From Parcubacteria group bacterium CG1_02_44_31 (GTDB lineage Bacteria > Patescibacteriota > Minisyncoccia > UBA6257 > Brennerbacteraceae): DNA of 40,152 nucleotides. The number at the start of each line of letters is the position of its first letter. The stretch's first letter is position 1. Location: the NCBI GenBank assembly GCA_001872485.1, contig MNWK01000030.1, positions 1 to 40,152 of the forward strand. The letters are read 5' to 3'. Positions 1 through 40,152 of this stretch are shown in pieces. The position numbers and the translations under genes were made by a program. Under the pieces are notes generated by a model that had not been told where the DNA came from, ran no database searches, and worked only from the letters and a program-made list of their open reading frames with translations.

Positions 1-2
1 AT

Positions 3-203
3 GAGTATTTTAAAATAGTTCAGGATATAGGATGTGGCCAACTTAAAGTTATAGCTCGCCATATTCTTGGCCCAAAAGAATTAGATGAAATGGCAAGTTG
101 CCCGGGTAAAAAATTTTCTCCTACTTTTTCGGAAGAAAAACTAGCCCAAATGCAAGGGAAAATAGTCAGCGTTAAATTTATAGCTGTCAAACCAAAAGAA
201 TAA
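3..203 (+). CDS. C-terminal part of an unidentified protein (5' truncated by window)
   Basis: Open frame 3: EYFKIVQDIGCGQLKVIARHILGPKELDEMASCPGKKFSPTFSEEKLAQMQGKIVSVKFIAVKPKE*. Confidence 0.5.
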   Translation, partial: EYFKIVQDIGCGQLKVIARHILGPKELDEMASCPGKKFSPTFSEEKLAQMQGKIVSVKFIAVKPKE

Positions 204-219
204 GTCCTGTCTATCCGAG

Positions 220-279
220 GTTCAGCTTGCTGAGCTAAAAGAATTTGCCGCCAAAGAAAAACTTGAAATTGTCAAAGAA
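220..279 (+). pseudogene. Possible fragment of a serine recombinase/resolvase N-terminal domain
   Basis: Short in-frame peptide VQLAELKEFAAKEKLEIVKE resembles the start of serine recombinases; not part of a full ORF, followed by palindromic repeats. Confidence 0.35.
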
Positions 280-510
280 CGCGGCGAGCCCGCTTGCGGG
301 CGAGCCGCACCAATCAGGCAGACGTATCTTTGCCGCCGCAGGCGGCAAAAAATGTTCGAACTATTTTCAGAATAGAGCACCACAATCAAACTTTCAGGAA
401 TTTTGCCAACGGATTCGGCCACGCGCCATAAATCTTAGTCCCGTTCTCTCCTTTTCCGCCAACTGACAAATTCGGACAAGCAAGCAAAAAAGTTCTGGCA
501 GGGTTGTATA

Positions 511-647
511 CCCCGTAGTAGAAATGCGACAGAATTTGATGCCGTATTTCTGATTTCATTTTATAAACAACATAATTCATGCCACTTGATTTGTATGCAT
601 TTATTTATGAATTCTCTTGTTAAGGCAGTCGCATTTTCACTACAGGG
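511..647. repeat. TIR element, family 1 (copy E)
   Basis: Ends CCCCGTAGTAGAAATGCGAC ... GTCGCATTTTCACTACAGGG are inverted repeats (about 17/20). Confidence 0.7.
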
Positions 648-732
648 TATAATTCCACAAACATTTTTACAAAAAGAAAAATCTGCTTGATGTGTTGTGC
701 GTCAAGCAAATTTGCAATTCCCAGACAATTTT

Positions 733-2016
733 TTACACTTGTTTTCGCACGATATCAGCGCCGATTTGCTGCAAACGCTGTTCAATTTGTTCAAATCCCC
801 TATCAATAATATGCGCGTCAAGAATCGTTGTTTCGCCTTGTGCAACTAAACCCGCAATAATCATAGTTATACCTGCGCGAATATCCAGGCTTTTCAATTC
901 CGCGCCGCGCAGGACTGTCGGCCCCACAATCAACGCGCGATGCGGGTCCATGATAATGGCATTTGCACCCATTTTGATAATCTCATTCACGTATCCCAAC
1001 CTGCCCTCATACATCCATTCCTGAATCATAGATACGCCTTGCGCTTGCGTGGCAAGCAATGCAAACGGCGGCACTTGGTCCGACATCAATTTGGGGTACA
1101 AACCGCATTGGATTTTCGCCGCGCGATAAATGTCCGCGGGCTTGTGCACACGCGTCCATGTATCTCCGAACTCAATGTTCGCCCCCATGAGTTGCAATTG
1201 TAATATACCCGCGTCAATAAAATCAGGGTTGATGTTTGAAATTTGAACTTCGGACCGCGTTGCCGCGCACAACACCGCAATGTTCACTGCTTCATCAGAA
1301 TCGGAAATAATCGCATGCGTAACATCCATGCGTATCGCGGACGCATCAATGCCGTGAATAATAATCGTGCTCGTGCCCAACCCCTCAATACGCACGCCGA
1401 GTTTTTGCAAAAACGCTCCCAAATCCTGCACATGCGGCTCGGTCGCGGCAAGCTTGATAATAGTTGTTCCTTCGGCGCCCGCAGATGCCATCATCAACGC
1501 TTCAGTTGCGGTAACGCTTGTTTCTTTCAAAACGATTTTCGCAGCGTGCAGTCCTTGCGGAGCGCAAATATCCAGCACATCTTTATTTTGTTCAATACAC
1601 GCGCCCAAAGCGCGAAGCCCGTCAAATAACGCATCAAGCGGACGCGCGCCAATAGTATCTCCGCCTGGAAGCGGAATCCGTATTTCCCCGAACCGCGCAA
1701 GCATTGCACCAATACACAAAACCGAGCCGCGGAGTTTGCGCACTAACGCATCTGCTTGAGTATTGCTGAACACGGACGCGCATGCGCCTGCGTTAATCGT
1801 TATTGTATGGCTATTGATTTGCGTTTTTGCGCCCCAGGCATTTAAAATCTCGCCGAGTTTGAACACGTCCTGAATCATTGCCGCGTTTTCAAGCCGCGTA
1901 GAGCCGCGGTTTAACATTGATGCGGCAAAAATCGGCAATGTCGCATTTTTGGAACCGCGAATGGCAATCTCGCCTTGTAAGGGTTTGCCGCCATGAATAA
2001 TAAAAATGTCAGCCAT
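733..2016 (-). CDS. murA: UDP-N-acetylglucosamine 1-carboxyvinyltransferase
   Basis: 427-aa ORF, MurA/EPSP synthase family; GGKPLQGEIAIRGSKNATLPIFAASML N-terminus. Confidence 0.95.
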   Translation of the reverse strand: MADIFIIHGGKPLQGEIAIRGSKNATLPIFAASMLNRGSTRLENAAMIQDVFKLGEILNAWGAKTQINSHTITINAGACASVFSNTQADALVRKLRGSVLCIGAMLARFGEIRIPLPGGDTIGARPLDALFDGLRALGACIEQNKDVLDICAPQGLHAAKIVLKETSVTATEALMMASAGAEGTTIIKLAATEPHVQDLGAFLQKLGVRIEGLGTSTIIIHGIDASAIRMDVTHAIISDSDEAVNIAVLCAATRSEVQISNINPDFIDAGILQLQLMGANIEFGDTWTRVHKPADIYRAAKIQCGLYPKLMSDQVPPFALLATQAQGVSMIQEWMYEGRLGYVNEIIKMGANAIIMDPHRALIVGPTVLRGAELKSLDIRAGITMIIAGLVAQGETTILDAHIIDRGFEQIEQRLQQIGADIVRKQV

Positions 2017-2023
2017 AAACGCT

Positions 2024-3076
2024 TTACTTAAGCAAAAACTTATCCACGAAAAAGATAATCATGCCGAATCCGGCTGCCAAACCGGATACAATCCAAAACC
2101 TCATGGTTACGCGCGGCTCTGGCCACCCGCGCGCCTCAAAATGATGGTGAAGCGGAGCGGAAATAAAAACTTTTTTCTTAAAGAACTTTTTTGAAGTCAA
2201 TTGAACAATATCAGTCAGGGATTCAAGCACCATAACAAATCCAAAAAACGGAAGCAAAAGCGCTGTGTTCGTCAAAAGCGCAATGACGGCGATCACTACG
2301 CCAAGCGACATTGCTCCTGTGTCGCCCATAAAAAACCGCGCAGGATAAATGTTAAACCACAAAAATGCCACCAACCCGCCTATCAAACTTCCGGTAAACA
2401 CGGCTAAGTCGTAACGGCCTTCAGCAAACGCCACCACTGCAAGACACGACAACGCAACCAACGCCACACCCTCTGCCAAACCGTCAAGCCCATTCGTTAA
2501 ATCAAGAGAAAACGATGTTGCAACAACGACCATAATGAAAAAAAGAGCATAGGGAATAATGCCAATTGTTACGTCACCCAAAAACGGAATATGCAACACG
2601 TCCCAGCCGAGCTTTGCCGCAAACCACCACGCACCGATAAGCGCAACAGCAGTAAAAAGAACCAAGCGCTCTTTCATGGAAAATCCATTCTTGCCCCGGA
2701 ATTTAACAATTCCTGCGATATCATCAGCAGCGCCGACTAGGGCGGCAATCACCATCATGGCGAGCGGTAAATACGTTTGCGAACGGTTTAAAAACGAAAC
2801 TTGGCCCCAAAATCCGTCAAATGATTTTGAAAAAATAAAAAACACAATGACAAGCACCACCACGGTTCCCCAAACAATCATACCCGCCATCACCGGCGTG
2901 CCTTCTTTTGCCGCATGCATCTGACTGAAAATCGGCGCTCCTTGCTTAGCAATATGCTTTCTGCTATTGAGTTTTGTGATGATTTTTTCAACGGGTACCA
3001 CAAGCACCATACCAACGCCAAATGCAACAAGCACTACGAAAACAAAACGAATGATTTGTATAAATGGCTCTACCAT
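2024..3076 (-). CDS. mraY: Phospho-N-acetylmuramoyl-pentapeptide-transferase
   Basis: 350-aa membrane ORF with DLTNGLDGLAEG and FMGDTGAMSLG motifs; HHHFEARGWPE near C-terminus. Confidence 0.95.
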   Translation of the reverse strand: MVEPFIQIIRFVFVVLVAFGVGMVLVVPVEKIITKLNSRKHIAKQGAPIFSQMHAAKEGTPVMAGMIVWGTVVVLVIVFFIFSKSFDGFWGQVSFLNRSQTYLPLAMMVIAALVGAADDIAGIVKFRGKNGFSMKERLVLFTAVALIGAWWFAAKLGWDVLHIPFLGDVTIGIIPYALFFIMVVVATSFSLDLTNGLDGLAEGVALVALSCLAVVAFAEGRYDLAVFTGSLIGGLVAFLWFNIYPARFFMGDTGAMSLGVVIAVIALLTNTALLLPFFGFVMVLESLTDIVQLTSKKFFKKKVFISAPLHHHFEARGWPEPRVTMRFWIVSGLAAGFGMIIFFVDKFLLK

Positions 3077-3080
3077 TTTT

Positions 3081-3219
3081 TAAATCCTAAATCCTAATTT
3101 CTTCAGCCAGAGGTTGATCCGCCTATGGCGGAAAATCCTAAACAAATCATAAACCCTAAATCTTGAATCCTGAACCCTGAAACTTGAAGCTTAAATCTTG
3201 AATCTTGAATCCTAATTTT
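3081..3219. repeat. Degenerate 7-bp tandem repeat tract (TRAAYCY)
   Basis: From 3150: taaaccc taaatct tgaatcc tgaaccc tgaaact tgaagct taaatct tgaatct tgaatcc taatttt; further units at 3081-3100. Confidence 0.75.
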
Positions 3220-3255
3220 TTATGAATTACGATTGGATTATTTTTGAAATATCAT

Positions 3256-3320
3256 GCCGTAGCGCATTTTCAACTCGTTCATATTCCACCGAAGGTGGAT
3301 GTTGAAAATCTACTACGGGG
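3256..3320. repeat. TIR element, family 1 (copy A)
   Basis: Near-identical to the reverse complement of 22498-22563; inner hairpin CCACCGAAGGTGG. Confidence 0.85.
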
Positions 3321-3332
3321 ATACACAGGCAA

Positions 3333-4304
3333 TTACTCTTGTGCCTTCATTGTATCAGATAGATGATTCCAATACCACGACAATATGCGCGATGTGTCGC
3401 CAAACCTATCCGGAGACCCCAACACGATGCTTGCAAGCGTTCCGCGCGGAGTTTCAAACACCACAAGCAAGCTTCCACCTGTTTCAGGCGTGTATCCGGT
3501 TTTGGAACCAACAAAACCCGGAATCTGACTGATGAGTTGATTCGTATTGGTTAACGTGAACGTCCTGCCTTGCTCGGTAATCATAGTCAAATGCGCGTAA
3601 CGTGAAAACGAAAACAGGTCAGGATGATGAGCCAACACATATTGCACAAAACGCGCAAGGTCAGAAGCAGTTGAAACATTGTCACCCAATCCGATTGCAT
3701 CTGAGAAATGCGTGGCAGTCATGCCTAAATCAATTGCGGTCTGGTTCATCAGGGAAACAAACGCATCAGCTTGGGTGTCAAACAACGTTCTTTGCGCCGC
3801 ATGGGCAAGCGCGTTATCAGACGCGATGAGTAAAAAATGCATGACTTCGTTTGCGGTAAATTGGTCTCCTAAACGCAAATCCTTGTTAACCGATTCAATT
3901 GCTAAATCGCTTGTCGCAATGGTAAACAATTTGCCATCCCCATATTCTTTAACCAAGAGCGCGGTCATAAGTTTTGTAACCGACGCAATTCCAACCCGGG
4001 CATCGGCGCGGTATTCCCACACGGGATTTTGAGCAGATACGTTATACAATCCTGCTGATTGCGCGTACACATCGGGAAACAGCGCATTCTCGCGCGGGGC
4101 CTGATTTCCCAAATCCTGCACGCGAGAAAACAAAGGAAAATACGTTACCAATGGATACGAAACCGACTGCGCCGGCGCAATCGGTTTGGGGCTTGCCACG
4201 CCGCGCGCAGGCAAGCCGCGGCGGCTGTTTGCCAAAACAAACATAAAAATCATCACGCATATTGCGCCTGCATATACATATATAGTACGAAACCGCGCAC
4301 TCAT
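3333..4304 (-). CDS. D-alanyl-D-alanine carboxypeptidase (penicillin-binding protein 5/6 family)
   Basis: SVTKLMTALL (SxxK), SDNALAH (SxN), KTGYTPETGG (KTG); start at MSARFRTIYVYAG inside the listed ORF, ATGA overlap with scpB stop. Confidence 0.9.
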   Translation of the reverse strand: MSARFRTIYVYAGAICVMIFMFVLANSRRGLPARGVASPKPIAPAQSVSYPLVTYFPLFSRVQDLGNQAPRENALFPDVYAQSAGLYNVSAQNPVWEYRADARVGIASVTKLMTALLVKEYGDGKLFTIATSDLAIESVNKDLRLGDQFTANEVMHFLLIASDNALAHAAQRTLFDTQADAFVSLMNQTAIDLGMTATHFSDAIGLGDNVSTASDLARFVQYVLAHHPDLFSFSRYAHLTMITEQGRTFTLTNTNQLISQIPGFVGSKTGYTPETGGSLLVVFETPRGTLASIVLGSPDRFGDTSRILSWYWNHLSDTMKAQE

Positions 4305-4957
4305 GTTATTTTCCCGTCTTGGTTTTGTTCGCTTGCGCCGTATATCCCGCCATAGCGGAATTGTACGGGAGCGGTTGTTTGAACAATATCGTTCTCGCTT
4401 TCCGCGTTTTGTTCGAACAGCATATCGCACCTTTTTTTCAGCGTATCAAAATCAGGAAGCGATTCACGCGATGAAATGCCTAAAAGCTGTAAAAGCGCTA
4501 TGGTCGGTTTATATAAAAATATATGATGCCCTTTTGTATCGGGTACGCGTTCCACCAGTCCGCGCAAAAGCAAATTGCGCACAATAAAACTTGAATTAAC
4601 TCCGCGGATTGCATCAATTTCCGCGCGCGAAATGGGCGCCCGATACAACACAATGCTTAACGCTTCCAAACTCGCGCGGCTGAGGTCTTGCTGAAAATCC
4701 TGTTTGATACACGCATCAATCAAAGCATAGTGTTCTGACTTCGTGCCCAGTTGGTACGCATCGTCATGCCGCACCATGCACAACCCTTGAGACGCATCTC
4801 GCTCGTACTTTTGCGCCAGCGCGTCGCACGCGCGGCGCGCATCCGCTTCGGAAATACCAACGGCATCTGCAATGCGCTTTGCGTCCAACGCCTCGCCGTA
4901 CGCAAATAACAGCGCTTCTATTTTTGATTGTATGAATTGCAATTCTTGTTCTTCCAT
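4301..4957 (-). CDS. scpB: Segregation and condensation protein B
   Basis: ScpB-like winged-helix sequence IEALLFAYGEALDAKRIADAVGIS, SRASLEALSIVLYRAPISRAEIDAIRGVNSSFIVRNLLLRGLVE; likely start MEEQELQF. Confidence 0.9.
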   Translation of the reverse strand: MEEQELQFIQSKIEALLFAYGEALDAKRIADAVGISEADARRACDALAQKYERDASQGLCMVRHDDAYQLGTKSEHYALIDACIKQDFQQDLSRASLEALSIVLYRAPISRAEIDAIRGVNSSFIVRNLLLRGLVERVPDTKGHHIFLYKPTIALLQLLGISSRESLPDFDTLKKRCDMLFEQNAESENDIVQTTAPVQFRYGGIYGASEQNQDGKIT

Positions 4958-4964
4958 ACACAAA

Positions 4965-5699
4965 TTACGTTCCGAACACGGATGTCTCGTGTTGAGTTGC
5001 TGCATTTTTCACCACGATATCCGATGATTCGTCCGTTTGCTCCAAGTATATCATTTTTTTCTTGAACAAAAAAAGCAAAGCTAAAAACGCCACAATGATT
5101 TCTCCTTTCTTTTTTGAACCATTGACTAACACGCGCAGGGTCGTGCGGGCATGCGTTTGAATGCGGCCAATGATTTCTTGGATTTTCTGCTCAATGCTTG
5201 CGGCACGCTCCAAAACCTGCTTTTCCTTCGGTTGAACAAACCGCTCCCATATTGCAAGCGATTTTGCAAACAGCTCATTTGCCATAGTTATTGAAAAACC
5301 TTGAGGAGAAACAAATGAGACCGGACGGCCTTGCCATAGCGTCCGCGCGATAATTCCCACGGGACTTTTCGCGCGCTCCTGAATATAGCGCGTTTTTTCC
5401 TTGTAACGCTGATACTCCTGCAGCGCGTATTTCAATGCAACAACTTCCTGTTCTTCTTCAGGCGAGAGTTCTATTGTTGGCAAAAGCGCTTTTGATTTGA
5501 TGAGAAGCAATCGGGACGCCACAACCAAAAAATCAACCAGCTCGTTCATAGAAAGATGCTGCAGCTCGCCCACTGCTTCAAGATACTGGTCAGTCACGGC
5601 AGCAAGCGCCACATCGGTCACAGAGAGTTTTTGCGACTCAATCAATTCCGCGAGCAATTCCAACGGACCTTCAAATTTTTCAAGTTTGATATGCATCAT
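4965..5699 (-). CDS. scpA: Segregation and condensation protein A
   Basis: KLEKFEGPLELLAELIESQKLSVTDVALAAVTDQYLE; ScpA family, adjacent to scpB. Confidence 0.92.
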   Translation of the reverse strand: MMHIKLEKFEGPLELLAELIESQKLSVTDVALAAVTDQYLEAVGELQHLSMNELVDFLVVASRLLLIKSKALLPTIELSPEEEQEVVALKYALQEYQRYKEKTRYIQERAKSPVGIIARTLWQGRPVSFVSPQGFSITMANELFAKSLAIWERFVQPKEKQVLERAASIEQKIQEIIGRIQTHARTTLRVLVNGSKKKGEIIVAFLALLFLFKKKMIYLEQTDESSDIVVKNAATQHETSVFGT

Positions 5700-8172
5700 G
5701 GTGTCTCTGCGCCAAACGCATTATGACCGCAAACAGCTGAAAATCAATTTGGTCTAAAAGATCCCTGAACATTCGATACCCTTCTTTGCGATATTCCACC
5801 AGCGGATCATGCTGGCCGTATGAACGAAGATTTGCCGTGTCGCGCAAATGCTCCATCATTTCCAAATGGTCAACCCACAATGTATCAAACACGCGAAGCG
5901 CGTTCACACGAAATGCTCGTACGAATTGTTCCGTATCTTCTATCTCACGCGCCTCAATCATACCCAAACATACGCGTTCAATCGCTCCTGCTACATCATC
6001 CGTATGTTGGCCCTTGATACGCTCCGTAAAATCCAGCGGAAGCTTTATCAACGACCCAAGCGAATGTATGAAGTCAGCTTCTGTCTGCCCTGATGCGTTA
6101 TAAAACGAAACAATGCGGTCAACGCTTTGCGACACAACAGTACGCATCATGCTGTGCGCACCATCCAATGTTAATGCAAGCATTTCGTCGCGCTTGCGGT
6201 AAAAAGCTTGACGCTGCTTGCTTAACACGTCATCGTACTCCAGCACATGCTTGCGCACATCAAAATACAAACCTTCCACCTTTGCCTGCGCGGAATCAAG
6301 CGCGCGGCTCACAAACGCATGCTCAATAGCCTCGTCTTCCTTGATTCCTAATTTAGTTATATACGGTTTCATATGATCTGACCCGAAAATGCGCATCAAA
6401 TCATCTTCCATAGAAACGAAAAACTGGCTTGACCCATGGTCTCCCTGCCTGCCCGAACGGCCGCGCAACTGGTTATCAATACGCCGCGCTTCATGGCGCT
6501 CTGTGCCTATGACATGAAGGCCGCCCATATCGCATATCTCTGTTGATTCTTGTTCTGAAGCTGGATTTCCGCCTAAAATAATGTCCACGCCGCGGCCAGC
6601 CATATTTGTGGCAACGGTGACTGCGCCGCGCCTGCCTGCTTGCGCAATAATATGCGCTTCTTGTTCGTGATTTTTCGCGTTCAATACTTCATGCGGAATA
6701 CCTTCACGACTCAATAGTTTTGACAGGTATTCATTTTTTTCAATGGAAATTGTGCCGACCAGCACCGGCTGACCTTTTTCGTGGCGCTCCTTGATTTCCT
6801 GAACCAGCGCCTTGAATTTTCCTTGTTCGGTTAAAAAGATTTTGTCAGGCAAACCAATCCTTATCATTGGTTTATTGGTCGGAATCGCTATGACATCCAA
6901 TCCATACACTTTATGAAATTCTTCAGCTGATGTTATAGCAGTGCCGGTCATACCGGAAAGAATTGGATACATGCGAAAATAATTTTGAATCGTGATCGTC
7001 GCGTAGGTCCTGCTTTCTTCTTGAATTCTCACTTTTTCTTTTGCCTCCAGCGCCTGATGAAGCCCCCCGGAATACCTTCTGCCGAACATCAGCCGCCCCG
7101 TAAATTCATCCACGATAATCACGCCCCCATCTTTGACCACATAATCCCTGTCGCGCTGAAACAGCAAATTGGCTTTCAACGCCTCTTCAAGATGATGAAC
7201 TAAAATGAGATTATTTTCCTCATACACGTTTCTGCCGAGCAATTCGCTCATGCGCTCAATTCCTTGTTCGGTCAAAGAAACGAGTTTGTGTTTCTCGTCA
7301 ATGGTGTAATCCGTTTCTTTGTTGAGACGAGGCACCAATTTGCTGAATTCGCGGTACAATTTCCCCGCGTCCTGGTCCGGCGCGGAAATAATCAACGGCG
7401 TGCGCGATTCATCAATAAGAATGCTGTCCACTTCATCAATAATGGCAAATGCGCACGGACGCTGGACTTTTTCTTCGACAGCATAAACGAGATTATCGCG
7501 TAAATAGTCAAATCCGAACTCATTGTTCGTCCCGTACGTGATATCCGCAGCATATGCCTCACGGCGTGAAATCGGGCGCAAATATTCGTGAAATATCTTA
7601 AAACCTCCTTCAGTATCCCGGGCGCGGTCATCAGCGCGTTCCTGGGATTTTGGTTTTATGCTCTCCTGATAATCAGGGTCATAAGAAAAGGCATGGTCAT
7701 GCACTAAACACGCCACAGAAACCCCGAGCGCATGATAAATCTGCCCCATCCACACCGTATCGCGCTGAGCAAGATAATCATTAACCGTCACCACGTGCAC
7801 GCCTTTGCCAAAAAGCGAGTGAACATACGCGGGAAACGTCGCCGCAAGCGTTTTCCCTTCACCTGTTTTCATTTCTGCGATTTTGCCTTGCGCCAGCACG
7901 ATGCCGCCCATAATCTGCACATCAAACGCCCGCTGTTTCAGCGTTCGCTTCCCTGCTTCCCTGACAAGCGGAAATGCTTCAATAATCATATCCGCCAGCG
8001 CGACGCCGCTTTGCGCGCGCTTCCGCATATGCGCGCCTTTTTCCAAAAGCCCGGTATCTGATAGCGTTTCAATTTCCGATTCTTGCGCATTGATACGTTC
8101 AAGCACAGGAACAAGCGCGTGAATTGCGCGCGCATTTGCATCGGGGAAAAATTTTTTCAATAAAAACTTCAC
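5680..8172 (-). CDS. secA: Preprotein translocase subunit SecA
   Basis: 830-aa ORF; MKTGEGKTLAATFPAYVHSL, VDSILIDESRTPLIIS, TNMAGRGVDIILGG, RGRSGRQGDHGSSQFFVSMEDDLMRIFGS. Confidence 0.98.
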   Translation of the reverse strand: MKFLLKKFFPDANARAIHALVPVLERINAQESEIETLSDTGLLEKGAHMRKRAQSGVALADMIIEAFPLVREAGKRTLKQRAFDVQIMGGIVLAQGKIAEMKTGEGKTLAATFPAYVHSLFGKGVHVVTVNDYLAQRDTVWMGQIYHALGVSVACLVHDHAFSYDPDYQESIKPKSQERADDRARDTEGGFKIFHEYLRPISRREAYAADITYGTNNEFGFDYLRDNLVYAVEEKVQRPCAFAIIDEVDSILIDESRTPLIISAPDQDAGKLYREFSKLVPRLNKETDYTIDEKHKLVSLTEQGIERMSELLGRNVYEENNLILVHHLEEALKANLLFQRDRDYVVKDGGVIIVDEFTGRLMFGRRYSGGLHQALEAKEKVRIQEESRTYATITIQNYFRMYPILSGMTGTAITSAEEFHKVYGLDVIAIPTNKPMIRIGLPDKIFLTEQGKFKALVQEIKERHEKGQPVLVGTISIEKNEYLSKLLSREGIPHEVLNAKNHEQEAHIIAQAGRRGAVTVATNMAGRGVDIILGGNPASEQESTEICDMGGLHVIGTERHEARRIDNQLRGRSGRQGDHGSSQFFVSMEDDLMRIFGSDHMKPYITKLGIKEDEAIEHAFVSRALDSAQAKVEGLYFDVRKHVLEYDDVLSKQRQAFYRKRDEMLALTLDGAHSMMRTVVSQSVDRIVSFYNASGQTEADFIHSLGSLIKLPLDFTERIKGQHTDDVAGAIERVCLGMIEAREIEDTEQFVRAFRVNALRVFDTLWVDHLEMMEHLRDTANLRSYGQHDPLVEYRKEGYRMFRDLLDQIDFQLFAVIMRLAQRHHDAYQT

Positions 8173-8185
8173 GAATAACTAACAA

Positions 8186-8554
8186 CTACTCTTTCGGAGT
8201 TTGGCGCAGAAGTATTTCTTTGAATTTGCGCGCGGCGCGGCGCCAGCGTTCAATTGGTTTTCCCTTTCCCTGTTCAAGTTGACGCACAAGCTCAAGAGCT
8301 ATTTTATCTATCGCAAAATACATGTCTGCCGCACGCTCGGTATTAACACAAATTTTTCGCGGCGCACGCACGGTCACAGTTATCTCAAACACATCACCTT
8401 CGCGATGCTGCGTGACACGATGAGCGGAAAATTCAAACAACGGATCGCCATCATACCGCTCTGCCGCGCGCGCAACTTTTTCAAACCGTTGAATAATATA
8501 ATCCTTCAACGCCTGGGTGACGTTGATTTTTCGGAATGAAAATTTAATCCTCAT
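8186..8554 (-). CDS. hpf: Ribosome hibernation promoting factor / sigma-54 modulation protein
   Basis: KINVTQALKDYIIQRFEKV and DMYFAIDKIALELVRQLEQGKGK, HPF/RaiA family. Confidence 0.88.
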   Translation of the reverse strand: MRIKFSFRKINVTQALKDYIIQRFEKVARAAERYDGDPLFEFSAHRVTQHREGDVFEITVTVRAPRKICVNTERAADMYFAIDKIALELVRQLEQGKGKPIERWRRAARKFKEILLRQTPKE

Positions 8555-8572
8555 AGCGTATTGCGTCCATGC

Positions 8573-8790
8573 ACCACGTTAGAAGTCTGCTATTAAATTT
8601 TGTAGCAGAAGAGTGTTAAAAACACTTCTTGGTCATTGTTATTTATGGGCTTCGTCTTCGCAAGAACTTTGTTCTTGCGAAGACCATGATATTTTACCAC
8701 AAGAGGCAGCATTATATCATATATCATAATTATTGTAATGGCACAAATATATATGACATAAAAGACGAGCGTTCGCGACTTCTAACGGGG
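8573..8790. repeat. Possible TIR unit, family 2
   Basis: Ends CCACGTTAGAAGTC ... GACTTCTAACGGGG are inverted; shares CCCCGTTAGAA-type ends with 18217-18285. Confidence 0.4.
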
Positions 8791-8842
8791 CAAGCCCCTC
8801 ATGCCAAATTTTGGTGTGGGGGCAAGGGCGTGGAACGGGAAC

Positions 8843-8906
8843 AAAAAACCAGTCCCTTGCTTGCGGCCTTGATTGCGCACAATCAAGAATACAAGTAAGG
8901 GACTGG
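8843..8906 (-). terminator. Large rho-independent terminator hairpin
   Basis: Minus strand: CCAGTCCCTTACTTG ... CAAGCAAGGGACTGG followed by TTTTTT; inner CTTGATTGTGCGCAATCAAG. Confidence 0.75.
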
Positions 8907-8917
8907 TGAGAACAAAG

Positions 8918-9010
8918 TTAGCGAGCCCTTCGTGCCTTCTTTGCCTTCTTTGCCTTCTTTGCAGGCTTCTTTGCCACTTTCTTGGCCGCCTTTCTCTTCT
9001 TTGCTGACAT
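8918..9010 (-). CDS. 30-aa Lys/Ala-rich basic protein (histone H1-tail-like)
   Basis: Manual translation MSAKKRKAAKKVAKKPAKKAKKAKKARRAR*; below the ORF-track size cut-off; followed by the strong minus-strand terminator. Confidence 0.7.
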   Translation of the reverse strand: MSAKKRKAAKKVAKKPAKKAKKAKKARRAR

Positions 9011-9238
9011 AGATGTAAATATGTTTACGCGCTTACGCGCAAAGAATTAATTGCAAGCGTTCGACTTGCACGCTTGATTATGAAAAGAAACAAAAATATA
9101 AAATGCAATGTGCTTCTTGCTATCAATTGTAGAACGCAAAAAAAGTTTGGCAAGTGTGGATAACTCACACACATGAAAAAAATCAATGCGCGACAAAAAC
9201 AGAATGCAAAAAATGAAAAACTCTTGCCTGCCAGTCGC

Positions 9239-10225
9239 TTACGCTCCAGACACTTGCGGGCAAGATTCCGCAAACGGGTCGCGGTCAAAACCCATTAATC
9301 GCACTTCGTGCTGCAAACGGACGCCGAATCGTTCAAAAACTTTCTTTTGAGCGAATTGTGCAAGCTTTATCACGTCCAGGGCGGTCGCAGAACCCGCATT
9401 GACGAAATAATTTGCTTGATGCCGCATAATTTGCGCACCGCCAATCTTTTTTCCCGCAACCCCGGCTTGCTCTAACAAATAACCCGCGCCTATTTCCTTT
9501 TGCGATTTGGCAAAACGAGGAAGTTTGCTTAAAAAATTCGGACTGAACATTCCAGCAGCTGCGTTGCCAAAGAAACATCCGGCGCTTTTGTTCTTTGGAG
9601 GATATCGAACGTTGCGATACGCTATAATTGCTTGACGCAAATTCATCTTTTCCCATGGCATGTTTGAACCAACATCAAGAAACAGCTCTACTTGCCAGAT
9701 CACACCGGGCATTTCACCCTGTTTCTGTTTGAACACGCTTGTACCATATGAAAATCCGCACGCATCTTGAGAAAATGATTTTTTAACGCCGTTGCAGTCA
9801 AAAAATACCACCTGGCGGACCATATCACCTATGCTCCCACCAAATGCGCGGGCGTTTCCGTAAATCGCTCCGCCAATCGTTCCCGGAATGCCGCTCAAAT
9901 TTTCCAATCCCCGTAAATTCTTTTTGACCGACATCTCAACCAGTTTATCCAGAGACATTCCGGCACCGACAACAATACGGTTGCCGCTGATCACACATGT
10001 ATCATGCGCAACGCATATCACTAAGCCTTGCACCCCTGCATCGGCTATCAACACATTACTGCCGCCGCCCATCACGGTAACAGGCAATACGTTTTGTTTG
10101 GCAAACATAAACGCCTGCTTTAATTCAGACAACGTTTTTACGCAACAAAAATATTCAGCGGGTCCGCCGATACCGAGTGTGGTATAGCGCTTGAGAGAAA
10201 TATTTTGTTTGATTTTCATATTCAT
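9239..10225 (-). CDS. murB: UDP-N-acetylenolpyruvoylglucosamine reductase
   Basis: YTTLGIGGPAEYF, GGGSNVLI, GLENLSGIPGTIGGAIYGNARAFG; MurB family. Confidence 0.95.
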   Translation of the reverse strand: MNMKIKQNISLKRYTTLGIGGPAEYFCCVKTLSELKQAFMFAKQNVLPVTVMGGGSNVLIADAGVQGLVICVAHDTCVISGNRIVVGAGMSLDKLVEMSVKKNLRGLENLSGIPGTIGGAIYGNARAFGGSIGDMVRQVVFFDCNGVKKSFSQDACGFSYGTSVFKQKQGEMPGVIWQVELFLDVGSNMPWEKMNLRQAIIAYRNVRYPPKNKSAGCFFGNAAAGMFSPNFLSKLPRFAKSQKEIGAGYLLEQAGVAGKKIGGAQIMRHQANYFVNAGSATALDVIKLAQFAQKKVFERFGVRLQHEVRLMGFDRDPFAESCPQVSGA

Positions 10226-10473
10226 TCATCTCATTGTACCATGCGGCAAAGATGCACAATGAACATCAAAGGGTGACACATTGAGCGACCCTTTCTCTGA
10301 ATTAACGAAATCAACAGGTATATTACAGAATCAACAATTACCATTTACGAGCTATACCCATACATTATGTGTCTATGCACGTACGCGTTATATGAAGTTG
10401 AAAAAATAGTTAACACTATTACCCAGGGGCATTGAAGCCATTACATTGTGGTATCACCTGAACAACGAATTGA

Positions 10474-10550
10474 CCCTGTAGTGATTTTTTGACCTACGTT
10501 AAAAAGTTGAAAACGCGAATTGCGAAGCTTGTTAAAAATCTACTACGGGG
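10474..10550. repeat. TIR element, family 1 (copy C)
   Basis: CCCTGTAGTGATTTTTTGAC ... GTTAAAAATCTACTACGGGG. Confidence 0.75.
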
Positions 10551-10593
10551 TTGACTTTCATATCCGCACACGGCAAAATATATACATATCTTG

Positions 10594-10672
10594 CGCCTTG
10601 CAATCCCTATCGGACAGCGCTCACTTAAAATCATAACTTTTGGAGCAAACTTCCGATAGGGATTGCAAGGCG
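10594..10672. repeat. Perfect 21-bp inverted repeat with 37-bp spacer
   Basis: cgccttgcaatccctatcgga (10594-10614) and tccgatagggattgcaaggcg (10652-10672). Confidence 0.9.
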
Positions 10673-10843
10673 TAAATCCATCCCGTACTGACCGCGGATT
10701 TTATACACCCCAGTACCAGTTCTGCCTTGCGGAACAATAACGGGGTGTTCGTCCAGCGAACAACCTGAATAGAAAAAGACCATATGTGCCGCAGCAAAAC
10801 GCCCTATGTAATATTCCATAAACGCGCGAGTCTCCACAAAATC

Positions 10844-10873
10844 GAACCCCCGACTTACGTCGGAGGTTCGATA
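10844..10873. repeat. Short palindrome/hairpin
   Basis: TCGAACCCCCGACTTACGTCGGAGGTTCGA. Confidence 0.75.
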
Positions 10874-11043
10874 CATAACTCTTGGAGTTCCCTTTCCGCT
10901 CAAAAGAGCTAATTGGGAATACGCTCACTTGTCCCTATTGTAGCACAAAAATTGAAAAAATCAACCCCGTGTATAATGCCACCCAATTCTGTATTTGTGA
11001 AAAACTTAGCTTCCTACAAAAAAAGTATCCTCAAAACAACTCG

Positions 11044-11982
11044 CTAAAGAGTGGTGATGTGACGAGACTGAACAATAAATAGTTTGCCACCCCCAATCGT
11101 CCACTCAATATCCTGTGGTTCGCCAAAATGTTCCTCTATTCTTTTTGATATTCTCGCTATTGTTTTTATCTGAACGGTTGAAAGCTTTTGTTTGTCTCTC
11201 TTGGCGTCTAAAACGGGAGTTATTTTATTCCCGCTTTTATCCAGAGCAATCATTTTATCTTGCGGGTTTTTGTTTATATCCAAGACCTTAAGAGAATTCT
11301 TTTCAACCACATAAGTGTCCGGGGTCTGCTGGCCGGAAACCAATAACTCTCCCAAGCCCCAGCAAGCCTCAATTACCATTTGGTTTTTATCCTTTGTCAC
11401 CGGATGCACGGTAAAACAGACGCCGGAAACATCGGATTGGATCATTTTTTGGACGACCACCGCCACGCTTACTTTCTTTCTCTTTAGGCCTTTTTTTACC
11501 CGATAAAACAAGGCTCTGGGAGCAAAAAGGGAAGCCCAGCATTTTTTAACATTCTTGATCAAGTCCTTTCTTGCCGTATTCAAATAGGTTTCCAGCTCTC
11601 CGGCCCAAGAATCAATTTTTGAATCTTCAGCTGTAGCCGAACTTCTGACGGCAACATATTTTGCTCCTAATCTTTCAAACGAATCCATAATTTCTTTTTC
11701 AATGCTTTTGGGCATTTCTGCTTCCATAATCAATCTCCTGATAATTTCTGCGCTTTCTTCCACCGATTCTAAATCCTCAATATTGATTCTGTTCAACATT
11801 GCCTTTATTTCCACGTTTATATCCGTTTCTTTTAAGAATCTTTCAAAGGCCGAGGCCAAAACTACAAAACCGGGTGGCACGGGCATTTTGATAAACGCTA
11901 ACTCTCCAAGATTAGCCCCCTTTCCCCCGGCAATCTTAATATCTCGCCTGTTTATTTCTTTGAAAGTTTTTATGAATTTCAT
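11044..11982 (-). CDS. Stand-alone PEP synthase/PPDK-type N-terminal ATP-grasp domain protein
   Basis: GGKGANLGEL, VPPGFVVLASAFERFL, VRSSATAEDSKIDSWAGELETYLN, VQKMIQSDVSGVCFTVHPV, PQDIEWTIGGGKLFIVQSR; no swivelling or PEP-binding domain in the same ORF. Confidence 0.9.
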   Translation of the reverse strand: MKFIKTFKEINRRDIKIAGGKGANLGELAFIKMPVPPGFVVLASAFERFLKETDINVEIKAMLNRINIEDLESVEESAEIIRRLIMEAEMPKSIEKEIMDSFERLGAKYVAVRSSATAEDSKIDSWAGELETYLNTARKDLIKNVKKCWASLFAPRALFYRVKKGLKRKKVSVAVVVQKMIQSDVSGVCFTVHPVTKDKNQMVIEACWGLGELLVSGQQTPDTYVVEKNSLKVLDINKNPQDKMIALDKSGNKITPVLDAKRDKQKLSTVQIKTIARISKRIEEHFGEPQDIEWTIGGGKLFIVQSRHITTL

Positions 11983-13445
11983 TTTGCTTTTTTTAAGATT
12001 TTAACGGTTCCAATATCAGCATCTACTTCCACTGTATCTCCATCCTTTAACACTTTGGTTGCGTTTCTCGTAGCGATGAGGCAAGGGATTTTTAACTCTC
12101 TTGAGCATATTGCAGCATGACAAGTGATGCCTCCTTCATCGGTTACAATCGCCGTTGCTTTATGTATCGCTATAGTCATGTCCGGCGTAGTCATAGATGC
12201 CACCAATATCTCGCCTTTTTGTAATTTTTGGACATCTTTAACAATCTTTATTACTCTGACCCTTCCCTTAACTTTTCCTGGGTAAGCCGTAGTTCCTTTT
12301 AAGGCCTCTGTTTCAATCTTCTCTTCTAACTCTCTTTTAATTTCGGCAAGTTCTTTCTCGTCGCTAACCACTTCGATAATCCCGTTTCTCATAACGATAG
12401 CATAGTGCTTTTTACGTCTTTCTATTTCTTTTGAATCCGGGAATATATTTTGAAGGAGAAACGCTTTGATCTCATAGGGGGTTAAGAATAACACATCATT
12501 GAACTCTAATTTTGCTCTTCTTGATAATTCTTTCAGAAAAGGCGTTATGTGGCAAAAAGCCTGTCTTAATATATCCGTTCGATAAGTTCTTAGATATAAA
12601 TATTCTTGGGTAAGATTAATAAGTTGTACTAACCTTTTATTATCCTTGAATTCTTCTTTGACCTTATTAAATGTTCTTTCACCCTGTTTTATTTTGTCCA
12701 ATGTGTTTTCTAACTCTCTTTCGGGATTATGGGTATTCTTCAGATTCTTCGTAAAATATTCTTTGCTCCATATCGGGAGCGATAAAGCATAGTGTGGCAA
12801 CCAGTAAAACCTTCTTGTGTGTTTTTGAAGCAGGTCGCTAATTTCCTTATCAATTTTTCCCTTCTTTTTGTATTTGATTGCTATTTTTAGTAAATTAATC
12901 CTTTCTTCGTCAACCGCATTCAATTTAGTTTTTGTCGTTATTACTTGCCAATATCTCTCAAAAAGATTTTGCTTATCTTTGGATTTTAACTCTTCGTTTA
13001 ACACATTCTTCGTTTCTTCTTCAAGAAATTTCTCAATTACTAGCGGTGCGTACAAACCAAAGGAAAACTTGCTCCGTCCATATCCATAGTTTTTATAATA
13101 TTGATAAAGCTGACTATTTGCTATCTTGCTTAAATCCAACCTTGATATAACTTGAAACGCCTTAAGCCACTCACTGCAAATTTTATAGATATTATCTGTT
13201 TCTCTTTTCAACCAATTCTTATTGTTTTTTATTTTATTTATAATTCTTTTCGCAAATTCTTCCCATTCTTCTTTGTAGAAAAAATATGTATGCTTATCGC
13301 CTTGAGGAAAATATATTTTGTTCTTGATCCCAGCACCTAACTTTTTAAGATAAATGTCCCTTTCCCCCTCTAAGTCATGAATTTCCACAGGCAAACTAGC
13401 CTCTCTGGTAATAGTCTCAATCCATTTTATTTTTGCTCTTTTCAT
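11979..13445 (-). CDS. Helical domain + C-terminal PEP-utilizer phosphohistidine (swivelling) domain
   Basis: C-terminus VTDEGGITCHAAICSRELKIPCLIATRNATKVLKDGDTVEVDADIGTVKIL has the catalytic His motif; 4-bp overlap with the ATP-grasp gene. Confidence 0.85.
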   Translation of the reverse strand: MKRAKIKWIETITREASLPVEIHDLEGERDIYLKKLGAGIKNKIYFPQGDKHTYFFYKEEWEEFAKRIINKIKNNKNWLKRETDNIYKICSEWLKAFQVISRLDLSKIANSQLYQYYKNYGYGRSKFSFGLYAPLVIEKFLEEETKNVLNEELKSKDKQNLFERYWQVITTKTKLNAVDEERINLLKIAIKYKKKGKIDKEISDLLQKHTRRFYWLPHYALSLPIWSKEYFTKNLKNTHNPERELENTLDKIKQGERTFNKVKEEFKDNKRLVQLINLTQEYLYLRTYRTDILRQAFCHITPFLKELSRRAKLEFNDVLFLTPYEIKAFLLQNIFPDSKEIERRKKHYAIVMRNGIIEVVSDEKELAEIKRELEEKIETEALKGTTAYPGKVKGRVRVIKIVKDVQKLQKGEILVASMTTPDMTIAIHKATAIVTDEGGITCHAAICSRELKIPCLIATRNATKVLKDGDTVEVDADIGTVKILKKAK

Positions 13446-13611
13446 AATTTTATTTCTTTGAAAGTTTTTATGAATTTCATTTTGCTTTTTCCAAAATTCT
13501 CACGATTCCTTTTTCTGCATTAACTCCTAGCAAATCCCGTTTTTAAATACCCTCGCCACAATTTTTGTCACAATTATACAGGAAATCTTGAATTCTCGGG
13601 CAAGAATAGCG
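13446..13611 (-). pseudogene. Decayed swivelling domain plus truncated start of an ATP-grasp gene
   Basis: Minus strand: AAILAREFKISCIIVTKIVARVFKNGIC* then, after a frameshift, VNAEKGIVRILEKAK*, then ATG...MKFIKTFKEIKL*; about 30 bp match the intact junction at 11960-11992. Confidence 0.75.
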
Positions 13612-13687
13612 GCATAACTCAAATCCTTCCATTCTGAAAATCTGGAACCAATTTCACGTCAGTATGGTCAAACAAAGACGATTTATT

Positions 13688-14800
13688 CTAAGGATCAATC
13701 CGGGGGTCACACATTGTGTAAAACCGTTCTTTTGTCATTTTGATTACAGATCTCTTCGGCTTAAAAGAAGGAAACCCTTTTCGAACCTTTTCCAGTAAAC
13801 TTTTGGAGGGCTGCCACTTTTTTCCTAAAAGCTTGTAGATTGGTCTCATGCGATAATAGACTCTTTTAACCGACTCTACCACTTGCTCTTTTTCGCTTAA
13901 ACCCTCTGCCCACAAACTTATCTTCAAAGCCTCTTTTTCAATGACTTCACAGACCTTAAATAGTAATCTTTCTTCATTCAAGAACTCTTTATTTCTTCCC
14001 CTATGGGCAAATCCGAAAACTGCCAGTGTATTTTCTACCAAAGACAAGTTGTGGGTATAATCATTCAATACCGGAAAATCAAAACGGACTTTCGTGTTGT
14101 AAATCGTATAAGCTGTAACCGCTTTGTAGGGAAACCGGGTTTTAAAAGGAAGGAGCTTAGGCTCTCTTAGATTGTAATATTCGCGTACTATCAACTGAGC
14201 AGAAGAACCTTTCCATTTTACAGGATAGGGTCCGTGGGTTTCCCTGGTGGCGCAGACTGCGTTCCAAAACACAGCTTCGTCTAGACTCAAAAGATCCCCA
14301 TGAAGTCGGGCAAATAGTTTGGCAAAGTTGGGATTAAGTCGCGTATCAATCCAGTCTGCTTTTTTAATCTCTTTCCTAATCCTTTCTTTATTCCAGATAA
14401 TATTAAGTCCGTCCTCGCAGAAAACGCTTCCTACCATTAAAAACTTCATCATTTTTAAAAATTCTAAATCTATTTTCATTCTTTCTCTTTTCTTAAGCTT
14501 GGCTGTTTTCACCGTTGATATGAATCGAGACAAAGCTAACCATACTGCATTAGGATATTGAAATGCCAAGGCAATTTCTCTTAAAGATTTAGATTTCCTT
14601 AGTAACAAATAGTCTGCGCAGAACGATCGAGAAGAAACTTCGTCAAACAAGGGGGAATAAAAAAGGAAGTTGATGGGCCACCAAGCATAAGGGTCTAAAA
14701 CCTTTCCGCTTTGATAAGCAGCCTTATCAAAAGCCTTAAGCATTTTGTCAATAAGAAGATTGTCTTTTTGCATAGATTTTTCCTTGGTTACCATCGACAA
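13688..14800 (-). CDS. Uncharacterised 370-aa protein of the dikinase-module cluster
   Basis: Long ORF between and overlapping swivelling-domain genes; no family recognised. Confidence 0.75.
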   Translation of the reverse strand: MSMVTKEKSMQKDNLLIDKMLKAFDKAAYQSGKVLDPYAWWPINFLFYSPLFDEVSSRSFCADYLLLRKSKSLREIALAFQYPNAVWLALSRFISTVKTAKLKKRERMKIDLEFLKMMKFLMVGSVFCEDGLNIIWNKERIRKEIKKADWIDTRLNPNFAKLFARLHGDLLSLDEAVFWNAVCATRETHGPYPVKWKGSSAQLIVREYYNLREPKLLPFKTRFPYKAVTAYTIYNTKVRFDFPVLNDYTHNLSLVENTLAVFGFAHRGRNKEFLNEERLLFKVCEVIEKEALKISLWAEGLSEKEQVVESVKRVYYRMRPIYKLLGKKWQPSKSLLEKVRKGFPSFKPKRSVIKMTKERFYTMCDPRIDP

Positions 14801-15095
14801 TAATATACATGCCGTCTTTTAGCAATCGCGTGGCGTTTTGCGTTCCGACAACAGCTGGAATTCCAAACTCTCGGCAGACAATCGCCGGATGCGAGAGCAT
14901 ACCGCCTTTATCGGTTACGATAGCGATTGCCTTTCTCATTACCAAAATCCATGGAGGGCTAGTTATAGGGGCGACAAGAATTCGACCGTTTTTCATCTTT
15001 GAAAACTCTTTTATGGTTCTAATAACTACTACTTTTCCTTCAACTAAACCATAACTCGCCCTTATTCCTTTTAAAATAATTTTTTGTCTTGGCAT
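14748..15095 (-). CDS. Stand-alone PEP-utilizer phosphohistidine (swivelling) domain
   Basis: 115 aa; VTDKGGMLSHPAIVCREFGIPAVVGTQNATRLLKDGMYIIVDGNQGKIY. Confidence 0.85.
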   Translation of the reverse strand: MPRQKIILKGIRASYGLVEGKVVVIRTIKEFSKMKNGRILVAPITSPPWILVMRKAIAIVTDKGGMLSHPAIVCREFGIPAVVGTQNATRLLKDGMYIIVDGNQGKIYAKRQSSY

Positions 15096-15097
15096 AT

Positions 15098-15180
15098 TAT
15101 TTTACTTTTTTAATAATCCTAGAAACCCTCATAGGTATTTAATTCAATCATATCACCGTTTTAAAAAAACCTTAGCCGTC
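15098..15180 (-). pseudogene. Remnant C-terminus of another swivelling domain
   Basis: Minus strand: NGDMIELNTYEG, frameshift, VSRIIKKVK*; matches DGDTVEVDADIGTVKILKKAK-type C-termini. Confidence 0.6.
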
Positions 15181-15238
15181 TTTCCGGTTCAGTCATATTA
15201 ACTAATTTGATTGTACAAAACAAATTATCTTCGCCATC

Positions 15239-17284
15239 CTATTGATTCAACCTTCTTACTAATCCTTTGGTGGCGTCAAGCTCAATCATTTGTCCGTCCT
15301 GTATAACGTTCCTGGCAAAGTTCGTGCCCATAATCGAGGGCAACTTTAACGCCTTGCCGTAGAGAGTGGCATGAGAAGTCAACGAATCCTCGTCAACAAC
15401 AAACCCCTTAACCCGATAAAGAGAAGAAAGGTATTCCGGAGTGGTTTGGGGGGCGATCAATATATCTCCTGTTTTTACCTTGGGAAAATCAGAAGCGTCC
15501 AAAACAATTCTCGCCTGGCCCCGAACCCTGCCCTTGTAAATGGTTTTCCCTGGTATAACCTTGATGTTTTTTGGCGCTTCAACTGCTTCCATTATTCTGA
15601 CTATTCCTTCAATGGCGTCAACTTCTACCAGATCATTATCATTGAGAATCTGAGTAGCGTTCTTGGTCCCGATAATGCAGGGAAGATTCGCTTCTCTAGC
15701 AACCAAAGCCGCATGGCAAGTTATCCCTCCCTCATCGGTAACAATCGCGGCTGCCTTGTTAATGGCCACCATATAGTCAGGAGTGGTCATTTTGGTTACC
15801 AGGATATCTCCCTTTTCCACTTTAGAAAGTTCGGAAAGCTTTCTTACCACCTTAACCTTTCCTATCGCTTTCCCCCGACAGGCAATGTTCCCTTTAACCG
15901 CCCTTTGCATTGCCGAACCCGGAGAAATAATTTGAAAACGCTCCATGGTTTCAATTATTTCCTTTGTTCCAATAATAGTCCTTATTTTTCCTTTCCACAT
16001 TAAAATTGCCCAGCCTTTTTGTCTTTGTTTTACCAGGTTTTTTACTTTTCCTTTGCTAATATTTACGGATAAACCAGTCAATATCTCCTCATAAGATAAT
16101 AGTTTTACTTCTTTTGCATTTAAATCCAACCGCCAGCCCGCTTCATATAAAAGAGGTAAATGGTAATAATGTGCCTGGCAAATGGCGTTTTTTCTGTAGA
16201 TTCTTAAATAAATATATTCCTGGAGGAACTTTACTCTTTCAATAAGAGTATGAGAGGCTTTAATTTTCTTAAGAACGTTTGCCAATTTTTTTCCTGCCTT
16301 ATTCCCCTCGTTGTTGAGTCGCTTAAGCTCTTTGGCCGGGTTGGCAACTTTTTCCAGCATATTTTTTACTTCATTTTCAAAATAGTCTTTTGTCAAAGGT
16401 TCGGCATAAATGCTCCACATAGGAAGCCAGCAGAAATTCTCGCGGTGTTTTTCCAGTAATCGATAAAACTTCTGGTCAAAACCTTGTTCTTTAGCATATA
16501 CAGCGATTTTTAAGGCACTGTCGCGCTCCTTATCTTCAGCAGAAACTGGTGATAAAAGTATTTTTACATCTTCCTCATTAGAAACTTCTTCCCTTATCTT
16601 TTTTTCAAAATAACCCTCTATTCCGTGCGGAACTGTAACGAAAGGAAATACTTTCAGATAGTGCCGGTAAAAAACTTTCAACAAACCCAATATTTCCCGA
16701 TCACTCTTCTTAGTAAGATCTATTTTAGGAATCTTCATGGCAACATTAACCAAACGGTCGCAGGCCTGACGGCAGAGAATAATATCTTTTTTGACAAAAC
16801 TAGGATTAGAATCAATTTTTTTCGAGATCGTCTTCCCTAAAAGAATCAAATCTTCTTTAGCATGATAAACTCCAAAAGTGATGTTGTTATACCAAAGGGC
16901 ACTCATGGATACTCCATAAACCTTTCTCATCTCAATAACCAATCCTTTCGTCCAAGCTGATGCAAAAGAAAACGAAGTTTGCCTATTAAGAATTTTTACC
17001 CACTTTTGCCCGTCTTTAACTTGCGTTCGTTTAGCCACCACCTTTATCCCAACAATCTTTTTGATCTCCGGAATAAATTCAAAAGACCGGTTAAGGCTAT
17101 ATGGCTTTAGCCTGCCTTTGCGAGAAGATTTAAGAATTCCCTGGTTTTCCAAGGTTTTTAACGCCTGAAAAACGGCGTTAGGATAAAGACCGGTTTCGCG
17201 GACGAGTTCGTTAATATAAAAACTCCGGTCCGGATTAGAGAAGAATACCCTCAGTATTTTTTGCGAGGTATTAGACAACTGCAT
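15239..17284 (-). CDS. Winged-helix domain + helical domain + two tandem PEP-utilizer swivelling domains
   Basis: N-term SQKILRVFFSNPDRSFYINELVRETGLYPNAVFQALKTLENQGILKSSRKG (wHTH); GGITCHAALVAREANLPCIIGT and DSLTSHATLYGKALKLPSIMGT; central region resembles the 488-aa protein. Confidence 0.88.
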   Translation of the reverse strand: MQLSNTSQKILRVFFSNPDRSFYINELVRETGLYPNAVFQALKTLENQGILKSSRKGRLKPYSLNRSFEFIPEIKKIVGIKVVAKRTQVKDGQKWVKILNRQTSFSFASAWTKGLVIEMRKVYGVSMSALWYNNITFGVYHAKEDLILLGKTISKKIDSNPSFVKKDIILCRQACDRLVNVAMKIPKIDLTKKSDREILGLLKVFYRHYLKVFPFVTVPHGIEGYFEKKIREEVSNEEDVKILLSPVSAEDKERDSALKIAVYAKEQGFDQKFYRLLEKHRENFCWLPMWSIYAEPLTKDYFENEVKNMLEKVANPAKELKRLNNEGNKAGKKLANVLKKIKASHTLIERVKFLQEYIYLRIYRKNAICQAHYYHLPLLYEAGWRLDLNAKEVKLLSYEEILTGLSVNISKGKVKNLVKQRQKGWAILMWKGKIRTIIGTKEIIETMERFQIISPGSAMQRAVKGNIACRGKAIGKVKVVRKLSELSKVEKGDILVTKMTTPDYMVAINKAAAIVTDEGGITCHAALVAREANLPCIIGTKNATQILNDNDLVEVDAIEGIVRIMEAVEAPKNIKVIPGKTIYKGRVRGQARIVLDASDFPKVKTGDILIAPQTTPEYLSSLYRVKGFVVDEDSLTSHATLYGKALKLPSIMGTNFARNVIQDGQMIELDATKGLVRRLNQ

Positions 17285-17290
17285 TAATTA

Positions 17291-17318
17291 ACTATACAAC
17301 TACCTTGTATAAAGTCAA
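17291..17318 (-). promoter_or_regulatory. Promoter with overlapping palindromic operator candidate
   Basis: Minus strand TTGACT-N16-TATAGT; palindrome TATACAA-CTACC-TTGTATA at 17293-17311. Confidence 0.65.
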
Positions 17319-17401
17319 CCAACTGTATAATGCAACGAAAGTTTGTTTTGAATGATTGATGAATTGAATAGTCGTGGTCTGATGATATCACTTTGCTGGC
17401 A

Positions 17402-17608
17402 TTAAGACATTTCAGTTGACTCAGTTATACCGCGCAATAGTTCCTTTGCCTTTTTCAGAACTTCTGCGGGAACATCTCCGGTGAATCCATCAGGGCTTTG
17501 AACCTGCACCGTACCATTTTCCAAACAACACACAAACGTGCCAAATTGAGTGAGTATGTCTGCAAATGCTTTATTTTCTTGTATCCGTATACCAAAATTT
17601 GTAATCAC
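17402..17608 (-). CDS. Hypothetical 68-aa protein
   Basis: ORF only; plausible residue composition (FGTFVCCLENGTVQVQSPDGFTGDVPAEVLKKAKELL). Confidence 0.4.
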   Translation of the reverse strand: MITNFGIRIQENKAFADILTQFGTFVCCLENGTVQVQSPDGFTGDVPAEVLKKAKELLRGITESTEMS

Positions 17609-17664
17609 TGAGCTAAGTTAATGGAGATTTCGTTTGTCCATATCGTATAACCATTTTATTTATA

Positions 17665-17852
17665 ATGGAGCCCCACGTGCGAAGCTCGTGGTACCTACTT
17701 TCTCGCACTTTGGGCGACATCCCGAAACGTCATTCATCCACGCCTACGTGTCGAAATACACTTCGGCGTGCAGGCATGCCTGCGTTGTTAAAACGCACTT
17801 CGGCGTGCAGGCATGGGCACAGCCCATGGTCTTCTGGCGTGAGGGATGAAAA
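17665..17852. repeat. Dispersed structured element, copy 1
   Basis: ATGGAGCCCCACG..CGTGGTACCTACTTTCTCGCACTTTGGGCGACATCCCGAAACGTCATTCATCCA ... GGTCTTCTGGCGTGAGGGATGAAAAC; shared with 26121-26239. Confidence 0.8.
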
Positions 17853-18216
17853 CATAATACCATATACACGCGCTGGAAACAATAATCAATATTTTATTTG
17901 CCGCAACTGTTTCCCGTACGACCCGCGCTTGCATTTTACCATCCTACGCTCATGCTTCAGAATGGCTGTCACGAAAAATCAGAAAAGGAATTCGGAGTAG
18001 ATAATTGGTATTCCGTGGCTTTTCGCGAAGGAGAGTAAACCCTCCGAAGCTTAAGCAAAAGAAGGTAAATTTCACAAGCTCATACTAATAAAAAATCCTC
18101 ATGTAGGAAAAAGTTCATCCGGACCGCGCGAAAGCCCAATTGCGGGTCGGCTGCTGCTGGAAAGAAACACGGTATACTGATACACTGAATTTTTGACATA
18201 CCGCGTAGTTCCTAAG

Positions 18217-18285
18217 CCCCGTTAGAAATCTCGCCCGCGTTCAAGCGCGCCCGTAGGGCTTAAGGGCAGGCTATTTCTAACGGGG
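18217..18285. repeat. TIR element, family 2
   Basis: Perfect 13-bp ends CCCCGTTAGAAAT ... ATTTCTAACGGGG. Confidence 0.75.
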
Positions 18286-18337
18286 TAAGCCTTGTTAGAG
18301 ACCGTTCTCGGTCCTTATATTTTTCACTATCCACAGC

Positions 18338-19609
18338 ATGATTATTCACTTACATAAATATACTGCATTGTTCGCGCTCGGACTCGGAGCCGTGATTTCA
18401 ATTGGCATTTTTTCGTTCGGGTTGCGCAACCACAATGCACAACAGCCCATATTCGGATTTCCAAAAGTCATCACATTCGTTGCGCAAAAAGTCGCTCCCC
18501 AACCAACTCCGCAACAGCCCAAACGCCTGTCACCTGTCCCGCAAACCGTCAAGGCAGTATATTTGACCGCATGGTCTGCAGGAAATCCAAAAACCATTGA
18601 CACAATCATCAACCTTGCAGACACCACAGAACTGAACGGCGTGGTAATTGACATCAAGGATTACACCGGCCGTGTCATGTTTGAAACGACAAGCGACGCA
18701 ATTAAAAAACTCGGAGCAGAACAAATCCAAATCCCGAATTTCAAAGACCTTATTGAAAAACTCCATAGCCACAACATATATGTCATTGCACGCATCGCAG
18801 GGTTCCAAGATGTATATCTTGCGGAGCATAGACCGGAACTTGCGGTTCGCAACGCGTATACCGGAGCTATTTGGCGCGATAAAAAAAACCTTGCGTGGGT
18901 TGACCCTGCAAATACAGAAGTATGGGACTATTTGATTGATATCTCAAACCAAGCCATAAACCTCGGTGTTGACGAAATCAATTTTGATTACATCAGATTC
19001 CCGTCTGACGGCGACATAAGCTTGCTCGCGTATCCGACATACGATGCGACAAAACTAAATAAGGCAAAACAAATTAAAGCGTTTTTCGCATATATATCCG
19101 AACATCTTGGGCAAACAGACGCGAAGCTCTCATTAGACCTGTTCGGGTTAAGCACAGTAAGCACAACAGACATGGGTATTGGCCAAGTGCTTGAATACGC
19201 GCTTCCGTATTTTGATTATGTCAGTCCTATGGTGTACCCAAGCCATTACGCGAACGGTTCATTCGGATACAAAAACCCCGCAGCGTATCCGTACGAAATC
19301 GTGTTCCAATCCATGTCGCAAGCGGAACTTCGACGTGCAAAATTATTGCAATCGCTTGCGAGCACCACAATAGCTATTGCCTCTTCCACGCAGCAGTTTG
19401 ACGCAAGCGAAAAAAACAATACAATAAAACCAGATACCCCGCTTGGCAAATTCCGACCGTGGCTGCAAGCATTTGATTTGGGCGCAGTGTATACGCCCGA
19501 TATGGTGCGCAAACAAATACAGGCAACGTATGATGCACATGCAACGTCTGGATGGTATTTGTGGAACCCGACAAACACATACGATCCCACGATATTTTTA
19601 AAAAAGTAA
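18338..19609 (+). CDS. Putative glycoside hydrolase (DUF4015 type)
   Basis: VKAVYLTAWSAGNPKTIDTIINLADTTELNGVVIDIKD; NLGVDEINFDYIRFPSDG; YVSPMVYPSHY. Confidence 0.82.
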   Translation: MIIHLHKYTALFALGLGAVISIGIFSFGLRNHNAQQPIFGFPKVITFVAQKVAPQPTPQQPKRLSPVPQTVKAVYLTAWSAGNPKTIDTIINLADTTELNGVVIDIKDYTGRVMFETTSDAIKKLGAEQIQIPNFKDLIEKLHSHNIYVIARIAGFQDVYLAEHRPELAVRNAYTGAIWRDKKNLAWVDPANTEVWDYLIDISNQAINLGVDEINFDYIRFPSDGDISLLAYPTYDATKLNKAKQIKAFFAYISEHLGQTDAKLSLDLFGLSTVSTTDMGIGQVLEYALPYFDYVSPMVYPSHYANGSFGYKNPAAYPYEIVFQSMSQAELRRAKLLQSLASTTIAIASSTQQFDASEKNNTIKPDTPLGKFRPWLQAFDLGAVYTPDMVRKQIQATYDAHATSGWYLWNPTNTYDPTIFLKK

Positions 19610-19610
19610 T

Positions 19611-19994
19611 ATGAAGGAAAATAAAATCGTCGTCGAAATCGACAAGCCTGCAGCAGAAGTTTACGCTTTTTATATCAACCCCCTAAATACACCAAAGTGG
19701 ATAGATTCCATTAAGGTAGAAAAAACGAGCGAATGGCCAATAAGAATTGGCACAATATACAGGAATCAAGATATTAATGGAGCAGAAATGGAATACCGAG
19801 TAACTGACTTGAAAGAAAATGAATTATTCGAACTGACCTCGAAAGACGGAGGTTATCATGTTCGATATACGCATAAAGCACTGGGGGATGGAAAATCAGA
19901 GTTGGAATATTATGAATGGGTTGAAAAGGGAGAAATAGAAAAACCGTTCACGAAAGATATATTGCTTAAACTAAAACAAATGGTAGAAAAGTAA
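19611..19994 (+). CDS. SRPBCC/polyketide-cyclase-like protein
   Basis: IVVEIDKPAAEVYAFYINPLNTPKWIDSIKVE; typical SRPBCC N-terminus. Confidence 0.7.
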   Translation: MKENKIVVEIDKPAAEVYAFYINPLNTPKWIDSIKVEKTSEWPIRIGTIYRNQDINGAEMEYRVTDLKENELFELTSKDGGYHVRYTHKALGDGKSELEYYEWVEKGEIEKPFTKDILLKLKQMVEK

Positions 19995-19999
19995 GTTAA

Positions 20000-20301
20000 G
20001 TCAGGGTAGCTCAGCTGGTTAGAGCGCAGCACTTTCACCCGCCCACTTCATGCCTATGTAGTTTCCTCCTTCGCGCCTCGATACTTTCGGTGCTTCGGAC
20101 GGACGAGTAATGATAGGTTATGTATTATTCGCCCATCGAAGCTCCGACGATAATTCGGAGCGAAGTTGGGCCTATGTAGTTCAACGGCTAGAACGAGTGA
20201 CTCATAAACACTAGAAGGAAGTTCGACTCTTCCCATAGGCACAGATAAAGTGTGGCGGGCAAGTAACGCTGAAGTCGTGGGTCCGAATCCCACCCCTGAC
20301 A
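20000..20301 (+). tRNA. Interrupted tRNA: halves 20000-~20037 and ~20264-20301 separated by 228 nt in the anticodon loop
   Basis: Acceptor GTCAGGG/CCCTGAC, D arm GCTC/GAGC, anticodon stem CAGC/GCTG, T arm GTGGG/CCCAC; removing 228 nt gives a 74-nt tRNA. Anticodon depends on the junction (TGT, TTT or TTC); TTT gives a typical tRNA-Lys loop CTTTTAA. Confidence 0.6.
20170..20241 (+). tRNA. tRNA-Met (CAT)
   Basis: GCCTATG ... CTCATAA loop ... GGAAGTTCGACTCTTCC CATAGGC A; lies inside the interruption of the other tRNA. Confidence 0.88.
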
Positions 20302-20363
20302 CAAAAATAAAAGGAACTCCCCTGCCTGCGTGAACAAGGGATTCTTCCCGCGGGCACCAAGAT

Positions 20364-20392
20364 TTGACAAATCAAAACAAGTGCTTTATAGT
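20364..20392 (+). promoter_or_regulatory. Sigma70-type promoter of the T-box/aspS transcript
   Basis: TTGACA (20364-20369) - 17 nt - TATAGT (20387-20392). Confidence 0.75.
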
Positions 20393-20399
20393 ATTCCTA

Positions 20400-20615
20400 T
20401 AAAAGCAACGACGCTGCAGACACAGCTGAGCTGAAGGAAGAAATTCCGATGTCATGTCGGGAAAGTAGAACCTTTCGGGAAGTTCCCGTTATAGAACAAA
20501 GAATGTGTCAATAACAAATTGGAGCATTCGACAAGTACAAGGTAAGGTGGCACCGCGAAGATCGCCCTTACAAATGTATCAATTATTGTTGATATAATTG
20601 TAAGGGTGATTTTTT
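20400..20615 (+). promoter_or_regulatory. T-box riboswitch leader with antiterminator/terminator
   Basis: T-box AAGGTGGCACCGCG at 20544-20557; antiterminator GTAAGG...CCTTAC; terminator ATCGCCCTTACAA...TTGTAAGGGTGATTTTTT. Confidence 0.92.
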
Positions 20616-20627
20616 ATTAAAAAATCT

Positions 20628-21941
20628 ATGGGACGCATACACATTAAAGATATCCGTGGGCATATTGGACAAGAAGTAACGCTTGCGGGATTTGTTCATA
20701 CTGTTCGCAATCAAGGGAATATCGTGTTCCTTATGCTTTATGATATTTCTGGAAGTGTCCAGGTTGTTATTACAAAAGACTACCTCTCTATTATTAAAAC
20801 CGCAAAAAACTTATCTGAAGAATCTGTTGTACAAGTTACGGGGATAGCTAAGACAGAAGCACAATCGCCTGGCGGTATAGAAATTGCATGCAGAACATTA
20901 ACTATTCTCTCTGCCGCAGATCCCAACACTCCCATTCCAGTAATCGGAAAACAGGAATCGGAGGTGGAACTTGACAAACGGCTTGACTGGCGATGGCTTG
21001 ACTTACGAAAACCCAAAAATACTTTAATTTTTAAGGTATGGACCATAATGGAACAGGCGTTCAGAGAATACTGGATACAAAATGGTTATATTGAAATTCA
21101 TTCCCCGAAGTTTATGAGTACACCAAGCGAAACTGGTGCAGAATTATTTGAAGTCAAATACTTCGATCGGAAAGCATATCTTGCGCAATCACCGCAGTTT
21201 TATAAACAAATGGCTATGGCCGCAGGATTTGAAAAAGTGTTTGAGGTCGGGCCGGTCTTTCGTGCGAATCCATCTTTTACGTCTCGACACGATACTGAAT
21301 TCACAGGGTACGATGCCGAAATCTCATTTATTGAGTCTCACCAAGATGTAATGACTGAAGAGCAAAATGTAATTCAATATGTCCTACAAAAAATTAAAGA
21401 AAAGTTCGGGAAAGAAATCTCGATGTTTTATGGCAGAGATTTGATTGTACCAAGCATTCCTTTTCCACGTGTCACCATGAAACAAGCGAAGGGAATCCTT
21501 GCCAAATTAAATGTACCCGGTGAAAAAGATGGTGACTTGAGTCCAGGAGAAGAACGAAAATTGTGTGAATATATTTATGAAAAACAAGGTCATGAATTTG
21601 TCTTCGTAACGGAATATCCAGTTAGCGCACGACCATTCTATCATATGCGAACCGAAAAAGACCCAACGTTGACAAAAAGTTTCGACCTGTTGTGGAACGG
21701 ATTGGAAATAACAACTGGCGCGCAAAGGGAACACCGATATGACATTCTTACGTTACAAGCAAAAGAAAAAGGGATATCGCTTGAGTCGATTAAATTTTAC
21801 TTGAATTTCTTCAAATATGGTTGCCCGCCGCACGGCGGTATGGGTATTGGGCCATCTCGTATGCTTATGAAAATATTTAATGTTAGTAATGTCCGAGAAG
21901 TAACATACTTATACAGGGGTGTAAAACGACTAGATCCGTAG
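20628..21941 (+). CDS. aspS: Aspartyl-tRNA synthetase (archaeal-type length; possibly non-discriminating Asp/Asn)
   Basis: 437 aa; HSPKFMSTPSETGAELFEVKYFDRKAYLAQSPQFYKQ, FEVGPVFRANPSFTSRHDTEFTGYDAE, GGMGIGPSRMLMKIF. Confidence 0.92.
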   Translation: MGRIHIKDIRGHIGQEVTLAGFVHTVRNQGNIVFLMLYDISGSVQVVITKDYLSIIKTAKNLSEESVVQVTGIAKTEAQSPGGIEIACRTLTILSAADPNTPIPVIGKQESEVELDKRLDWRWLDLRKPKNTLIFKVWTIMEQAFREYWIQNGYIEIHSPKFMSTPSETGAELFEVKYFDRKAYLAQSPQFYKQMAMAAGFEKVFEVGPVFRANPSFTSRHDTEFTGYDAEISFIESHQDVMTEEQNVIQYVLQKIKEKFGKEISMFYGRDLIVPSIPFPRVTMKQAKGILAKLNVPGEKDGDLSPGEERKLCEYIYEKQGHEFVFVTEYPVSARPFYHMRTEKDPTLTKSFDLLWNGLEITTGAQREHRYDILTLQAKEKGISLESIKFYLNFFKYGCPPHGGMGIGPSRMLMKIFNVSNVREVTYLYRGVKRLDP

Positions 21942-21947
21942 TTTAAA

Positions 21948-21976
21948 TTGCACATTTCAACGTTTTACGATACAAT
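21948..21976 (+). promoter_or_regulatory. Possible promoter of tRNA-Asp
   Basis: TTGCAC - 17 nt - TACAAT. Confidence 0.45.
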
Positions 21977-21986
21977 GCAAAATACT

Positions 21987-22061
21987 GCAGCCGTAGTGTA
22001 GCCTGGTTAACATGTCGCCCTGTCACGGCGAAGATCGTGGGTTCGAATCCCATCGGCTGCG
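21987..22061 (+). tRNA. tRNA-Asp (GTC)
   Basis: GCAGCCG ... TCGCC CTGTCAC GGCGA ... GTGGGTTCGAATCCCAT CGGCTGC G. Confidence 0.93.
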
Positions 22062-22497
22062 CCTGTCTTCCGCCAAACTACGGAATAGCTCTGCCTCATA
22101 CTTTGTTACCCGCGCGGCGTAACGCAATATTCCGTGTGTGGGAATTATCAGCATTGTTTACTTTTTCAAAAAAAGGAAAACATTCGGATTTCTTACATAA
22201 TTACAATAGTATGTATGCATAGCATGTTATAGCATGAGCATGTATGTAAGGTATGAAGAAATTTGATTTGTCTGTATTTGGGACGATCGTTCAAAATAGA
22301 GACAAATCAAATATTAAACCATTCTGGTATAACAAAGGTATAACAAAATCAATAAACCATCCGAATATAACAAAATAACAAAAATGCAAAAAGGTGAATA
22401 GATGATAAAATATTGGAATAGTTCGCTGGTTCAAAACCGTACCAGTTCGCTGTCAGAAGTGTTTCCGAAACCAATTTTCTTTATTTTAAAGTGTGAA

Positions 22498-22563
22498 CCC
22501 CGTAGTAGATTTTCGACATCCACCTTCGGTGGAATATGAACGAGTTGAAAATGCACTACAGGG
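22498..22563. repeat. TIR element, family 1 (copy B)
   Basis: CCCCGTAGTAGATTTTCGACATCCACCTTCGGTGGAATATGAACGAGTTGAAAATGCACTACAGGG. Confidence 0.85.
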
Positions 22564-22612
22564 TAAACAACGTTAGGAATTCTTACATCCGTGATATAAC
22601 AAGGTTCGCTAT

Positions 22613-23365
22613 ATGAAAATCTTATCCTTCAATGTAAACGGAATTCGCGCTGCGTATCAAAAAGGATTTTTGAATTGGCTTACAGCAAGTCGTGCAGATA
22701 TTGTTTGCACGCAAGAAATCAAGGCGCAAGAGGCGCAGGTACCAACCGTTTTACTGAACCCTGCCCATTATTATTCGTACTTCAACTTTGCTGCCAAAAA
22801 GGGATACAGCGGGGTAGGAATATACACAAAACAAAAACCGCTTCGGGTGCATCACACATTAGATTTTAAAAGATTTGACCAAGAAGGAAGAATAATTAAG
22901 CTGGATTATCCAGGATTTTGTCTTATCAACATCTATATCCCGCATGGCGGAAGGGGAAAGGAAAACATTGGTTACAAATTAGAAACCTATAAACGTTTAT
23001 TCTTGTTTCTGAAAGGAATCAAACAAAAACTTGTTCTGATGGGAGACTTCAATGTAGCCCATCATGAGATTGATCTGGCCCGGCCGCAAAATAACAAAAA
23101 CAATATCATGTTTACCAAACAAGAAAGGAAGCAGATAGATAAATTGCTTGAGCTCGGTTTTATAGACAGTTTCAGACAACAAAACAAAGATAGCGGGCAT
23201 TATACATGGTGGCCGTATGGTTTTCAAGCGAGACAAAGAAACATAGGTTGGCGAATAGATTATGCGTTTATTTCCAAAAATATGGCACCGAAATTGCGCA
23301 AAGCTTTTATTTTGAACAAAGTCAACATATCAGACCACTGTCCAATTGGTATAGAAATAGTATAA
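22613..23365 (+). CDS. xth: Exodeoxyribonuclease III / AP endonuclease
   Basis: MKILSFNVNGIRAAYQKGFLNWL, CTQEIKA, GDFNVAHHEIDLARP, WRIDYAFIS, SDHCPIGIEI. Confidence 0.95.
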   Translation: MKILSFNVNGIRAAYQKGFLNWLTASRADIVCTQEIKAQEAQVPTVLLNPAHYYSYFNFAAKKGYSGVGIYTKQKPLRVHHTLDFKRFDQEGRIIKLDYPGFCLINIYIPHGGRGKENIGYKLETYKRLFLFLKGIKQKLVLMGDFNVAHHEIDLARPQNNKNNIMFTKQERKQIDKLLELGFIDSFRQQNKDSGHYTWWPYGFQARQRNIGWRIDYAFISKNMAPKLRKAFILNKVNISDHCPIGIEIV

Positions 23366-23367
23366 GC

Positions 23368-23405
23368 AAAGCAAAAACAGGCGTATGCCTGTTTTTGCTT
23401 TTTTG
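23368..23405. terminator. Bidirectional terminator between xth and rpsR
   Basis: 15-bp stem AAAGCAAAAACAGGC-GTAT-GCCTGTTTTTGCTTT then TTT. Confidence 0.85.
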
Positions 23406-23417
23406 TTCGCGATTTTT

Positions 23418-23615
23418 TTATCTGGACACAAACGGCAACAAAGCCATTTGGCGCGCGCGCTTAATCGCATGCGCCAATGCGCGCTGGTGCTTTGCGCACA
23501 GCCCCGTGCGTTCGCGCGACTTAATCTTTTTCGAAACCGCGGTAAAACGCTGCAAAATCGCGGCATCTTTCCAATTAATGTCATCGCGTCCGCAAAAATA
23601 ACATTGGGGTTTCAT
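23418..23615 (-). CDS. rpsR: 30S ribosomal protein S18
   Basis: 65 aa; CYFCGRDDINWKDAAILQRFTAVSKKIKSRERTGLCAKHQRALAHAIKRARQMALLPFV; directly downstream of ssb. Confidence 0.93.
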   Translation of the reverse strand: MKPQCYFCGRDDINWKDAAILQRFTAVSKKIKSRERTGLCAKHQRALAHAIKRARQMALLPFVSR

Positions 23616-23621
23616 ACAACT

Positions 23622-23665
23622 TAACTAATAACTAATAACTGATAACTGATAAAACTGATAACTGA
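23622..23665. repeat. 7-bp tandem repeat tract (TAACTRA)
   Basis: taactaa taactaa taactga taactga taaaactga taactga. Confidence 0.75.
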
Positions 23666-23675
23666 CCCGCCTTGC

Positions 23676-24152
23676 TTAAAACGGAGGGGCGTCGTCAATA
23701 GGAATCTGGTCTTGCGTAATTTCAGGCAATACTTCTTCTTGCTCCTCAATTGCTGGCGTTTGTTGCGCTTGCGAAGCTGCTGGTTGCGGCATAGTCATAG
23801 GCCGTTCTTGCTGCATGGCGCCTTGCGGACGAGGCCCGAATTGGACTCGTTCGCTAATAACTTCCGTGCGATATTTCTTTTCGCCTGTGGGCGCGACCCA
23901 TGACCGCGTGCGAATCCGACCTTCAATCAATACGGTGCTCCCTTTGGTTAAATATTGATTGCATAGTTCTGCCTGCCTGCCCCACACCACGATATTATGA
24001 AAATCCGCTTCTTCTTGTTTTTGTCCTGATTTGTCATTCCATACGCGATTCGTGGCAACCGCAAACGAAGCAACCGAATTTCCATTAGGCGTCACCCGAA
24101 GTTCCACATCGCGCGCCAAACGACCAACTAATATTACTTTATTAAGGTCCAT
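23676..24152 (-). CDS. ssb: Single-stranded DNA-binding protein
   Basis: MDLNKVILVGRLARDVELRVTPNGNSVASFAVATNR; acidic tail IPIDDAPPF. Confidence 0.96.
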   Translation of the reverse strand: MDLNKVILVGRLARDVELRVTPNGNSVASFAVATNRVWNDKSGQKQEEADFHNIVVWGRQAELCNQYLTKGSTVLIEGRIRTRSWVAPTGEKKYRTEVISERVQFGPRPQGAMQQERPMTMPQPAASQAQQTPAIEEQEEVLPEITQDQIPIDDAPPF

Positions 24153-24153
24153 A

Positions 24154-24606
24154 TTATGATTGCAAAATTTCTTTTAATTTAGTGTCCAAATCAACCGGAG
24201 TTCGTTGGACTTCTTTTTCTTGTTCAGTCATGCGCGCCTTGGTTTCTTGCCACCGCGCTTGCTTTTCCCTATGCTGTTGAAGCTGTTTTTCACGTTTTTG
24301 CGAACGCTCGGGAACCATGACAATCAACTTGCGCAGAATTACTTGTTCGTATTTCAGTGTATTTTTCAATCCAGCAAGTTTTGCCGGATCCAAGCGAAAT
24401 TGAATCTCGGCCCACCACGCGCTTTTTTGCTTTTTAATCATATACGCCAAATCGCGTTTCTCGGGGATACGTTCGGAAACAATTATTCCGCCAGCTTTGG
24501 TCACAAAGCCCTTGATAATATCAAAAAACGAGTCGGGAGCGTTCCCGCTTTGGTCATCAGTTATCCAAAAACACAAGTCATATAATCGCGTTTCTTGCTC
24601 GTCCAT
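24154..24606 (-). CDS. rpsF: 30S ribosomal protein S6
   Basis: RIPEKRDLAYMIKKQKSAWWAEIQFRLDPAKLAGLKNTLKYEQVILRKLIV; upstream of ssb. Confidence 0.85.
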   Translation of the reverse strand: MDEQETRLYDLCFWITDDQSGNAPDSFFDIIKGFVTKAGGIIVSERIPEKRDLAYMIKKQKSAWWAEIQFRLDPAKLAGLKNTLKYEQVILRKLIVMVPERSQKREKQLQQHREKQARWQETKARMTEQEKEVQRTPVDLDTKLKEILQS

Positions 24607-24648
24607 AATTTTCCTAATGTAACATGAAGCTTATAAGAAGTCAAAAAA

Positions 24649-25716
24649 TTAATTTACTGCTTCTTCGCCTGTTGATGAAATCGCCTCGGCCTGTGGAATG
24701 GGCTTTTCGCTTGCCTGCTTGATGCCTGCTACGATTTCGTCAAGGGTTTCCGAATGCTCTTTTAAATACTTTTGCGCTGTTTCAAAACCAACGCCCAGTT
24801 TGGTTTGGCCAAATGCGTAACTTGCGCCCGAGCGAGACACCACGCCGTATTTGATGCCAGTGTTAATCACATCACCGGTATATGAAATTCCTTCATTGTA
24901 TAAAATATCGAATTCTGCTGTACGGAACGGAGCGGCAACTTTGTTTTTCACGATTTTTGCTTTCACGCGATTCCCTACCACATCGTCTCCTTTTTTGATT
25001 TGCGCGCTGCGGCGTACTTCGATACGAACGGACGCGTAAAATTTCAGCGCCTTGCCCCCGGGAGTCGTTTCGGGGTTGCCATATGTTCCGATTTGCATGC
25101 GAATCTGATTAATGAAAATAATCGTGGTTTTCGATTTTGCCGTGATTGCCGTAAGCTTGCGCAATGCCTGCGACATCAGCCGCGCCTGAAGCCCGATGAA
25201 TTGGGCTCCCATCTCGCCCTCAATTTCCGCGCGCGGGGTCAATGCCGCAACAGAATCAACCACAATCACGTCAATCGAATTTGTCTTGACCAAACTTTCC
25301 ACGATTTCAAGCGCCTGTTCTCCGGTATCGGGCTGAGAAATCAGCAAGTGCTCAACATCAACGCCAATGCGCTTTGCGTATTCAGGATCCAACGCGTGCT
25401 CTGCGTCAATGAATGCAGCCTTGCCGCCGCGCTTTTGCGCTTGGCTCACGATATGAAGCGCAAGAGTTGTTTTCCCGGATGATTCGGGGCCGTAGAGTTC
25501 TATGATACGGCCGCACGGAATCCCTCCAACGCCCGATGCAATATCCAAAGAAATAGAGCCAGTCGGAATAGAATCAATATTGACATGGCGCACTTGCCCC
25601 AACATCATAATAGACCCCTCGCCGTAACGCGCTTGAATTTCCTTGACCAATTCATCAAGCTTGTCCTGTTTATCTGATTGAATTTGTTTTGTTATTTTTT
25701 TTGCTGTTTTGGGCAT
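24649..25716 (-). CDS. recA: Recombinase RecA
   Basis: [72 protein letters not shown]. Confidence 0.98.
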
Positions 25717-25770
25717 AAAAATAAAAAGTTAATTTACTACCAACAGTATAACATGTATCAAGTATACAAA

Positions 25771-26109
25771 CTACTGGAGCCGGCTGCCTAGTGTTACCGA
25801 GTTTTTTGCAGGAGTCACTAGAATCCACCCGTCGCCGTTTGCGTTTTTAAATCCCAATGTTAAAACTTCGGATTCAAATGCACCGATCCGTTTCACAGGA
25901 AAATTCACCACGCACGCAACAAGCATTCCCAAAAGTTCCTGTTTGTTATGCGCCCCAACTGCTTGAACACTTGATGTTTTTATACCAATTTCCGCGCCGA
26001 AGTCAATTTTCAGTTTGAACGCCGGCTTTCTCGCTTGCGGAAAATCGGAAACCTCAATAATTTTCCCAAGGCGGATATCTACTTTGTCAAAATCCTCATA
26101 ATGAATCAT
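25771..26109 (-). CDS. CsaA-like tRNA-binding-domain protein
   Basis: MIHYEDFDKVDIRLGKIIEVSDFPQARKPAFKLKIDFG; start at 26109; upstream part of the listed ORF is the dispersed repeat. Confidence 0.85.
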   Translation of the reverse strand: MIHYEDFDKVDIRLGKIIEVSDFPQARKPAFKLKIDFGAEIGIKTSSVQAVGAHNKQELLGMLVACVVNFPVKRIGAFESEVLTLGFKNANGDGWILVTPAKNSVTLGSRLQ

Positions 26110-26120
26110 ACATATATGCC

Positions 26121-26239
26121 ATGGAGTCCTCAGGGCGAAGCCCGTGGTACCTACTCTCTCGCCCTTTGGGCGACATCCCGAAATGCCATTCATCCATCCC
26201 GCAACGTACGGGATGGTTTTCTGGCGTGAGGGATAAAAC
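26121..26239. repeat. Dispersed structured element, copy 2
   Basis: ATGGAGTCCTCAGGGCGAAGCCCGTGGTACCTACTCTCTCGCCCTTTGGGCGACATCCCGAAATGCCATTCATCC ... GGTTTTCTGGCGTGAGGGATAAAAC. Confidence 0.8.
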
Positions 26240-26279
26240 TATTTATTTTATAAGAAAAGACATATGTCAAAACTAATAA

Positions 26280-27035
26280 TTAAATCTCTGGGCTTGGCGT
26301 GGGGGCAAACGATGCATTGAGCATCGTGGGTTCGGGTGACGCAATTTGCTCAATAAGTTCTGACTGCACTGTTTGTTCGCGCTGTTTTTCGTATACGATA
26401 ATTTTCTTTTGAATCGTCTCGCTGCGGAAAAAGTTCACAGCCCGAATTTCAATGGTATTGACTCCGGGGTTCAAGTAAACTGACTGGCGAAATGTATTTT
26501 GCTTAATTGATATATATTCGCCGTTCAACCACGCCGCTCTCACATATCCGCGGAACATTCCTTCAAGCACGACAGGGTTATCATGCGAAACGTCGTACTG
26601 CTGGCTCAATATGATGCGTACAGGCATTGCCAAGTAACCGATTTGAAACAGCACGTACGCAGCCACGGCAATCGCAAGCCATAACGCAGGATGCATATCA
26701 AATTTTTCCCACAAAAAATGCTTGGGCTGCGCAAAACGGTTCTTAGGCAATGTATCGAGTTTCCCAGATGTTTTACAACATCCCGACGCAACACAAACAG
26801 TAAATAGCTCTTCATACGATACATCGCATAGAACGCTGTATTTCTTCAATATGCCCAGGATATATGGCTGGCTAGGCAATTCTCCAAAACTGTTTCTTTC
26901 AAACGCAATAAGATATGCGTCCCGAACTCCTGATGTTTGCGAGAATTTTTCTATGGAAAAACCTGCGCGCTCCCTGACCGAACGCAACACATCGCCAATT
27001 GTATGGTGCTGTATGTCTGTTTCATCTCTTGCCAT
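26280..27035 (-). CDS. RodZ-like protein: cytoplasmic HTH + TM + extracytoplasmic domain
   Basis: TIGDVLRSVRERAGFSIEKFSQTSGVRDAYLIAFERNSFGELPSQPYILGILKKYS, single TM LWLAIAVAAYVLFQIGYLA. Confidence 0.8.
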   Translation of the reverse strand: MARDETDIQHHTIGDVLRSVRERAGFSIEKFSQTSGVRDAYLIAFERNSFGELPSQPYILGILKKYSVLCDVSYEELFTVCVASGCCKTSGKLDTLPKNRFAQPKHFLWEKFDMHPALWLAIAVAAYVLFQIGYLAMPVRIILSQQYDVSHDNPVVLEGMFRGYVRAAWLNGEYISIKQNTFRQSVYLNPGVNTIEIRAVNFFRSETIQKKIIVYEKQREQTVQSELIEQIASPEPTMLNASFAPTPSPEI

Positions 27036-27038
27036 ATG

Positions 27039-29252
27039 CTACGGATTCATTTTTCCCGACTCGTCCGCGCTTGATTCGCGCTGGTCCAACGCGTCCATTT
27101 CTGCCTCGTTTGCCTGCATATACACATCGCGCGGCTTGGCGCCATGGCCAGGACCAATGACGCCGCGCGCCTCAAGCATATCCAAGAGCCGCGCGGCACG
27201 CGCATACCCCACACGCAAATACCGCTGCAAAAGCGATGCGGACGCTTTTTGATACTTGACCACCACTGAATACGCCCGATCATACAACTCATCATCATCG
27301 CTTCCGTCCAACAAACTTATGCCTGTTTCATCAGGAATATCTTGCGCGAGCATCTGAACTAAATCAGGAGCGGCGTTAATATCGTTAAAGGCAATTTTTT
27401 CAGCAGTGTGCTTGATATACGAAACCACGCGCTCCACTTCTTCCTCGCTGATAAACGGCGCCTGAATGCGTTTGGGTTTTGAGGTTTCTGCTGAAATAAA
27501 CAACGCATCGCCACGACCCAAAAGTTTTTCAGCGCCCGCGCCGTCAAGAATCGTACGCGAATCCACTTGCGACGCAACTTGAAACGCCACACGCGAAGTG
27601 ATATTCGCCTTAATCAAACCGGTGATGACTTCGACTGATGGGCGCTGCGTGGATACAATTAAATGAATGCCAGTCGCACGCGCCATCTGCGCAAGACGGA
27701 CAATAATGCCTTCAAGTTCTTTGCCGTGCGCAACCATCAAATCGGCAAGCTCATCAATAACAATCGCGATGGACGGCAGCATGTCTTCGGATTTGCGTCC
27801 CGGTTTTGCATTAAACGAATTGGTATCCCGGCACTTTTCCTCAAGCAACAAATCATATCTGCGGTCCATTTCCGTAATAGCCCATTTCATCGCTACAATA
27901 GCTTTTCTTCCATCGGTGATGACCGGAGAAAGCAAATACGGAATACCATCATACGCAGTAAGTTCCACGCGCTTAGGGTCAACTAAAATGAATTTCAGCA
28001 ATTGCGGAGGATTGCGGTACATTAACGATGTCAATGCCGAATGGATAAAAATGGATTTGCCTGTTCCGGTCGCGCCCGCAACCAACAAATGAGGAAGTTT
28101 TGCAATATCGGTAAATACGGGTTCGCCTTTGACATTTCGTCCCAAAGGAACCAGCAAAGAAGCAGAGGATTGTTTCCATGCAAGATCTTCCAAAAGCGAA
28201 CGCAGCCGCACTATGCTGAATGTTTTATTCGGCACTTCAATGCCCACAAGCGACTGACCCGGAATCGGCGCCTCAATGCGTATGGGGTGCGCGGCCAAGG
28301 CCAATGCTAAATCGTTTTGAAGCACCACGATGTGTGCGAGCTTCACGCCCTGCGCAGGTTTCAAAGTATATTGCGTCACGGTCGGTCCCACATGCACCGA
28401 GCCCATTTCAACCGGGATGCTGAAATCCTCAAGCGTACGTTGAATAATCTGCGCATACACGCGAATATCTCCCGCTGACGGCTTCGCGCCGTCTGCGCTC
28501 AAAAGATCCAAGGGTGGAAATTCCCATGGCCCGAATATTTTTTGCATGCGAACTGCTTGCTCTTGCTTTTTTAGTTGCACAACTGGGATTCGCGCGTTTC
28601 GCTCTTTGGGTTCCATACGCGATTCTTGTTTTATTTTTTCTTCACGAGGAAGTTCAATGAGCTCGCGCTGCTTATGTGCCTCATACAAAACCAATTTTCG
28701 TTTCTCTAAAAACCCTGTAACCAATTCCCAAAAATCCATTAAAAATCCGGTGCAAAACACCGCGCTCAAAGCCACGACACTTGCCCAAAATCCAAACAAG
28801 TATTCAAGCGACGCCATAGCGCGACCTACGATGCCTGCGCGGTCTGGAAAAAATAAATCAATGAGCCCTAAAAATGACACAAGCATCAAACAAATGCCAA
28901 CCACCATGGTGAAATAAAACATCTCGCGGATGTCTTTGCCGTCGCGTCTCGCGAATAAAATAGCCAATACAAACAAGGTTAACGGAATGAGCGCTTTGAA
29001 ATCACCTACCAAATAGGCGAACCCTATTCTCAACGCATTTCCAACCGGGCCCGCAATACCCCAAAAAGCCAAAACTAAAATAAGCCCGACAGCTACGCAT
29101 AAGATGCTGATAATCATCCGCCGCGTTTCCGGAGCAAGTGATACTGAAACTGAGGGCAGTGAAAATTTGGGAAATTGTGAACGCTTTTTCCGTGCCATAC
29201 CAATGCTATTGTACCGTCTTGAAGCACAATTTTCAATGCGCTTTCCACGCAT
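27039..29252 (-). CDS. ftsK: DNA translocase FtsK/SpoIIIE
   Basis: PHLLVAGATGTGKSIFIHSALTSLMYRN, FILVDPKRVELTAYDGIPYLLSPVITD, HLIVSTQRPSVEVITGLIKANITSRVAFQV. Confidence 0.96.
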   Translation of the reverse strand: MRGKRIENCASRRYNSIGMARKKRSQFPKFSLPSVSVSLAPETRRMIISILCVAVGLILVLAFWGIAGPVGNALRIGFAYLVGDFKALIPLTLFVLAILFARRDGKDIREMFYFTMVVGICLMLVSFLGLIDLFFPDRAGIVGRAMASLEYLFGFWASVVALSAVFCTGFLMDFWELVTGFLEKRKLVLYEAHKQRELIELPREEKIKQESRMEPKERNARIPVVQLKKQEQAVRMQKIFGPWEFPPLDLLSADGAKPSAGDIRVYAQIIQRTLEDFSIPVEMGSVHVGPTVTQYTLKPAQGVKLAHIVVLQNDLALALAAHPIRIEAPIPGQSLVGIEVPNKTFSIVRLRSLLEDLAWKQSSASLLVPLGRNVKGEPVFTDIAKLPHLLVAGATGTGKSIFIHSALTSLMYRNPPQLLKFILVDPKRVELTAYDGIPYLLSPVITDGRKAIVAMKWAITEMDRRYDLLLEEKCRDTNSFNAKPGRKSEDMLPSIAIVIDELADLMVAHGKELEGIIVRLAQMARATGIHLIVSTQRPSVEVITGLIKANITSRVAFQVASQVDSRTILDGAGAEKLLGRGDALFISAETSKPKRIQAPFISEEEVERVVSYIKHTAEKIAFNDINAAPDLVQMLAQDIPDETGISLLDGSDDDELYDRAYSVVVKYQKASASLLQRYLRVGYARAARLLDMLEARGVIGPGHGAKPRDVYMQANEAEMDALDQRESSADESGKMNP

Positions 29253-29315
29253 GCATGCGAAAAAACCTGTGAGAAATTATCACTAAAGCAAAACGCAGCA
29301 AGTTCTAACAACAAG

Positions 29316-29344
29316 CCCTGTATGGGCGCGCTATGAACGCGCTG

Positions 29345-29363
<19 letters not shown>
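29316..29363. repeat. TIR element, family 1 (copy D), overlapping the rpoC 3' end
   Basis: CCCTGTATGGGCGCGCTATGAACGCGCTGTTAAAAATCTACTACAGGG. Confidence 0.75.
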
Positions 29364-33025
<3,662 letters not shown>

Positions 33026-33041
33026 ATGCTGTATATTGTTA

Positions 33042-36000
33042 TTATTCGTGCGCGCCTTCTTTTTGCGGCGCGGCTTGTTCATTGTTTTGCTGCTCATACA
33101 GGCGTTGTTTTTCAAACACATACTTTGCATTTCTCAAATCCACGGCAAATCCCATGGCCTTCAGCTCGCTCACCAATACCGCAAACGATGCGGGGATATT
33201 CGGTTTCTGAATCTTTTCTCCCTTAATCAATGATTCGTATGTTGCGGCGCGCCCGAACATGTCATCAGATTTGATAGTCAAAATTTCCTGCAAGGTATGC
33301 GCAGCGCCATACCCTTCCAAAGCCCACACCTCCATTTCCCCAAACCGCTGCCCGCCGAACCGCGCCTTGCCGCCAAGCGGCTGCTGGGTGATAAGCGAAT
33401 ACGGCCCGACTGACCGCATGTGAATTTTGTCTTCAACCATATGGTCTAATTTCATCATGTAAATGTATCCAACGGTAATATGCTCGCCCAACACGTCTCC
33501 GCTCTTGCCATCATACACTTTGGTTTGTCCTGATTCCGGAAGCCCTGCTTTTTTCAATTCCTGTTTAATATCTTCCGGGGTCGCGCCGTTAAACACAGGT
33601 GTAATCGCGCGGTATCCAAGTTCATGCGCGGCCCATCCTAAATGCGTTTCCAAAATCTGCCCGATATTCATACGCTTGACCACACCCAAGGGATTCAGCA
33701 CCACATCAACCGACCTGCCATCTGACAAATACGGCATGTCCTCTTCAGGAGCAATGAGGGACACCACGCCTTTGTTCCCGTGTCTGCCAGCAAACTTGTC
33801 TCCAACAGTCACTTTCCGAAGTTCGGCAACTTCAACTTGAATGCGTTTCAACACTCCGGCAGGAAGCTTGTCACCGCGCTCGCGCGAAAACACTTTTGTG
33901 CCAATCACGCGGCCATGGCGGCCATGTTCCAGCCGCAGAGATGTATCTTTAACTTCTTTTGCTTTTTCTCCGAAAATAGCGCGGAGTAATTTTTCTTCTG
34001 CCGTAAGTTCTGCTTCGCCGCGCGGCGTGATTTTCCCAACCAAAATATCATTTGCCTCAACTTCAGCTCCCACGTGCACGATTCCGTCTTCATCCAAATC
34101 CTTGAGTTTTTCTTCAGCGACGTTTGGAATATCGGGAGTTGTCATCTCTGCTCCGAGTTTCGTTTCCCTCACATCAAACGAGTGTTCATGGATATGAGTC
34201 GATGTAAACCGATCTTGCTTCATCAAACGCTCTGATAAAATTACCGCGTCTTCAAAATTATATCCGCTCCACGGCAAAAACGCGACAAGCAAATTTTGCC
34301 CCAACGACAACACACCATGGTCCATCGACTCTCCGTCAATGAGCACATCGCCTTTGTTCACATGCTGATTTTTCAAAACAACCGGGCGCTGGTTTATGCA
34401 GGTATATTGATTCGTGCGATAAAATTTATTCACATAGTACGTTTTGGCTCCGGTTGCACCATTTCCCGAATATTTCACTGTAACATGAGACGCATCAACA
34501 TCAATTACCACCCCATCGCCTTCAGAGCTTACCATCTGGTTGGAGTCGCTTGCCGCGCGCTCCTCAAATCCGGTTCCCACGAGCGGCGCCTCGGGACGCA
34601 CGCACGGAACTCCTTGACGCTGCATGTTTGACCCCATCAACGCACGATTCACGTCAGTATTTTCCAAAAATGGGATAAGGCCAGCCGCAACAGACACAAG
34701 TTGCTGGGGAGACACATCAATGTATTCTACTTCATCAACTGAAACAACCATCACGCCGCCTTGAAAACGCACGGTTACATCCTTTTTCAAAATATTGCCT
34801 GCATCGTCGCACGGCGTTGCGCCATGCGCGATTTTCGCTTTTTCTTCAGTATATGCATCCAGCAATACGACTTCCGAAGAAATCTTCCCATTTTTCACTT
34901 TCATATACGGAGTTTCAATAAACCCCAAACGATTCACCTTGCTTTGGCACGCGAACCTGACTACTAATCCGATATTTTGCCCTTCCGGCGTTTCAATCGG
35001 ACATATTCTGCCATAGTGGCTCGTGTGGACATCGCGCACTTCAAACCCCGCGCGCTCGCGCTTGAGCCCTCCGGGGCCCATGCTTGAAATGGAACGTTTA
35101 TGTTCAAGCTGCGCCAACGGATTCACTTGGTCTGTATATTGCGACAGTTGCGATGTCATGAGAAAATCCCTGATTGAACTCAGCAAGGGTCGGGGAACAA
35201 TCAACGCAGCTGGACTTGCGGTTGCGACATCAACCATAGACATTTTGTCTTGAATAATGCGGCGCATGCGTCCCATACCGACCAGCATGCGCTCTTTCAA
35301 AATCTCGCCTACTGATTTGACGCGACGGTTTCCTAAATGGTCCACATCGTCTGGAATTGCATCGGGGTCATTGTTTAATCTGATAATCTCTCGTATAACC
35401 GAGACAATATCTTTTTGCGAAAGCAACCGGTCAGCTTGCGTATACGCGCCGACATCTTTTGTGCCGTACAACCGCTGGTTCATTTTATGGCGCCCAACTT
35501 CGCCCAAATCATAGCGTTCACTTTTTTTGAAAATGCTGTCAATATATGCGCGCGCATTGTCGTATGCGGCAAGCTCTCCCGGCCGCATACGCTTGTACAT
35601 TTCCACATATGCGCGGGCTACATCTTGCGCAGGGTCATGCTTGAGTGTCTTTTCAATGAATTTTGAGGTTTTATCAATATCCTCAAACTCCTTCAAGATT
35701 CTCCCGTTTTCCTCTAAATCAAATACGCGCAACAACGATGTGACTGGTACGCGGCGTTTTTTATCAATACGCACGCTGATGATTCCTTGCGTATCCGTAT
35801 CAAATTCAAGCCAGGACCCGCGCGTAGGAAGCACTTTCGCGCCAAATAATTTTTTGGTTCGGAGCTTGCTTTGCGTAAAATACACACCAGATGACCTGAT
35901 AAGCTGCGAAATAACCACGCGCTCAACCCCGTTCATAATAAACGTTCCTTTTGGCGTCAGCATGGGAAGTTCGCCCAAATATACCTCCTGCTCTTTTACT

Positions 36001-36293
36001 TCTCCTGTACGTTTGTTGGTCAGGCGCACGCGAACACGAAACGATGCCTCATAAGTCAATCCGTCGCGGCGCGCTTTCAACTCGCTGATTTTCGGTTCGT
36101 CAAACCAATAATCCAAAAAACACAGTTCAAAATCTTTGCCGGTATAATCCTTAATCGGAGCATATTCATCAAGCACCTCCCGAATTCCGGTTTTCAAAAA
36201 CCATTCGAACGAATCGAATATAACCTTGTTCAACGGCGGAAGGTCCGCAAGTTTTTGTTTTCGTCGCGTAAAGACTTTTGTCTTGGCAAACAT
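33042..36293 (-). CDS. rpoB: RNA polymerase subunit beta
   Basis: FFMTSQLSQYTDQVNPLAQLEHKR-like rif region (FLMTSQLSQYTDQVNPLAQLEHKRSISSMGPGGL), SHYGRICPIETPEGQNIGLV; likely start MFAKTKVFTRRKQ. Confidence 0.98.
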   Translation of the reverse strand: MFAKTKVFTRRKQKLADLPPLNKVIFDSFEWFLKTGIREVLDEYAPIKDYTGKDFELCFLDYWFDEPKISELKARRDGLTYEASFRVRVRLTNKRTGEVKEQEVYLGELPMLTPKGTFIMNGVERVVISQLIRSSGVYFTQSKLRTKKLFGAKVLPTRGSWLEFDTDTQGIISVRIDKKRRVPVTSLLRVFDLEENGRILKEFEDIDKTSKFIEKTLKHDPAQDVARAYVEMYKRMRPGELAAYDNARAYIDSIFKKSERYDLGEVGRHKMNQRLYGTKDVGAYTQADRLLSQKDIVSVIREIIRLNNDPDAIPDDVDHLGNRRVKSVGEILKERMLVGMGRMRRIIQDKMSMVDVATASPAALIVPRPLLSSIRDFLMTSQLSQYTDQVNPLAQLEHKRSISSMGPGGLKRERAGFEVRDVHTSHYGRICPIETPEGQNIGLVVRFACQSKVNRLGFIETPYMKVKNGKISSEVVLLDAYTEEKAKIAHGATPCDDAGNILKKDVTVRFQGGVMVVSVDEVEYIDVSPQQLVSVAAGLIPFLENTDVNRALMGSNMQRQGVPCVRPEAPLVGTGFEERAASDSNQMVSSEGDGVVIDVDASHVTVKYSGNGATGAKTYYVNKFYRTNQYTCINQRPVVLKNQHVNKGDVLIDGESMDHGVLSLGQNLLVAFLPWSGYNFEDAVILSERLMKQDRFTSTHIHEHSFDVRETKLGAEMTTPDIPNVAEEKLKDLDEDGIVHVGAEVEANDILVGKITPRGEAELTAEEKLLRAIFGEKAKEVKDTSLRLEHGRHGRVIGTKVFSRERGDKLPAGVLKRIQVEVAELRKVTVGDKFAGRHGNKGVVSLIAPEEDMPYLSDGRSVDVVLNPLGVVKRMNIGQILETHLGWAAHELGYRAITPVFNGATPEDIKQELKKAGLPESGQTKVYDGKSGDVLGEHITVGYIYMMKLDHMVEDKIHMRSVGPYSLITQQPLGGKARFGGQRFGEMEVWALEGYGAAHTLQEILTIKSDDMFGRAATYESLIKGEKIQKPNIPASFAVLVSELKAMGFAVDLRNAKYVFEKQRLYEQQNNEQAAPQKEGAHE

Positions 36294-36410
36294 ATAAACA
36301 AAGCGAGACACAGCCACCCGGTCCGCAGGATGCTGTGTTTATATTTCTTTATATTATTTTGTGCGCGAAAAAATAAGAATGAAAAAAATTACTTGAAAAA
36401 GACAAACGCG

Positions 36411-36686
36411 TCATTGATTCCATATGCGCCCCGCGGCATATCCTTTTTCTATTGCCCGCGCAATTTCATTATGCAAAACACGTGTCGCGTCGGCAGTATG
36501 AATGGAAAGCGTTTCAAGAGTCGTAGGTGCTATTGTACGCATTTTAAAGAAATTGTCAAGCGCAGCCAAAAGGTCTTGCGATTCATCCACGTCAACATAT
36601 ACTATTCCGCCTGTGGTGAGCGAAGTCGAACCACCTGTGGTGAGCGGAGTCGAACCGCGCGAGGTCTTTGCTGAAACGAAAAACAC
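36411..36686 (-). CDS. Hypothetical protein with repeat-derived N-terminus
   Basis: IVYVDVDESQDLLAALDNFFKMRTIAPTTLETLSIHTADATRVLHNEIARAIEKGYAAGRIWNQ; N-terminus GSTPLTTGGSTSLTTGG is encoded by tandem repeats. Confidence 0.5.
   Translation of the reverse strand: MFFVSAKTSRGSTPLTTGGSTSLTTGGIVYVDVDESQDLLAALDNFFKMRTIAPTTLETLSIHTADATRVLHNEIARAIEKGYAAGRIWNQ
36611..36659. repeat. Two tandem ~24-bp repeats
   Basis: cctgtggtgagcgaagtcgaacca / cctgtggtgagcggagtcgaacc. Confidence 0.85.
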
Positions 36687-36819
36687 GTTGCGTATATGTT
36701 GTTAAGTGTACCGCGCGCGTTGTTTTTTAGCAATACAAGAAGTACAATACATCATATGTACTTATCACCAATTCGGTTGAAAATATTGCCAAATTGACCA
36801 GCAATTACACATCATCTTT

Positions 36820-38439
36820 ATGACTCAAGAAAACAAATATACGCTTCCGCTCTCTTCCCAAACTAAAACGCTGTTGGACGCAATCACGCATGAAGAACGA
36901 AAAACGAACGAGAGCCTGCTTTCCCCAAATCTTATCAGCGTGAGCAATCTGACGAGCGGCATTGAGTTTTTATACGAAAAAATCAGAAACGCGCTTGATT
37001 ACCATGAAGAGCATTTGTGGCTGAAAAACGCCATTTTTCGGATTTTGAAGCGTAATCTGCTCAACCTCCTTGCACATGAAAAAATAGGATTGGACCTTAT
37101 TGAAGAACTGACCCGCGGCAGGTATATAGAAAACAATTATTATCCGGAAAACAAGGCGTGGGAAATCGACGGGATGCTTGAAAAATACCGCGAAGCGTTT
37201 GAGGTTTTGGAAACCAAAACAACCGTGCCGGAAAAAACAATACGTGAGCTTGAGGAGTGGCTGTTGGAGTTCGGAGCAGTAGAACTTGCTGACTCGTTTT
37301 TGCAAAACACCCAGAACCGCGCGTATATCAACTATTTTTGGCAAAGCATCAAGGAAAAAATAGAGGTCGCGCCTGATGTGGCAGGTGAGGTGTTTAATGA
37401 ACAATTGTATCTGGCAGTATACCGCAATTTTTTGCAAGCTGACCCGATTATGGAGCAATATGAGCTTTTTCGCATCAAATACCCCGAATGGTTTTCCGAT
37501 TCTCAAAATGCCGCGCAAACTATCGGGCAAAACCTTGCGCAAATCAAACTATCCATCCAGCACACGCTTGCGTATCCGCTTCGCAAAGAACTTGACCGCG
37601 TGATGAAACGCCGCAGCTTATTGGTATTTTTATTAAAAGATTTAATCGCGCAAGAGCAAGAACATACGCAGCAAGTGCTTGATAACCCTGAAGAGCTTGA
37701 AGAAAAACTGAAAATTTTGTACCAGGCGCGGTATATAGCAGGACGCGCAAAACTCCAAACATCCGCAATACGCGCGCTCATTTTCATCATTCTGACGAAA
37801 ATGTTTTTGCTTTTTGTCGGGGAATGGCCATATCAAAAATTCGTTTCGCACAGCACGAACTACATCGCGTTGATACTCAATGCCATTGTGCCGCCGCTTG
37901 TGCTTATTGCTTCAACGCTTGCTATTAAAATGCCAGGTGAAGAACAAAATTTTTTGCGCATGGTCAGCGACTTTGAAAAACTCATCAGGCCAAGCGATTC
38001 CCTGCCTGCGCTTGACCGCATCAGAAAACCAAAGCAAAGAATTACACCTGTCAAAATCGCGTTGGGAATGATATATGGAGCAAATATCGCATTCACGGGA
38101 TGGATTTTGTATGCTCTGTTTTCGTTCTTTTCATACAACATCGTTGACGCAATCGTGTTTATCCTATTTTTGAGTTTGGTAAGCTTTTTTGCAGTCCGGC
38201 TCAGGAAAACCGCAAACGAACTTGCTGCTGTTGAAACCAAAGAACACGTGCTGACGACTATTATTGAATTCTTTCTGTTTCCCATAGTGGAAATCGGAAA
38301 ATTCCTTTCGCGCGCCATATCATCTATCAACATCGCCGTGTTCGTGTTTGATTTCTTAATTGAAACGCCTTTGAAATCCTTGACCAACATTTTAGAAGAA
38401 TGGTTTTCGTTCATGCGCGAACGCAAACAAAATTTGTAA
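36820..38439 (+). CDS. Uncharacterised 539-aa membrane protein
   Basis: Long soluble helical N-terminal half; several hydrophobic segments after residue ~310 (AIRALIFIILTKMFLLFVGEW, YIALILNAIVPPLVLIASTLAI, GWILYALFSFFSYNIVDAIVFILFLSLVSFFAV). Confidence 0.8.
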   Translation: MTQENKYTLPLSSQTKTLLDAITHEERKTNESLLSPNLISVSNLTSGIEFLYEKIRNALDYHEEHLWLKNAIFRILKRNLLNLLAHEKIGLDLIEELTRGRYIENNYYPENKAWEIDGMLEKYREAFEVLETKTTVPEKTIRELEEWLLEFGAVELADSFLQNTQNRAYINYFWQSIKEKIEVAPDVAGEVFNEQLYLAVYRNFLQADPIMEQYELFRIKYPEWFSDSQNAAQTIGQNLAQIKLSIQHTLAYPLRKELDRVMKRRSLLVFLLKDLIAQEQEHTQQVLDNPEELEEKLKILYQARYIAGRAKLQTSAIRALIFIILTKMFLLFVGEWPYQKFVSHSTNYIALILNAIVPPLVLIASTLAIKMPGEEQNFLRMVSDFEKLIRPSDSLPALDRIRKPKQRITPVKIALGMIYGANIAFTGWILYALFSFFSYNIVDAIVFILFLSLVSFFAVRLRKTANELAAVETKEHVLTTIIEFFLFPIVEIGKFLSRAISSINIAVFVFDFLIETPLKSLTNILEEWFSFMRERKQNL

Positions 38440-38537
38440 CCCGGCAATGAATTTTGGCAGCGCGCATACGCAAAGACAAAATCCTGCTAAAATTACTGCC
38501 CGGCGTAACCCCAATAACCTTGATTAATTCTTGACTT

Positions 38538-39746
38538 ATGAAACCTTTCCCCAAAAATTTTTTGTGGGGCGCGGCAATCTCAAGCTACCAAACCGAGGGA
38601 AATAACTTCGCAAGCGATTGGTGGCAATGGGAACAACAACCGGGCAACATCAAAGACGGTTCTGTGTCCAGCAGTGCGTGCGATTTTTGGAATCAATATG
38701 AAACATATTTGGATTATGCCAAACAAGCAGGTATGAACGCGTTGCGCATTTCCATTGAATGGGCGCGCATTCAGCCAGAACAAAATCAATGGTCTCAGCA
38801 GGCGCTTGACCATTATAAAAAAATCATTGGCGCTATGAAACAGCGAGGGTTGGAGCCTATTGTAACTCTATGGCACTTTACACTTCCTCTGTGGTTTGCA
38901 AAACAAAACGGATGGTTGAATGAAAATGCACAGGAATATTTTTTGCAATACGTAAAGCGTGTATATGAAACTCTAAAAAACGGTGTTCGCTACTGGATCA
39001 CCCTGAACGAACCAAGTGTATATTTATTCAATGGATTTATTACCGGTTCATGGCCGCCCGGGAAAAAACTTGCATTGCATCAGGCAGTAAGAATCCGGAA
39101 TAAGCTTATACGCATACATAAAGCCGCATACCATATATTAAAAAATCAAAATACCCTTGTCAGCATTGCTGCAAATCTGTCATGGGACACGGGCGCTTCG
39201 CAATATAAAAACATCAATCGCTTACTTGAATGGCTTCCTCCGCGCGGGAACGATTGGGCAATGCTTCACGCAACACAGCGCGAGTGCGATTTTATTGGAT
39301 TAAATTACTATTTCCATAACACCATCCGCGCCAATGTCTTGCATCCATTCGCATCTGTAACATCTTCCCACAAAGACCCATCCCGTAATTCAGACATAGG
39401 ATGGGAAATTGCACCGCAGGGCATATATGAAGTTTCAAAAAAACTCTACAAAACATTTCACAAACCAATTATGATTACTGAAAACGGCTTGGCTGACGCA
39501 AAAGATGAAAAACGCGCGCAATTTATCCGTGACCATGTTAAGAACATTGCGCAAGCAATTGAGAAAAACATCCCGGTTATTGGATACTTGCATTGGTCGC
39601 TTATGGATAATTTTGAATGGGCGCTTGGCAAAACCCCAAGATTCGGACTGATTGAAATGGATTACAACACTATGACTGCGCATCCCCGCCAAAGTTTATG
39701 GGAATATGGAACGCTCATTAGACAATATATCAACATCGCAAGTTGA
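38538..39746 (+). CDS. Glycoside hydrolase family 1 (beta-glucosidase)
   Basis: FLWGAAISSYQTEGN, WITLNEPSVY, PIMITENGLAD, GYLHWSLMDNFEWALG. Confidence 0.95.
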   Translation: MKPFPKNFLWGAAISSYQTEGNNFASDWWQWEQQPGNIKDGSVSSSACDFWNQYETYLDYAKQAGMNALRISIEWARIQPEQNQWSQQALDHYKKIIGAMKQRGLEPIVTLWHFTLPLWFAKQNGWLNENAQEYFLQYVKRVYETLKNGVRYWITLNEPSVYLFNGFITGSWPPGKKLALHQAVRIRNKLIRIHKAAYHILKNQNTLVSIAANLSWDTGASQYKNINRLLEWLPPRGNDWAMLHATQRECDFIGLNYYFHNTIRANVLHPFASVTSSHKDPSRNSDIGWEIAPQGIYEVSKKLYKTFHKPIMITENGLADAKDEKRAQFIRDHVKNIAQAIEKNIPVIGYLHWSLMDNFEWALGKTPRFGLIEMDYNTMTAHPRQSLWEYGTLIRQYINIAS

Positions 39747-39882
39747 TATTACTCTAAATATCGTCTTGCGATGTTAATAGATGAGTCGGCAAAACGAACC
39801 TTATCTTCTGTTGAAAACGACATCCCTCCGAAGTCCCGACAAGCGGGACGAAGGTGGATAAAAAAATTATTCAGAAAAACAA

Positions 39883-39943
39883 ATATATCAACATCGCCCC
39901 CACACCTAATTAGGTGTGGGGGCATCGCAAGTTGATATTACTC
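39883..39943. repeat. Duplicated 3' end of the GH1 gene interrupted by a 26-bp perfect palindrome
   Basis: atatatcaacatcg + CCCCCACACCTAATTAGGTGTGGGGG + c + atcgcaagttgatattactc; uninterrupted copy at 39725-39754. Confidence 0.85.
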
Positions 39944-39970
39944 ACTGAAGTTTATGGTAAAATATGATTA

Positions 39971-40152
39971 ATGAAATTACCATCTTTTCTAAGAAAATAT
40001 TTCTGGGACGTAGATTTTAATAGCCCGGATTTAAAAGGAAACTCATTTTTTGTTATTAATCGCTTATTAGAATACGGCGACCTTAAAGCCATTTCTTGGC
40101 TTTTTAAACATGCAAAGAGAAAACAAATTGAGCAGGTGATTAAAAAATCGAG
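39971..40152 (+). CDS. N-terminal part of a hypothetical protein (truncated by window; possibly DUF6922-like)
   Basis: MKLPSFLRKYFWDVDFNSPDLKGNSFFVINRLLEYGDLKAISWLFKHAKRKQIEQVIKKS. Confidence 0.55.
   Translation, partial: MKLPSFLRKYFWDVDFNSPDLKGNSFFVINRLLEYGDLKAISWLFKHAKRKQIEQVIKKS

Follow-up and report, generated by a model that had tools for sequence, protein, structure and literature searches.

The window analysed here is a 40,152-nt stretch of the 0.53-Mb genome of Parcubacteria group bacterium CG1_02_44_31 (contig MNWK01000030.1). Within it lies a 681-aa open reading frame that joins a winged helix (wHTH) to a helical domain and two phosphohistidine (PHis) domains, next to four smaller genes on the same strand. 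The features, by position in the window, are as follows.

11044..11982, minus strand: 312-aa ATP-grasp protein (PPDK_N) with conserved GGKG, VRSSATAED and DIEW motifs
11979..13445, minus strand: 488-aa helical-PHis protein without a wHTH, 32% identical to the 681-aa protein
13688..14773, minus strand: helical protein of about 360 aa, no PHis domain and no Pfam match; it resembles a 354-aa neighbour in locus L022 (21% identity)
14748..15095, minus strand: 115-aa stand-alone PHis protein, separated by 143 nt from the 681-aa gene, with which it may or may not share a transcript
15239..17284, minus strand: whole coding sequence of the 681-aa wHTH-helical-PHis-PHis protein (ATG at 17284, stop at 15239)
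15248..15559, minus strand: second PHis domain (second PF00391 stretch), residues 576-679, which retains its His but not the GG
15371-15373, minus strand: H638 codon (checked), second PHis domain
15587..15901, minus strand: first PHis domain, residues 462-566, canonical motif (PF00391)
15713-15715, minus strand: H524 codon (checked), first PHis domain
15920..17011, minus strand: helical domain, residues 92-455; RPH-Lm profile match from residue 320 on, best Foldseek match RPH
16202-16204, minus strand: R361 codon, in the helical domain
17087..17284, minus strand: winged helix, residues 1-66
17291..17296, minus strand: predicted -10 box TATAGT (promoter scan), overlapping the operator
17293..17311, minus strand: predicted operator TATACAAGGTAGTTGTATA, the only match in the window at up to two mismatches
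17313..17318, minus strand: predicted -35 box TTGACT (promoter scan)

Architecture and distribution of the fusion protein

The initial annotation had read this ORF as an N-terminal winged helix followed, at the C-terminal end, by two tandem swivelling histidine domains, the second of them divergent, and each of these elements is borne out. Pfam matches two stretches of the protein to PF00391 (E 1e-43). The first motif, TDEGGITCHAAL, places H524 as the phosphorylatable histidine of a T/SxxGGxxxH pattern (TDEGGITCH) and has, like PEP synthase, a threonine two residues ahead of it; the second, VDEDSLTSHATL, has lost the GG and kept its histidine, H638. In Pfam the wHTH scores below the cut-off (HTH_24, E 0.004), but it is clear against the PADLOC wHTH models, with E 2e-13 to PDC-M05A, and 2e-15 for the L108 homologue. 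A wHTH pattern (H5-16, H24-31, H35-47, E51-53, E62-64) is present in the AlphaFold model, and Foldseek finds MarR/ArsR-type proteins with this part of the model, whose pTM is 0.51 and whose inter-domain geometry is unreliable. By its sequence it belongs to the antitoxin type of wHTH known from wHTH-nucleotidyltransferase proteins, and the PADLOC search of the protein returned this wHTH relationship only. A BREX paper that mentions phosphohistidine proved unrelated.

The protein is no PEP synthase or PPDK, enzymes that unite an ATP-grasp, a His domain and a PEP-binding TIM barrel in a single chain: its His domain alone matches, and its NCBIfam scores lie far below the cut-offs. The helical domain and first PHis domain together match the acceptor half of rifampin phosphotransferase (RPH), which in two-component dikinases is a separate subunit (HpeH); the chain has an RPH-like helical domain and a swivel PHis domain and no ATP-grasp. 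A profile built from all six complete proteins aligns with RPH-Lm along residues 320-566 (E 2e-27), and the best PDB matches to the model are RPH entries (Foldseek, E 2e-14). The second phosphotransfer of RPH depends critically on Arg666 and Glu667 (PMC4844700). In the alignment Arg666 falls on R361, which does not vary among the six complete copies; of 70 rows in the wider family, 41 have R and 14 have K at this position. The Glu667 position is not conserved, being I or T in the six.

Protein searches show that the fusion is neither unique to this genome nor a sequencing error. Six further genomes carry it, five in complete copies 37-62% identical to the 681-aa protein (L033, Roizmanbacteria, 62%; L107, 60%; L034, Woesebacteria, 45%; L108, 39%; L101, 37%) and one, L139, in a copy cut by a contig end. 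The genomes of these relatives are drafts or metagenome bins; two carriers belong, by name, to the Candidate Phyla Radiation (Patescibacteria). With so few carriers among the 1,663 genome slots searched (in overlapping sets), the fusion is rare. All six complete copies keep H524 and H638 along with R361.

In a midpoint-rooted tree of 70 helical-PHis proteins, the wHTH-bearing proteins all fall in one clade. The same clade holds L095, with one PHis domain and no wHTH, and L076, L079 and L082, which have a second PHis-like domain and no wHTH; in these three the first PHis motif is intact and the second histidine is gone, and a search for the operator at their genes did not find it. This pattern suggests that H638 has a part in the DNA-binding function. 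At the same time, L076, L079 and L082 form a single clade, so the loss of the second histidine and of the wHTH may have been one event.

The promoter palindrome

New in this analysis is a palindrome ahead of the wHTH-PHis gene in all seven genomes. The inverted repeat TATACAA-N4/5-TTGTATA is conserved at the gene's own promoter, 8-11 nt ahead of the start codon, in every carrier; the L034 version is CATACAA-N5-TTGTATG, and L139, found after the palindrome had been defined on the first six genes, has TATACAATATTATTGTATA 8 nt ahead of its ATG. Read towards the gene, the window has TTGACT (17313-17318), then the operator (17293-17311), TATAGT (17291-17296) and ATG (17284). The right half-site overlaps a -10-like box in each of the first six genes, with five or six of six box positions matched, and -35 matches are poor in L033, L101 and L107. 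With so little room between operator and start codon in all seven genes, the transcripts may be almost leaderless.

The palindrome arms are 96% identical on average across carriers, while identity over 60 nt upstream is 0.28, against 0.27 expected from composition; the flank is at chance level, so the palindrome is not explained by a flank inherited from a recent common ancestor. It occurs once per locus in the 107,697 bp of six loci and once or twice per carrier genome, and it is present in 10 of 192 phylum genomes, two of the ten being carriers. G000, G543 and G908 have extra copies, each with its arms 4 nt apart. To judge by sequence, one stands 49 nt ahead of a ribosomal L10-like gene, another within a LexA-like ORF and a third 9 nt ahead of a cation-efflux-like ORF. 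The last of these, a second ATACAA-N4-TTGTAT in the carrier G908 (L117, 1501-1516), is placed as the operators are and marks a possible second target. As it is the only extra copy with operator-like placement, we do not claim a wider regulon.

Related half-sites are found at genes for homologues of the wHTH. TACAA-N6-TTGTA stands upstream of 8 of 17 wHTH-nucleotidyltransferase homologue genes, compared with 0.9% of random 80-bp windows, and several of the other genes show related palindromes with changed bases, for example TACCATAATTATGGTA. Comparison of such palindromes, as seen in the upstream regions of L044, L051, L052, L054, L055, L057, L061 and L031, might allow the DNA specificity of this wHTH type to be decoded.

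Overall, the initial annotation's DNA-binding transcription regulator is well supported by a promoter palindrome conserved in seven of seven carriers. The conserved palindrome at the promoter, its near-unique occurrence, its overlap with the -10 box and the half-sites at wHTH homologue genes combine to favour autorepression as the best reading.

Possible phosphate donors and neighbouring genes

The initial annotation had also cast the 312-aa ATP-grasp protein as the dedicated phosphate-donating partner of the regulator, a proposal that is weakly supported: the two genes share a cluster here, but in the stretches read there is no ATP-grasp or other dikinase gene beside the fusion at the other complete carrier loci. 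Even in the window, the 488-aa helical-PHis protein, whose gene end is overlapped by 4 nt by the start of the ATP-grasp gene, is the more obvious partner, and locus L022 has a similar gene set without the wHTH gene. A full PEP synthase was found in all six carriers tested; in four carriers other than the present one it is the only PPDK_N protein found, so that a dedicated partner gene is absent there, and the fifth, G542, has PEP synthase plus fragments. The 312-aa protein was therefore dropped as a universal partner, and since carriers mostly have only PEP synthase, the donor, if any, is not generally a dedicated ATP-grasp subunit. That donor and acceptor can be split has a precedent in two-component dikinases such as HpeHI, whose HpeH is able by itself to move phosphate between substrates (PMC12167813); a carrier without a dedicated donor could thus sense a phosphorylated metabolite directly.

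Other neighbours of helical-PHis genes deserve mention in their own right. Alpha/beta hydrolase genes follow them in L033 (4715-5338), L108 (2467-3231, 5 nt after) and L112 (8725-9495, overlapping), and may hint at the substrate. Histidine-phosphatase-like genes with an N-terminal RHG/RHS motif adjoin split dikinase genes in many genomes (L021, 9249-10097; L022, 8298-9155; L024, 3397-4287; L026, 5557-6375; L027, 4686-5441; L028, 496-1353; L103, 316-1239), with PF00300 confirmed in L027 and L103 and no Pfam match in L021, L022 and L026; they are possibly phosphohistidine phosphatase partners. TrmB-type regulator genes lie divergent beside wHTH-less helical-PHis genes in L112 (6439-7224, minus strand) and L138 (2650-3426, plus strand), a possible two-gene version of the fused regulator. 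Finally, seven consecutive helical-PHis paralogues of 437-516 aa occupy L103 (G306:C5) 3121-13416 in one genome, and L024 5408-10135 encodes a protein of 1575 aa in which one ATP-grasp is combined with three helical-PHis units; these genes represent an expanded dikinase acceptor family that has apparently gone unstudied.

A proposed switch and its relatives

Taking these observations together, we consider it probable that the 681-aa protein is an autoregulatory factor that combines a wHTH, an RPH/HpeH-like acceptor module and a second, specialised PHis domain, and whose operator binding is switched by phosphate or ligand state. The protein would bind TATACAA-N4/5-TTGTATA on its own promoter, presumably as a dimer, and block RNA polymerase, a step that we regard as a strongly supported prediction. 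The helical domain would bind a small molecule or phospho-metabolite, and H524 would exchange phosphate with that ligand or with an ATP-grasp protein, which would be the 312-aa protein in this genome and PEP synthase in others. H638, either phosphorylated or acting as a docking point, would then relay this state to the wHTH and change operator binding. In this way, we infer, the protein and any co-transcribed genes would be produced as substrate or phosphate donor requires. That activity depends on phosphotransfer, as the initial annotation proposed, is plausible, given that the H524 motif is intact, that H638 is kept and that the helical domain is of the acceptor type and has the phosphate-binding Arg of RPH. 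More tentatively, and with rather more doubt than confidence, we suggest a repressor whose DNA binding is set specifically by phosphoryl transfer onto its dikinase-type swivel PHis domains, with entry at H524 and output through the wHTH-linked, GG-less H638, such that ATP- or PEP-driven phosphotransfer would be coupled directly to transcription. Several points count against the autoregulatory switch: the wHTH and H638 are linked through a single clade, in which both were lost, the Pfam scores of the wHTH are below cut-off, the Glu667 position is not conserved, -35 boxes are poor in three carriers, and most carriers have no dedicated phosphate donor.

These points leave room for simpler readings, the most serious of which is a plain autoregulated enzyme subunit. 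Such a protein would bind its operator and act as an ordinary dikinase acceptor that phosphorylates a small molecule, and its DNA binding would be set only by protein level or substrate binding, not by phosphorylation. The helical-PHis module is, after all, the acceptor half of RPH and HpeH, R361 is kept, and the hydrolase genes that come next in L033 and L108 are what a small metabolic operon would contain; yet such a subunit leaves unexplained why a second PHis domain with His but no GG loop is conserved in wHTH-bearing proteins only, and four carriers have no ATP-grasp donor besides PEP synthase, so that we judge it unlikely. The same PEP synthase, present in every carrier tested, is what would recommend a sensor controlled by phosphorylation alone, in which the helical domain has lost catalysis and PEP synthase or the 312-aa protein phosphorylates H524 to report the ATP/PEP state of the cell. 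The H524 motif is canonical, down to the threonine that it shares with PEP synthase, but a pure carrier would not need a helical domain so well conserved, R361 included, and this sensor seems to us distinctly improbable.

It would surprise us greatly, by comparison, if the protein were no transcription factor at all, the palindrome being a mere shared promoter feature and the wHTH a protein-interaction relic. The sub-threshold Pfam scores and the resemblance of the right half-site to a -10 box point that way, but the left half-site, which has no promoter role, is equally conserved in seven of seven carriers, and the motif is almost unique per genome and matches the half-sites of wHTH homologues. 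An autoregulatory factor switched by phosphate or ligand remains our preferred explanation.

If the switch works as proposed, two-component and PTS-PRD systems would be joined by a further way of coupling histidine phosphorylation to transcription, and this in lineages about whose gene regulation little is known. In the open-access literature searched, we found no description of a protein in which a DNA-binding domain is joined to a swivel phosphohistidine domain. A predicted 19-bp operator and two named histidines make the hypothesis testable with one purified protein. The finding further indicates that small-genome bacteria have a large family of split and tandem dikinase acceptor genes that has apparently gone unstudied.

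Among known systems, RPH-Lm (PMC4844700; PDB 5FBS, 5FBT and 5HV1) is the best structural and sequence match to the helical domain and first PHis domain, Arg666 corresponding to R361, but it has its ATP-grasp in the same chain, one PHis domain and no wHTH, and its Glu667 is replaced by I or T in the 681-aa family. HpeH of HpeHI, with CreH and PpsA (PMC12167813), has, like the 681-aa protein, a swivel PHis domain behind a helical substrate domain, with the ATP-grasp on a separate protein; unlike it, HpeH has no wHTH, no second PHis domain and no known DNA binding, and HpeI is its dedicated ATP-grasp partner. The antitoxin-type proteins of the MNT (wHTH-nucleotidyltransferase) systems, PADLOC PDC-M05A, have the same wHTH type and TACAA/TTGTA promoter half-sites in about half of the genes sampled, but their effector is a nucleotidyltransferase in place of a dikinase acceptor, and their spacer is N6 where ours is N4/5. 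A further comparison is with the PTS-controlled PRD regulators (review PMC8560693). There, a metabolic phosphotransfer chain sets the activity of a transcription factor by phosphorylating its histidines. The likeness to the activity control proposed here is functional, and we claim no homology: those regulators use PRD and EII domains, for which none of six members of the present family has a Pfam match, where the 681-aa protein has dikinase swivel PHis domains. Functionally similar, too, are the BirA-type trigger enzymes (PMC4016012): although their enzyme half is a biotin ligase and they involve no phosphohistidine, they likewise join an N-terminal wHTH to a small-molecule enzyme and regulate their own pathway.

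Follow-up and report, generated by a model that had tools for sequence, protein, structure and literature searches.

A complete tRNA-Met gene that lies within a broken tRNA in the genome of the ultra-small bacterium Parcubacteria group bacterium CG1_02_44_31 has most likely replaced the outer gene, which by its sequence is an orthologue of elongator tRNA-Met(CAT) and not of a Lys, Glu or Thr tRNA. The locus is part of a 40,152-nucleotide stretch of DNA (contig MNWK01000030.1, positions 1 to 40,152; the window), and the source genome has 527 kb in 37 contigs and is 94% complete. Nested tRNAs of this kind recur among related bacteria, and they probably arise from palindrome-flanked tRNA cassettes which insert into a cognate tRNA gene, kill the host gene and supply its replacement. 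The parts of the locus are as follows.

20000–20033, + strand: 5' half of the host elongator tRNA-Met (positions 1–33, end ..GCAGCACT)
20034–20263, + strand: tRNA-Met cassette insert of 230 nt, ends TTCACCC...GGGCAAG, in place of host C34-A35
20038–20048, + strand: left arm of the cassette stem (CCCGCCCACTT), assigned by own-arm pairing across the cassette family
20052–20063, + strand: 12-nt duplicate of the cargo tRNA 5' end (GCCTATGTAGTT), left flank of a secondary insertion
20064–20169, + strand: secondary insertion of 106 nt
20170–20242, + strand: cargo, an intact tRNA-Met(CAT) (ARAGORN; Rfam RF00005, 63.7 bits)
20247–20259, + strand: right arm of the cassette stem (AAAGTGTGGCGGG)
20264–20301, + strand: 3' half of the host tRNA-Met (first base T36, TAACGCTG.., end CCCTGACA)

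The earlier note on this DNA had described two tRNA halves of regular geometry around a complete tRNA-Met(CAT), and this arrangement is borne out. The 228-nt interruption that it gave holds as a net count, but the insert itself has 230 nt and replaces the two nucleotides CA of the empty site. The insert is longer than those of relatives because 106 nt interrupt its cargo region; with these subtracted the cassette has 112 nt, and the cassettes of relatives have 113–127 nt. The whole locus folds as RNA into a tRNA with an anticodon arm lengthened by the insert's own stem (z = -3.9 versus shuffles).

The identity of the host is indicated by its intact counterparts. In BLAST searches of 61 genomes (the source genome and 60 relatives), intact versions of the host are all tRNA-Met(CAT) with the loop CTCATAA, and in family members these orthologues share an upstream gene and the adjoining tRNA-Asp with the window locus. 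The host 5' half has 94–100% identity over 32–34 nt to intact tRNA-Met(CAT) of the family members G002–G005, and the 3' half has 77–88% identity to the 3' halves of intact tRNA-Met in relatives. An interim assignment of the host to tRNA-Arg(CCT) was ruled out by the same orthologues. The empty site itself is seen in a pair of congeners: the intact tRNA-Met of G115 is identical to both host halves of G116, in which the CA of CTCATAA is swapped for TTCACCCC..tRNA-Met..GGGGCAAG. In G001, which belongs to the same family as the source genome, the same locus has only a cargo-type tRNA (86% identity) in the opposite orientation.

This orthology speaks against the earlier proposal of an intron whose removal would give Lys(TTT), Glu(TTC) or Thr(TGT). 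Among the 38 tRNA matches above the Rfam cut-off in the source genome, intact Lys(TTT), Glu(TTC) and Thr(TGT) genes are found at other places, which the earlier note itself had named as evidence against an intron. The only CAT tRNAs found in this genome are the cargo and one of initiator type (L024); a tRNA-Ile(TAT) is present, which makes it unnecessary to postulate a CAT-type tRNA-Ile. Apart from the cargo, the source genome thus appears to have no intact elongator tRNA-Met, and the carriers tested likewise have one intact elongator CAT gene each, namely the cargo. The reading of the host as a dead gene holding a tRNA, offered before as an alternative, is judged right, but the signs of decay on which it drew are not: the A31.C39 mismatch is present in the intact orthologues of relatives too, and the T-loop TCCGAAT with C55 occurs in many other tRNAs of the source genome (e.g., Val, Asn, Thr and Gln), and therefore neither marks decay.

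The Met cassette (TTCACCC-stem, tRNA-Met, stem-GGGCAAG) was found by similarity and pattern searches as 11 inserts in 10 Patescibacteria genomes, all interrupting tRNA-Met: besides the source genome, these are G010, G017, G116, G321, G364, G450, G506, Parcubacteria Gr01-1014_30 and Candidatus Paceibacter. A species-wide scan (85,488 species, one genome apiece) gave 14 matches, eight of them true, and the true ones all lie in Patescibacteria or the G017 bin. Host and cargo of these nests are both elongator tRNA-Met in every case, with sequence types A in B, B in A and A in A. The 11 inserts have the common ends TTCACC...CAAG (one CATG), and their arm sequences vary yet remain self-complementary: the mean pairing energy of own arms is -22.3 kcal/mol versus -12.3 kcal/mol for swapped arms, with 0 of 100,000 permutations as good. 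For all kinds of nests described below (n = 68), the corresponding values are -19.0 and -12.1 (0 of 20,000 permutations as good). Compact Met cassettes (113–127 bp) consist of arms, tRNA and short spacers, and encode no integrase. The tRNA-in-tRNA arrangement turns up in genomes independent of one another, which puts it far beyond chance. The further idea that many 'native' tRNA-Met genes are surrounded by host remnants was dropped: in a test of 68 loci and 39 control tRNAs, few of the tRNA-Met loci had such remnants (among others, those of G480, G557, G331 and G281), and the control tRNA-Thr loci proved to be nested themselves.

Nests of other isotypes were sought with the pattern TAGYTCAN{4,8}AGARCN{22,52}TAGYTCA, which places two D-arms nearer to each other than two whole tRNAs allow. 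It matches 60 of 392 Paceibacteria genomes, and the reversed control matches none; when genomes whose sole match is a complete tRNA beside a chance motif are dropped, nested tRNA pairs remain in about 55 of the 392 (about one in seven). The 74 nests read in detail include those of Thr (TGT, CGT), Val (TAC, CAC, GAC), Ile (GAT, TAT), Arg (TCT, GCG), Ala (TGC) and Met type. Two further nests lie in the source genome: one of Ile(GAT) at G000:C7, and one of Arg(TCT) at G000:C9, whose host T-loop holds a palindrome. By their ends, type I inserts (Met, Val) have TTCACC..CAAG or CAGG in place of a CA, and type II inserts (Thr, Ile GAT, Arg) have CYYG-like 5' ends and are seated between two bases without loss. 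Nests of tRNA-Ile(TAT) in L276 (G478), L286 (G115), L271 (G457) and L249 (G469) have other, longer ends, as in CTTATA/ACTGGCAGCGAGG..CCAGTTATACG..TATA/CACG, and possibly form a separate insert class.

Host and cargo agree in their anticodons. Wherever the host anticodon is readable it equals that of the cargo, all Met cases included. In 52 of the 63 non-Met nests N34N35 is identical in host and cargo, as against 11 expected and a maximum of 23 in 20,000 shuffles; in the remaining 11 the host loop is cut or lost ahead of position 35. The identity is exact even in Val CAC/GAC and Thr CGT, anticodons which a U34 tRNA could cover, and so exceeds what survival alone predicts, a point against the takeover model.

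The same cassettes are found in different hosts. Thr cassettes of G343 and G265, which belong to different families, are 99% identical in the cargo and 100% identical in the left arm, as against 78% for the host 5' halves. Identical Met cassette ends are found in two distinct host types (GTAGCTCAG.. and GTAGTTCAACGG..) and also in Val. Nests can have more than one level: two-level Met nests occur in G017 and G373, one Val nest of G437 has two hosts around one cargo, complete on both sides, and another nest of that genome has three host 5' halves. At L281 (G373:C33), the host of a tRNA-Met cassette has the same sequence as the cargo it encloses, and the arms are repeated unchanged at the two levels; either the insertion happened very recently, or recombination at the end of a contig produced this structure.

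Host genes are often damaged. The full set of 7/7 acceptor and 5/5 T-stem pairs is kept in just 38 of 74 hosts; several hosts have lost a half (the 3' half in G321) or have gained extra palindromes in the D- or T-loop. Such decay is what silent genes undergo, but against the takeover model, about half of the hosts keep a perfect cloverleaf. Unrelated palindromes are seen in the D- or T-loops of the dead hosts L255, L266, L256, L285, L196 and L143, which suggests that in these genomes hairpin loops of any kind are favoured sites for the insertion of palindromes. A tRNA-free palindrome with cassette arms lies in the T-loop of L255. A check for REP-type repeats within the window revealed two tRNA-free palindromes with related arms.

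8572–8794 (to 8826), + strand: larger tRNA-free palindrome, CACCACGTTAGAAGT ... ACTTCTAACGGGGCAAG
18217–18285, + strand: tRNA-free palindrome, arms CCCCGTTAGAAAT/ATTTCTAACGGGG

The arms of the palindrome at 18217–18285 are identical to those of tRNA-Thr cassettes elsewhere (compared with L223, L237 and L244), and the palindrome from 8572 has the right end GGGGCAAG as in Met and Val cassettes.

Based on these results, the element would be a hairpin-forming unit of about 110–130 bp, kin to the palindromic repeats of these genomes, with a complete tRNA gene in its loop. The cassette would enter the anticodon loop of a resident tRNA gene with the same anticodon and destroy it, and the insertion would be tolerated because the cargo takes over the resident's job. 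The nest would be transcribed with the cargo in the same direction, and the usual enzymes of tRNA maturation (RNase P at the 5' end, processing enzymes at the 3' end) would release the cargo as a mature, functional tRNA, with the host remaining silent. The host halves would decay afterwards, and the cargo would be open to the next cassette, giving rise to nests two or three deep. The cassette may move as single-stranded or hairpin DNA, perhaps via a REP-type (Y1/RAYT) transposase. The cassettes encode no transposase; Y1_Tnp genes are present in 16 of 20 carriers versus 8 of 18 others, a weak enrichment (p = 0.04, uncorrected for kinship), with two in the source genome and four carriers having none. 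A REP-like hairpin route with Y1 transposases is plausible, although the loss of two target bases in type I is unlike IS200/IS605 insertion. More tentatively, and with rather more doubt than trust on our side, the cassettes may represent selfish tRNA genes as a class of their own: hairpins with a tRNA as their sole gene would home to the anticodon loop of a tRNA gene with the same anticodon, silence the resident and make the cell dependent on them, serial takeovers would drive tRNA turnover in Patescibacteria, and the anticodons would match through the way in which the cassettes insert, not through survival alone.

That the insert is an intron, with the host spliced by some other route so that host and cargo tRNAs come from one transcript, is improbable. 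Such a reading would account for the constant position in the anticodon loop and for the host arms that are intact in 38 of 74 cases. Also, exact removal restores a normal anticodon loop in the type II hosts (Thr TTTTG/TAA, Ile CTGA/TAA, Arg TTGCG/GA, with the junction at the slash), and the RNA of host plus arms resembles a bulge-helix-bulge, with ACUU/AAGU between 3-nt bulges. In the window, however, the insert replaces C34-A35 and is therefore no excisable intron; as the insertion has cost the anticodon two of the bases present at the empty site, no single excision should give CAU in a 7-nt loop. Met and Val hosts in general would be left two loop bases short, and hence without a normal tRNA, where excision of a group I or II intron restores the host. 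The group I intron suggested earlier finds no counterpart in Rfam: at the gathering score and at E up to 10, the window yields only tRNA, a sub-threshold T-box and chance matches, and no group I or II intron. About 40 nt are left in the window insert when cargo and secondary insertion are subtracted, and no catalytic core was matched in it; the cassettes minus cargo have about 40–70 nt, which is below the size of a self-splicing ribozyme. ARAGORN in intron mode, a check proposed with the intron, returned a 208-nt intron parse (CAT) whose cut falls within the cassette and whose exons do not pair sensibly; for three other nests it returned no intron, and the parse was given no weight. The tRNA-splicing endonuclease EndA (PF01974) is absent in all 13 genomes searched (the control recovered four of four archaeal positives), and RtcB is absent in all 12 Patescibacteria genomes tested besides the source genome, six of the seven carriers tested among them; the source genome is the sole carrier tested with an RtcB gene (G000:C31:7170-8477). 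In many genomes, moreover, host halves are lost or further invaded beside an intact cargo of the same anticodon. Host splicing is thus unlikely in Met and Val nests, given the loss of two loop bases and the lack of EndA wherever tested; in type II nests it is possible.

The main rival concerns the route of movement and does not contest the takeover itself: natural transformation, with recombination across the tRNA halves, could have spread the nested allele without a transposase, which we regard as unlikely if still a serious contender. It explains why the site is fixed, why the anticodons match exactly and why the CA deletion is shared, the host halves offer 30–40 nt of conserved flanks in every case, and the Ile(GAT) cassettes of G000 and G258 are alike in cargo, arms and host type, as expected from it. 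It does not readily explain the same Met ends in two differing host types and in Val, Thr cassettes 99–100% alike in hosts that are 78% alike, or copies of tRNA-free palindromes outside tRNA genes, and the flanks are very short. An ordinary pseudogene, an old tRNA copy disrupted at random with another tRNA inside it by coincidence, would fit a host that is probably non-functional; recurrence in about 55 of 392 genomes, cargo of the same anticodon, conserved arms and ends and multi-level nests make this account very improbable. Slighter still is the probability of an assembly artefact of metagenome bins: metagenome-assembled genomes make up nearly all records, but the same architecture is obtained from independent assemblies of differing sequence, and some carriers (G343, G010 and G265) are assemblies of 5–10 contigs with 100% estimated completeness. 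The nests are located inside long contigs.

The cassettes share single features with several known systems. Group I introns reside in the anticodon loops of bacterial tRNA-Leu, -Ile and -Arg, and the cassettes are likewise located in the anticodon loop; unlike these introns, they have no ribozyme core and no Rfam match, they contain a complete tRNA and, in Met and Val, loop bases are deleted. In archaeal and eukaryotic protein-spliced tRNA introns (reviewed in PMC4090602), a stem prolongs the anticodon arm and there are bulges that those of the cassettes resemble, but the cassettes depart from the strict bulge-helix-bulge motif by an extra C opposite the UCA bulge; in addition, such introns depart from the present case in that the genomes tested have no EndA homologue and most carriers lack RtcB. 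The closest precedent in logic is phage tRNA-dependent lysogeny, in which a host tRNA is broken and a tRNA of the same isotype is supplied (Guerrero-Bustamante and Hatfull, 2024; PMC10865867). As in elements of that kind, the host tRNA is disrupted and the junction is unrestored, as seen in G115 and G116. In lysogeny the vehicle is a whole prophage with a tyrosine integrase, whereas the cassette has about 120 bp and no protein gene, uses the anticodon loop as its site, places the replacement inside the broken gene and can repeat the process as nests. In form, the closest known relatives are REP/REPIN palindromes, which are small, probably non-autonomous and have short unpaired ends (Di Nocera et al., 2013; PMC3733652). 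The cassettes are similarly small, palindromic and probably non-autonomous, with short unpaired ends, Y1_Tnp is present in most carriers and tRNA-free copies exist; in contrast to REP/REPIN, their loop contains a whole tRNA gene, their site is a cognate tRNA, and their ends are TTCA...CAAG or CYYG where REP tags are GTAG or CGTC. As neither the intron features nor the REP tags were found and no integrase is encoded, the cassette is classed with elements that break and replace a tRNA, provisionally as a variant in a vehicle for which no description was found. The open-access literature, to which the search was directed, yielded no description of nested or interrupted tRNAs in these bacteria, and the novelty is accordingly provisional.

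If the cassette model is true, single tRNA genes can be self-replacing mobile elements, to our knowledge the smallest that disrupt an essential gene and provide a stand-in for it, and the alternation of elongator tRNA-Met types between close relatives would be explained. Serial gene takeovers would have left a fossil record in the nested form, routine tRNA annotation of Patescibacteria would silently overlook the broken host genes, and type II nests would allow a direct test of whether bacteria splice tRNAs without EndA.

The secondary insertion in the window is itself of a recurrent kind. The 106 nt lie between the two copies of a 12-nt direct repeat, which has the sequence of the first 12 nt of the cargo, and they resemble sequence upstream of tRNA-Arg(GCG) and tRNA-Phe in this genome and of tRNA-Arg in G001. 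Comparable 12-nt duplications and similar sequences precede tRNA-Met genes at L142 and L148 in other genomes. In each case an element of about 105 nt (..TCCTCC..CTTCGG..GGAC..hairpin..) lies between a 12-nt duplicate of the tRNA 5' end, ending in GTAGYT, and the full tRNA; its sites are window positions 20052–20181, L142 and L148 upstream of tRNA-Met, L057 (G001:C45) and L056 (G000:C17). This is a second recurrent kind of tRNA-targeted element, one that leaves the tRNA intact through duplication of its first 12 nt. Downstream of the nest, a T-box-like leader (positions 20399–20612; RF00230, 41.8 bits against a gathering score of 93) precedes a gene for a class II (D/K/N) aminoacyl-tRNA synthetase (20628–21941), and a tRNA-Asp is located at 21987.
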